Source: Anadara kagoshimensis
Taxonomy: Eukaryota; Mollusca; Bivalvia; Arcoida; Arcidae
Direction: 5' to 3'
Assembly: GCA_021292105.1 (NCBI GenBank)
Contig: CM037870.1
Coordinates: 68,861,260 to 68,925,259 of the forward strand
DNA length: 64,000 nt
The notes beneath the pieces were generated by a model, which did no database searches, was not told the DNA's origin, and saw only the letters and a program-made list of their open reading frames with translations. The position numbers and the translations under genes were made by a program. Positions 1 to 64,000 of this stretch are shown one piece after another; the first letter of the stretch is position 1; every line of letters starts with the position of its first letter.

Positions 1-1452
1 AACACGAGGTGTATCAATCAAGTCTTAGTTTTGATCATAAACATTCTATTATCATTCCAAAAAGCCATCACATTGCAACACTCTTAGTGCGCAAATATCA
101 TCAAAAAGTGAATCATCAAGGCCGCCATTTCACAGAAGGTTCGCTTCGTTCAGCCGGTTTGTGGATTGTTGGATGCAAGAACTTAGTTTCATCAGTTATT
201 AAGGGCTGTGTAAATTGTCGCAAATTTCGTGGTAGTACAGTTACGCAAATAATGTCAGATCTTCCGGAGGATAGACAAACTCCTTCTCCGCCCTTTACTT
301 GTGTAGGAGTCGACACGTTCTGACCATGGACTATTGTGACTAGACGTACACGAGGAGCAGTAATCAATAATAAACGTTGGGCTGTACTATTCACCTGCTT
401 GTCATCTCGAGCTATACACATTGAAGTTGTAGAAAGCTTAAGTTCTGAGGCATTCATTAATGCTTTGCGAAGATTTATCGCCATAAGAGGTCCAGTTAAA
501 CAATTTTGTTCTGATCGAGGGCAAATTTCGTAAGTGCGACAACAGATCTAGGCATCAAGTCAGTCAACGTTGAAGATGGACCAATAAAGAATTTCTTAGA
601 CAGCCACCAAACGACTTGGTTATTTAATGCGCCTCATAGTTCACATATGGGTGGTTCATGGGAACGCATGATAGGGGTGACACGGAGAATATTAGATCAA
701 GTGCTCTCTGATGTTCACGCAAATAACTTGACTCATGATGTGTTAGTTACACTTATGGCAGAGATTGTTGGTATAGGTAATGCTCGTCCACTTGTGCCTT
801 TGTCTAGTGATCCGGCCTTGCCTGAAGTGTTATCACCAGATATGCTTTTAACTCAAACGACAGAACCCATGGTATCGCCTCCTATGGATTCGGTCAACTT
901 AAAGGTTCAATGGCAACAAGTGCAAAAGTTAGCAGACTTATTTTGGTCACGTTGGCGAACAGAATACCTTCAGAATTTACAACACCGACGTAAGTGGCAA
1001 TATCCTGAACGAGATCTAAAGGAAGGAGATATTGTTCTTCTAAAAGATAAACAGTTATCCAGAGGAGAATGGCCAACAGGCATTATCATGAAAACATATC
1101 CGAGTGTAGACGGAAAAATTAGAAAGGTTTTAGTTCGTGTTGTGAAGGACGGAAAAGGCTTAGAAGACGTTCGACCAATTTCTGAAGTTATTCTTCTGGT
1201 ACATCATGCTGACACAGAGTGTTAAATCAAGGTGTTTGATAAGTGTTATATCTGAGTTGGTGCTGAGGTCCTACGGTGCATTACCTACTAGTAATGCCAT
1301 CATAATGTTATCATAATTTGTAGTTTTTCCTTTAGTTCAGTTGTTATTACGACAAGGATTATATGTCGAAATTCAAGAATGATTTATTTATATTATAATT
1401 GTGTATTTTGATATGTCATAGTAGTGATACCAAGGGTATCAGGTGGGGAGTA

Positions 1453-2105
1453 TGCTGCCTGGAATCCGAACAGGGTCCGCCCCGTTACCTTCGAGGGTTT
1501 TAGAAAAAATATTGTGTTTCCGCCGAAGTTGAAGAAACCGCATGGTCCACAGCGGACAAAAAGATCAAGTCAAGGACTTAAAACAAGACTATGTTACACC
1601 ACAGTTATGTTCACTACATCTATAGCCAGTACTTGTATATTGCATGTGTTCACAATCTACTCAGTGTTCACTTATATCTAGCCGGTGCATGTATGTTACA
1701 TGTATCTAGTCAATACTTGTATATTGCATGTGTTCACTTATATCTAGCCAGTGCATGTATGTTGCATGCATCTAGTCAGTACTTGTATATTGCATGTGTT
1801 CACTTATATCTAGTCAGTGTTCACTTATATCTAGTCAGTACATGTGTTCACTTATACTAGTGCCAGTTTCACTGTTATAATTTCACTTATATCTGGTAAT
1901 TTAATACATATATTTCTGTGCTGCTTTCTTATATACAGCTTGCACTCCATACATTGTGTATGCTTATACTGCGTATTCACTCAACCTGCTTTTATTTCTT
2001 GTAGCATTTACCGTCGCCCATGTTGTGTCATAATACATCTATTGTGGAAGATAATAAAGATATCGCATCTCATCGTCTTAAGAATTCAATAGTTTTGATA
2101 TTACA
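1453..2105 (+). repeat. Probable 3' LTR of the BEL/Pao fossil
   Basis: It follows a polypurine-like stretch (GGTGGGGAG, ending at 1,450), starts TG and ends CA, and has an AATAAA signal near 2,053. The middle (about 1,600-1,860) is a minisatellite built on TTGTATATTGCATGTG and TTCACTTATATCTAG motifs. Both ends are estimates because the 5' LTR is outside the window. Confidence 0.5.
1600..1860. repeat. Minisatellite inside the LTR
   Basis: Degenerate tandem units of roughly 60-65 bp, and shorter sub-units, repeat the words CTTGTATATTGCATGTGTTC, ACTTATATCTAG and CAGTACATG. The open frames over it are a by-product of the repeat. Confidence 0.75.
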
Positions 2106-3247
2106 TGACCAAGGTTATACATCTGTATCGTAGACAGAATAAAAACATTAAGCTAGGCTATTTTTAAACTTCTAATTTGCTTAATTTTCCCTATGCATAC
2201 GTATATATAGTGAAAAATTAATTTAGAACACTGTTAATATATTTCCAAAACCTATCAAAAATTACCAATTTTCCCAAATTGCCTAATCTTATTCTTTCTA
2301 ATGCTATATTATAGTTAAATTTTGTTCTTAAACTGTTAAAATTTAATTTGCTATCATTTGATCTGGCGTTGTATATATAATTTCTTACTAGGATAAATAT
2401 GAAGTTTAAAGGTTTTAATTTTTCCGAAATGTTTGGGTTACCAAAGATAGCCGTTTTAAGATTTATTTCTACATTTATTCCATTATTTTCAAATAAATTT
2501 TCTAATTTCTCCCAAAAATTATAAACATGTTGACACTCCTAAAACAAATGTATTATATTTTTCGCAAATGTGTTACAAAATTTACATTTATCTTCTGTAT
2601 TTATTTCAATTTTCTTCAGATAACTATTTGTTGCTAAAGTGTTATTATTTATTCTATACTGAAACCATTGGAGATAAGTATTTTTTGTTGTATAAAAAGG
2701 TATGCTATTGTAAATTTCCCATTCATTATCTCCAATGTTAAACTCTGATTTCCATTATATTTCACTTGTCTGTATTTTGTCTGTCTTAATAAACATAAGT
2801 ATATGTCTTTAGCGCCTTTGTTAGATTTAAAAATTATTTTTTAGTGAAACGGTATAAACGTGTTTATTGTTTTAATGTTGTTGGGGTGTATCAGTGTTTT
2901 TATATACTCTTTAATTGAATTTATAAGACTTTTTACTCTAGAAAATTTGTTTTGATGTTGTATTTTAGTTTAAAAGTTTCATAATTCAGTAATTGTTGGT
3001 TTTCATCTATTAAATCTTTTATGAAAACGATATTATTTTTAAATATTCTTTATAAAGTATTGTTTCATTGTTTATTTTTTATAATATGCACGAAGAAGTT
3101 TTGAGGAAAGATTTTTATTCGTAAAATAGACCATGCTTCAAAAACATATTTCCAAAATGTATTTTTGATATTATGTATTTTCTTATTTAAATATTCCGCT
3201 CCCATAGTGGCAGTGTCATTTCTTTGAAAGTTAACACTTCTAGATAA

Positions 3248-3487
3248 CTATAAACATTTACAATCACTTTGTAAGAGTCTTCGTATCCAGGTGATTATTA
3301 ATGATTTGATGAAAGATGTAAGATCGATCATTTTTAACCCTCCCTTCTGATATTTTTGAATTATTATATCTCTTTTGATTCTGTCAATTTCATTGTTCCA
3401 GATAAAGTCATCAAACAAAGTGTTTAATTTATATATTAACCTCAAGTTCTGCTTCATATTTAGACTTATACCTGAATTACGACGCAC
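3248..3487 (-). pseudogene. LINE ORF2 fragment, region after the reverse transcriptase
   Basis: A 79-codon open piece contains DDFIWNNEIDRIKRDI, YQKGGLKMIDL and SLIITWIRRLL, the usual block downstream of the RT in L1/Tx1 ORF2. It is the longest surviving frame of the first LINE and is cut off upstream by the repeat insertion at 3,490. Confidence 0.75.
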
Positions 3488-3489
3488 AC

Positions 3490-4015
3490 GAAAGGCTACA
3501 TTTGAAACTTTATGACAAACGTGATGACTTCAATTTTTCTATTGTCAACTTTCATTTTTATGCAGCAATATACCTGCTTCTCCTGCTTATGGTGTATTTG
3601 TTTCCCAATTAATACGCTATGATAGAGCTTGTTTCCACTACGGAGACTTTTTACCACGAAGTAGGCTGCTTGCAAATAAATTGCTGAATCAAGGATGTTG
3701 CAAGCCTAGGCTTATCAAGACCTTAAAAAGTTTTATGGCCGTCATCACAGTATTGTTGATAAGTTTGATGTCTCTGTGTCCAGGATTGCCCTGGATATAT
3801 TTGGCGTCTCATAGTTCCATGTTCCTTTCACACAATTTTGAATACACACGTGACGGGTGTAGCTAGCTAAACAGGAGGTGCTTACCCTTCCGGAGCACCC
3901 GGCCTCACTTCCCTGGTGGACGTTCACGTGTCTAACCTAACTTGTCAGTTCCAAAGTTTTTACTTTGCTTCTGGATTGTGATTCGGACACGAATTAGTAT
4001 GTTTGTTTTTGATTA
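3490..4015 (-). repeat. Dispersed repeat inserted in LINE 1
   Basis: On the minus strand, 4,015-3,800 matches 34,677-34,880 of the right-hand array almost base for base (AATCAAAAACAAACATACTA, then GGGTGCTCCG and GGTAAGCACCTCC). Related copies lie at about 31,214-31,345, 44,980-45,115, 49,660-49,865 and 58,965-59,105. A second part (about 3,705-3,765) matches 30,849-30,905 in the opposite relative orientation. No coding potential. It is an unnamed interspersed family. Confidence 0.7.
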
Positions 4016-6170
4016 ACTCATTTTTAGGATTAGGTAAACTTATGAATAAGTGATTGACTTTTGAAATAACAAGCGATTTTATTAAAGTAATTTTACCGAG
4101 TGGTGTCAAATTTCTCGTTTTCCATATCTGAATTAATTTTTCTGCTTGTTTACCTTTAAAGATATCATTTCATCTAAATCTACATGAAATTTTATTCCCA
4201 ATAAAGTAAAAGTATGTCCCCACTCTAGTTTTAATCGATAATTAAATGTTTCTCTAGAATTGTTTTGCAACTTATCCAAACAGTTTTACATTTATTTATA
4301 TTGATATTCAATCCAGAAATGTTTGCAAAGAAATTTAAAGTTTTTGAAGATTCATCTATAGATTTATAAGACCGATCTAAAATAACAGATGTGTCATCAG
4401 CAAATTGTGAAATATTAAATTCTTCTTTATTTATTGTAATACCTTTGGTTTCTTTATTATTTTTTTATCATAATACTTAGTATTTTTAAAAAAAAAAAAG
4501 GAAACTTGAAATCGGGTCCCCTTGTCTCACTCCGCTGCCTACCGAAAAACAATTCTGAGACAATGTTATTTTGCACTACTGTAGAAGAAAAAAATGTATA
4601 TAAGATTTTTATTCATCTTTTAATATTTTAAAAATTGAAAAAATCAAGAACCTCGAATAAAAACTCCCACGATACTGAATCATATGCTTTTTGAAAATCA
4701 ATAAAATGTAACATACCAAGTATGTTATGGTTTTCAGTATATGTCATTATATCAGCGATTAGCCTAATATTTTCAGCTATATATATACCATTTAAAAAAC
4801 CAGTTTGGTCCTCTGATATTTTTTATTTAAGACATTTAAAACGCTCTGCTATACAACCAGAAGCTATTTTATATACAACATTTAGCAAAGTGATCGGTCT
4901 CCAGTTTTGTAAATATTCTCTTGGCTTATCTCTTTTGGGTATACACATAGTAATTCCTTGTTTCTGAGTTATAGACAATCACCCCTTTATGTAACCTTGA
5001 TTTATTGACCTCAGTACATACATTACCCAAATCTTTCCGAAAACATTAAAAACATTCTACCGTAAACCCATCAGACCCCGGACTCTTGTTATTTTTCATT
5101 TTCTTTGATATAGACAATACTTCATTATTACTTATTTTTCCCTCCAGTTTTGAATTGTCATTTTGGTTTAATTTATTTATATCTATATGTTTAAATTCAT
5201 TTTTTAAATCTATTTTTTCTGTCTCTTTTTCTTCATAGAGTTTTGCATAAAATGATTTAACTTTATTGAGAATTTCTTTTTGATCAGTTATTTTGTTTCT
5301 AATTTTATCTATAAGTCTACTAATCGTTTTATTTTCAAAATTATAATTTTTCTAAATTAAGAAAGTATTTATTTGGTTTTTCCCTTCCTCGATCCACTGC
5401 ACTCTTGATCTTATTATACTACCTTTTAATTTTTCATTTCTAACGGTTTCTAAATTGTCCTTTAAATCCTGCAACACGATAGGTCTTCTTGGTCTAAATT
5501 ATTTTTATTTTCTAACTTTAATATTTGATTTTTTAAATTAGTTTTACTAGTTTTCTTTTTTAATGAATGATGAGTGTGCAATACATTTTCCTCGAATTTC
5601 TATTAAAAGTGTTTCTAGGAATAGTCGGTCAGATATTGTAAACTGTATATTATCTATATTTTTAAATTATCTAAGATATATAAAGGTACCATGTATTGTT
5701 TAACAGTATCTTTTATATATCGTTTAATTTTATCAATGGACACCTGATCGTGTAATAAGTTGGCGTATAATTTCCAAAGGCCCCTATCCTTAACAAAATT
5801 ATTTGGCTTAAGATACAAGATTACCATAAAATGATCCGACCTATAACTGGGTTACATTTGAACTTTACATACTAATTAAATATACTGTCACTTATTAGAA
5901 AAAAGTCCAATCTAGATTGTTTAAGAGGTTTACTTCTTCTCCATGTATACCTTTTTAAATTAGGATATAGTTTTCTAAAAGGATCAATCAAATTGTACGT
6001 ATCTTTAATTTCCAAAACCCTTTTTTCTAGACCTTGGATTATTTATATTTTTATATTTATCCATTTCAAGATCAGGTTCTTGTATCAAATTAAAATCTCC
6101 ATATATAATATTTGTTGTGCAACTAAGTGTCTCTATGTATCTAACTAACACAAACATAATGATCCATGTC

Positions 6171-6755
6171 CAAACCACAAATTTAAAAACGTAAAAACAG
6201 CAAGTTGAATATATGAACTTCCATTAAGGAAACGAAAACATGTTCTTTGGAAAGATAAACACTTCGTGTTTGATTAGTCGCATCAGCCGCATGTGAAGTC
6301 AAATTACAAACAATTAAAATGAAAGTTAATTGAAACTTTTAGACTTCAAATACATGTGTATATACATTGTAATTTTTGATACAGAGACACAATACTTGTC
6401 AATTAAGTTTTGATGACGAAATTAAAACAGCGCATTAACATTTTAAGGCTAGGTTATCAATGTCTTGCGACAGCAATTGATTCTTTGTATTAACTTCCGA
6501 TAGGGGATATAAGTTCTACCTTACCATAGTAACTGCAAAAAGAACCAAAAGCTGGAAAGTTGACAATAGAAAAAAAGAAGCGATTGTTTGTCATAGTTAT
6601 TTATGATACTGTTATAAACAAAATATACTTTCTTTTTCTTAAAGTTGATAACATTTTCAATTTAAGTGTTTGTCGAAAATTCCAAAATTTAGGTTAGAAT
6701 AATAAAATATCACAATATTATTTATGTAAGAACTCTTTCATAATTGTTCTGCATT

Positions 6756-6786
<31 letters not shown>

Positions 6787-7108
6787 TAACATTTGAGGAT
6801 GGTATGTACTGCTTAATGCATAACTGATACATTACTTGCCTGAACATTTGAACCTTGATCAGATTGAAGAGATTTTGGAAGACCAAATAATATAACAATT
6901 GCTGGTTTTACTATACAAATCGTCAAAAATAATGATTAAATGCTTAATTTCTATCCAGATCAGACGAGTCCCCAATTGTCAAAAACTGAAATTTTTTAAG
7001 AACATTTAATTTAACAATAAAAATTTAAAAAAAAAACTGAAGTTACAATAAATCGTTTGCAATACAATGTTATTATTTGCACAATAAATTAACATACCTT
7101 ATTGTACA

Positions 7109-7143
<35 letters not shown>

Positions 7144-7902
7144 ACCATCGAATGTTGAATTATAATATTAATATCTGTATCCGAAACTCCTTTATAGTTA
7201 ATTATAAATGTCTGAATCAGTTTCGTAATAAAGTTAAATTTTTAAGGCCATTATGTTACGTTAGTTGCTATATTCAAATTACAAATATTTTATCATATTA
7301 ATTAATTTAAATATCTTTACATGTATTGTTTTGAAGGAACAAAAGCTTTCTAGATTGGCCTTTGTTTTACTTTTTTATCAAAATATGAGTCAGTATCTTT
7401 TTGTTTACGTAGTTGACACTGAAATGTTAAAACATATAATTGTAGAAACTCAATGTATCTAATTTTTTATGAGATATCATCAAATGTATGCTTAATCAGA
7501 AGTATTTTACACTAAGTTATTCGTCAGTTAAAAATGTGAAAAAATGCCAATTTCAATCACGATATATAACTCGTTTATTCATTACAGGTAAATTTGCTCA
7601 AATATTTAACTAAAAACACATCACAAAAATGTCATGTACCCCGATGAGATGTAGTTTCTTTATGGTTGGAGATATGGAGCGTGAATTTACTGACTAGTTT
7701 TATTAAGAATATAATACATATATATTTAAAAATTGATAATTTGATTTGTATGTTATAGAACATTCCTTTATGTGATGTTTTTTAAAGGTTAAATTAAATT
7801 AAAAATTAAATCTGTCATATGCTTCATACACACAAGGAATTTATATAAATCCGTGCGCGTGCTTTTGGTTGTTTTATTTATTAGTTACTTCATACAACAA
7901 CT

Positions 7903-7944
<42 letters not shown>

Positions 7945-8039
7945 GCATACATATTTTATTTTTATTTTTTCATTTTATTTAAAACGAGAGATTTTTCTAT
8001 GATTTAATATTGATCGTTATGTATGTTGTTTGTTTCAGT
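6171..8039. other. A+T-rich stretch with microsatellites, no gene seen
   Basis: No supported coding region. It contains (AAT)n at about 6,757-6,785, (AT)n at 7,109-7,141 and (GA)n at 7,904-7,941. Short open frames (for example 7,265-7,462) are low-complexity and resemble nothing recognisable. Confidence 0.7.
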
Positions 8040-8215
8040 ACACTTTAACTGTAGCGCGTCATTGATGTACACATACATTTTGACAGTCTACATTGCAATT
8101 TAATTGTAGCGCGTCATTGATGTACACATGAATTGTGACAGTCTACAGGTAAAAGAAACTGTAGCGCGTCAGAGAAATACATAATGACACTCTACACTAA
8201 AATCTCATTAACATA
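8040..8215 (-). repeat. Three units of the 55-bp minisatellite, inverted
   Basis: Units carry GTAGCGCGTCATTGATGTAC and TGACAGTCTAC. This is the reverse complement of the units upstream of every glycosyltransferase copy (26,041-26,600 and equivalents), including the half-unit with TGACACTCTAC at the edge. It shows that the repeat exists outside the tandem array. Confidence 0.85.
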
Positions 8216-8331
8216 TTCTTGGTTTTGTCGTGTGCAGGTGTTCATGGTAAATCTCGAAAATTTTTATAAAAAGTTATAAGTTATAAAAAATAAAGTGAAT
8301 TATGTTGAAGTACTTGATCATACTACCTAAA

Positions 8332-8615
8332 TGTAATTATATATCATCACATGTCAGGGTTGTGGAGAACATTCCGTGGGTCAAACAGGAACAAGCTTGC
8401 GACTTAGAGTCACAGTCCACAGACAACAAATAAATCAACCACAATATGAACAAATACCTCTTAGTGGACATATAAGACAATGTGCTCGGGAAAAAACACC
8501 CAAATTTACCATTTTCCCCATCTACAAATTCATGAAAGAAACCACAGAGAGGCAAAGAGAAATCAAAGAGTCCTTTTTTAAAACTAAATTGAGAGCCAAA
8601 TTAAATGCAAATTAA
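8332..8615 (+). pseudogene. Penelope-like element, GIY-YIG endonuclease C-terminal fragment
   Basis: The frame reads CQGCGEHSVGQTGTSLRLRV, then HIRQC, KFTIFPIYKF, and ends in KLRAKLNAN. A CxxC pair just before a VGQT motif, then an H...C knuckle and an FxIFPxYK block, is the layout of the GIY-YIG endonuclease at the C-terminus of Penelope-like retroelements. The first tyrosine of the usual YVGQT is replaced (SVGQT), and no reverse transcriptase is found upstream, so this is a 5'-truncated remnant. An in-frame stop precedes the match. It lies directly after inverted 55-bp repeats and before a hammerhead-like core at 8,705. Confidence 0.75.
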
Positions 8616-8704
8616 GCAGTAGAACAATTACATCTCTTTTCTATTATGACGTCATAATCACGTCATGTGACTTTAGCATAGCAACAACAATCAACTTTAT
8701 ACTC

Positions 8705-8724
8705 CTGATGAATGTCAATGAAAC
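8705..8724 (+). other. Hammerhead-like core remnant in the PLE 3' tail
   Basis: CTGATGA is followed after 8 nt by GAAAC, the two conserved boxes of a hammerhead. The helix II candidate is only two base pairs and no clear NUH cleavage site follows. It is therefore a degenerate trace at best. Penelope-like elements are known to carry hammerhead motifs. Confidence 0.3.
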
Positions 8725-8778
8725 TAGTTGAGAAAAATGAAGTGATACATATTCTATTGAAGTCTTTTAATTTTTTGG

Positions 8779-8779
<1 letters not shown>

Positions 8780-8853
<74 letters not shown>
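8780..8853. repeat. (AT)n microsatellite
   Basis: About 74 bp of uninterrupted AT dinucleotides. Confidence 0.95.
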
Positions 8854-8854
<1 letters not shown>

Positions 8855-10079
8855 GATCATACATGTTAACCTCTGGTCCTATGATTAAAGAGCTAGACTC
8901 AATTTTTTTTAATATAAAATCAAAATGTTGAAAACATCATTATGTTAAATGATTTAAATCTGAAATTTTTTTTTAAAATAAAATAGTGTTTTCATCCTGA
9001 AAAGTAAAGTTTTCCCACTTCCAAATATAGGAACAACTCCAATATGTTAACTGTATGAACCAAATTTGATATGATCCTGTGGCAAATATAAATTTGTAAA
9101 GTTATTTATGAATGACAGTGTGCAATCAAAAACAACAAAAATGGTAACTAAGGGGCCATGCATGAAGCGTATGAAAATGGACTTTATTTAGAGTTTCTAA
9201 TGTATCAAAACATGTTAACATAACTGTAGAAAACTGATCTTTGTAGTTAGGTTTTTATATTGGAATAACTGTAGAAAACTGATTTTTGTAGTTAGGTTTT
9301 TATATTGGAATGGTGACTTAATTTGATTTTAGTGTATTATTTTATCACTGATGTTTGAAAACTATTTCATAACGAAATGCATAAAAACATGATATGATTA
9401 TATATATACATGTATATAAATTGTTTTCTTAATTAAGTGCAGTAAAATAGTGTAAACATATTCACACATGTACATGTCTTGTCCAATAATAGCATGGTGT
9501 TGTTCACACTGACATATAAAATTATAGTTTGGTGAACATGATGTCTCAAATATAGCTAAAAATATGAGTATTCAGTCAACGCTGTCTGTAAAGGCCACAT
9601 TTACTGGTTCAAATTACATGAATAAGAGAATTTTTGCTAAAATTCCATTGTACTTCAAAAACGTGAGGTCTTTATGAAAAGGTGTTCTTTAAAACAGGAT
9701 TAACTGTATAGACATGGTGACTAATTTATTGCACACATAATATCCCCGTATCTATAGTGAACATGTTCAACAAACAAAACGTATCTAGAAACTTTACTGG
9801 CTTTTAAAAGTAGCCGGTCTTAATAGAGTGATCTTTAAGGCAGGTTTTACTGTACAGACATGATGACAGAGATATTACATGTCAGGTGAATATTTTCCAT
9901 AATATAACACAAATTATGTCTAGAAATTGGATAAAATTTTATTGACTTTTAATTGTAGGAAGTGGATTTAAGGTTTGGTTGTATAGACACTGATATATGA
10001 CCAGTGTACAAGTTCAATAATACACAAGACTGAACATATCTAGAATTCCTACTGAAAATAATGTAGGCATTTTTAAACA
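8854..10079. other. No gene seen
   Basis: A+T-rich DNA without supported coding sequence. It holds a 45-bp tandem duplication at 9,221-9,265 and 9,266-9,310, nearly identical (one C/T difference). Confidence 0.7.
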
Positions 10080-10232
10080 GAAAAAAATATTGATGCAAAT
10101 ATTCCATCTGTTTTTAAAATTTTCAGTTTCCCTTTTTACATAATATCTATATTTTTCTGTATTTAAGTATTCATTTAATATTTCTTTACATTCAGGAGTA
10201 TGGATGTTGGAATTTTTATATTTTTTGTTATA

Positions 10233-11632
10233 CAGTGCTTACGGCAGTAGCGGATCATTAGTGCAATATTCACTGCTCTCCGAGAAAAACATCGCTGCCG
10301 ATTGTATTTTTTTGGTACTATCAATTGACATTTCTCCACTCTTTTAATTTATCATTAGATGATAAAAATCGTCCGACCATAAGTATGGGAAATCCACGCG
10401 TTTTGTATCCCATGTATTTACGTCAGTAACGAATCGATTTGTGAGTAGCGGATCGCGCCACCTAGTGTCAAAAAAACGAAAGGCGATTAACTCAAAACAT
10501 GATTAGTTTGAGTTTCCATGATTCAATTGCAAAAAATACAAATAATTAAACAATATTAAAGAGTTTTAATCGTTATATCAACAAATGTCATAATTGAAAT
10601 AAATAACAAAAAACAAATCATCGCAATGTCCCTGATAAATTAAGTCAATCAACATTGTCTTGAATACTGAATTATAAAAGCAGTAAATGTCGAAGGAAAT
10701 AAAATAAAATAATTGTACCTTATAAGTTAAAAATATTATGACATACTCTTGTCCATGAAGATTTCATTTTGACAAGAACAGTATATGCATACAATGATAC
10801 TTATTGGTATTGTACATTGTACATCATAGGTCAAAAATTGTTACCAGACAAAAATATAGAACAGAATTAAACTTTAATTGTCTTAAACACAAAATATAGG
10901 GTTGGATATTAATGTATTTATTCAATATATTCTAATCTCATACAGATTATCCTTCAAGCATGACAATTATGGCTTCTTTAAAATGCCCATTGATCTGGTC
11001 TTATCATATGATAAAATTTAAGATAGTGGCATGACATGACAATCCCCCCATCTTTCTCATTGGGTACTGGCCATCGAGGGAAGCTAGGCACTGGTTCTCC
11101 AATAGCCTCTGCATAACTGAACCTACCAGAATCTATTATTTTTCTGAAAGCACCAGACATGGGTACATGCCATATTTTTCTTAGCCTTTCGAGAGGCCCA
11201 CTGTAGACAGCAGCTGATCCGTTATTGCCGTGATTGCACCCTGCATAAACTGGTTTATTTTTTATTGTCATGAACTGTAAGGCTCAATAAAGGTTTATGT
11301 CGTGAAAGAAGACATGTTAACGAGTGTAAAGAGCTATTGTAATCATTTCAAATTACCTTTGAAAGTATTGAAAACGTTGGTCAAATCGAAAGGTAGGTTT
11401 TGGAAATCACATCCATGTCGCTGAGACGCTTGTGACATTCGCATTAAAAAGCCGAGAATTTAAAAAATAGGACGTTTATCAACACAAATGAAATGTAGAA
11501 TTAAGTAAAAATACCAGCTTTACAGAAAAATATCCGAGTTTTATTGGTCTCTCGTAATGATATGGAAAAAATTAACTTTATTCTAAAAAATGATCCGCTA
11601 CTGACTGAGATCCGCTACTGTCGTAAGCACTG
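10233..11632. mobile_element. 1,400-bp TIR DNA transposon nested in LINE 2
   Basis: The ends are inverted repeats. The left end begins CAGTGCTTACGGCAGTAGCG, and the right end, read inward, begins CAGTGCTTACGACAGTAGCG. Both sides are flanked by TA (10,231-10,232 and 11,633-11,634), fitting Tc1/mariner-like target use. The word GTAGCGGATC recurs inside both ends. Removing it rejoins the LINE coding frame, which fixes the borders. The superfamily is not certain because no transposase is recognised. Confidence 0.8.
10978..11271 (-). CDS. Unrecognised 97-codon ORF inside the TIR element
   Basis: It starts at a true ATG and contains PVYAGCNHGNNGSAAVYSGP, VPMSGAFRKI, PSFPRWPVPNEKDGG and YHMIRPDQW. 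Composition is not low-complexity (several W, P, G and C), unlike the spurious frames nearby, so it is likely a remnant of a real protein captured or encoded by the element. I do not recognise the family. It lies well inside both TIRs and faces the same way as the host LINE. It may be one exon of a transposase or an accessory gene. Confidence 0.4.
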   Translation of the reverse strand: MTIKNKPVYAGCNHGNNGSAAVYSGPLERLRKIWHVPMSGAFRKIIDSGRFSYAEAIGEPVPSFPRWPVPNEKDGGIVMSCHYLKFYHMIRPDQWAF

Positions 11633-11862
11633 TAAATATAAGTTTTTCCCATTGAAATAATAAGATATAGTATTTTGTGGTGATTTTCTTGTTGTCCAAG
11701 GATAATGTCCTTTACAGTTATATTAAAATTTAGATTATTTTTTTCTGAAATCCATTTTTCAATATCATTCCAAAATTCTCTTACAAATTCAAAATAAAAA
11801 AATAAGTGGCAAATGTTATCTTTGTATATTTTTTTTACAAAAAGTACAGTTTTCACTTTCAC
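11578..11862 (-). pseudogene. LINE 2 ORF2 C-terminal fragment running into the TIR
   Basis: The first 70 or so residues are LINE ORF2 C-terminus (HLFF...FWNDIEKWI...ILGQ). The last residues (DSSGSQSVADHF) are translated transposon TIR. The frame is thus a chimera created by the insertion and not a functional fusion. Confidence 0.75.
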
Positions 11863-13140
11863 CGAGTTTAAATTTAAATAGCAATTTATTTGTTACTACT
11901 ATTCTATAAAAATCTGTAATTTAGCCACATAAATTTTGTATCTTTTGTGAAGGAGAAGATTCTTTTATTTGTTAAATTCCAATTAAAGTGAACATGAAGG
12001 TTGAGTTTATTTGCCCATTTCAACTCACGTTTTGGTTTTTTATAGTGTATGTATGAAAATATTGTACATATCTTTAGTGCCTTTAGGGTTTCTGTTAATA
12101 AAATATATGAAGTTTGGTATGTCTATAATTTGGGACTTTAGTTGTATGTTTTTCCGAACAGGATATTTTGACAACAAACAACTTTTTAGTCCTTCATAAA
12201 GAGTAAATGAAGTATTTAACTTATATTTATACAGAATTAAGAATATGCTAAAAAAGGTCCATCCTCCTTAAACAAATCTTGGATATAAATAATTCCTTTT
12301 TTGAGCCAGCTGTCATATTAGATTGATTTATTATTAATTTTTATTTCTGAATTGTACCATACAGGAAATTTTAATATGTTGCTATTTTCTTTTATAGTCT
12401 TGAAACAAATCTTTTAATGAGGATAATAAATCATTCCAAAATGAGTTTTTGGTTCTATTTTTTAATACATTTATAAAGTCCTGTCCAAAAGCAAGAAAAT
12501 TAAAGTAAAAAGTTTCATTTAATTAAAAAAATATTTTACTTATCAAACAATTTGTTTATTTTCAATATCCATGTAAGTTTTAGTGATTTATTTTAAAAAA
12601 ATCTGAGATAAACCGTTTTACATTCTCCTAGTTTTTATTCTTCTACCATTTGGTTTCTGCTTACTCTGTCACATGTTCCATTCCAGATGAAATTATATTT
12701 TCTAATTGTTTTATATATGATTCTGTGGGGTTAGGCAAGCTTAAAAATAAATGTATTAATTTAGGGAGAAGCAAAGTTTTAATAGCTGTAATTTTTCCAA
12801 GGGGGTTAATAGTCGTTTCGACCATGTTGTTATGTCCTTTTTAATTTCTAAGTATTTTGTGTCAAAATTCAATTATTGAATTTCAGATGAGTTACTGAAT
12901 AGGTAATTCTTAGAACTGTAAATGGGCGTGAACTCCATTCAATGTTTTGAGTACTACATAATGATTTACTACAATTAATTTTGGAGCCTATCCAGATAGC
13001 TTTTGTTTATTAATATTAACTTTCAAGCTAGAGTACTTTGCAAACTGGAACAGAAGATCCAGCGAAGTTTTAAGGTTTTTTCCAGATCAATCTAAAGAAA
13101 TACATGTATCATCAGCATATTGTAATAAACATACGAATAA

Positions 13141-14010
13141 TTGATTCAAACTTTTTATTTTCTAATTATTTCATTTACCAGTATTTACATAAATAACTAA
13201 ACAAGTCCTTGTCGTCTACACAGATAAACGTTTGCATACATTTCACACTGTATTATAATACATGCCCATATTCAAATTATTTTCATTGATGAGATGAATA
13301 CGGGTGTATAAAGTAATATTTAATTCATCATGCACGTTTATAGCTAACATTTCGCTTAATTTCGCCGAATAAACTGTATATTGTGTAATTGTTAATAGTT
13401 AAATATTAAAATTATCAACATATCACACAGTAAAAGAATGATACTTATGTCATGTGCTACGGTTGATTTTTGATTAAATAATACATTTAAAAAAAAGCAA
13501 ATTGTCATGTTCACAAGTAGTACATGACATATTTATATGAGGTTTCATTTTCTTTCGAATCTTAGCTTGTGTAGTCTTCATAAAAAGAGAGAGAGAGATA
13601 TGGTCTGTCATTTAATTTCATTTTCCTGCTTTGTGTCCAAAAGACGTTTGCTAAAAATAGATTTAGTCCGTTGAGTTTATTATATTTATTTGTCTGCAAT
13701 AGATTCATACTGGATTTATTTTAAACACGTTTTTATACTGTATTGTTGTCGCATCGAATTCGTTAAAACATTGCAATTGTAGGCATTAGACAGTGTTGGT
13801 TTTAATAGGCAGGTTAACAAATTCATTAAAAAATTTAACTACATCTGAAATTATATCTAAAATGGATAGTCAGTCTCTTTCCAAATCTGAATTTTTATAA
13901 TGAAGAATAAATGGTTGTGATTTAACCCAATCTAAAATGCGTATTTATATTACCCGTGATTATGAACAAAGCGTGTATTACTGATATATGCGTATTTTGT
14001 TTGAGTGACT
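13141..14010 (+). repeat. Long dispersed repeat, copy 1
   Basis: It matches 23,930-24,800 in direct orientation over most of its length. Shared words include TTTTATTTTCTAATTATTTC, CTTGTCGTCTACACA, TAGCTAACATTTCGCTTAAT and GCTTTGTGTCCAAAAGACG. It carries no coding sequence. This copy lacks the CTTAGGA-rich terminus seen in copy 2. Confidence 0.8.
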
Positions 14011-14815
14011 ATTCACTGGCTCCTAACTTTTTTTTTTTTTTTTAAATATTTTTATTACTCTATATATATTACAGAAACAAAATTATCAGGCATTATCAAA
14101 TACATTTTTTACATAAATCTAATTTTATAACAGCATATTAATCCAATATTTTTTTAACAAATTCCGAATTAATTCTAATTTTGTGTACCCTTGTCGTGGA
14201 ATACTGATATATGGAACAAATTTCGATCTGTTTGTAGAGACGTATCCTTTCTAGTACAATATTATATTGAGGAAATGTATTGGACATTCTACATATGTGA
14301 ATATAGTATTTAATTATCAAAATACATAAGTTTAAAATGTCAGGGTGATTAAATTGTGCTTGTATTCCAAATAAAACATTATTTACTTTATTTTCTATAT
14401 TCACGTTGCATTTGATTTTAACTTGATCGAAAAAAGTGTTTCATATATTTTTTACATACTGACAATCAAAGAATAAATGTTGTACAGTTTATTTTACTTC
14501 CCTAGAAAAAGTGCATAGTTCAGTTTCAAGAAGCTTGCATTTCATTAATCGACTGTTTATAAAATAAATATTGCGGTTAATTTTATACTGAAAAGCTTTA
14601 AGTTTTGTATCATCGATCACCAGAAAGCCTAATTGGTATGCATTTTTCCAAAAATCATCATCATATTCAGTCCCTATTTTTCTGCCAAATTTGTTTTGTT
14701 TTATTTCTTTTATGTCTAAATTATCTAAATAATATTTGTAAAATATTTTGAAAACTTTTTTCTTTTCTGTCAGTTTAGAAATAAAACTATTTCTGGCTTC
14801 TCTAAGCGGAACTTC

Positions 14816-15310
14816 TTATAACTGAATTGCACTTTTCCAGTTTTTCGGAATTGCATTTATCAAACTATTTAAATAATTAACATTAAAATCAACCTTAGCT
14901 GTAAACTTATCATAAGACATAATATTCCCTTCATCATTTGTTAAATCCTTTATAAAATAAATATTATATTTTGCCCATGTTTTCCAAAAGACTGTTTTAT
15001 TATTTAACCAGAGATATTGTGAAATTACGTCATTTGGGGTTGTGGTGTAATTATTTTGTAAATTGGCCCATGCAGTAAATACCGATCCCCAGAATTTATT
15101 AAACAAAGGTATGATTGAAGCCAACCCCTCTTTGTGAATATAAAAAACATTATCACCCCCAAACTCTTCGAGATCATCCCGAAACAGACATTTCCATGGT
15201 GAATGGCAGAGCGGATAGAATATTTTCTGTACCCATGAAATCTTTAAAGCATGACAAAAGGACTTGATATGTGGTACCTTTAAACCACCTTCATCGTAAT
15301 TTAAAACCAA
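14816..15310 (-). pseudogene. LINE 3 ORF2 region after the reverse transcriptase
   Basis: The frame opens with LNYDEGGLKVPHIKSFCHAL and KISWVQKIF, the conserved GGLK-x-P/D-I block found after the RT thumb in L1/Tx1 ORF2, and continues for 164 codons. It is separated from the RT frame by stops. Confidence 0.8.
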
Positions 15311-15700
15311 TATATTTCATTTTATTTTATCCACCTTGCCATTTCATATGAAAGATAACATCAATCTGTAAATAGCTGTACAAGGATAGGTAATGCTAAA
15401 ATTTTAATCACTGTCACTTTTCCTAGTTTTAATCACTGTCACTTTTCCTATCAAAGATAAACTTCGGAATGACCAATCATTCAGAAGCTTCTTAAAGGAC
15501 TCAAGTTTATCTGTATATTTTTCTAGGTAAAAATCTATATCTCCCAAATTATACTTTATACCCAAAAGTTTGAAATTTCCTTTTAAATTCCATTCTATTT
15601 TTCTATCAGTTATAAGTTTATCACCACAACCCCGTTTTACCCCAATCCATACAGCTTGTGTTTTATTGAAATTAGCTTTTAAACCGGAACAGACAGAGAA

Positions 15701-16267
15701 CTAATCTATTAATTTTAATGCTTTATTTAAGGTTTTTGGGTCATCGTCAAGTATCAAAACAGTATCATCAGCATATTGATTTATCAAATATTCTGTATCT
15801 TTGATCTTGATGCCATTAATATCGGTGTCGTTTTTTATTGTTGTTCTAAGTACTTCTACTGGGAGAATGAATAGGTATGGGGATAAGGGATCACCCTGTC
15901 TCACTCCTCGTTCAATGTTAAAAAAGGGAGAGCAAAATCCATTATTTAAAATACAACTGTTAGCACTATTATAAAAAGTGTGAAACCATTTATTTATTGA
16001 ATCACCGAAACCAAAAAAACTTAAAGTTCGTTTAATGAAAGACCATTCGAGTGAATCAAATGCTTTTTCGAAATCTAAAAGAAGTAAAATTCCCGAAACA
16101 CCGGGAATCTCTGATTTGTCAATAAGATCTATAACTAATCGGTTACATTCTCCAATAAATGTCCCTTTCATAAAACCAACTTGTGATTCTGATATAAGGT
16201 CATCTAGGACTGATTTAATTCGTTTAGCAATAACAGCTGATGCAATTTTATAGTCTACATTTAACAA
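15701..16267 (-). pseudogene. LINE 3 reverse transcriptase fragment
   Basis: The 188-codon frame carries the main RT blocks in order. These are DYKIASAVIAKRIKSVLDDL, ISESQVGFMKG, LLLDFEKAFDSLEWSF, RGVRQGDPLSPYLFILPVE and NQYADDTVLILDD. The catalytic aspartates in the DFEKAFDS and YADD boxes are intact. The spelling is of the L1/Tx1 clade. Adjacent ORF2 sequence on both sides is out of frame or stopped, so the enzyme is not produced as a whole. Confidence 0.9.
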
Positions 16268-17159
16268 CGATATAGGGCGCCAATTTTAAAGAAAATGGTT
16301 TGGTTTTCCTTCCTTAGGCGAACAAGTTATAACTCCCTGTCTTTGTGTTATTGACAGAAGTTCTTTATCAAAGCCAAAATTTAGAGAATTTACTACAAAT
16401 TCACTAATGTCTTTCCAAAAAACTTGTAGAATTCAACTGTGAACCTATCTAACCCAGGGGATTTTCCATTATTCATATTTTTTAATACTTCAAGACATTT
16501 GCGATATTTAAGGTTACCTTCTAGTGAATTACGTGTGTCTTCGTCTATAAAATTAAAGAAAGGATTTTCAGAATTTAGGAAGTAATCAACATTGTTAAAT
16601 GTAGGATTTTTTTATGAATATAGCGATTTGTAATACCGTTTCTGTTCCTCTAAAATGTCTTTTTGATTTTCGATTTTGGTATCATCTTCTAAAAGAAGAA
16701 ACGGAATAGTTTTTTCAACATAATTTTTTCTAAATTACAGAGGTACTTTGTTCCCTTTTCCCCTTCTACTTTCCATCTAGCTTTGGATCTCATTATTATC
16801 CCCCGAATGTTTTCTTCTGGTAGTGACTTTAATTTATTTTCTAATTCAATAATGATGGTTTCATTTGCGTTTTGCGAGTGATAAAGTGATTTGAGTTTAT
16901 TTTCTAAATCTTTTTCCCCTTTTTTGTTTTTCTCTTTTTGAAAGATGAGTAAGAAACAGTTTTTCCCCTAATCATAAGTTTTATCATTTCCCATAAAAGC
17001 TGATCATTTATATCGTATTTTTCCACCCCATCTGTATCCTTATAACTATACTGTTGTACGGTATCATATATACATGATTTTACTATATTTATATATTCTG
17101 GGTCCGATAATAATAATAAACTATTATTGAATTTCCAAATCCCCTACCCCGTTCTTGTT

Positions 17160-17423
17160 TTAGAAAAAAAAGGTGAGACTTACTGGAGAATGATCCGATT
17201 TATATTTTATATCAATGTCGCATTCTGTAACAAATATATGCAAATCCGATGTAATCAGAAAGTAACCTAGACGACTCTGTTTTTTATTTGGACTTAGTAA
17301 TTCGGGATGGAACTCTCTCCAAGTGTCTATTAAGCCTAAATCGGACATAATTTTATGAATTTTGGACTGGAATTTAGGGTTATTGTTTTTGTTGTAATTT
17401 TTTGTGTCAATACTATAGTTCAA
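17160..17423 (-). pseudogene. LINE 3 APE endonuclease, C-terminal part
   Basis: The frame carries MSDLGLIDTWREFHPE, then KKQSRLGYFLIT, and ends with YKSDHSPVSLTF. The SDH box near its end is the catalytic motif of APE-like LINE endonucleases. The usual SRLDYFLI aspartate reads as glycine (SRLGYFLI). The N-terminal half continues toward 17,810 in other frames. Confidence 0.8.
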
Positions 17424-17830
17424 TGGGACATTAAAATCACCTCTAATTATTACGGACGTATTACCAATTACATCTATTTTACGCTGTAGTGATTAAAAAA
17501 CAGAGGACATTCGTTATTTGGGCCGTAAATTGCTGTTAATATATAATGTTAGCCTGTTGAGTTTATACTCAAACGAAGTATGATGACTCCTCTGCTGTTG
17601 CTGGCGAAAGAGCTAAGTATAGCTTTGTACCCCCACTCATTTCTCCACATATTCTCTTTTTCTTTACTACAATGGCTATCAATAATAAAAGTTAAATCAT
17701 ACTTCTTTCTATATCTTTTAAAAAATATCTCTTCTTTTTATCAAATTTGATGACAATCCACGACAATTAACACTACCAATACTGATTTTACCTATTGACA
17801 TATATGAAATTTATTATTCTAATTATTCAT

Positions 17831-18560
17831 TAAATCCCTATAACATCTTCCATTCATAAATGTAAAGTTCAAAAAGTATCTGATAATTCACACTTTCAAG
17901 CTCAAAATTCCAACTAAAAAAATAATGGTGATTTTTTTTTTCTAATGTTCGAAAAAAACTTCAAAATAATAATAATAATAATAAAATAATAACTAAACTC
18001 TGTAAAAAAGTACATTAACATAAAAACGAAACAAAAAGCCAGCACAATAACTTATTTATATCTAAGCTAAATAAATAAATTCGGGGCATGTGGAAAATAA
18101 TACACTGCCAATAAGCATTCAGATACAAATAATTTTATTACATGCATGCAAAGACATACGTAATCATAGTATAAATAAATAAATAAATAAACTTTCAACT
18201 TATAAAAACTTATACAAATAACCATACACAAATCAAAATTCAAAAACATATAATCATATTTACAAACAATATCATACCTTTTCTTTATTATAAATCAATT
18301 AATTAATAAATAAATAAATAAATAAACTATCTACAAAGTATAAAACGGAATCCTTAAATAACGTTGTTCTATTTGAGCATATTATAGGCAAACAACATTG
18401 ACCTGTCCGCTTGACCCTTCATTGAAAATATTCATGTAGGCTGATCCTCCAAATGCATGGGTAGTGTTAAGCTCCAAGTTAATACATACATATCGCACAG
18501 GTGTGCTCTATAAGATGAGCATATATCTGAAGATTTACTGGTATACAAAATAAACACCTG
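17831..18560. other. A+T-rich flank with (TAAA)n repeats, no gene seen
   Basis: (AAT)n lies near 17,967-17,988 and (AAAT)n near 18,172-18,190 and 18,299-18,327. At 18,398-18,417 GACCTGTCCGCTTGACC occurs. Its reverse complement reappears at about 20,551-20,570 beyond the Harbinger element. Confidence 0.6.
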
Positions 18561-18753
18561 GCCCTGATTTCTCGAAAAAAACTTAAGTCAAAACTTAAGT
18601 TTCATCTCAACTTCTCGGAAAATACTCAGCTGAGTTTTTTCTCAAATCGCATTTCTCGATGGTAGCTGAGTAAAATCTTAGCTGAGTTCAAATTTGCATT
18701 GATATAAGTGGCCCTACTTGAAAGGAAACAACGTTTTCGTCTGCTAGTATATT

Positions 18754-18957
18754 ATGCATAACACAGTCGCCGGTATGGAAAAAACGCAGAGAAAACCGAA
18801 TTGGACGGAAAAAGAAAAGATGTTACTGGTAGAAGCCGTAAATCAAAGAGAAGACCGTTTGTTTTCTAAATTTAAGGGGTTTGCAAGCTCTGGGGAAAAA
18901 AATAACAAACTAAAGGAGATGGCATGGGAGGAGATTGCGGATATTGTTAATTCGTAG
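18754..18957 (+). CDS. Harbinger Myb/SANT-like DNA-binding protein, first exon
   Basis: It starts at ATG (18,754). After a short leader it reads RKPNWTEKEKMLLVEAVNQR, then FSKFKGF and KEMAWEEIADIVNS. The tryptophan-spaced helices (WTEKEK, then AWEEIA) are the first half of a Myb/SANT-like domain used by Harbinger accessory proteins to bind the TIRs and import the transposase. The frame stops at 18,957 just where a GT (GTAGGT) could serve as a splice donor, so this is probably exon 1. The remainder is not recognisable within the deleted element. It faces the transposase gene. Confidence 0.7.
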   Translation: MHNTVAGMEKTQRKPNWTEKEKMLLVEAVNQREDRLFSKFKGFASSGEKNNKLKEMAWEEIADIVNS

Positions 18958-19907
18958 GTATTTTAAGAAACAAATCTCATTCATATTACATTGGGGTAAT
19001 GGTATAAAGTCATTATAAATTATTAGAATGAATTAATATTTTAAAGGTGAACAAAATATTGTGGAGAAATAATAAACCTTTGATTTTTTAAACTGATACC
19101 AAATTTAATAATAACTGTAAAAAATAAATGTCAAAATGAAGAATAAAAACAAATAAATTGATACTAAAATAAATTAAATAATATACTTGAACAAGAAATT
19201 AAAAAAAGGCAAATAGACCGAGATCTATGGGGTTTTTTTTAATTGAAACTCTCTCTCTCTCTCGTTTTCATTTCTAGCTTTTAAATTATTAATGCAATCT
19301 AGTCATATGGAGTATCATGAATATATTAAATATTTATAAATAAAAATCCCGTGGGCACCTCGTACAGATTTTTTTTTTATTTTAGTCAGCGATTAAAAAG
19401 TGTAGCCAATTTCTTTCCATGTCACATAATTATTAGAAACCGTTCTAGATGAATTTCATAACAATGAAAATGGTTCATACTTTACTTTATATTTACTTTA
19501 TACTATTTGCCACTAGAGCATTTGCTCTAATAACCAACTTTATGAGGAATTTTATCCAGCACCCAACCATCGGATCGTGATCAATGCATTCATTCAGAGA
19601 CGTATTTAACTCTTTATTTCTGATTAATTTTTTGCATAACCCCAACTGAAAATAAAGTGTCATCAGTGTGTAGATATAGCATAAAACAATGTATTTGTAT
19701 TTTTACACGAGGGTTGTAATTAATATTAGAATCTATATAATATTTCTTCAAGTTGTACATTTTCAATCGAACCAGAAATTAAAAGTGCACCGATGGCCGA
19801 TACCTATCGGACTACACTTTTTATACAGTCAATGTTTACATTTAGGCATTATGATGTGGATGGTGCATGTCAGATATTATGACAGATTTACCTGCTATAT
19901 TGAAAAA

Positions 19908-20318
19908 TTATGTCTTTACTTCTTCGGCTCTGTTTCCAGTTGGCATCTTTATTATCTCTCTTGAAATTAGACAAAGCCCATGACAGACATTTTTCACCGC
20001 TCTACAGACAGAGGACGGAGAAATGGACTTAAAAGTATTGGCTACCATGGAATAGAAAGTGCCAGTAGCCAAAAACCTCAGTGTTGATAAAACTTGAAGA
20101 AGTGGGGTAAGAGCACAACTTCTCCGCGTATCTCTTGCCAAAAAATTATTCAGAAGACCCGTGATATGTAGAATAGATGTAGGTCGGAAGCGAAAACGTT
20201 TATAAATTTCCGACTCTGGCATTATTTCCAGAGGATTTTCCCGATCTAAAAGTCTGTTGTGAGCAATTCTTTGTCTATGACGACGACGACGACGCTGCCT
20301 CCTGTTATTGACGGCCAT
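19908..20318 (-). pseudogene. HARBI1-like Harbinger transposase, N-terminal part
   Basis: The ATG at 20,318 starts MAVNNRRQRRRRRHRQRIA. The protein continues with PESEIYKRFRFRP, ITGLLNNFLARDTRR, LTPLLQVLSTLRFLATGTFY and ISPSSVCRAVKNVCHGL. This is the helix-turn-helix N-terminal region of HARBI1-family transposases, about 136 residues of an expected 350 or so. The DDE nuclease domain that should follow is absent, so the element cannot move itself. A longer in-frame extension upstream to 20,435 is translated TIR and is not part of the gene. Confidence 0.85.
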
Positions 20319-20499
20319 GTTTGAGCTTTTTTTAGACTTAAGTCTGCTAGGGAGGTAACTTAAGTTTTTACTCAACTTGAGACAAAAAATTAACTTAGTT
20401 TTTTTCGAGAAATCAAAATATTTGAGTTTTCTCAAATTTAAGTAAAATCTCAGACTTAAGTCTGAGATTTGACTTAAGTTTTTTTCGAGAAATCGGGGC

Positions 20500-20958
20500 C
20501 TGTACTCCCTATACAGAGATGGACTTTGTCTATGATAAATATTTAAATAAAAGGTTAAGCGGACAGGTCAAACCTGCCTGCCTATACTAAATAAACTACA
20601 AAAAAATAAATGCATAAAAAACAAACAAAGCTAGCATAGCTCTACTTAAGCATACAGCTAAAAATAAAGTAAATATTATCAAATAAACCACAAATCTGGT
20701 ACTCAGCAATAACGAAATTAGCAAAAAATAGACATTTTTTTTAAATACAACGCACGCAACAAAATATTAATTAAGTGCGCGGGTTTTTCGCGAAATGCAA
20801 ATGTCGTTTTTATTAGCATAAAATAAACGTAAATATCCACGACGGACAAGTACCAGTTTACCTATACCAGGTATTACCTCTATTTATGTTTCTTACCTAA
20901 AATAGACAATATAACATATGTAAATATAGTTTTGTATGAATTAAAAATATGAAATTAT
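20500..20958. other. No gene seen
   Basis: Flank between the Harbinger element and the NADAR segment. It holds the reverse complement of the 18,398 word at about 20,551-20,570. Otherwise it is A+T-rich with no repeats I could place. Confidence 0.6.
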
Positions 20959-21408
20959 TTATAACGCTATTTTATCTCTCAACTCCATAAGTAGTAATCC
21001 AAAATGGTTACACCCCGCGCCATGTTTGCCTGTACCACAAAAATAATGCGGAAGGTTATGTAAAAGTTTTGCATTGCCAGTCCCCAAAAGTTCTTTTCTA
21101 AATTCGGATACTTGTTGGTATTTTAAAATAAAGATTTCTTTTATTACATGTAATTTGATTTTTTGCCATTCATTGGAAACATTTGATTTTCTAAATTTTT
21201 TTGGATAATTTCTTAGCTTCTCTCGCGGATTCAGCCGTTCCAATTTTTCTGCTAAATCTAACTGACCATGAAAACGCGCTTTTTCAAACTGGTAGATATG
21301 TTCGGTACTGGTATACATTTTCTTTTCATATAAAACTTTACAATGGATTATTATGTTTTTTTTATTACAGCTATAGAAATTTGAAAGAAAACATTCTGGT
21401 CCTTTCAC
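20959..21408 (-). CDS. NADAR-domain protein, single exon or partial gene
   Basis: NADAR (YbiA-like, DUF1768) proteins are N-glycosidases thought to act on riboflavin intermediates or ADP-ribosylated bases. The reading frame covers the whole domain. KGPECFLSNFYSC opens it, YTSTEHIYQFEKARFHGQ supplies the conserved glutamate-histidine helix, and WQKIKLHVIKEI follows. LLGTGNAKLLHNLP, FCGTGKHGAGCNHFGLLLME and R near the end complete it. The expected WG of fWGxG reads FCG. The first in-frame codon that could start is GTG at 21,408, with a TAA two codons upstream and no ATG. The segment is thus probably an exon entered by splicing (AG|G at 21,400-21,402) or a 5'-truncated copy. No internal stop is present. 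No linked partner gene is seen. Confidence 0.75.
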   Translation of the reverse strand: MKGPECFLSNFYSCNKKNIIIHCKVLYEKKMYTSTEHIYQFEKARFHGQLDLAEKLERLNPREKLRNYPKKFRKSNVSNEWQKIKLHVIKEIFILKYQQVSEFRKELLGTGNAKLLHNLPHYFCGTGKHGAGCNHFGLLLMELRDKIAL

Positions 21409-22189
21409 GTATTATGAACCTTTTATCATCTGAAAGAGAATGAATAAGTAAATGTAAAAATGAATTACAAGAAATAGAAATTATAATGTATCCAAATGGA
21501 TAACGTGATTCAAATCTTGACCGCGTTTTCCCCTATACTTACTAGTATAATTTAAATATAGAAATTGCTAAAAAGACAATAGAAAAAAATTAATAGATAA
21601 ATATGTAGATAAATAAATAGATAAATAAATGTATACAGAAAAAGGGCCTATCACAGGTGAGCATAACTACCACAATCGATCGAAAATACTCTATCTATTG
21701 GTGTATATAGGTACAAACACTCGGAGCAGTCTATCTAATTTAAAGTAAAGGGGTTAACGAGAGAGAAAAAGCCGGTAGTTTTTCTCTTCGGGACTATATA
21801 TAGTGCATATACTCGATATTGACTCTTAATTCATATGTAGCCAAATCACCCTATTTTTCAAATGGAATATGACTGGCGCCTTGCCAAGTCTACCTTTCTA
21901 ACACCCGATACACACCAGCATGTTGCTTACATATTTTCTAAAAGGTATCTAAGGGGGTAAAATAAATGAGAAATAAAAAATTAAATTTAATGTTAGCTTA
22001 ATAGAGCATACATTCATATTAAACATATTGCCATGTGCTACTTTTGAACCCTTATGAAATGAATTGTTTCCTAAAAATTCAAAAGCACATGGCAAAACTA
22101 TAATGGGTATGAAAAAAGAATAAAGGTTTTTGTTAATCCAAAACACTAAGAAAAAATACAATAAAGTTCATTCCCTCCTTTTTAGTGTA
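21409..22189. other. No gene seen
   Basis: A+T-rich with TAGATAAATA-type simple repeats near 21,590-21,630. No supported coding frame; the short open frames are low-complexity. Confidence 0.55.
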
Positions 22190-22895
22190 ACAAAGGGGTC
22201 CTCCTTTAAGTAAACAAGTTTATGCTTTTTTCTTTCCGAAGAACACATTTCTCTAAGTTTTTTTAACAACTCTGCCCTGAGCTTACTTTATTCCGGCGGT
22301 AGATCAGGAACAACACTGTATCCCGTGCCCTTGCCTAATTTGTACCCGCTTCTATGATATCGTCTCTATCGAGCAAACTGACAAAACGCACAATGGTACA
22401 TCTTTTATTTTCTGATCCCCTGGGTAATCTATCTACTGCTTGAAACGGGACTGATTCAGCAAAACCAGATGACAATTTGAGTACCCCGCTTAAGAACTGT
22501 CTTACTTTACTTTCTGTTTCACGAGCTGGTTCTCTCAGTGTCCCCTCAATCCCCTGATCACAACGTTTACATTTACGGCCCCAAATTTCAAGTTTGACCC
22601 TTTCATGCCTCTCACCTTGTAATTTCTTTCTCTATTGTCGCCTCCAGATCGGGTATAGTTTTATTGTGTAGACCTGAGAGACTGTCATTAGCATACTCTG
22701 CAAAGTGTTCCAACTTTCCTACCCTTTTTTGGACCCCGACAATTCATCTTTCAAGCTATCTACTTTTTTGTCTAATCTCATGTTCAAAATAGTGAAACAC
22801 TCTCTAAAGATTTACCACTATAAACTTTCTTAACATCCTCTATATCTGAATTGATCTCCATTTGATCATACTTGTTTTGACTAGACATACTAGAC
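22190..22895 (-). pseudogene. LINE ORF1-like protein, broken
   Basis: On the minus strand an ATG near 22,892 begins MSSMSSQNKYDQMEINSDI. After a frameshift, a heptad-like stretch KKVDSLKDEL...LEATIEKEI suggests a coiled coil. Near 22,430-22,250, RCTIVRFVSLLDRDDII and, in shifted frames, a GTGYSVVPDLPPE-like block resemble the RRM and C-terminal parts of LINE ORF1 nucleic-acid-binding proteins. Several frame breaks. The clade is not determined. Confidence 0.45.
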
Positions 22896-23109
22896 ATACT
22901 GTCATGCGAGGTGCGTGTGTGTGATTTGTCGCCAATCTCTTATTGTAATAGCCAGCGATGTGGTTATTATCAAATTTTATACAAAACACCGGTATATATA
23001 ATGAAAATTTGGTACTCACAAAACAGGACAAACCGTTTCTTTAAGCAATGTTCACAAACTGATAATCCCTCCATGTCTATTTCACCAATATAGAGCTGCT
23101 GTGAACTGT

Positions 23110-23448
23110 GTCAACTATATAAGATATTATACCGGCTCTACAATTTGTGTTTCATAAAAGTATAATATCGCGGAAACAAAAATTATTAAGCGAGTTGCCT
23201 TTGTCTAAAAAATCAAGCTTTTGACGAATATGTCGCGTTATAACATTTAAATATAGGCAGTCGCCAGGTCAAGTTGTGTCCTTAAGTCAATCTCCCTGTC
23301 CTAAGTTAGGAAAGAGTTAGGAACATTCATATATTTTAGGACGGTTTCGTGAAACGGACTTAGGAAAATTTTTCTTCCTAAGTCATACTTAGGAAAAGAC
23401 TTTTCCTAAGTATAAGTCTTTTCCTAAGTATACTTGTGAACGTGCCCC
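23110..23448 (+). repeat. Truncated copy of an inverted-repeat element (right end)
   Basis: Words GAGTTGCCTTTGTC, TATAGGCAGTCGCC and AAGTTGTGTCC are repeated about 1.68 kb downstream at 24,850-24,975. Both copies continue into CTTAGGAAA-rich ends and finish GTGAACGTGCCCC here and GTGAATCGCGCCCC at 25,183. The GGGGC...TTCAC terminus resembles Harbinger-type TIRs, but no transposase is present. Confidence 0.5.
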
Positions 23449-23479
23449 AAGGGTGCGTATACGTTTCCTAAGTTCATTC

Positions 23480-23965
23480 CAATACTACATATTATTGTAG
23501 TATATGAAATAATTAGAAAATAAAAAATTTAAATTCATTATTCACAATTACAATAAATGTAACTATGCATGGGTTATAGTATTCATTTCATCAGTAAATG
23601 TAAATGTTTGAATGATTAAAAAAAACAAAGTAAGTTTTTTCCTAACTAAGGAAAGGCATAAGACACGTTGGAACTTAGGAAAGATTTAGGAAATGCGTAA
23701 GTATAAACTCTTGCGTTTTACGAACGTGTCCTATGCCATTCCTAACTTAGGAATAAAATTACCGGAACACCTCGTGTATTTTTATACATATTCCCATGAG
23801 TATATAACCTGTATTATAATTTTTTAAATATCAAGTACTACTGTACATTCAAACATTTGCATTTACTAATGAAATGATTATTATAACGCATACATAGTAA
23901 CAATCATAGAAATTGTAACTTATTGTTTCAAACTATTTTATTTTCTAATTATTTCATATAACAGT
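23480..23965. repeat. Foldback with hairpin centre
   Basis: 23,500-23,620 is the reverse complement of about 23,850-23,965 (shared words CATTCAAACATTT, TTTTATTTTCTAATTATTTC). Between them, 23,641-23,757 is itself palindromic (AAGGCATAAGACACGTT against AACGTGTCCTATGCC) and rich in CTTAGGA motifs. It fits a head-to-head pair of the same non-autonomous element. Confidence 0.6.
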
Positions 23966-25190
23966 ATTTGCGTTCTTGCATGAATAACTGAACGAAGTAT
24001 AGACTCATCCCTTGTCGTCTACACATTGTACGTTTGCATACATTTCACATTGTATTATAATGCATGCTTATATTCAGTTTTTTCACTGGTGAGATGTTTA
24101 CGGTTGTACAAAAGAATATTTTATTCATGTACATACTGAAGCATGGGTATAGCTAACATTTCGCTTAATTTCACCGAATAAACTGTATATTGTGTAATTG
24201 TTAATAGTTAAATATTGAAATTAATAACATATCTCACAGTAAAAGAACGATACTTATGTCATGTGCTACTTTTGCATTTTTATGAAGTTATACATTAAAA
24301 AAGCAAATTGTCATGCTCACTAGTACATGACATATTTTTAAGACGGTTTCATTTTCATTCTAATCTTGTGTAGCCGAGAGAGAGATGGTCGTTCATTTAA
24401 TTTCATTTCCTGCTTTGTGTCCAAAAGACGTTTGCTAAATAAAATTACTACGTTGAGTTTATAATGTCTATTTGTCGGCAAATAGATTCATACTAGACTT
24501 AATTTAATCACGCTTGCTTATGTAATTTTTATAATGTATTGTTATTGCAATGTATTCTTTAAAATTGCAATCGTAGGAATTAGAAAGTGTTGGCCATAAT
24601 AGACAGGTTAACAAATGCATATAAAAATTAATCGCATCTGAAATTGAATTTAAAATGAATTCTCGGTCTCTTTTGAAATCTGAATTTTTATAATGAAGAA
24701 TAAGTTGTTTGTGATATAACCCCATCTAAAATGCCTATTTTAATACCCGTGATTACGAACAAAGCGTGCCTTACTGACATACGTGTATTCCGTTTGAGTG
24801 AGTGGTTACTGGCTAAAAACATTTGTGTTTAATAAAGGTGTAATATTACGGCAACATGGTCATTAAGGGAGTTGCTTTTGTCCCAAAAATCAAGTTTTCG
24901 TCGAACATGTCGTCGTCATAACGTATAAATATAGGCAGTCGCCATGTCAAGTTGTGTCCTAAGTCAACTATCTACCTGTCCTAAGTTTAGGAAAGAGTTA
25001 GGAAGATTCCTATATTTAGGACGGTTTCTTGAAACGGACTAAAGAGAATTTTGTTCCTAAGTCATACTTAGGAAAGAACCTTTTTCTTAGTATGCTTATA
25101 ATTAGGAAAGAACCTTTTTCTAAGTATGCTTATAATTAGGAAAGAAGCTTTTCCTAAGTATGCTTCGTGAATCGCGCCCCAGGTTATTAC
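23930..25190 (+). repeat. Long dispersed repeat, copy 2, with CTTAGGA-rich terminus
   Basis: The first 870 bp match 13,141-14,010. The remainder matches 23,110-23,448. The end holds repeats of CTAAGTATGCTTATAATTAGG (about 25,080-25,145) before GTGAATCGCGCCCC. No coding potential. Confidence 0.65.
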
Positions 25191-25208
25191 CTACAACTGG
25201 TTGAAATG

Positions 25209-25732
25209 GTCTGCATGGTATTTATTGTTTAGTTCATACAGTTGTTTATGCCTTTTTGCTAGCTTTTGGGGACACTGTGGGGTTATGTAGACATGAACTC
25301 TACATCAACATTCAAATGTTCTTTAATTGCGCGCACAGTATCTGTTTGTAGGTTTTCAGGCTGATTCTCAGCAAAATGATGTATCAAAATGTTGTCGCGC
25401 ATAGATCGACCTTTCAGCTCTGTTATTTCTTTTTCTTGTTCAGGGACCTGTCAGTCAAGTTCGAGCTCTCGACGAAGATGTTTATTTTCCTGTTGCAAAG
25501 CCAGGTTACTTTGTTCGTTATCATTGCATTGCTCAGCAACGTATATAATTGATTGATCAACACCATCATTACCCAAAATGTCCTCTTTAGTTTCATCAAC
25601 TCTAGAGTTTAAATTTTCTAAGTTATTCATACGATCATGTAAAAAACCTATCGATTGTTGAATTGCTGGTAAACAGCTTAACGCAATAGTGACTTCAGGT
25701 GGCAATATTATACCTATATTTACGTTTGACAT
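25209..25732 (-). pseudogene. LINE ORF1-like fragment, unit A copy
   Basis: The minus frame from the ATG at 25,732 reads MSNVNIGIILPPEV, then FLHDRMNNLENLNSRVDETK and NLALQQENKHLRRELELD, a coiled coil. Downstream, broken frames continue with a KGRSMRDNILIHHF-like RRM entry. Coiled coil then RDNILI-type RRM is the plan of L1/Tx1 ORF1 proteins. The array begins inside this fragment, so its C-terminal end is missing in A. Confidence 0.6.
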
Positions 25733-25984
25733 ACTGGCTATAAAGCTAGGTATAACTAAACACTATTCTTATTGCTCATAATGAGGTAATAAACAATTTG
25801 TGTATAAAGTCTAGAAATTACACATTTTTGCTTCCAAAAGTTATTTTTCAGAAGCACGATAGTCTAACAAATTCAGATGTGCAATGATGCTGTCATATTA
25901 AACGTTATAACACCATAGTGTAGGGATTTTTGGTTATACTTACAACCGACGGTCTGTCTTGATCGCTAATCGTCACGTGACATG

Positions 25985-26620
25985 ACATACGTTAATGAGA
26001 GTGTCATCATGTATTTTCCTGACACGCTAGTTAAATTTACCTGTAGGCGGTCAAAATGCATGTGTACATCAATGACGCGCTACAGTTAAATTTTACTGTA
26101 GACTGTCATAATGCATGTGTACATCAATAACGCGCTACAGTTAAATTGTACTGTAGACTGTCATAATGCATGTGTACATCAATGACACGCTACAGTTAAA
26201 TTTTACTGTAGACTGTCAAAATGCATGTGTACATCAATGACGCGCTACAGTTAAATTTTACTGTAGACTGTCAAAATGCATGTGTACATTAATGACGCGC
26301 TACAGTTAAATTTTACTGTAGACTGTCATAATGCATGTGTACATCAATGACACGCTACAGTTAAATTTTACTGTAGACTGTCATAATGCATGTGTACATC
26401 AATAACGCGCTACAGTTAAATTGTACTGTAGACTGTCAAAATGCATGTGTACATCAACGACGGGCTACAGTTAAATTGTACTGTAGACTGTCATAATGCA
26501 TGTGTACATCAATAACGCGCTACAGTTAAATTGTACTGTAGACTGTCATAATGCACGTGTACATCAATGACGGGCTATTGTAAAGTTACTTTAGAGTGTC
26601 ATGGCTGATATTGGTCATCG
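25985..26620. repeat. 55-bp minisatellite, about ten units, upstream of GT15 copy A
   Basis: Units start TGCATGTGTACATCAATGAC at 26,057 and then every 55 bp to 26,552. Each unit holds CTACAGT...ACTGTAG (7-bp arms, 8-nt loop) and a second dyad between GTCA and TGAC around TGTACA. Edge half-units read GAGAGTGTCATCATG and TTTAGAGTGTCATGG. Confidence 0.95.
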
Positions 26621-26857
26621 TACTTATTTTACCTTCAGGGTTAAAAAATACAGTAAGAAAGAGAAAGTATTTTTTTATTCATCTATGATGCGGTTTTAAA
26701 AAACAGGCCTTCTTTTCAAATCAAAATAATACCATTAAAAATACACTTTGAATAATATTTTTTCTTTTATTTTTAAGATTGTTTTATTGTATTTTTATGA
26801 TATTGATTGTTTTATTGGTTCTTTTTTAGTGAAATAAATACTGCTCAGATTTACACC

Positions 26858-27846
26858 ATGATGAATCGGTGTCATGTTATTATTGTCATTATTATTATTT
26901 ATGTTTTATTGCAGACAATAACAGGGGAATGTCGACCAAATTTATCCTGCTTTACAATAATTATTATCATATCTATATTATTTATATACAGTAAAAATTT
27001 ATAAATTCAAAAAAAAAAAATCAATAAAAAAAATATATCTATATTATTTATGACTATTTTATGGCGTCTCATAAAAAGTCCAGAAAATCTAATAAAAAGT
27101 TCTGAAAATAAAATCAGAATTGCCATTGGTATTCTAGTGGATTGGGAAAATAAACAGAAGGTCCATAAAATATCGAGAATGATAAGGTCAATTGACTTTT
27201 TAATACTACAGATATACTACTATTCAGTGAAACAAAACCGGCTCCAAACTTCAACAAGAACTTAACATATCATAAAATTCATTACGTTCCAATAAAGTTT
27301 AACTTCCCGCCAGGATTTAATAGCAGTGCAAAATCACCTTATAGAAAACGCACAAAATGGGGTTATATCCATATGTGTAGATTTTGGTTCAAGGATATTT
27401 GGCAATATCCAACCGTACAAAGATATAAGTATTTAATGAGGTTTGACACAGATTCCTGTATGCTTAAGAAAACATTTAAGCTTAGGCTTGACGATAAATA
27501 TAAATATTTATATGGCAAGAGCATGTTCGAATACAGCTATATCGATGATTTGAATAAAACCATTTTTCAATATATATCCAAACATAACATTATTCCAAAA
27601 AATCCGGATTTGTTTAAAATTTATAAGGAAACAAAAGGAAAATTACCAATTTGGTATAACAACGTTGAAATAATTATGCTGTCTTCGGAAGTTCAACAAT
27701 TTATGGAAATGATTGATCATACACATGGGCAGTATAAATACAGATTGGGAGATGCGCCATTGCGTTATGCAACAATAGCGTTATTCACATCACCAGGTGA
27801 GGTTGTATCACTTGGTATGGGTAACAGTTATAGACATCCTTGTTGA
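26858..27846 (+). pseudogene. GT15-type glycosyltransferase, copy A, decayed
   Basis: Same gene as the copy at 51,512-52,468, but broken. A 66-bp gain (50 bp of A-rich DNA plus a 16-bp duplication of ATATCTATATTATTTA at 26,969-26,984 and 27,035-27,050) puts a stop right after the membrane anchor. A one-base loss in the T-run near 27,202 shifts the frame. A 12-bp loss removes the TDTSF-type residues after NNVEI near 27,670. The C-terminal 157 codons (27,373-27,846) remain open and keep YKYLMRFDTD and a variant RLGDAP. The segment between the candidate start (MMNRCH) and the exon is 39 nt and open here, reading VIIVIIIIYVLLQ. Confidence 0.9.
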
Positions 27847-30800
27847 TGATATATCCGATTTTTGTGCGGTACTATAATAATTCGAGTGTAATTATTTTTC
27901 ACATTTGAACAAACTGAATCGGTTGTAGATACTATGATGTACCATTTGAGTTCAAATAAAAAAGAATCATATTTCAAAATCCCAAAGCAAAGTAAACATT
28001 TTGAAACTGGCAAATGAGGTAAAACAAGTGTTCTTCCGCCAGAGAAGTGAGTCCGGATGCTCATGAAGGGTAATAATCTAACTCACATGCTTGAATAACT
28101 TCAGTTTTTAATATATAGATAGATCAAGCTTTTATTTTTGTTATTGTCTGATTATTGGTAAACTATTACCATAATTCTCTCCAATTTTTTAAATGGGGCA
28201 CGAAAAATATATTTTCTTCATAACTAAAGCTAGATATAGGATATAAATCTTCTAGATGACTGCAGATAATTCTGTGCAGGTCAATGTTCAGGTCAATGTT
28301 CCGGGTAATTTTGTACCTTTTCCTTTGTGATAGGTAATTCTGCACGTGTCATTATAGGAAATCTAATACCTTAATTGTTAAGAATCAATTGACTATATAG
28401 TCAAACATTTACCTGTCTGCTAAACCTCTAATTTAAATATTGATTATGCACCAACAAATTTATATAAAAAACAACGGTGTTTATTTCTCATCATCATAGT
28501 ACCAATGCATTGTATGTATATTAAATGCAATCCTTAAACTACCCATGCATTCTGTGGTTCATTATTAATATTAGCAATAAAACATACAGTAAACAGGTCA
28601 AACAAGAGACTGTATTGTTGATATTTTTAGTTATTTTAACCTACATTGTACATGGGGTTAATTTGACATGTTAGAAGTCAATTCACTCCAATCGGTTAGT
28701 TGTTAAATATTAAAACCCTGGAGGTATTCTAAGCATGCGATACATCTTTAAAGAATTTCGATATTATACACTGTTGACCACCCGGTTGGTCAATTTGTTT
28801 TTAATTGTTAGTATTATTTATGGACACGGTATTTCCCTAGTGTATCAGCTTATCAACCTTGAAACATCAGATTCTGACAACTCTCCATCAAGTATAAGTC
28901 TTAAATTGAGGGGATTGCGATCCCGCTCACATTCCTCCCACTATTGAATTGAAAGCTTGTTAAAGATTTAAAAATCAACAGAAATTGTACTTTTACATTT
29001 TAGCATCATTATGGTTTCGGTTTTATGTATTGCATTTTTTTCTTTGATATTTGTTTCTGCTTTTTTATGTTATTGTGCTACAGAGATTCCTCTCCACTTT
29101 GCTATTGTTTTGGCATTTATCCAACCATTATTTGTTCATATTATAAAATATTTTTGTATTTATGCTATAGTTATATTTTTATATTGTGTAATTTAATACA
29201 ACTCGACCTTTAATTGTTATATAAGCCCGTCCAAGTAAAAACGTCCCTTATGGCCAAATTTTGACATTTTCAGATTTTGTTAGATTTTACTAGAACATTT
29301 CTTGCCCTTTCTAATGATATATGGCATTTCCTATTTTACAAGCGTAAAATATATATGTATTTTGGTCAATAAAAATGGGTGTTTGTTGCCATTTTGCATT
29401 TTTGCCGCAATAACGTCATGATAAGGTCACGTTTGAACAATGTGCCTCATTTCAGCGTTTTCTGATGAAAAAGTGATTTATAAAAATTGCAAACTGGTAC
29501 TGTATCATTGATTCCTACATCTCTTGTAACGTTTCTTAAATAATCAATGATTTATGTCAATAAGCGTCTATATTTCAAGAAAAAACATCGGTATTGTTTG
29601 TCAAAAAGACTTCAATATAACAACCCATTTTATTATATTATATATATTTTATTTGCATTTCTTTGTGCAACTCCATCTTCATTCTACTATATGTAAAAAT
29701 GAGGGGTATTTTCCGCTTTTGTTATTTGTGTTCAAATCAAGTTTCGATGGTCAACCTTTTGGAGTTAAAACTTGCTATACATGTATTAAATATAATTAAT
29801 GTTATACTATAAGCCTAGTTTTCCCTGTAGGAAAGGGGTTCAAATCTGAATAGCTACATGCATTACATGTTTTTATTAAATTTGTAATATTCTTTTAAAT
29901 TTGTCTTTTCTACAAATCTTTATATTCTTTTCTTTGAAAACACACTCATTCCTTTAGGTCAAGTCACTGGTAATATTATTTTGATTACACATATCATCCC
30001 CGTGCATTCTAAGTGGACCGTTATGCTAATCAATACTTTATCACTTATCGTATAAAGATGAGAAATGAAAACTATGGCTTTTAAAATTTACAAATCGGCC
30101 CATAACTGAGATAATGGTATGTGGGTGCCCTTTTTTCTTTGGTGTGTTCATTTTTATGCAATTAACAACCGTGTTCTATGCAAAGCTGTTTAATTTGTGT
30201 GCTTCACAACGCTAAATATTAACCGCATTGTACTTGTAAAAAAGCCACACTTATCGGACTTATTCAAAAAAATTAAATTGTCTAAATTTAGATAATAAGT
30301 AGATAATTTAAAAAGCTTGAAAACTTGTTTAGTAAACACGTTCTTTTGCCATCAAAAAGAAATTGTTAGATGGGTTGAGTTTTATGTATTTTTTCACGAA
30401 AAAAATTAATAGCTGATCAATGCATTTTGACATAGTTGTAGAATATCGTTAAAATGTGAACATTACAGTTTACAACGGAAAATGATAAATATAAAACTTT
30501 TTGTTCATTTTCCTTACATTTACCTCGTTCAACCCTCGTTCTAATATATTTCGTCCAGCCTCGTTCTAGACCAAATATATTAGAACTCGGGTTGAGATTT
30601 CCCTATCTGGCACCACAAGTTGTCATAGATTCTTTTAGTCATTTATTCAATTGCTATATAGTTTGTTTTAATAATTACGGTATGTTATATAATATTGTGA
30701 ATTTATTTTCGTTTTTCAATTAAGCTTTGAATAAATTACCTTTTCCTTTAAAATGTTGTTTACTTGTATCTTTATTTGCAAACATAGCTCATTTACACTG

Positions 30801-31200
30801 TGGTAACGTTTTAATACAACACAAACTGCCTGCTAACAATAATTATTGACTTAGGCTTATCAAGACCATAAAAACGTTTTATTGATATAATAACATTATT
30901 GTTTACAAGTATGATTTTGTTTTGACGTCCAACACCACTATTTTTCTTTCATTCTCAAATTTTTCACTGGTATTATTTTGTGGACAGGTATCGGTATGTT
31001 TGTGATTGATTTTCTCCAAGAAATAAAAAAAATCAAGAGAAGAAATTGCGAGAATAAAGTTTTTTTAACGACAAGTACAATTTAAATAGATTTTGTTTGT
31101 ATGCGTTTATTTTGAACTGTGGGATCAATTTCAGAATCTTGATTTTTCTTTATTCTTTGATAGATTTAAAAAGTATACCTTAAGCTTAAAGCTATCCATG
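27847..31200. other. Unit A non-coding stretch
   Basis: No supported gene. Much of it is matched at 37,562-39,330 and 41,084-44,990 in unit B and at 52,469-54,310 onward in C. A weak relative of the GGTGCTCC dispersed repeat lies at about 27,970-28,075. A short frame at 28,735-28,947 is described separately. Confidence 0.6.
28735..28947 (+). CDS. Short ORF with hydrophobic N-terminus, doubtful
   Basis: It reads MRYIFKEFRYYTLLTTRLVN then LFLIVSIIYGHG, a basic start followed by a hydrophobic segment. Units B (38,452) and C (53,418) keep the first 32 or so codons but differ after a possible donor (ACACG|GTATTT). Most differences between A and B in this part change the amino acid, which argues against a conserved protein. 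It could be a decayed signal-anchor exon or chance. Confidence 0.15.
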   Translation: MRYIFKEFRYYTLLTTRLVNLFLIVSIIYGHGISLVYQLINLETSDSDNSPSSISLKLRGLRSRSHSSHY

Positions 31201-31213
31201 GCATGTGGAATTT

Positions 31214-31345
31214 TACAATCCAGAAGCAAAGTAATAACTTTGAAACTGACAGGTTAGGTTAGCCATGTGAATTTTCACAAGGGAAGTGTGACCGGGTGCT
31301 CCGGAAGGGTAAGCACCTCCTGTTTAGCTCTCTACACCTGCCATG
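31214..31345 (+). repeat. Dispersed GGTGCTCCG repeat, unit A copy
   Basis: The core GGGTGCTCCGGAAGGGTAAG and CACCTCCTGTTTAGCT is followed by CTACACCTGCC. It is shared with 34,690-34,850 and, inverted, 3,845-3,985. B and C equivalents lie at 44,980-45,115 and 58,965-59,105. Confidence 0.75.
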
Positions 31346-31849
31346 TGTGTAATCAAATGGGGTGTTTTTCTTCAAAATTCGGGGTTAGGTTTGGAAATTA
31401 AAACTATATTATCTAATGAGTTTTTAATGGACAGTGCATTAAAGTCTTTTTTGATAAAAATGATCCGTGATATTCAAATCCTATGTTGTCTAAAAGAAGT
31501 GTGTTTAAATCAACGTCTTTATAGTTTAGTATAATAATTGTAATTTAAATCATGGTATTGACAAAACTAACCCTTTATGCAATATTTTATATTAGCATTC
31601 GGCTTTACCTATAAAATGTTTGCCTGTTGTCATTAAATATCTCATTTCGTTAGAATCATCAAACCATATAAGCTATAGGATAATATCATGGATCTGTTGA
31701 CGTTGGATGTTTTGGTTATATATTGTTATGGTCCTTTTCCATCTTTTGTTAATAACGCGTTTGTTTTCTGTATTATTACTGCCACGCTTTCATGGAAGTT
31801 CTTCTAGAAGGTGGCGCTCTACTCAACATCTTTATTTCCCCTCCGTGGT

Positions 31850-32235
31850 TGCTTATTCTGACCACAGAAGTAAAGTAATGTTTTGTTGTTTTTCCGAGAT
31901 GCTGTTGGTACTCTGAAGGCAGATTGTCTCCAAAAGTGCCACACAATCAAAAACAAAACATTTACATTAAATCTGAGGCAGTTACATGTAGGGAACTTAT
32001 GGAAATCTGAATAAAGATGTGTTGCTCCACCAGGACAATGACAAAGTTTGTCATTGCCGTAAATATTATTAATGATTTTAACTTTGAATTGACTGATCAT
32101 CCTCCTTGTTTAACTCATCTCGCTCCATCAATTTCATTTTTTTAACTCGACAATCGACATTTCCAATGACTACTGTCAGTCAGATGATGGCATCATGTAT
32201 TCAATGAAAGGTCAAATAGGACTTCTTTTAAAATA
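31850..32235 (+). pseudogene. Mariner-like transposase fossil, unit A
   Basis: Broken frames align with the DD34D catalytic part of mariner transposases. An equivalent of VFWDA-GV is followed by the LLHQDND second-aspartate box near 32,018. LTDHPPCLTHLAPS stands for the usual HPPYSPDLAPSD. The third catalytic aspartate is not kept (APSISFF). Units B (45,605-46,000) and C (59,590-59,985) hold the same fossil, so it predates the duplication. The open frames on the opposite strand are shadows. Confidence 0.6.
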
Positions 32236-32495
32236 TTGAAGAACTTGTTTTTATATTTAACTATATCTCACGAAAGTGTACAACTATCGACGACTTGGAT
32301 TGTGTTAAAAAATAATGCAATATTTCTCAATCTTTTCTTCTATGTATATATATGTGTTTTACAAGATTTACACAACTCTTAAGCATCGCTTCTTTCATGG
32401 ACTTGTTTTACGACTTAAAATATCTCAATTTTAATTTTGTTTAATAACTGTCTGTATATTGGTGTTATTACATATTATACCAGTTTTAATTTTAC

Positions 32496-32541
32496 AGCAC
32501 TAGACGGCTGTTTCGGAATACAATTCCTCATCAGTAGTGTT
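32496..32541 (-). ncRNA. Hammerhead ribozyme, minus strand, unit A
   Basis: On the minus strand it reads CACTA, CTGATGAG, helix II GGAAT-TGT-ATTCC, then GAAAC-AGCC-GTC and TAGTG. Helix I is five perfect pairs then an A/C mismatch. Helix III is the minimal A-U plus C-G closed by a four-base loop. Cleavage is expected after GTC (between 32,503 and 32,502). About 100 bp upstream on that strand match the retrozyme monomer, so this is a single truncated copy. Confidence 0.75.
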
Positions 32542-33075
32542 TGGACCAAAATTATTTTGAAGATGTTGAAAAGCTACCCAAAGGACCAAAATATATTTTA
32601 CCAAACTAAGCCAAGGAAATACTTTGCATGAGGGAGTAAATGATACAACGCGCAATATTTTGACATATCACTTATTACTGCGTGTTTCGTTTCTAATTCG
32701 ACAATATTGTTAAAAAATATGTTAAAAAATGTTAAAAAAAGATGTATAAAAAGGGTTATTTCAGATTCAAATATCGAGATTATATATTATGTACTGGTTA
32801 ATATGATCCATAGTCTAAATAATCGTTTATATCGGCTTAGATTAAGGGTCAAGCGAACAGGTCAATACCGTCAATTATATACAAATTATTATGTTTGTGA
32901 TTGATTTTCAAGGACATAGCAGGCAGCTAAAAGGATTTTAGAAAGTCAACGCTACAACTTGCAACAGCGACTTTACATTTCTATATAATACTTATCCTGG
33001 TATACATGTATAACCACTGTATATAGAACCAATTACTCAAAACGAATTTACGTGTCTTCGATGTACCTTAATTAC

Positions 33076-33079
<4 letters not shown>

Positions 33080-33160
<81 letters not shown>
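33080..33160. repeat. (GA)n microsatellite, unit A
   Basis: About 80 bp pure. The B and C equivalents are shorter (47,166-47,212, 60,903-60,942), so it is a variable locus. Confidence 0.95.
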
Positions 33161-33162
<2 letters not shown>

Positions 33163-33548
33163 TACACGGGCTTTACGTGTTTGTATATGATTAGTGATGT
33201 ACATGTATTACTACTGTATACTACACCAACAAAAAAAAAATGGTTGTGAAAAAATAAGAAAAATTGTGAACACTTAAACTGGGGGTACTATTACGTTACG
33301 GATGGATTTTCCAAAGAATGAACAATGTGTAGATTATATGAATAGATACAGTTAAATATAGGTCGTCCACGATCTGATGGCGAAGTATACAGCGAGTTTA
33401 TTCTAATATCAGGGCAACTGTAACGAACAAAGTGTGATCGCCATGCACTTAGTTATTAACACTGTCATCAGACCGTTGACAGACTATATATACACATTAA
33501 AATATTGCTATGACGTCATCCTTTGTTCTTTTGAGTCTAATATCCAAC

Positions 33549-33670
33549 ATACTTGAACTGGACCGGTGTCAACAATCCAATATTTTGTGACAACAGTCCA
33601 ATATTTTCAAACTAATTAGACTTTTTTTCAAAATTTATTGAACTGTTGGCACCAGTCCAGTTCAAGTATA
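33549..33670. repeat. Foldback hairpin 1, unit A
   Basis: ATACTTGAACTGGACCGGTG at the left pairs with CACCAGTCCAGTTCAAGTAT at the right, and TCCAATATTTTG lies inside. It is present in B (47,603-47,723) and inverted after C (62,855-62,974). Confidence 0.85.
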
Positions 33671-33909
33671 CTGGAATCGGAAAGAAAGAAAAAAAATCAG
33701 TAAATCAGTATATTGATTTTACTAACATCAAAACTAAATATGATTTACAATCAAAATCACACAGGTCATAACAACATCCGATATGCGAAAGCCAATATCT
33801 CAAATGATGTAGGGTTCGCTACTACAACACGGATCCAGAGATCTGTTTATTGTCCTTTTTTTATATCACTCTGACCTGCAAAATATATAAATTGGATTTT
33901 ACAACATGG

Positions 33910-33970
<61 letters not shown>
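33910..33970. repeat. (CA)n(CT)n compound microsatellite, unit A
   Basis: CA run followed by CT run. Equivalents lie at about 47,955-48,021 and, inverted, 62,558-62,630. Confidence 0.95.
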
Positions 33971-33975
<5 letters not shown>

Positions 33976-34388
33976 TCATATATTTGCATATTATATAAAA
34001 ATGTATTATTGAACATTCCTGTTTTTTGCGAATTAAGTTTCCGAGTTCTAGGAATGATTTCAGGATTAAATCCAAACACATTGACAGTATAGGTTGAATG
34101 TAATTTTGTTTTTATTTGGCGCGCTTCGTGCATTTGCGTGATGACAATATCACTAACTGGGACTAATTATATTTCACAATTAATGTGTTAATAGTCACGT
34201 GAACAACAGGTGATTTACTATATTTAACTCTGTTCACGAATTAATTTAGAGGTTACATAAAGGAATACATTTTATATATTTTCATTTTCTTATTTCTTAA
34301 TTTGTGATACTGATTTAATACATAGATTTTTGCCTGATTTACTTGATTTTTTCCCTTTTTATTTTTATTTTTGCAATACTTTAAGTAA

Positions 34389-34493
34389 GATATAAACCTC
34401 AAACTGTCCAGTATGAAAAATATTGGACTGGCCTCGCTTCGCGCATCGACAAGTCCAATATTTTACATACTGGACAGTTTTTCGGCTTATATC
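34389..34493. repeat. Foldback hairpin 2, unit A
   Basis: GATATAA...AAACTGTCCAGTATG and AATATTGGACT on the left pair with AAGTCCAATATT, CATACTGGACAGTTT and TTATATC on the right. The loop is CGCTTCGCGCATCGAC-like. Kept in B (49,347-49,450) and, inverted, at 62,028-62,137. Confidence 0.9.
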
Positions 34494-34676
34494 CTTTACA
34501 TATAATATACTGTATGACTATATATACATAGATTTATCTATACAACCGGTACGAGTTTCACAATCATTTCTCTACCAAGAACAGTCCTAATTTTGATCTA
34601 GCAAATTAGCAAATTCACCGTGGCACCATCTTCAAATTTATACCACCGTAACAAAGAGCCCAAAGATAAACTAATC

Positions 34677-34880
34677 AAAAACAAACATACTAATCGATGT
34701 CCGAATCACAATCCAGAAACAAAGTAAAAACTTTGGAACTGACAAGTTAGGTTAGACATGTGAACTTTCACCAGGGAAGTGAGGCCGGGTGCTCCGAAAG
34801 GGTAAGCAGCTACTGTTTAGCTAGCTACACCCGCCACGTGTTAAATCAAAATTGTGTGAAAGGAACATAAAACTAATAAA
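34677..34880 (+). repeat. Dispersed GGTGCTCCG repeat, second copy in unit A
   Basis: This copy is closest to the one inserted in LINE 1 (3,800-4,015, inverted). It includes CAAAAACAAACATACTAATC and the downstream CAAAATTGTGTGAAAGGAAC. Confidence 0.8.
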
Positions 34881-34984
34881 ATTCTTCACATTTTAAAATT
34901 GGCATGAAAAGGAATGAACACATCTTTTTATAGAAATTTCTTACATCAATATAGGTCTTTGCGTGTGTAACATTTGCGATGAAT

Positions 34985-35690
34985 TCGTTACTACCTTACA
35001 TTACTCTTTCGCTGGTTTCAACATGTATTGAATTTAGAACTTTCAGCTCTTCTTTGGTGGTAGATAACACATCTTCGGCTCGCGGGGTATTTACTTTGTT
35101 TTTATATGCGTTTCCATTTGGAAAGTCCAGGTTATTAACTACTACTCTGTTTTTTACATTGTCTGCATGGTATTTATTGTTTAGTTCGTAGAGTTGTTTG
35201 CTCATTTCTGCTAGCTTTTGGGGACACTGTGCGGTTATGTAGAAATGAACTCTACATCAACATTCAAATGTTCTTAATTGCACGCACAATATCTGTTTGT
35301 AGGTTTTCAGGCCGAATCTCAGCAAAATGATGTAGCAAAATGTTGTCGCGCACAGATCGGCCTTTTAGCTCTGTTATTTCTTTTTCTTGTTCAGTGACCT
35401 TTCTGTCAAGTCGAATAACAACTGACTTGACTAGTTCGAGTTCTCGATGTAGATGTGTTTTTTTCTACTGCAGAGCCAGGTTACTGCGTTCGTTATCATT
35501 GCATTGCTCATCAACGTATTTAAGTGATTGATCAACGCCATCATTACCCCATCAACTCTAGAGTTCAACTGTTCTCAGTTATTCATTCGATCATGTAAAC
35601 AACTTATCTATTGTTTAATTCCCGTTAAAAAGTTTAACGCATTAGGGACTTCAGTTGGCAATATACGTTTGGCATACTTGCTATAAAGCT
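34985..35690 (-). pseudogene. LINE ORF1-like gene, A/B junction copy, broken
   Basis: Minus-strand frames give the end of a coiled coil, then KVTEQEKEITELKGRSVRDN with an HHFAE block (RRM entry), and ENLQTDIVRAI. A last open piece at 34,996-35,205 starts MSKQLYELNNKYHADNVKNR and includes VNNLDFPNGNAYKNKV and EDVLSTTKEEL. The order matches L1/Tx1 ORF1. Internal stops and frameshifts separate the parts. It faces away from the glycosyltransferase and has been amplified with the unit. Confidence 0.6.
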
Positions 35691-35879
35691 AGGTTGTTTG
35701 GGTAACTGAACACTATTCTTATTGCTCATAAAATAATAAACAATTTGTGTTTAAAGTCTAGAAATTACACATTTTTCCTTCCAAAAGTTATTTTTCAGAA
35801 GCACAATAGTCTAACAAAATTCAGACGTCCGATGGTGTTTTCATATTAAACGTTATAACACGTTAATGAGTGTCATCAT

Positions 35880-36300
35880 GTATTTTTCTGACGTACTACA
35901 GTTCAATTTACAGGTAGAATGTCAAAATGCATGTGTACATCAAGGACGCGATACAGTTCAATTTTACTGTAGACTGTCAAAATGCATGTGTACATCAAGG
36001 ACGCTATACAGTTAAATTTAACTGTAGACTGTCATTGTGCATGTGTACATCAATGACGCGCTACAGATACATTTCCCTGAAGACTGTCATAATGCATGTA
36101 TACATCAAGGACGCGATACAGTTAAATTTAACTGTAGACTGTCATAATGCATGTGTACATCAATGACGCGCTACAGATACATTTCCCTGAAGACTGTCAT
36201 AATGCATGTGTACATCGATGACACGACGGTTAAATTTTACTGTAGACTGTCATAATGCATGTGTACATCAATGACGGGCTACGACAAAGTTACTTTAGAG
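35880..36300. repeat. 55-bp minisatellite, about seven units, upstream of GT15 copy B
   Basis: Unit starts lie at 35,928, 35,983, 36,038, 36,093, 36,148, 36,203 and 36,257. Two unit variants alternate, one with GATACATTTCCCTGAAGACTG in place of the TTAAATTT segment. Confidence 0.95.
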
Positions 36301-36548
36301 TGTCATGACTGATATTGGTCATCGTACGTATTTTACCATCCGTGTTCAATAAATACATTAAGAAAGAGAGAGTGTATTTTTTATCAACCTATGGTGCGGT
36401 TCAAAACAGATCTTTTTTCAAATCAAGATAATACCATTAAAGATACTCTTTGAATAATATTTTTCTTTTATTTTTTAAGATTGTATTATTGTTTTTTATT
36501 ATATTGATTGATTTATTGGTTCTTTTTGAGTGGAATTATTACTACACC

Positions 36549-37561
36549 ATGATGAATCAGTGCCATGTTATGTATCTTTCATATTGTTAATTTTATTATT
36601 TAATACACTTTTTATTTCTATTGCAGAGAATAACAGGGGAATGTCGACCAAATTTATCCTGCTTTACAATAATCATTATCATATCTACATTATTTATAAC
36701 TTTTTCATGGCGTCTCATAATAATTCCAGAAAATCAAATAAAAAGTTCAGAAAATAAAATTAGAATTGCCATTGGTATTCTAGTGGATTGGAAACATAAA
36801 CTGAAGGTCCGTAAATTATCGAGAATGATAAGGTCAATTGACTTTTTTAATACTACAGATATACTACTATTCAGTGACACAAAACCGGTTCCAAACTTCA
36901 ACAAGAACTTAACACAACATAAAATTCATTACGTTCCAATAAAGTTTAACTTCCCGCCAGGATTTAATAGCAGTGCAAAATCACCTTTTAGTGGGCGGAC
37001 AAAATGGGGTTATATCCATATGTGTAGATTTTGGTTCAAGGATATTTGGCAATATCCAATCGTACAAAGATATAAGTATTTAATGAGGTTCGACACAGAT
37101 TCCTGTATGGTTAAGAAAACATTTAAACTTAGGCTTGACGATAAATATAAATATTTATATGGCAAGAGCATGTTCGAATACAGCTTATCGATGATTTGAA
37201 TAAAACCATTTTTCAATATATATCCAAACATAACATTATTCCAAAAAATCCGGATTTGTTTAAAATTTATAAGGAAACAAAAGGAAAATTACCAATTTGG
37301 TATAACAACGTTGAAATAACTGACACTAGTTTTATGCTGTCTTCGGAAGTTCAACAATTTATGGAAATGATTGATCATACACATGGGCAGTATAAATACA
37401 GATGGGGAGATGCGCCATTGCGTTATGCAACAATGGCGTTATTCACATCACCACGTGAGGTTGTATCACTTGGTATGGGTAACAGTTATAACATCCTGTT
37501 GATGATATATCGTTTTGTGCGGTACTATAATAATTCGAGTGTAATTATTTTTCACATTTGA
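36549..37561 (+). pseudogene. GT15-type glycosyltransferase, copy B, frameshifted
   Basis: It is nearly identical to the intact copy in unit C. Candidate start codon at 36,549 (MMNQCH), 60-nt candidate intron 36,567-36,626, main exon from 36,627. The frame is open through the anchor (FTIIIIISTLFITFSW) and YKYLMRFDTD. It is lost by a one-base deletion near 37,187 (AGCTTATCG where C has GGCTATATCG). A second open piece (37,196-37,561) keeps NNVEITDTSF and RWGDAPLRYATMALF. Small deletions near 37,490 shift it again, replacing the YRHPC end. Because B and C are so similar, inactivation looks recent. Confidence 0.9.
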
Positions 37562-39331
37562 ACAAACTGAATCGGTTGTACAAACCATGATGTACCATTG
37601 GAGTTCATATAAAAAAGAATCATACAAATCTATGCCTAATCGAAATCCGAAAGCAAAGTAAACATTTTGAAACTGGCAAATGAGGTAAAACAAGTGTTCT
37701 TCCGCCAGAGAAGTGAGTCCGGATGCTCATGAAGGGTAATCATCTAACTCACATGCTTGAATAGCTTCAGTTTTTTAGAATATAGATAGATCACGCTCAT
37801 TTATTTCTATTACTGTCTGTGTATTGGTAAAACATTACCATAATGCTCTCCAATTTCTGAAATGGGGCACGGAAAATAGATTTTTTTTAATATGAGGTGC
37901 CTTCTTCATAACTAAAGCTAGATATAGGATATAAATCTTCCAGATGACTGCAGATAATTCTGTGCAGGTCAATGTTCAGATCAATGTTCCGGGTAATTTT
38001 GTACCTTTTCCTTTGTGATAGGTAAGTCCGCGCGTGTTATTATAGGAAATCTAATACCTTAATTGTTAAGAATCAATTGACTATATAGTCAAACATTTAC
38101 CTGTCCGCTAAACCTCTAATTTAAATATTGATTATGCACCAACAAATTTATATATAAAGAACACCGATGTTTATTTCTCATCATCATAGTACCAATGCAT
38201 TGTTTGTATATTAAATGCAATCTTTAAACTACTCATGCATTCTGTGGTTCATTGTATAGGAATATTTGTAATAAAACATCCAGCAAAAAGGTCGAACAAG
38301 AGATTGTATTGTAAATATTTTAGTTATTTTAACCTACATTGTACATTGTCAAATTGACATGTTAGAAGTCAATTCACTCCAGCAGTTTAGTTTAAGATTT
38401 ATTACTTTGATTTAACCGTTAAATTCTAAAACCTCGGAGGTATCCTAAGCATGCGATACATCTTTAAAGAATTTCGATATTATACACTGATGACCACCTT
38501 GATGGTCAATTTGTTTTTAGTTGTTAGTATTATTTATGGACACGGTATTTTTCTTAGCGTATCAGCGTAGCAACCTTAAACTATCACTTTCTGACAACTT
38601 TAACCTACCATCAAGTACAGATCTTAACTACAGGGGATTTTGATCCCGCTCATATACCTCACAATATTGAATTTAAGCTGGTTAAAGATTTAATTTCAAC
38701 AGAAATTGTACTTTTATATTTTAGCATCAATATGTATTGCATTCTTTTTCCTTGATATGTTTTCTGCTTTTGTATCATTGTGCTGTAGAGATTCCTCTCC
38801 ACCTTTGCTGTTGTTTTGACATTTATTCAATCATTATTGGTTCATATTATATAATGGCAGCTTTCTTCCCATTTTTACTTATCTTTTTGTAATTATCCTA
38901 CAATTAATTTTTATATTGTCTAATTTAATACAATTGACAAGTAGAAACACCCCTTATGGCCAAATTTTTACATTTTCAGATTTTGTAAGATTTTACTAGA
39001 ACATTTCGTGCCTTTCTTATGATATATGGCATTTTCTAATTTACAAGCGTAAAATATATGTATTTTGGCCAATAAAAATGGATGTTTGTTGCCATTTTGC
39101 ATTTTTTGCCGCCATAACGTCATGATAACGTCACGTTTGAACAATGTGCCGCATTTCAGCGTTTTGTGATAAAAAGTGATTTACAAAAATTGCAAACTGG
39201 TACTGGATCATTCATTCCTACATCTCTTGACACTTTTCTTATATAATCCATGATTTATGTCAATAAGCGTCTATTTTTCAAGCAAAAACATCGGTATTTT
39301 TGTCGAAGAGACTGCAAGATAACAATTTATT
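37562..39331. other. Unit B non-coding stretch
   Basis: It matches 27,847-29,610 of A and 52,469-54,310 of C. No supported gene. Confidence 0.6.
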
Positions 39332-39636
39332 TTGCCTCGAGTTGAGTGACTTTTTCCTATGATTGTAAAAAAAAACATTAGAAGTGAAAACTTAGTATTA
39401 CCAGATATTACCAGATAACAGTACAAAAAAAATAAGATGACGACATTGTAAAATTGATTGGATAGGGTTTTACGTCTAAATCAAGAATATTTCACTTATA
39501 TCGAGAACTCACCAGCTTTATGTGAAATGGCAGATTTTTTTCTTTGCTCAGGGAAATGTGCAGGGAGGGTCTTCCGTGACATAGGGCATTGGACTTTCTA
39601 GTCACTTCCGAAGAACCTTGTGACTTACATTTTAAA

Positions 39637-39707
39637 AGGCCGAGTGCTAGGCGAAACAGTCACTGCATATTGTCAAACCTTGTCAGAGCCCGCCGGGGTT
39701 CGAATCC
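39637..39707 (+). repeat. tRNA-like Pol III A and B box pair (SINE-like), unit B
   Basis: AGGCCGAGTGC (39,637-39,647) resembles an A box. GGTTCGAATCC (39,697-39,707) is a perfect B box about 50 bp later. GGGCATTGGACTTTCTAGTC at about 39,583-39,602 recalls a tRNA-Ser/Leu arm. No full cloverleaf forms, so a tRNA-derived SINE relic is likelier than a working tRNA gene. The C copy has its boxes at 54,625-54,635 and 54,683-54,693. Confidence 0.4.
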
Positions 39708-40221
39708 ACGACCTCCCGCAAACGGAACGATATTGAGAAATGATTGTATGTGAAAAACAAAGGATGAGAACCGAGATTCTAGGGACCGGTTGTCTTGATG
39801 CGACTTACGAATTGTGGCATCTTTATCGCCTGCGCTCTTGATTGAATCCCACTGAGGCACATTCTAGTGCGAAAAAGATTTTGTTATTTTGCGTTACTGA
39901 AGATGACACCACCACTCCTTACAGAACTGACTGTCTAGTTATAAAAGAAATACTATTAACTACACACGGGGACTGGTTAATCGAGTGTTTTATTTAAAAT
40001 TTGACGAAAAACAGTTTTCTGGGTACAAAATTTTGCCTGATTTTAATCTACATGTAAATGAAGATTAATTAAAAAATATATCAGGATACACATGGCTCCG
40101 AGCCACCTCCTGAAATATTTGTTATGTTATACCGAATCATCAAAACTTAATACCTTATTTTGGTCCTTTGGGTAGCTTTTCAACATCTTCAAAATAATTT
40201 TGGTTTCATAATTTTGGTCCA

Positions 40222-40267
40222 AGCACTACTGATGAGGAATTGTATTCCGAAACGGCCGTCTAGTGCT
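40222..40267 (+). ncRNA. Hammerhead ribozyme 1 (type I), unit B
   Basis: AGCACTA pairs perfectly with TAGTGCT (helix I, 7 bp). CTGATGAG is followed by helix II GGAAT-TGT-ATTCC, then GAAAC, loop GGCC, and GTC with cleavage predicted after 40,260. All core positions are canonical. The minimal helix III is as in other animal type I hammerheads. Confidence 0.9.
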
Positions 40268-40551
40268 GTAAAATTAAAACTGGTATAATATGTAATTTAA
40301 ACCCCTTAGCCGATATCTCTACTGGTGGCTGGTGCACCGAGGATATCAAAAACTCAGTAGGCAATAATTTCGTATTATTGTCAGAAATATACTATAATTA
40401 ACTAAATTTCCTGCAAGTTAAAATTTGAAATTTCTCAAAAACTAAGGTATACTCCCTCATGCAAAGTATTTCCTTAGCTTAATTTGGTAAAATATATTTG
40501 GGTAGCTTTTCAACATCTTCAAAATAATTTTGGTTTCATTATTTTGGTCCA

Positions 40552-40596
40552 AGCACTACTGATGAGGATTGTATTCTGAAACGGCCGTCTAGTGCT
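40552..40596 (+). ncRNA. Hammerhead ribozyme 2 (type I), unit B
   Basis: Same helix I and core. Helix II is weakened by a missing base (GGATTGTATTCT). Cleavage is predicted after 40,589, 329 nt after the first site. Confidence 0.85.
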
Positions 40597-42204
40597 GTAA
40601 AATTAAAACTGGTATAATAAATAAATTTTGAATTTTAGATTCTACTCAAATAAATAAATAAAGTTGACACAAGCTGAAAACTGCTTGAATGTTGAAAGTT
40701 TTGGATATTCGGTATAATAATAACTGTTAAAATGTATCAATCGAAGAAAATAGTGAATAAACTGGTCCCAATTCAAGATGGCAAATTTGAAATTTCTACA
40801 TGTTGATCAATTTGTCAAAAACTTGACAAACTGTTAATTTTACAGGATATCTATCAAGATCATGAATTCATCTGCTGTACCTGTATTGGGCTTAATTCAT
40901 AACTTATATTTTATCATTTTAAAAATGTATTGCAGGTTTGATGGAATTTTATCCAAAATGGGCCGATTTGGTTTGTTTAACACAAATTTCTAAATATTCT
41001 TATACTCTGTTTATAATTTAAAAAAGTATTAGTACAATATTACTAGTATATTTAAATTTTTAGATTTTGGCTCAGACAAATATATGTTTTATTTGCATTT
41101 CTTTGTGCAACTCCATCTTCATTCTATTATATGTTAAAATGATGGGTATTTTCCGCTTTTGTTCTTTGTTTTCAAATCAAGTTTCGATGGTCAACCTTTC
41201 GGAGTTAAAACTTGCTATACATGTATATATAATTGATGTTATACTATAAGCTTAGTTTTCCCTGTAGGAAAAGGGTTAAAATCTGAATAGCTACATGCAT
41301 TACATGTATTTATTTAATTTGTAATATTCTTTTAAATTTGTCTTTTCTACAAATCTGTATCTTCATGTTCTTTTCTCTGAAAACACACTCATTCCTTTAG
41401 GTCAAGCCACTGGTAATATTATTTTGATTACACATATCACCCCCGAGAATTTTAAGTGGACCGTGATGCTAATCAATACTTTATCACTTATCGTATAAAG
41501 ATGAGAAATGAAAACTATGGCTTTTAAATTTACAAATCGGCACATAACTTCTATACATGTATATGTGGTAATGGTATGGGTGCCCTTTTGTCTTTGCTGT
41601 GTTCTTTTTTATGCAATTAACAACCGTGTTCTATGCAAACTGTATAATTTGTGTGCTTCACAACGCTGAATATTAACCGCATTGTACATGTCTTATTAAA
41701 GAAAAATTAAATTGCTAAATTTAGATAATAAGTAGATAATTTAAAAAGCTTGCAATTGAATTCTTGTTAAGTAAACATGTTCTCTTGCCATCAAAAAGAA
41801 ATTGTTTGATGGGTTGAGTTTTATGTATTTTTTCACGAAAAAAATCGATAGCATTTTGACATATCTATTTTGTAGAATATCGTTAAAATGATGTGAACTT
41901 TACAGTTTACAACGGAAAATGATAAATAAAAAACTTTTTGTTCATTTTCCTTACAAGTTGACAATCGATTCTGGTAATGCCGACTTTATTGCTTACTTCG
42001 GTCAACTCAGTTAAAAATGTATCGGTTAAACGGATATACTTAATGCAGTGATAAAGAAGGTAGGATGTCGGCATTGAAAATATCACATTTAAAACAATAA
42101 ACATGCGTGGAATGCACGTTCTAAAGATGTATTCCTTTATTTCATTTTTGCCACGTACCAACTGATCACTACTCAATCGACTCTTAATATTGACAGTTGA
42201 AATA

Positions 42205-43218
42205 CTGTGAATGGTTTTATTTTCGTTGGGCCCAATTTTCGTGGAATCGGTGAAAAATAATATTTCGTTGGGACGTAAATTCGTGGTTTTACTGAAATGT
42301 CAAAAACTAGTTTGTCCTTTGAACATTGATAACGGGTAGAAAGTGATGATTTGTTTGTTAATCGGCAGTTATAGGATGAGTAATTAGGAATTACCAAAGC
42401 CATAGACGGTGACAGATCTAGAGACGCATGTAGGGTAGGCGTTAATTACCTGTGATTAGTATATCAGTAACAATGACTTCATACACGACGTGACACCTGG
42501 CCTGAGTAAATCTACCTGTTACATTAGATAATTAAGCGGCAATTAATTCAGATCATATCACATCAATCAGAATGTGGTTCATAATCCCTTTAAGCAAAAT
42601 AGTATTTTTTTCTTTGATATCTGCAACTTTTTAAAAATTCTAATTATTGACCTCTGATGACCTAATCAGCTGTTTACGAGAGTAACAATGGCCGCTCTTA
42701 CCGATACTGTATAATGTCGAAAGAAGGTGCGGTTTTTACAAGACAAACAGTTGATTTAGTTATATCAAATATAAGGATGTTAGCTGATAGATTGTTGAAA
42801 TGTTTATTTAGTTAATGGAATTTCAATTTAAATGAGACTGACCATAATTGATGATGAAAGCTACGACTAGAAACCAGCTGTCTGTCCCTATTCGTCCCGA
42901 CCAGTTACCAATTAAAAATAAACTTTTTTAAATATAAATATTTATTTTATTAAAAATATATTTACTTAAATAATTTTTACAATAAGATTAAGACATCCAA
43001 ACATCTTCACCTCCTAAAAAGTTTTTATTGGTGTGAAAATTTGAGTTACGCTAGTTGTAATTTATGAATGCGATTAAATATGGTACATGTCCATTACAGA
43101 GTAGTTATCTTGTCTTTTTGTTTGTGGATAATATTTCGTGTTGGTCGTAAATTCGTGGTTCAGACTGTCCACGAAAACCACGAAAATTGAGCCCCAACGA
43201 AAATTAATGATTTCACAG
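42205..43218. mobile_element. 1,014-bp TIR transposon, unit B only
   Basis: The ends are inverted repeats: CTGTGAATGGTTTTATTTTCG at the left against CTGTGAAATCATTAATTTTCG read inward at the right. Both continue into TTGGGGC/TTGGGCC and CAATTTTCGTGG. TA flanks both sides (42,203-42,204, 43,219-43,220). C lacks it and shows a short footprint at 57,194-57,202. It is non-autonomous: no transposase. Confidence 0.85.
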
Positions 43219-45400
43219 TACAGAGTGTTGGAGCAACTCCCAAGATAAATAAGACGCGCGATAGAGTTTCGTATAGATTCATGATGAAAAAAGCATTTTT
43301 CTAGCAAAGCATATCCCCAAATCCAAAGAACTCAATATGGTACTAGCCAATAGATTCATATTATTTTATAAAAAATTCAAAAGTAGCACGGGAGTATTGT
43401 ACAATGCGTATGTGTCACAAGAAACTTTAGCTAGCTCCAATTTTTTCTTTATTTACCAAACAACATTAATATTAGTTACAGTACTTAGCAATTGTAGGAA
43501 ATAAATGTGCATTCAAATCGTATAAAAAATTGATGACATCACGCATTAAAAAAATATTTAAAAAAATTGAAAATTACCAAAATGATTAGAATCTACTTCA
43601 CACTTCAAATTCTTAAAAATGTGAGCGAATAATAATACGAGTAATAAAAATAATAGCCAGTCTAGAATATAAAAAAGAAAATAGCAAAGGCCGTTAAATT
43701 TAAATTATCGTACAAAAAAAAAAAAAGAAAAAAGACACTGGATAAAAAAATGAAATTAATCAAAATGTAAACAAATGAACACATGGTGATTTGAATTGGT
43801 AGCTGACATTTGTTTTTCAAAAACGTTTATCTACAACGCTATCCATTGAGCCACCAACGCCTACGTCAATTATATATGTTATTCTCAAATACATGAAAAT
43901 GCTACATTGTATGGTAGCTTGTGACGTCATGTTGTTTACATTTGCCCCTCAAAACACAATATTCAGACAACAAATCTGTTTTATAATAGCCGAGGAACCC
44001 ATTCCATTCTAAAATGAAAGGAAATCTGCTCAGAGACATATCAATCGCAAATAACAACGTGTATAGTTTAATAATTCTTCACCTGCGACACTTGTGCTTA
44101 GGTTTACTGTCGAATTTGATACGTTTTAACTTTATTCCATTTTATATTACCCATTTGAAATAATATTTTCATTCTGTGATTTACAATTAGGTGTTCTCTG
44201 CTAATTTGGATCAAAATAAACCTCTCTAAGTAAGCCTACTGAAGTTATTTTTTTCATTAGTTGAGTCTTTTTGCGCAGCAAAACACAGTCTCCCGAACGT
44301 TTGACGTCATTTTCTCCGCTTACGTAACAATGCACATAAAAGACGTTTCTACTTGGACGGGCTCATCTAATTTTGACATTTATTCAATTGCTATATAGTT
44401 TGTTTTAATAATTACGGTATGTTATGTAATATTGTGAATTTTCGTTTTTCAATTAAGCTTTGAATAAATTACCTTTTCCTTTAAAATGTTGTTTACGTGT
44501 ATTTTTATTTGCAAACATAGCTCATTTACACTGTGGTATCGTTTCAATACAACACAAACTGCCTGCTAACAATAATTATTGACTTAGGCTTATCAAGACC
44601 CTAAAAACGTTTTATTGATATAATCACATTATTGTTTACAAATATGATGTATCATATTCAAAACTATCTGATTTTTTTTACGTCCAATACCACTATTTTT
44701 CTTTCATTCTCAAATTTTTCACTGGTATTATTTTGTGGACAGGTATCGGTATGTTTGTGATTGATTTTCTCCAAGGAATAAAAAAATCAAGAGAAGAAAT
44801 TGCGAGAATAAAGTTTTTTTTAATGACAAGTACAATTTAAATAGATTTTGTTTGTATGCGTTTATTTTGAACTGTGGGATCAATTTCAGAATCTTGATTT
44901 TTCTTTATTCTTTGATAGATTTTAAAAGTATACCTTAAGCTTAAAGCTGTACATGGCATGTGGAATTTTACAATCCAGAAGCAAAGTAATAACTTTGAAA
45001 CTAACAGGTTAGGTTAGCCATGTGAATTTCCACCAGGAAAGTGTGACCGGGTGCTCCGGAAGAGTAAGCAACTCCTGTTTAGCTCTCTACACCTGCCACG
45101 TGTGTAATCAAATGGGGTGTTTTTCTTCAAAATTCGGGGTTAGGTTTGGAAATTTAAACTATATTAGCTAATGAGTTTTTAATGGACAGTGCATTAAAGT
45201 CTTTTTTGATAAAAATGATCCGTGATATTAAAATCCTGTGTTGTCTAAAAGAAGTGTGTTTAAATCAACGTCTTTATAGTTTAGTATAATAATTGTAATT
45301 TAAATCATGGTATTGACAAAACTAACCCTTTATGCAATATTTTATATTAGCATTCGGCTTTACCTATAAAATGTTTGCCTGTTGTCATTAAATATCTCAT
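43219..45400. other. Unit B non-coding stretch
   Basis: It matches 57,203-59,430 in C. The part before about 44,370 is missing from A, which has instead about 130 bp with an imperfect palindrome (TCTAATATATTTCGTCC near 30,540). No gene seen. Confidence 0.6.
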
Positions 45401-45604
45401 TTCGTTAGAATCATCAAACCATATAAGCTATAGGATAATATCATGGATCTAGATCTGTTGACGTTGGATGTTTTGGTTATATATTGTTATGGTCCTTTTC
45501 CATCTTTTGTTAATAACGCGTTTGTTTTCTGTATTAATACTGCCACGCTTTCATGGAAGTTCTTCTAGAAGGTGGCGCTCTACTCAACATCTTTATTTCC
45601 CCTC

Positions 45605-46000
45605 CGTGGTTGCTTATTCTGACCACAGAAGTAAAGTAATGTTTTGTTTTTCCGAGATGCTGTTGGTACTCTGAAGACAGATTGTCTCCAAAAGTGCCAC
45701 ACAATCAAAAACAAAACATTTACATTAAATCTGAGGCAGTTACATGTAGGGAACTTATGGAAATCTGAATAAAGATGTGTTGCTCCACCAGGACAATGAC
45801 AAAGTTTGTCATTGCCGTAAATATTATTAATGATTTTAACTTTGAATTGACTGATCATCCTCCTTGTTTAACTCATCTCGCTCCATCAATTTCATTTTTT
45901 TAACTCGACAATCGACATTTCCAATGACTACTGTCAGTCAGATGATGGCATCATGTATTCAATGAAAGGTCAAATAGGACTTCTTTTAAAACATTGAAGA
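45605..46000 (+). pseudogene. Mariner-like transposase fossil, unit B
   Basis: It corresponds to 31,850-32,235, with the same LLHQDN and HPPCLTHLAPS traces in broken frames. Confidence 0.55.
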
Positions 46001-46253
46001 ACTTGTTTTTATATTTAACTATCTCTCACGAAAGTGTACAACTATCGACGACTTGGATTGTGTTAAAAAATAATGCAATATTTCTCAATCTTTTCTTCTA
46101 TGTAGATATATGTGTTTTACAAGATTTACACAACTCTTAAGCATCGCTTCTTTCAAGGAATTGTTTTACGGTTTAAAATATCTCAATTTTAGTTTTGTTT
46201 ATTAACTGTCTGTATATTGGTGTTATTACATATTATACCAGTTTTAATTTTAC

Positions 46254-46299
46254 AGCACTAGACGGCTGTTTCGAAATACAATTCCTCATCAGTAGTGTT
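46254..46299 (-). ncRNA. Hammerhead ribozyme, minus strand, unit B
   Basis: Core as in the unit A minus copy. Helix II has one change (ATTTC in place of ATTCC) that keeps a G-U pair. Loop III is AGCC. Predicted cleavage lies between 46,261 and 46,260 on the minus strand. Confidence 0.7.
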
Positions 46300-46692
46300 T
46301 GGACCAAAATTATTTTGAAGATGTTGAAAAGCTACACAAAGGACCAAAATATATTTTACCAAACTAAGCCATGGAAATACTTTGCATGAGGGAGTAAATG
46401 ATACAACGCGCAATATTTTGACATATCACTTATTACTGCGTGTTTCGTTTCTAATTCGACAATATTGTTAAAAATATGTCAAAAAATGTTAAAAAAAGAG
46501 GTATAAAAAGGGTTATTTCAGATTCAAATATCGAGATTATATATTATGTACTGGTTAATATGATCCATAGTCTAAATAATCGTTTATATCGGCTTAGATT
46601 AAGGGTCAAGCGAACAGGTCAATACCGTCAATTATATACAAATTATTATTCAAATACATAATAAATGTACATGTGGTAATTGTTATCAAAGG

Positions 46693-46696
<4 letters not shown>

Positions 46697-46727
<31 letters not shown>

Positions 46728-46990
46728 TAGTAAACACCATTATATCATTTAAATGCATGTGTATGTCAGGGTGATCCTTAAAGATCCTTAAAGCCGCATT
46801 AAAGATCCTTAAAATTTCAGTTCCATTAAGGATCTGTAAGGAAGCCTTATTAAAGATCCTTAAAGAAGATGGTGGTCCTGAAAGGGGTCTTAAAGGATGC
46901 TTTAAGGATCTTTAACTACATCTTTAAGGATCTTTAAGGATTCCTCAAAGACCCTTAAAGGAGGGAGTTGGTCTTGTGTGTGTGTGTCTA
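46697..46990. repeat. (GT)n microsatellite with inserted TTAAGGATC foldback, unit B only
   Basis: A GT run (about 46,697-46,727) is followed by about 200 bp in which AAAGATCCTTAAAG repeats in the left half and CTTTAAGGATCTTTA in the right half. The whole can fold on itself. A second short GT run follows. The uninterrupted GT locus is seen at 60,680-60,727. Confidence 0.75.
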
Positions 46991-47160
46991 GTACACGGAC
47001 ATAGCAGGTAGCTAAAAGGATTTTAGAAAGTCAACGCTACAACTTGCAACAGCGACTTTACATTTCTAGATAATACTTATCCTGGTATACATGTATAACC
47101 ACTGTATATTGAACCAATAACTCAAAACGAATTTACGTGTCTTCGATGTACCTTAATTAC

Positions 47161-47212
<52 letters not shown>

Positions 47213-47972
47213 CCTACATGGGCTTTACGTGTTTGTATATGATTAGTGATGTACATGTATTACTACTGTATACTACACCAACAATTAAAAAAAATGGTTG
47301 TGAAAAAATAAGAAAAATTGTGAACACTTAAACTGGGGGTACTATTACGTTACGGATGGATTTTCCAAAGAATGAACAATGAGTAGATTATATGAATAGA
47401 TACAGTTAAATATAGGTCGTCCACGATCTGATGGCGAAGTATACAGCGAGTCTATTCTAATATCGGGGCAACTGTAACGAACAAAGTGTGATCGCCATGC
47501 ACTTAGTTATTAACACTGTCATCAGACCGTTGACAGACTATATATACACATTAAAATATTGCTATGACGTCATCCTTTGTTCTTTTGAGTCTAATATCCA
47601 ACATACTTGAACTGGACCGGTGTCAACAATCCAATATTTTGTGACAACAGTCCAATATTTTCAAACTAATTAGACTTTTTTTCAAATTTATTGAACTGTT
47701 GGCACCAGTCCAGTTCAAGTATACTGGAATCGGAAAGAAAGAAAAAAAATCAGTATATTGATTTTACTAACATCAAAACTAAATATGATTTACAATCAAA
47801 ATCACACAGGTCATAACAACATCCGATATTCGAAAGCCAATATCTCAAATGATGCAGGGTTCGCTACTACAACACGGATCCAGAGATCTGTTTATTGTCC
47901 TTTTTTTATATCACTCTGACCTGCAAAATATATAAATTGGATTTTACAACACGGAACACACACACACACACA

Positions 47973-48026
<54 letters not shown>

Positions 48027-48043
48027 TCATATATTTGCATATA

Positions 48044-48946
48044 CAGTAAAACCTCTCTAAACCGGACAAGCTCGGGACCATAGATTTTGTCCGGTTTAGG
48101 GAGGTGTCCGGTTTAGAGAGGTTTTGAATTTTTAACCTTGCTTATATCCCCTTAACTAAATAAATCTAGAAAGATGTAATACATGTCAGAGAAGCCACAA
48201 TCAACAACTGTTGGGTACACATCTCATTATAGGATATGCTATATGTAAAAGCACTAATTGGTTTTAAATCGCCTTTAATTCACTTTCTTAAGAGAATTCT
48301 AATTAGGGTACTCAAGGCAAACATACTACCTTTATTAATCCCTAACAGGACAACAATAGTGTTGACACTTTTCCAGTCCCTTTTATACATAAGGTGTCAC
48401 TGGATAATAATTAACAAAACAACTGTAGCAACTATAGATAAAAAGATAAGATTGTACAGAAGTGCTTATCTTAATTTATTGTGTCAATTAATAAATAAAT
48501 TAATAAACAAATTTAGATTATAAAGAATAATCACAAAAAGAAAGAATATAAATACATGTATATAATTATATGAAAAATATTTAATAAATAAATAAATAAT
48601 TGAATTCAATACCAAATGTTTTAAATGAGAATAAAAAATAATTTAAAAAAAACTTATGATTTTTAAGTGTTCATAATTGAATAAATTTTATAGCAATATA
48701 TTTAAAAAAGGAAAAAAACAAGTAATTAAAAAAAATCAAAATGTTGTCCGGTTTAGAGAGGTTCAATTTTAAGGATATAAGCAACTTGGGACTAAAAAGT
48801 TTGTCCGGTGTCCGGAATAGAGAGTGTCCGGTTTAGAGAGGTTCTTGTTAATTGAAATAAAGAAGGATAAATTCGGGACCAAATATTTTGTCCGGAATAG
48901 AGAGTTGTCCGGTTTAGAGAGTGTCCGGTTTAGGGAGGTTTCACTG
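48044..48946. mobile_element. 903-bp pogo/Tigger-like non-autonomous element, unit B only
   Basis: It begins CAGTAAAACCTCTCTAAACC and ends with GGTTTAGGGAGGTTTCACTG, the inverted counterpart. TA is duplicated at 48,042-48,043 and 48,947-48,948. GTCCGGTTTAGAGAGGTT words recur inside both ends. Empty sites are seen in A (near 33,988) and in the inverted block (near 62,535). No transposase frame. Confidence 0.88.
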
Positions 48947-49346
48947 TATTATATAAAAATGTATTATTGAACATTCCTGTTTTTTGCGAATTAAGTTTCC
49001 GAGTTCTAGGAATGATTTCACGATTAAATCCAAACACATTGACAGTATAGGTTGAATGTAATTTTGTTTTTATTTGGTGCGCTTCGTGCATTTGCGTGAT
49101 GACAATATCACTAACTGGGACTAATTATATTTCACAATTAATGTGTTAATAGTCACGTGAACAACAGGTGATTTACTATATTTAACTCTGTTCACGAATT
49201 AATTTAGAGGTTACATAAAGGAATACATTTATATATTTTCATTTTCTTATTTCTTAATTTGTGATACTGATTTAATACATAGATTTTTGCCTGATTTACT
49301 TGATTTTTTTCCCTTTTTATTTTTATTTTTGCAATACTTTAAGTAA

Positions 49347-49450
49347 GATATAAACCTCAAACTGTCCAGTATGAAAAATATTGGACTGGCCTCGCTTCGC
49401 GCATCGACAAGTCCAATATTTTACATACTGGACAGTTTTTCGGCTTATAT
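49347..49450. repeat. Foldback hairpin 2, unit B
   Basis: Same hairpin as 34,389-34,493, with both arms kept. Confidence 0.9.
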
Positions 49451-49934
49451 CTTTTACATATAATATACTGTATGACTATATATACATAGATTTATCTATA
49501 CAACCGGTACGAGTTTCACAATCATTTCTCTACCAAGAACAGTCCTAATTTTGATCTAGCAAATTAGCAAATTCACCGTGGCACCATCTTCAAATTTGTA
49601 CCACCGTAACAAAGAGCCCAAAGATAAACTAATCAAAAACAAACATACTAATCGATGTCCGAATCACAATCCAGAAACAAAGTAAAAACTTTGGAACTGA
49701 CAAGTTAGGTTAGACATGTGAACTTTCTCCAGGGAAGTGAGGCCGGGTACTCCGAAAGGGTAAGCACCTCCTGTTTAGCTAGCTACACCCGCCACGTGTT
49801 AAATCAAAATTGTGTGAAAGGAACATAAAACTAATAAAATTCTTCACATTTTAAAATTGGCATGAAAAGGAATGAACACATCTTTTTATAGAAATTTCTT
49901 ACATCAATATAGGTCTTTGCGTGTGTAACATTTG

Positions 49935-50635
49935 CGATGAATTCGTTACCACCTTACATTACTCTTTCGCTGGTTTCAACATGTATTGAATTTAGAACTT
50001 TTAGCTCTTCTTTGGTGGTAGATAACACATCTTCGGCTCGCGGAGTATTTACTTTTTTGTTTTAATATGCGTTTCCATTTGGAAAGTCCAGGTTATTAAC
50101 TACTACTCTGTTTTTTACATTGTCTGCGTGGTATTTATTGTTTAGTTCGTAGAGTTGTTTGCTCATTTCTGCTAGCTTTTGGGGACACTGTGCGGTTATG
50201 TAGAAATGAACTCTACATCAACATTCAAATGTTCTTAATTGCACGCACAATATCTGTTTGTAGGTTTTCAGGCCGAATCTCAGCAAAATGATGTATCAAA
50301 ATGTTGTCGCGCACAGATCGGCCTTTTAGCTCTGTTATTTCTTTTTCTTGTTCAGTGACCTTTCTGTCAAGTCGAATAACAACTGACTTGACTAGTTCGA
50401 GTTCTCGATGTAGATGTTTATTTTTCTACTGCAGAGCCAGGTTACTGTGTTCGTTATCATTGCATTGCTCATCAACGTATTTAAGTGATTGATCAACGCC
50501 ATCATTACCCCATCAACTCTAGAGTTCAACTGTTCTCAGTTATTCATTCGATCATGTAAACAACTTATCTATTGTTTAATTCCCGTTAAACAGTTTAACG
50601 CATTAGGGACTTCAGTTGGCAATATACGTTTGGCA
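49935..50635 (-). pseudogene. LINE ORF1-like gene, B/C junction copy, broken
   Basis: It matches 34,985-35,690. An extra base change in the T-run near 50,052-50,063 further disrupts the C-terminal piece that is open in the other copies. Confidence 0.55.
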
Positions 50636-50839
50636 TACTTGCTATAAAGCTAGGTTGTTTGTGTAACTGAACATTATTCTTATTGCTCATGAAATAATAA
50701 ACAATTTGTGTTTAAAGTCTAGAAATTACACATTTTTCCTTTCAAAAGTTATTTTTCAGAAGCACAATAGTCTAACAAAATTCAGACGTCCAATGGTGTT
50801 TTCATATTAAACGTTATAACACGTTAATGAGTGTCATCA

Positions 50840-51260
50840 TGTATTTTTCTGACGTACTACAGTTCAATTTACAGGTAGAATGTCAAAATGCATGTGTACA
50901 TCAAGGACGCGATACAGTTCAATTTTACTGTAGACTGTCAAAATGCATGTGTACATCAAGGACGCTATACAGTTAAATTTATCTGTAGACTGTCATTGTG
51001 CATGTGTACATCAATGACGCGCTACAGATACATTTCCCTGAAGACTGTCATAATGCATGTGTACATCGATGACACGACGGTTAAATTTTACTGTAGACTG
51101 TCATAATGCATGTGTACATCAAGGACGCGATACAGTTAAATTTAACTGTAGACTGTCATAATGCATGTGTACATCAATGACGCGCTACAGATACATTTCC
51201 CTGAAGACTGTCATAATGCATGTGTACATCAATGACGGGCTACGACAAAGTTACTTTAGA
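50840..51260. repeat. 55-bp minisatellite, about seven units, upstream of GT15 copy C
   Basis: Starts at 50,889, then near-regular 54-55-bp steps to about 51,218. It contains the same unit variants as in B but in a different order, indicating unit shuffling. Confidence 0.95.
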
Positions 51261-51511
51261 GTGTCATGGCTGATATTGGTCATCGTACGTATTTTACCAT
51301 CCGTGTTCAATAAATACATTAAGAAAGAGAGAGTGTATTTTTTATCAACCTATGGTGCGGTTCAAAACAGATCTTTTTTCAAATCAAGATAATACCATTA
51401 AAGATACTCTTTGAATAATATTTTTCCTTTTATTTTTTAAGATTGTATTATTGTTTTTTTATTATATTGATTGATTTATTGGTTCTTTTTGAGTGGAATT
51501 ATTACTACACC

Positions 51512-52468
51512 ATGATGAATCAGTGCCATGTTATGTATCTTTCATATTGTTAATTTTATTATTTAATACACTTTTTGTTTCTATTGCAGAGAATAACAGG
51601 GGAATGTCGACCAAATTTATCCTGCTTTACAATAATCATTATCATATCTACATTATTTATAACTTTTTCATGGCGTCTCATAATAATTCCAGAAAATCAA
51701 ATAAAAAGTTCAGAAAATAAAATTAGAATTGCCATTGGTATTCTAGTGGAGTGGAAACATAAACTGAAGGTCAGTAAATTATCGAGAATGATAAGGTCAA
51801 TTGACTTTTTTGATACTACAGATATACTACTATTCAGTGACACAAAACCGGTTCCAAACTTCAACAAGAACTTAACACATCATAAAATTCATTACGTTCC
51901 AATAAAGTTTAACTTCCCGCCAGGATTTAATAGCAGTGCAAAATCACCTTTTAGAGGACGGACAAAATGGGGTTATATCCATATGTGTAGATTTTGGTTC
52001 AAGGATATTTGGCAATATCCAATCGTACAAAGATATAAGTATTTAATGAGGTTCGACACAGATTCCTGTATGGTTAAGAAAACATTTAAACTCAGGCTTG
52101 ACGATCAATATAAATATTTATATGGCAAGAGCATGTTCGAATACGGCTATATCGATGATTTGAATAAAACCATTTTTCAATATATATCCAAACATAACAT
52201 TATTCCAAAAAATCCGGATTTGTTTAAAATTTATAAGGAAACAAAAGGAAAATTACCAATTTGGTATAACAACGTTGAAATAACTGACACTAGTTTTATG
52301 CTGTCTTCGGAAGTTCAACAATTTATGGAAATGATTGATCATACACATGGGCAGTATAAATACAGATGGGGAGATGCGCCATTGCGTTATGCAACAATGG
52401 CGTTATTCACATCACCAGGTGAGGTTGTATCACTTGGTATGGGTAACAGTTATAGACATCCTTGTTGA
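51512..52468 (+). CDS. GT15-family (KRE2/MNT1-like) glycosyltransferase, intact copy C
   Basis: GT15 enzymes are Golgi type II proteins that transfer alpha-1,2-mannose to glycans or glycolipids. The main exon (51,590-52,468, 292 codons) reads ITGECRPNLSC, then the anchor FTIIIIISTLFITFSW (about residues 19-34), then a luminal domain. The domain carries KWGYIHMCRFW, RYKYLMRFDTDS (DxD-like, about 154-165), YLYGKSMFEYGYIDDLNKTI, YNNVEI with the conserved glutamate (about 236), RWGDAPLRYATMALF (about 265-279) and the terminal GNSYRHPC. These follow the family order. No ATG lies in frame at the exon start. MMNQCH at 51,512-51,529, joined over a 60-nt GT-AG gap (51,530-51,589), restores a start, but the donor (GTTATG) is weak. 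The substrate is unknown, and the family name is safer than a specific mannosyltransferase activity. Confidence 0.82.
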
Positions 52469-54310
52469 TGATATATCCGATTTTTGTGCGGTACTATAAT
52501 AATTTGAGTGTAATTATTTTTCACATTTGAACAAACTGAATCGGTTGTACAAACCATGATGTACCATTGGAGTTCATATAAAAAAGAATCATACAAATCT
52601 ATGCCTAATCGAAATCCGAAAGCAAAGTAAACATTTTGAACTGGCAAATGAGGTAAAACAAGTGTTCTTCCGCCAGAGAAGCGAGTCCGGATGCTCATGA
52701 AGGGTAATCATCTAACTCACATGCTTGAATAGCTTCAGTTTTTTAGAATATAGATAGATCACGCTCATTTATTTCTATTACTGTCTGTGTATTGGTAAAA
52801 CATTACCATAATGCTCTCCAATTTCTGAAATGGGGCACGGAAAATAGATTTTTTTTAATATGAGGTGCCTTCTTCATAACTAAAGCTAGATATAGGATAT
52901 AAATCTTCCAGATGACTGCAGATAATTCTGTGCAGGTCAATGTTCAGATCAATGTTCCGGGTAATTTTGTACCTTTTCCTTTGTGATAGGTAAGTCCGCG
53001 CGTGTTATTATAGGAAATCTAATACCTTAATTGTTAAGAATCAATTGACTATATAGTCAAACATTTACCTGTCCGCTAAACCTCTAATTTAAATATTGAT
53101 TATGCACCAACAAATTTATATATAAAGAACACCGATGTTTATTTCTCATCATCATAGTACCAATGCATTGTTTGTATATTAAATGCAATCCTTAAACTAC
53201 CCATGCATTCTGTGGTTCATTGTATAGGAATATTTGTAATAAAACATCCAGCAAAAAGGTCGAACAAGAGATTGTATTGTAAATATTTTAGTTATTTTAA
53301 CCTACATTGTACAATGTCAAATTGACATGTTAGTAGTCAATTCACTCCAGCAATTTAGTTTAAGATTTATTAGTTTGATTTTACCGTTAATTCTAAAACC
53401 TCGGAGGTATCCTAAGCATGCGATACATCTTTAAAGAATTTCGATATTATACACTGATGACCACCTTGATGGTCAACTTGTTTTTAGTTGTTAGTATTAT
53501 TTATGGACACGGTATTTTTCTTAGCGTATCAGCGTAGCAACCTTAAACTATCACTTTCTGACAACTTTAACCTGCCATCAAGTACAGATCTTAACTTCAG
53601 GGGATTTTGATCCCGCTCATATACCTCACAATATTGAATTTAGAGCTGGTTAAAGATTTAATTTCAACAGAAATTGTACTTTTATATTTAAGCACCAATA
53701 TGTATTGCATTCTTTTTCCTTGATATGTTTTCTGCTTTTGTATCTTTTTATTCTTTATGTCATTGTGCTGTAGAGATTCCTCTCCACCTTTGCTGTTGTT
53801 TTGACATTTATTCAATCATTATTGGTTCATATTATATAATGGCAGAGCTTTCTTCCCATTTTTACTTATCTTTTTGTAATTATGCTACAATTAATTTTTA
53901 TATTGTCTAATTTAATACAATTGACAAGTAGAAACACCCCTTATGGCCAAATTTTTACATTTTTAGATTTTGTAAGATTTTACTAGAACATTTCGTGCCC
54001 TTTCTTATGATATATGGCATTTTCTAATTTACAAGCGTAAAATATATGTATTTTGGCCAATAAAAATGGATGTTTGTTGCCATTTTGCATTTTTTGCCGC
54101 CATAACGGCATGATAACGTCACGTTTGAACAATGTGCCTCATTTCAGCGTTTTGTGATAAAAAGTGATTTATAAAAATTGCAAACTGGAACTGGATCATT
54201 CATTCCTACATCTCTTGACACTTTTCTTATATAATCCATGATTTATGTCAATAAGCGTCTATTTTTCAAGCAAAAACATCGGTATTTTTGTCGAAGAGAC
54301 TGCAAGATAA
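52469..54310. other. Unit C non-coding stretch
   Basis: It matches 37,562-39,331. No supported gene. Confidence 0.6.
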
Positions 54311-54624
54311 CAATTTATTTTGCCTCGAGTTGAGTGACTTTTTCCTATGATTGTAAAAAAAACTTTAGAAGTGAAAACTTAGTATTACCAGATATTACCA
54401 GATAACAGTACAAAAAAAAATAAGATGACGACATTGTAAAATTGATTGGATAGGGTTTTACGTCTAAATCAAGAATATTTCACTTATATCGAGAACTCAC
54501 CAGCTTTATGTGAAATGGCAGATTTTTTTCTTTGCTCAGGGAAATGTGCAGGGAGGGTCTTCCGTGACATAGGGCATTGGACTTTCTAGTCACTTCCGAA
54601 GAACCTTGTGACTTACATTTTAAA

Positions 54625-54693
54625 AGGCCGAGTGCTAGGCGAAACAGTCACTGCCTATTATCAAGCCTTGTCAGAGAGCCGGGGTTCGAATCC
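54625..54693 (+). repeat. tRNA-like Pol III box pair (SINE-like), unit C
   Basis: A-box-like AGGCCGAGTGC and perfect B box GGTTCGAATCC, as in unit B. Confidence 0.4.
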
Positions 54694-55206
54694 ACGACCT
54701 CCCGCAAACGGAACGATATTGAGAAATGATTGTATGTGAAAAACAAAGGATGAGAACCGAGATTCTAGGGACCGGTTGTCTTGATGCGACTTACGAATTG
54801 TGGCATCTTTTATCGCCTGCGCTCTTGATTGAATCCCACTGAGGCACATTCTAGTGCGAAAAAGATTTTGTTATTTTGCGTTACTGAAGATGACACCACC
54901 ACTCCTTACAGAACTGACCGTCTAGTTATAACAGAAATACTATTAACTACACACGGGGACTGGTTAATCGAGTGTTTTATTTAAAATTTGACGAAAAACA
55001 GTTTTCTGGGTACAAAATTTTGCCTGATTTTAAACTACATGTAAATGAAGATTAATTAAAAAATATATCAGGATCCACATGGCCCGAGCCGCCTCCTGAA
55101 ATATTTGTTATGTTATACCGAATCATCAAAACTTAATACCTTATTTTGGTCCTTTGGGTAGCTTTTCAACATCTTCAAAATAATTTTGGTTTCATATTTT
55201 GGTCCA

Positions 55207-55252
55207 AGCACTACTGATGAGGAATTGTATTCCGAAACGGCCGTCTAGTGCT
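55207..55252 (+). ncRNA. Hammerhead ribozyme 1 (type I), unit C
   Basis: Identical in core and helices to the first unit B ribozyme. Cleavage predicted after 55,245. Confidence 0.9.
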
Positions 55253-55536
55253 GTAAAATTAAAACTGGTATAATATGTAATTTAAACCCCTTAGCCGATA
55301 TCTCTGCTGGTGTCTGGTGCCCCGAGGATATCAAAAACTCAGTAGGCAATAATTTCGTATTATTGTCAGAAATATACTATAATTAACTAAATTTCCTGTA
55401 AGTTAAAATTTGAAATTTCTCAAAAACTAAGGTATACTCCCTCATGCAAAGTATTTCCTTAGCTTAATTTGGTAAAATATATTTGGGTAGCTTTTCAACA
55501 TCTTCAAAATAATTTTGGTTTCATTATTTTGGTCCA

Positions 55537-55582
55537 AGCATTACTGATGAGGAATTGTATTCTGAAACGGCCGTCTAGTGCT
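55537..55582 (+). ncRNA. Hammerhead ribozyme 2 (type I), unit C
   Basis: AGCATTA replaces AGCACTA, giving a T-G wobble in helix I. Helix II keeps full length (GGAAT-TGT-ATTCT). Cleavage predicted after 55,575. Confidence 0.85.
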
Positions 55583-57193
55583 GTAAAATTAAAACTGGTA
55601 TAATAAATAAATTTTGAATTTTAGATTCTACTCAAATAAATAAATAAAGTCGACACAGGCTGAAAACTGCTTGAATGTTGAAAGTTTTGGATATTCGGTA
55701 TAATAATAACTGTTAAATATGTATCAATCGAAGAAAATAGTGAATAAACTGGTCCCAATTCAAGATGGCAAATTTGAAATTTCTACATTTTGATCAATTT
55801 GTCAAAAACTTGACAAACTGTTAATTTTACAGGATATCTATCCAAGATCATGAATTCATCTGCTGTACCTGTATTGGGCTTAATTCATAACTTATATTTT
55901 ATCATTTTAAAAATGTATTGCAGGTTTGATGGAATTTTATCCAAAATGGGCCGATTTGGTTTGTTTAACACAAATTTCTAAATATTCTTATACTCTGTCT
56001 TATAATTTAAAAAAGTATTAGTACAATATTACTAGTATATTTAAATTTTTAGATTTTGGCTCAGACAAATATATGTTTTATTTGCATTTCTTTGTGCAAC
56101 TCCATCTTCATTCTATTATATGTTAAAATGATGGGTATTTTCCGCTTTTGTTATTTGTTTTCAAATCAAGTTTCGATGGTCAACCTTTCGGAGTTAAAAC
56201 TTGCTATACATGTATTATATAATTGATGTTATACTATAAGCTTAGTTTTCCCTGTAGGAAAAGGGTTAAAATCTGAATAGCTACATGCATTACATGTATT
56301 TATTTAATTTGTATATTCTTTTAAATTTGTCTTTTCTACAAATCTGTATCTTCATGTTCTTTTCTCTGAAAACACACTCATTCCTTTAGGTCAAGCCACT
56401 GGTAATATTATTTTGATTACACATATCACCCCCGTGAATTTTAAGTGGACCGTGATGCTAATCAATACTTTATCACTTATCGTATAAAGATGAGAAATGA
56501 AAACTATGGCTTTTAAATTTACAAATCGGCACATAACTTCTATACATGTATATGTGGTAATGGTATGTGGGTGCCCTTTTGTCTTTGCTGTGTTCTTTTT
56601 TATGCAATTAACAACCGTGTTCTATGCAAACTGTATAATTTGTGTGCTTCACAACGCTGAATATTAACCGCATTGTACATGTCTTATTAAAGAAAAATTA
56701 AATTGCTAAATTTAGATAATAAGTAGATAATTTAAAAAGCTTGCAATTGAATTCTTGTTAAGTAAACATGTTCTCTTGCCATCAAAAAGAAATTGTTTGA
56801 TGGGTTGAGTTTTATGTATTTTTTCACGAAAAAAATCAATAGCATTTTGACATATCTATTTTGTAGAATATCGTTAAAATGATGTGAACTTTACAGTTTA
56901 CAACGGAAAATGATAAATAAAAAACTTTTTGTTCATTTTCCTTACAAGTTGACAATCGATTCTGGTAATGCCGACTTTATTGCTTACTTCGGTCAACTCA
57001 GTTAAAAATGTATCGGTTAAACGGATATACTTAATGCAGTGATAAAGAAGGTAGGATGTCGGCATTGAAAATATCAAATTTAAAACAATAAACATGCGTG
57101 GAATGCACGTTCTAAAGATGTATTCCTTAATTTCATTTTTGCCACGTACCAACTGATCACTACTCAATCGACTCTTAATATTGACAGTTGAAA

Positions 57194-57202
57194 TACTTAG
57201 TA
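57194..57202. other. Probable transposon excision footprint, unit C
   Basis: TA-CTTAG-TA stands where B has TA, the 1,014-bp element (ends CTG...CAG), TA. Flanks on both sides align (GTTGAAATA and GAGTGTTGGAGCAACT). Confidence 0.6.
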
Positions 57203-59589
57203 CTGAGTGTTGGAGCAACTGCCAAGATAAATAAGACGCGCGATAGAGTTTCGTATAGATTCATGATGAAAAAAGCATTTTTCTAGCAAAGCATATCCCC
57301 AAATCCAAAGAACTCAATATGGTACTAGCCAATAGATTCATATTATTTTATAAAAAATTCAAAAGTAGCACGGGAGTGTTGTACAATGTGTATGTGTCAC
57401 AAGAAATTTTAGCTAGCTCCAATTTTTTCTTTATTTACCAAACAACATTAATATTAGTTACAGTACTTAGCAATTGTAGGAAATAAATGTGCATTCAAAT
57501 CGTATAAAAAATTGATGACATCACGCATTAAAAAAATATTTAAAAAAATTGAAAATTACCAAAATGATTAGAATCTACTTCACACTTCAAATTCTTAAAA
57601 ATGTGAGCGAATAATAATACGAGTAATAAAAATAATAGCCAGTCTAGAATATAAAAAAGAAAATAGCAAAGGCCGTTAAATTTAAATTATCGTACAAAAA
57701 AAAAGAAAAAAGACACTGGATAAAAAATGAAATTAATCAAAATGTAAACAAATGAACACATGGTGATTTGAATTGGTAACTGACATTTGTTTTTCAAAAA
57801 CGTTTATCTACAACGCTATCCATTGAGCCACCAACGCCTACGTCAATTATATATGTTATTCTCAAATACATGAAAATGCTACATTGTATGGTAGCTTGTG
57901 ACGTCATGTTGTTTACATTTGCCCCTCAAAACACAATATTCAGACAACGAATCTGTTTTATAATAGCCGAGGAACCCATTCCATTCTAAAATGAAAGGAA
58001 ATCTGCTCAGAGACATATCAATCGCAAATAACAACACTCGAGAGAACGTGTATAGTTTAATAATTCTTCACCTGCGACACTTGTGCTTAGGTTTACTGTC
58101 GAATTTGATACGTTTTAATTTTATTCCATTTTATATTACCCATTTGAAATAATATTTTCATTCTGTGATTTACAATTAGGTGTTCTCTGCTAATTTGGAT
58201 CAAAATAAACCTCTCTAAGTAAGCCTACTGAAGTTATTTTTTTCATTAGTTGAGTCTTTTTGCGCAGCAAAACACAGTCTCCCGAACTTTCGACGTCATT
58301 TTCTCCGCTTACGTAACAATGCACATAAGGGACGTTTCTATTTGGACGGGCTCATCTAATTCTGACATTTATTCAATTGCTATATAGTTTGTTTTAATAA
58401 TTACGGTATGTTATGTAATATTGTGAATTTTCGTTTTTCAATTAAGCTTTGAATAAATTACCTTTTCCTTTAAAGTGTTGTTTACGTGTATTTTTATTTG
58501 CAAATATAGCTCATTTACACTGTGGTAACGTTTTAATACAACACAAACTGCCTGCTAACAATAATTATTGACTTAGGCTTACCAAGACCCTAAAACGTTT
58601 TATTGATATCATAACATTATTGTTTACAAATATGATGTATCATATTCAAAACTATCTTGAATTTTTTTTTGACGTCCAATACCACTATTTTTCTTTCATT
58701 CTCAAATTTTTCACTGGTATTATTTTGTGGACAGGTATCGGTATGTTTGTGATTGATTTTCTCCAAGAAATAAAAAAAATCAAGAGAAGAAATTGCGAGA
58801 ATAAAGTTTTTTTAATGACAAGTACAATTTAAATAGATTTTGTTTGTATGCGTTTATTTTGAACTGTGGGATCAATTTCAGAATCTTGATTTTTCTTTAT
58901 TCTTTGATAGATTTTAAAAGTATACCTTAAGCTTAAAGCTGTCCATGGCATGTGGAGTTTTACAATCCAGAAGCAAAGTAATAACTTTGAAACTGACAGG
59001 TTAGGTTAGCCATGTGAATTTGCACCAGGGAAGTGTGACCGGGTGCTCCGGAAGAGTAAGCAACTCCTGTTTAGCTCTCTACATCTGCCACGTGTGTAAT
59101 CAAATGGGGTGTTTTTCTTCGAGATTCGGGGTTAGGTTTGGAAATTAAAACTATATTAGCTAATGATTTTTTAATGGACAGTGCATTAAAGTCTTTTTTG
59201 ATAAAAATGATCCGTGATATTAAAATCCTATGTTGTCTAAAAGAAGTGTGTTTAAATCAACGTCTTTATAGTTTAGTATAATAATTGTAATTTAAATCAT
59301 GGTATTGACAAAACTAACCCTTTATGCAATATTTTATATTAGCATTCGGCTTTACCTATAAAATGTTTGCCTGTTGTCATTAAATATCTCATTTCGTTAG
59401 AATCATCAAACCATATAAGCTATAGGATAATATCATGGATCTGTTGACGTTGGATGTTTTGGTTATATATTGTTATGGTCCTTTTCCATCTTTTGTTAAT
59501 AACGCGTTTGTTTTCTGTATTATTACTGCCACGCTTTCATGGAAGTTCTTCTAGAAGGTGGCGCTCTACTCAACATCTTTATTTCCCCT

Positions 59590-59985
59590 CCGTGTTGCTT
59601 ATTCTGACCACAGAAGTAAAGTAATGTTTTGTTTTTTCCGAGATGCTGTTGGTACTCTGAAGACAGATTGTCTCCAAAAGTGCCACACAATCAAAAACAA
59701 AACATTTACATTAAATCTGAGGCAGTTACATGTAGGGACTTATGGAAATCTGAATAAAGATGTGTTGCTCCACCAGGACAATGACAAAGTTTGTCATTGC
59801 CGTAAATATTATTAATGATTTTAACTTTGAATTGACTGATCATCCTCCTTGTTTAACTCATCTCGCTCCATCAATTTCATTTTTTAACTCGACAATCGAC
59901 ATTTCCAATTACTACTGTCAGTCAGATGATGGCATCATGTATTCAATGAAAGGTCAAATAGGACTTCTTTTAAAACATTGAAGAA
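59590..59985 (+). pseudogene. Mariner-like transposase fossil, unit C
   Basis: The longest surviving frame of the three fossils (59,558-59,815) reads RDAVGTLKTDCLQKCHTIKN, then NKDVLLHQDNDKVCH, clearly the catalytic region around the second aspartate. ELTDHPPCLTHLAPS follows in another frame (59,760-59,981). The third catalytic aspartate is lost. Confidence 0.65.
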
Positions 59986-60237
59986 CTTGTTTTTATATTT
60001 AACTATCTCTCACGAAAGTGTACAACTATCGACGACTTGGATTGTGTTAAAAAATAATGCAATATTTCTCAATCTTTTCTTCTATGTAGATATATGTGTT
60101 TTACAAGATTTACACAACTCTTAAGCATCGCTTCTTTCAAGGACTTGTTTTACGACTTAAAATATCTCAATTTTAGTTTTGTTTATTAACTGTCTGTATA
60201 TTGGTGTTATTACATATTATACCAGTTTTAATTTTAC

Positions 60238-60283
60238 AGCACTAGACGACTGTTTCGGAATACAATTCCTCATCAGTAGTGTT
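60238..60283 (-). ncRNA. Hammerhead ribozyme, minus strand, unit C
   Basis: Same core as the A and B minus copies, with loop III AGTC. The cleavage box GTC and GAAAC are intact. Confidence 0.7.
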
Positions 60284-60677
60284 TGGACCAAAATTATTTT
60301 GAAGATGTTGAAAAGCTACACAAAGGACCAAAATATATTTTACCAAACTAAGCCAAGGAAATACTTTGCATGAGGGAGTAAATAATACAACGCGCAATAT
60401 TTTGACATATCACTTATTACTGCGTGTTTCGTTTCTAATTCGACAATATTGTTAAAAAATATGTTAAAAAATGTTAAAAAAAGAGGTATAAAAAGGGTTA
60501 TTTCAGATTCAAATATCGAGATTATATATTATGTACTGGTTAATATGATCCATAGTCTAAATAATCGTTTATATCGGCTTAGATTAAGGGTCAAGCGAAC
60601 AGGTCAATACCGTCAATTATATACAAATTATTATTCAAATACATAATAAATGTACATGTGGTAATTGTTATCAAAGG

Positions 60678-60679
<2 letters not shown>

Positions 60680-60726
<47 letters not shown>

Positions 60727-60727
60727 T
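60680..60727. repeat. (GT)n microsatellite, unit C
   Basis: Uninterrupted GT run at the locus that holds the foldback insertion in B. Confidence 0.95.
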
Positions 60728-60902
60728 AGTACACGGACATAGCAGATAGCTGAAAGGATTTTAGAAAGTCAACGCTACAACTTGCAACAGCGACTTTACA
60801 TTTCTATATAATACTTATCCTGGTATACATGTATAACCACTGTATATAGAACCAATAACTCAAAACGAATTTACGTGTCTTCGATGTACCTTAATTACAT
60901 TG

Positions 60903-60943
<41 letters not shown>

Positions 60944-61011
60944 CCAACGCGGGCTTTACGTGTTTGTATGATTAGTGATGCACATGTATTACTACTGTAT
61001 ACTACACCAAC

Positions 61012-61726
61012 TAGCTTTATAGCAGGTATGTCAAACGTATATTGCCAACTGAAGTCCCTAATGCGTTAAACTATTTACCGGGAATTAAACAATAGATAAG
61101 TTGTTTACATGATCGAATGAATAACTGAGAACAGTTAAACTCTAGAGTTGATGAAATTAAAGAGGACATTTGGGGTAATGATGGTGTTGATCAATCACTG
61201 AAATACGTTGATGAGCAATGCAATGATAACGAACGCAGTAACCTGGCTCTGCAGTAGGAAAATAAACATCTACATCGAGAGCTCGAACTAGTCAAGCCAG
61301 TTGTTATTCGACTTGACAGAAAGGTCACTGAACAAGAAAAAGAAATAACAGAGCTAAAAGGCCGATCTGTGCGCGACAACATTTTGATACATCATTTTGC
61401 TGAGAATCGGCCTGAAAACCTACAAACAGATATTGTGCGTGCAATTATGAACATTTGAATGTTGATGTAGAGTTCATTTCTACATAACCGCACAGTGTCC
61501 CCAAAAGCTAGCAGAAATGAGCAAACAACTCTACGAACTAAACAATAAATACCATGCAGACAATGTAAAAAACAGAGTAGTAGTTAATAACCTGGACTTT
61601 CCAAATGGAAACGCATATAAAAACAAAGTAAATACCCCGCGAGCCGAAGATGTGTTATCTACCACCAAAGAAGAGCTGAAAGTTCTAAATTCAATACATG
61701 TTGAAACCAGCGAAAGAGTAATGTAA
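61012..61726 (+). pseudogene. LINE ORF1-like gene, inverted copy
   Basis: Same fragments as at 34,985-35,690 but on the plus strand. The last piece (61,517-61,726) encodes the same 69 residues (MSKQLYELNNKYHADNVKNR onward) as the A/B copy. Earlier frames are broken. Confidence 0.6.
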
Positions 61727-62027
61727 GGTGGTAACGAATTCGTCGCAAATGGTACACACGCAAAGACCTATATTGATGTAAGAAATTTCTATAAAAAGAT
61801 GTGTTCTTTCCTTTTCATGCCAATTTTAAAATGTGAAGAATTTTATTAGTTTATCTTTGGGCTCGTTGTTACGGTGGTATAAATTTGAAGATGGTGCCAC
61901 GGTGAATTTGCTAATTTGCTAGATCAAAATTAGGACTGTTCTTGGTAGAGAAATGATTGTGAAACTCGAACCGGTTGTATAGATAAACCTATGTATATAT
62001 AGTCATACAATATATTATATGTAAAGG

Positions 62028-62137
62028 ATATAAGCCGAAAAACTGTCCAGTATGTATATGTCCAATATTGGACTTGTCGATGCGCGAAGCGAGGCCAGTC
62101 TAATATTTTATATACTGGACAGTTTGAGGCTTATATC
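62028..62137. repeat. Foldback hairpin 2, inverted copy
   Basis: The outer arms (GATATAAGCC, AAACTGTCCAGTAT) are kept. The inner arm has changed (TATATGTCCAATATTGGACT), so pairing is partly lost. Confidence 0.85.
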
Positions 62138-62552
62138 TTACTTAAAATATTGCAAAAATAAAAAGAAAAAGAAAACAAATCAAGTAAATCAGGCAAAAAT
62201 GTATGTATAAAATCAGTATCACAAATTAAGAAATAAGAAAATGAAAATATATAAAATGTATTCCTTTATGTAACCTCTAAATTAATTCGTGAATAGAGTT
62301 AAATATAGTAAATCACCTATTGTTCACGTGACTACTAATACACTTATTGTGAAATATAATTAGTCCCAGTGAGTGATATTGTCATCACGCAAATGCACGA
62401 AGCGCGCCAAATAAAAACAAAATTACATTCAACCTATACTGTCAATGTGTTTGGATTTAATCGTGAAATCATTCCTAGAACTCGGAAACTTAATTCGCAA
62501 AAAACAGGAATGTTCAATAATACATTTTTATATAATATATGCAAATATATGA

Positions 62553-62590
<38 letters not shown>

Positions 62591-62593
62591 TGT

Positions 62594-62629
<36 letters not shown>

Positions 62630-63497
62630 CCGTGTTGTAAAATCCAATTTATATATTTTGCAGGTCAAAGTGATATAATAAACAGATCTCTGGATCCGTG
62701 TTGTAGTAACGAACCCTGCATCATTTGAGATATTGGCTTTCGCGTATCGGATGTTGTTATGACCTGTGTGATTTGATTGTAAATCATATTTAGTTTTGAT
62801 GTTAGTAAAATCAATATACTGATGTTTTGTTGTTTTTTTCTTTGCGATTCCAGTATACTTGAACTGGACTGGTGCCAACAGTTCAATAAATTTTGAAAAA
62901 AGTCTAATAAGTTTGAAAATATTGGACTGTTGTCACAAAATATTGGATTGTTGGCACCGGTCCAGTTCAAGTATGTTGGATATTAGACTCAAAAGAACAA
63001 AGGATGACGTCATAGCAATATTTTAATGTGTATATATAGTCTGTCAACGGTCTGATGACAGTGGTAATAACTAAGTGCATGGCGATCACACTTTGTTCGT
63101 TACAGTTGCCCTGATATTAGAATAGACTCGCTGTATACTTCGCCATCAGATCGTGGACGACCTATATTTAACTGTATCTATTCATATAATCTACACATTG
63201 TTCATTCTTTGGAAAGTCCATCCGTAACGTAATAGTACCCCCAGTTTAAGTGTTCACAATTTTTTATTTTTTCACAACCATTTGTTTTGAATTGGTTGTT
63301 TGGGTAACTGAACATTATTCTTATTGCTCATGAAGTAATAAACAATTTGTGTTTAAAGTCTAGAAAGTACACATTTTTCCTTCCAAAAGTTATTTTTCAG
63401 AAGCACGATAGTCTAACAAAATTCAGACGTCCAATGGTGTTGTCATAGTAAACGTTATACATGTAACACGTTAATGAGAGTGTCATCATGTATTTTT

Positions 63498-63645
63498 CTG
63501 ACGTACTACAGTTCAATTTACAGGCAGGATGTCAAAATGCATGTGTACATCAATGACGCGCTACAGTTCAATTGTACTGTAGACTGTCAAAATGCATGTG
63601 TACATCAAGGACGGGCTACGACAAAGTTAATTTAGAGTGTCTTGA
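63498..63645. repeat. 55-bp minisatellite, two units, upstream of GT15 copy D
   Basis: Unit starts at 63,538 and 63,593 between the same edge half-units as in A-C. This is the shortest array in the window. Confidence 0.9.
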
Positions 63646-63889
63646 CTGATATTGGTCATCGTACGTATTTTACCTTCCGTGTTCAATAAATACATTTATA
63701 AAGAGAGAGTGTATTTGTTATCAACCTATGGTGCGGTTCAAAACAGATCTTCTTTTCAAATCAAGATAATACCATTAAAGATACTTTTTGAATAATATTT
63801 TTCCTTTCATTTTTTAAGATTGTTTTATTGTTTTTTTTATTATATTGATTGATTTATTGGTTCTTTTTTAGCGAAATTAATACTACACC

Positions 63890-64000
63890 ATGATGAATCA
63901 GTGCAATGTTATGTATCTTTCATATTGTTAATTTTATTATTTAATACACTTTTTGTTTCTATTGCAGAGAATAACAGGGGAATGTCGACCAAATTTATCC
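63890..64000 (+). CDS. GT15-family glycosyltransferase, copy D, cut by window end
   Basis: The candidate start MMNQCN is at 63,890-63,907 and the 60-nt candidate intron at 63,908-63,967. The first 33 bases of the main exon (ITGECRPNL) follow. Spacing and sequence match copies B and C. Whether the gene is intact cannot be seen. Confidence 0.7.

What the first reader, a model, noticed from the sequence alone, without database searches (positions are those of the whole stretch)
40150..40620. Tandem hammerhead ribozymes 329 nt apart in unit B: a retrozyme-like element
Two plus-strand motifs have every core position of a type I hammerhead, with a perfect 7-bp helix I and minimal helix III. Cleavage at both predicted sites would release a 329-nt RNA with ends suited to circularisation. 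No ORF is present. The layout agrees with the animal retrozymes described from metazoan transcriptomes. The precise family appears to lie within a tandemly amplified gene cluster, which is unusual.
Basis: partly seen in the sequence, partly recalled or inferred. Interest (0 to 1): 0.85.

Follow-up and report, generated by a model that had tools for sequence, protein, structure and literature searches.

The report
Hammerhead retrozyme with fixed Penelope-like tail
The two self-cutting RNA motifs are real and belong to a non-coding jumping element present about ten thousand times in this animal genome, and the way its copies end suggests it is copied by the machinery of a second, self-sufficient kind of jumping gene that also carries such a ribozyme.

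Summary
Confirmed and extended. Window 40156-40619 holds two type I hammerhead motifs cutting after 40260 and 40589, 329 nt apart. Rfam Hammerhead_1 finds the first at 28.1 bits (E=6.7e-5, gathering score 34) and does not list the second, whose helix II is decayed. The element is not special to the gene cluster: the motif has 10,844 near-matches in the 1.115-Gb genome. Units are about 339 bp, often tandem. The local copy is an old insertion carried along by duplication of the cluster; three paralogous sites hold three full units, three (B and C included) hold one. New here: insertions share a 3' end about 37 nt past the cleavage site (83 of 93; genome-wide counts fall from 13,073 to 2,092-2,351 across that point) while 5' ends scatter, the mark of reverse transcription from one start. 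Penelope-like elements here end about 33-71 nt past their own hammerhead-like motifs, and a published Penelope-like enzyme starts copying inside its RNA (PMC11167929). Best reading: a metazoan non-LTR retrozyme, probably mobilised by Penelope-like machinery. No RNA data; no target-site duplication found; no partner with a matching tail found.

The parts
40156..40619 (+). Retrozyme insertion in unit B: 5'-truncated partial unit (about nt 235-339), one full unit of 329 nt, and about 30 nt of the 3' tail
   Evidence: borders from comparison with the family majority sequence
40222..40267 (+). Type I hammerhead 1 (helix I 40222-40228/40261-40267, core from 40229, predicted cut after 40260)
   Evidence: RF00163 28.1 bits, E=6.7e-5
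40552..40596 (+). Type I hammerhead 2 (core from 40559, predicted cut after 40589); helix II decayed
   Evidence: not listed for RF00163; fold
40261..40589 (+). 329-nt unit between the two predicted cuts; the family unit is 339 nt
40590..40619 (+). 3' tail after the last cleavage site; matches the first 30 nt of the unit; in most copies the tail is about 37 nt
55142..55605 (+). The same insertion in unit C (duplicate of the locus)
55207..55252 (+). Type I hammerhead, unit C first copy (cut after 55245)
   Evidence: RF00163 28.1 bits
55537..55582 (+). Type I hammerhead, unit C second copy (cut after 55575); not listed for RF00163, though it still folds with helices I and II
32467..32638 (-). 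Second, independent retrozyme insertion (172 bp, starts at unit nt 190, ends 36 nt after the cut at 32503), unit A
46225..46396 (-). Same second insertion in unit B (cut 46261)
60209..60380 (-). Same second insertion in unit C (cut 60245)

Best explanation
The locus is an old genomic copy of a non-autonomous, non-LTR retrozyme. Inferred cycle: units are transcribed; the hammerhead cuts between units and monomers are closed into circles (steps published for mussel and coral retrozymes, not shown here). A reverse transcriptase supplied in trans, most likely of the Penelope-like class, binds the RNA and starts cDNA synthesis at one internal site about 37 nt downstream of the ribozyme cleavage site, primed at an AT-rich break. 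It copies back through the uncut ribozyme and falls off at variable points, giving mostly less-than-unit inserts and sometimes several units in tandem. Shown here: a shared 3' end, scattered 5' ends, retrozyme sequence continuous across the cleavage site in nearly all tail-anchored loci, near-identical units within most young arrays, and Penelope-like elements of the same genome ending a short way past hammerhead-like motifs. Inferred: circular template, the Penelope-like enzyme, target priming. The copy in units B and C entered before the gene cluster was duplicated and appears to have shrunk from three units to one.
For: Genome-wide counts of near-matches (up to 3 mismatches; control with the pattern read backwards 0 in each): unit nt 1-37, 13,073; nt 20-56 across the proposed end, 2,092; nt 38-74, 2,351; nt 190-226, 7,137; hammerhead 42-mer, 10,844: a cliff after nt 37 and a rise towards the ribozyme. 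In fetched loci 83 of 93 distinct insertions end at nt 29-42, 37 of them at nt 37. 82 visible 5' ends spread from nt 1 to 322. Of 60 loci chosen by an exact nt 38-74 match, 57 have a visible 5' end, none exactly at the cleavage site. In 40 of 40 tail-anchored loci retrozyme sequence lies upstream of the tail; in 38 it is the ribozyme end of the unit, in two (L080, L084, duplicates) nt 253-339 are missing. Units within 8 arrays (two of them duplicates of each other) are 97.9-100% identical, between arrays median 95.0%; one array carries the same loop variant in 4 of 4 units. Penelope-like loci: 50 GIY-YIG matches (not every one need be Penelope-like); one locus has RVT_1 and GIY-YIG in a 762-aa frame. 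Hammerhead-like motifs lie 3' of the ORF in 9 of the first 12 GIY-YIG loci and in both copies of L173, in four families; copies stop matching 64-71, 33, 35-44 and 46 nt after the predicted cut. In vitro a Penelope-like enzyme initiates inside its RNA, which explains its genomic tail (PMC11167929).
Against: No target-site duplication: similarity of the two flanks 5.06 against 4.99 for shuffled pairs, 82 insertions. The retrozyme tail is not shared in sequence with the four Penelope-like families examined (by eye), and several of their copies run into TA repeats whereas retrozyme flanks are only AT-rich. Rfam at E<=1 did not recognise the motifs of L168, L163, L170 and L173; family 1 has a helix I of only 3 bp; three of the first 12 GIY-YIG loci (L161, L162, L165) showed no such motif for the GIY-YIG element. 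In family 3, copies lying in TA repeats match for 66-74 nt. In the Anolis element initiation lies 111-118 nt into the ORF, that is about 85-92 nt past the ribozyme cut, its tail is the stretch between two start sites, and ribozyme mutants insert normally (PMC11167929). Three distinct insertions start exactly at the cleavage site (L088; C14:58.77 Mb and C19:27.57 Mb), as a cleaved linear template would give. In a folded two-unit RNA the ribozyme's helix I is unlikely (probability about 0.26 and 0.11). Three old arrays on C14 have units only 88-96% alike, and over all arrays 62.5% of 24 within-array pairs exceed the 95th percentile of between-array pairs. No transcript data. A linear multimer as template is not excluded.
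Confidence: 0.7

Rival explanations
1. A LINE-type reverse transcriptase copies a linear retrozyme transcript whose 3' end is at nt 37; the hammerheads only process the precursor.
For: A fixed 3' end with 5' truncation is also the LINE/SINE signature; published Nematostella repeats have 15-bp target duplications like LINEs (PMC4918200, passages); the base after the end is A in 35 of 43 (T excluded by construction) and the last four left-flank bases are T in 38-40 of 82.
Against: No poly(A) or simple-repeat tail visible in the flanks printed, no target duplication; in 40 of 40 tail-anchored loci the sequence upstream of the tail is retrozyme, so no sign of a LINE sharing this 3' end; Penelope-like elements here share the hammerhead-plus-short-tail plan.
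Confidence: 0.2
2. An ordinary satellite DNA spread by recombination, with a hammerhead left over from an earlier retroelement.
For: Tandem arrays, one of at least 13 units at C3:9334963-9339059; the C14 arrays differ in unit number between duplicated segments.
Against: Most tails end after nt 37 (2,092-2,351 matches continue past it against 13,073 tails); most sampled insertions are short and dispersed (55 of 82 under 370 bp); recombination alone gives no preferred end point.
Confidence: 0.07
3. The two hammerheads in the window are chance motifs or fossils without any retroelement.
For: The second motif is decayed.
Against: 0 hits in 100 shuffles; 10,844 genomic near-matches with a backward control of 0.
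Confidence: 0.01

Closest known systems
Metazoan non-LTR retrozymes (Cervera and de la Pena 2020, PMC7229834), the mussel retrozyme in particular
   Same: Type I hammerhead, tandem units of a few hundred bp, low GC, no ORF, thousands of copies (mussel about 5,000 hammerheads, repeats of 350-390 bp).
   Different: Unit 339 bp here; a 3' end about 37 nt past the cut and scattered 5' ends, not reported in the abstract, sections and passages of that paper that I saw; no target duplication found here. Sequences were not compared because the mussel sequence is not in the text seen.
Penelope-like elements with hammerheads (Poseidon of Anolis, PMC11167929; families found in this genome)
   Same: Minimal-helix-III type I hammerhead or hammerhead-like motif; genomic copies here end a short way 3' of it.
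   Different: They encode RT and GIY-YIG; the retrozyme encodes nothing. Tail sequence not shared; several copies here lie in TA repeats. In Anolis the start site is about 85-92 nt past the cut.
Plant LTR retrozymes (PMC4918200, PMC7761336, passages)
   Same: Non-coding, hammerheads in repeats, circular RNA intermediate.
   Different: Type III hammerheads, LTRs with PBS and PPT, 4-bp target duplications, hammerheads 600-1000 bp apart. Here type I, 339-bp units, no target duplication found; PBS/PPT were not searched for.

Membership tests
Metazoan non-LTR retrozyme | Type I hammerhead with intact core | tested here: met
   Descriptor; RF00163 28.1 bits, E 6.7e-5 for the first motif
Metazoan non-LTR retrozyme | Tandem units of about 150-450 bp, in high copy | tested here: met
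   339-bp units in arrays, one of at least 13; 10,844 near-matches
Metazoan non-LTR retrozyme | Low GC and no ORF | tested here: met
   34.5% GC, longest open frame 49 aa in the tripled unit
Metazoan non-LTR retrozyme | Absence of LTR, PBS and PPT | not tested
   No search for PBS or PPT was made
Metazoan non-LTR retrozyme | Target-site duplication longer than 4 bp where present | tested here: not met
   No excess flank similarity: 5.06 vs 4.99 shuffled, 82 insertions; weak excess in the smaller first set of 49, 4.04 vs 3.74, largest shuffle 4.06. The published definition says 'when present', so this does not exclude membership
Metazoan non-LTR retrozyme | Self-cleavage; linear and circular RNAs of about 170-400 nt | not testable with these tools
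   No transcript data or bench work
Rfam RF00163 Hammerhead_1 | Score at or above the gathering threshold (34 bits) | tested here: not met
   28.1 bits for the first motif of units B and C and for three of four identical units of L039
Penelope-like element | RT and GIY-YIG ORF | tested here: not met
   No ORF in the element; it can only be a passenger
Penelope-like element | Genomic copies end a short distance 3' of the hammerhead (tail) | tested here: met
   About 37 nt in the retrozyme; 33-71 nt in four families here, longer where TA repeats blur the end. Internal initiation itself was not testable

The most novel reading that the evidence does not exclude
Animal retrozymes are mobilised by Penelope-like machinery that starts reverse transcription inside the closed retrozyme circle at one fixed point just past the ribozyme, so that the ribozyme-plus-tail module is the common recognition or initiation cassette of both element classes. 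This would answer who copies retrozymes and why both carry type I hammerheads.
Probability: 0.5. Interest if true: 0.75.

Novelty: new member of a known kind. Interest (0 to 1): 0.55.

Why it matters
The enzyme that mobilises animal retrozymes is unknown; the papers I saw name LINEs or Penelope-like elements only as candidates (PMC7229834, PMC7761336, PMC11722881). A 3' end at a set distance from the ribozyme, visible in genome-wide counts of about ten thousand copies, predicts where reverse transcription starts and links it to the internal initiation measured for a Penelope-like enzyme in 2024. It also shows that the copied RNA was continuous across the cleavage site, which bears on what the ribozyme is for.

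Tried and rejected
A pile-up of 5' ends at the cleavage site (template = cleaved linear RNA) was suggested by loci picked for full length but not seen in the set chosen by nt 38-74: 0 of 57. Target-site duplications: a weak signal in 49 pairs was not upheld in 82. Exact search of viral contigs with a 25-nt motif: 0. Rfam's JPX_2 match at the second motif was taken as chance likeness to the hammerhead core. Species identity was not established; that the host is probably a mollusc is a recalled impression from no call. Literature: searches. I opened five of the papers in part (PMC7229834, PMC11167929, PMC7761336, PMC4918200, PMC11722881) and saw no report of a fixed 3' end for animal retrozymes in what I read; the others I saw as listings only. 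The 2014 and 2017 papers on Penelope hammerheads are not held, so a report there is possible.

Full report
What is there. The two motifs of the finding are real. A strict descriptor finds seven type I hammerheads in the window and none in 100 dinucleotide-preserving shuffles. Four are on the plus strand, as pairs in units B (cuts after 40260 and 40589) and C (55245 and 55575), and three on the minus strand (cuts at 32503, 46261, 60245). Rfam's Hammerhead_1 model finds the first motif of each pair at 28.1 bits, E about 7e-5, under its 34-bit gathering score, and lists neither second motif; it also skipped one of four identical units in L039, so its silence is weak evidence. The second motif in B has lost a base in helix II and does not fold as a hammerhead on its own; the second motif in C still does. 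The element has no sizeable open frame.

The family. The 42-nt hammerhead has 10,844 near-matches (up to three mismatches) in the 1.115-Gb genome holding the window; the same pattern read backwards has 0. A DNA search with the 329-nt unit listed 119 matches after scoring 40 of 2545 candidates; the common unit is about 339 bp, often in head-to-tail arrays, the longest seen having at least 13 units. So the idea that the family sits in the amplified gene cluster is wrong: two insertions with different flanks happen to lie there and were copied with it.

History of the local copy. Sites with the same left and right flanks occur at six places on contig C14: three hold three full units (1147-1152 bp), three, including units B and C, hold one (464 bp). 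The third units of two three-unit sites are 99.7% identical to each other although units within a site are only 88-96% alike, so the three-unit state is old; contraction in B and C is the likely direction, not proven. The window unit differs from the family majority by 9 mismatches and 10 gap positions.

Fixed 3' end. I chained matches in the window and 100 fetched loci into 111 insertions; dropping 15 with a repeated right flank and 3 at the edge of a stretch leaves 93. Of these 83 end at unit nt 29-42 counted from the cleavage site, 37 exactly at nt 37; the other ten end elsewhere (nt 189-339). Forty of the loci were chosen by an exact match to nt 1-37, which forces them to reach nt 37 but not to stop there. 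Counts over the whole genome do not depend on that choice: nt 1-37 13,073, nt 20-56 2,092, nt 38-74 2,351, nt 190-226 7,137, hammerhead 42-mer 10,844. The patterns differ in length and in how variable their positions are, so single values are approximate, but a five- to sixfold fall at nt 37 followed by a climb towards the ribozyme is clear. 5' ends are spread over the unit: 82 ends from nt 1 to 322, lengths 71 to 1704 bp, 55 shorter than 370 bp, 6 of 370-385 and 21 longer. In 60 further loci chosen by an exact nt 38-74 match, 57 have a visible 5' end; they scatter from 247 nt before to 38 nt after the cleavage site and none is exactly at it; five pairs of these share flanks and are duplicates. 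Three insertions elsewhere do begin exactly there (L088; C14:58.77 Mb and C19:27.57 Mb).

Meaning. A shared 3' end with scattered 5' ends is what reverse transcription from a fixed start, with early drop-off, leaves behind. The start lies downstream of the cleavage site, and in 40 of 40 tail-anchored loci retrozyme sequence lies upstream of the tail; in 38 it is the ribozyme end of the unit, in two (L080 and L084, duplicates of each other) nt 253-339 are missing. So the copied RNA was continuous across the cleavage site: a circle or an uncut multimer. Units within 8 arrays (two of them duplicates) are 97.9-100% alike against a between-array median of 95.0%; three old C14 arrays are at 88-96%. 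One array shares a private loop variant in 4 of 4 units. This fits repeated passage over one circular template but also fits homogeneous multimers. The closed 339-nt RNA is predicted to be strongly self-paired (-64 kcal/mol), and in a linear two-unit RNA helix II of the ribozyme is likely (0.7-0.98 per pair) but helix I is not (about 0.26 and 0.11), a point against easy self-cleavage.

The Penelope link. The genome holds Penelope-like elements: 50 GIY-YIG matches (a lower bound; not all need be Penelope-like), one locus with RVT_1 and GIY-YIG in a 762-aa frame. Beyond the GIY-YIG frame lie hammerhead-like motifs with very short helix III in 9 of the first 12 loci and in both copies of L173, of four sorts (the assignment of the cut in the CTGAAGA types is mine). 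L161, L162 and L165 show none for that element. Copies stop matching 64-71 nt (family 1), 33 nt (family 2), 35-44 nt (family 3 against L164; 66-74 between copies that run into TA repeats) and 46 nt (family 4) after the predicted cut. Of 8 further short stretches, 6 have the intact CTGAAGA core, L174 has it with one change and L180 lacks it. The retrozyme's 37 nt falls in this range. Rfam at E<=1 did not recognise the motifs in L168, L163, L170 or L173. For the Anolis Penelope-like protein, initiation inside the RNA, not at its 3' end, explains the genomic tail of 30-40 bp, AT-rich sites are cut, and ribozyme mutants still insert; there the start is 111-118 nt into the ORF, about 85-92 nt past the ribozyme cut, and the tail is the stretch between two start sites (PMC11167929, abstract and parts 1-2 of 4 of the text read; the paper does not mention retrozymes). 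Reviews name Penelope-like elements or LINEs as candidates only (PMC7761336 and PMC11722881, passages; PMC7229834, abstract, three sections and passages).

Results against. No target-site duplication in 82 insertions (5.06 vs 4.99). The retrozyme's tail letters are not those of the four families seen, and several of their copies run into TA repeats while the retrozyme's flanks are only AT-rich (by eye). No family with a closely matching hammerhead was found, but only part of the GIY-YIG loci could be read. So the class of enzyme is inferred from architecture, not from a matched partner.

Verdict. Confirmed element, known kind (metazoan non-LTR retrozyme), ordinary placement, with one result that I did not meet in print in the searches and the five papers read in part: the 37-nt tail and what it says about mobilisation.

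Noticed in passing
window 27196-27846, 36591-37561, 51554-52468: The tandem gene of the cluster: the 51554-52468 frame matches Glyco_transf_15 (glycolipid 2-alpha-mannosyltransferase), E 4.7e-9; similar frames lie in the other units, unit B's being split over two frames.
   Followed up: no
window 39325-41080 and 54313-56069: About 1.75 kb holding the retrozyme is present in units B and C but missing from unit A; the rest of this segment is unexplained.
   Followed up: partly
window 26029-26602, 35897-36282, 50858-51237, 63499-63619: A 55-bp tandem repeat recurs upstream of the gene units.
   Followed up: no
window 515-1222, 15704-16285, 20962-21411: A DUF5641 match (recalled as typical of BEL/Pao elements), an RVT_1 fragment, and a NADAR-domain frame.
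   Followed up: no
L173, L167/L168, L170/L171: Penelope-like elements occur as close inverted pairs and several end in long TA repeats.
   Followed up: partly
G000:C22:287804-288031 (L161): The best GIY-YIG match lies in a frame that looks like bacterial UvrC (recalled, not tested); C22 may be a bacterial contig in the assembly.
   Followed up: no
C2 about 13.97/14.29, 14.60/14.85, 39.85/40.51, 61.37/62.13 and 61.72/62.56 Mb (L126-L129, L141/L143, L154-L158): Five pairs of retrozyme insertions with identical flanks mark duplicated segments on contig C2.
   Followed up: no
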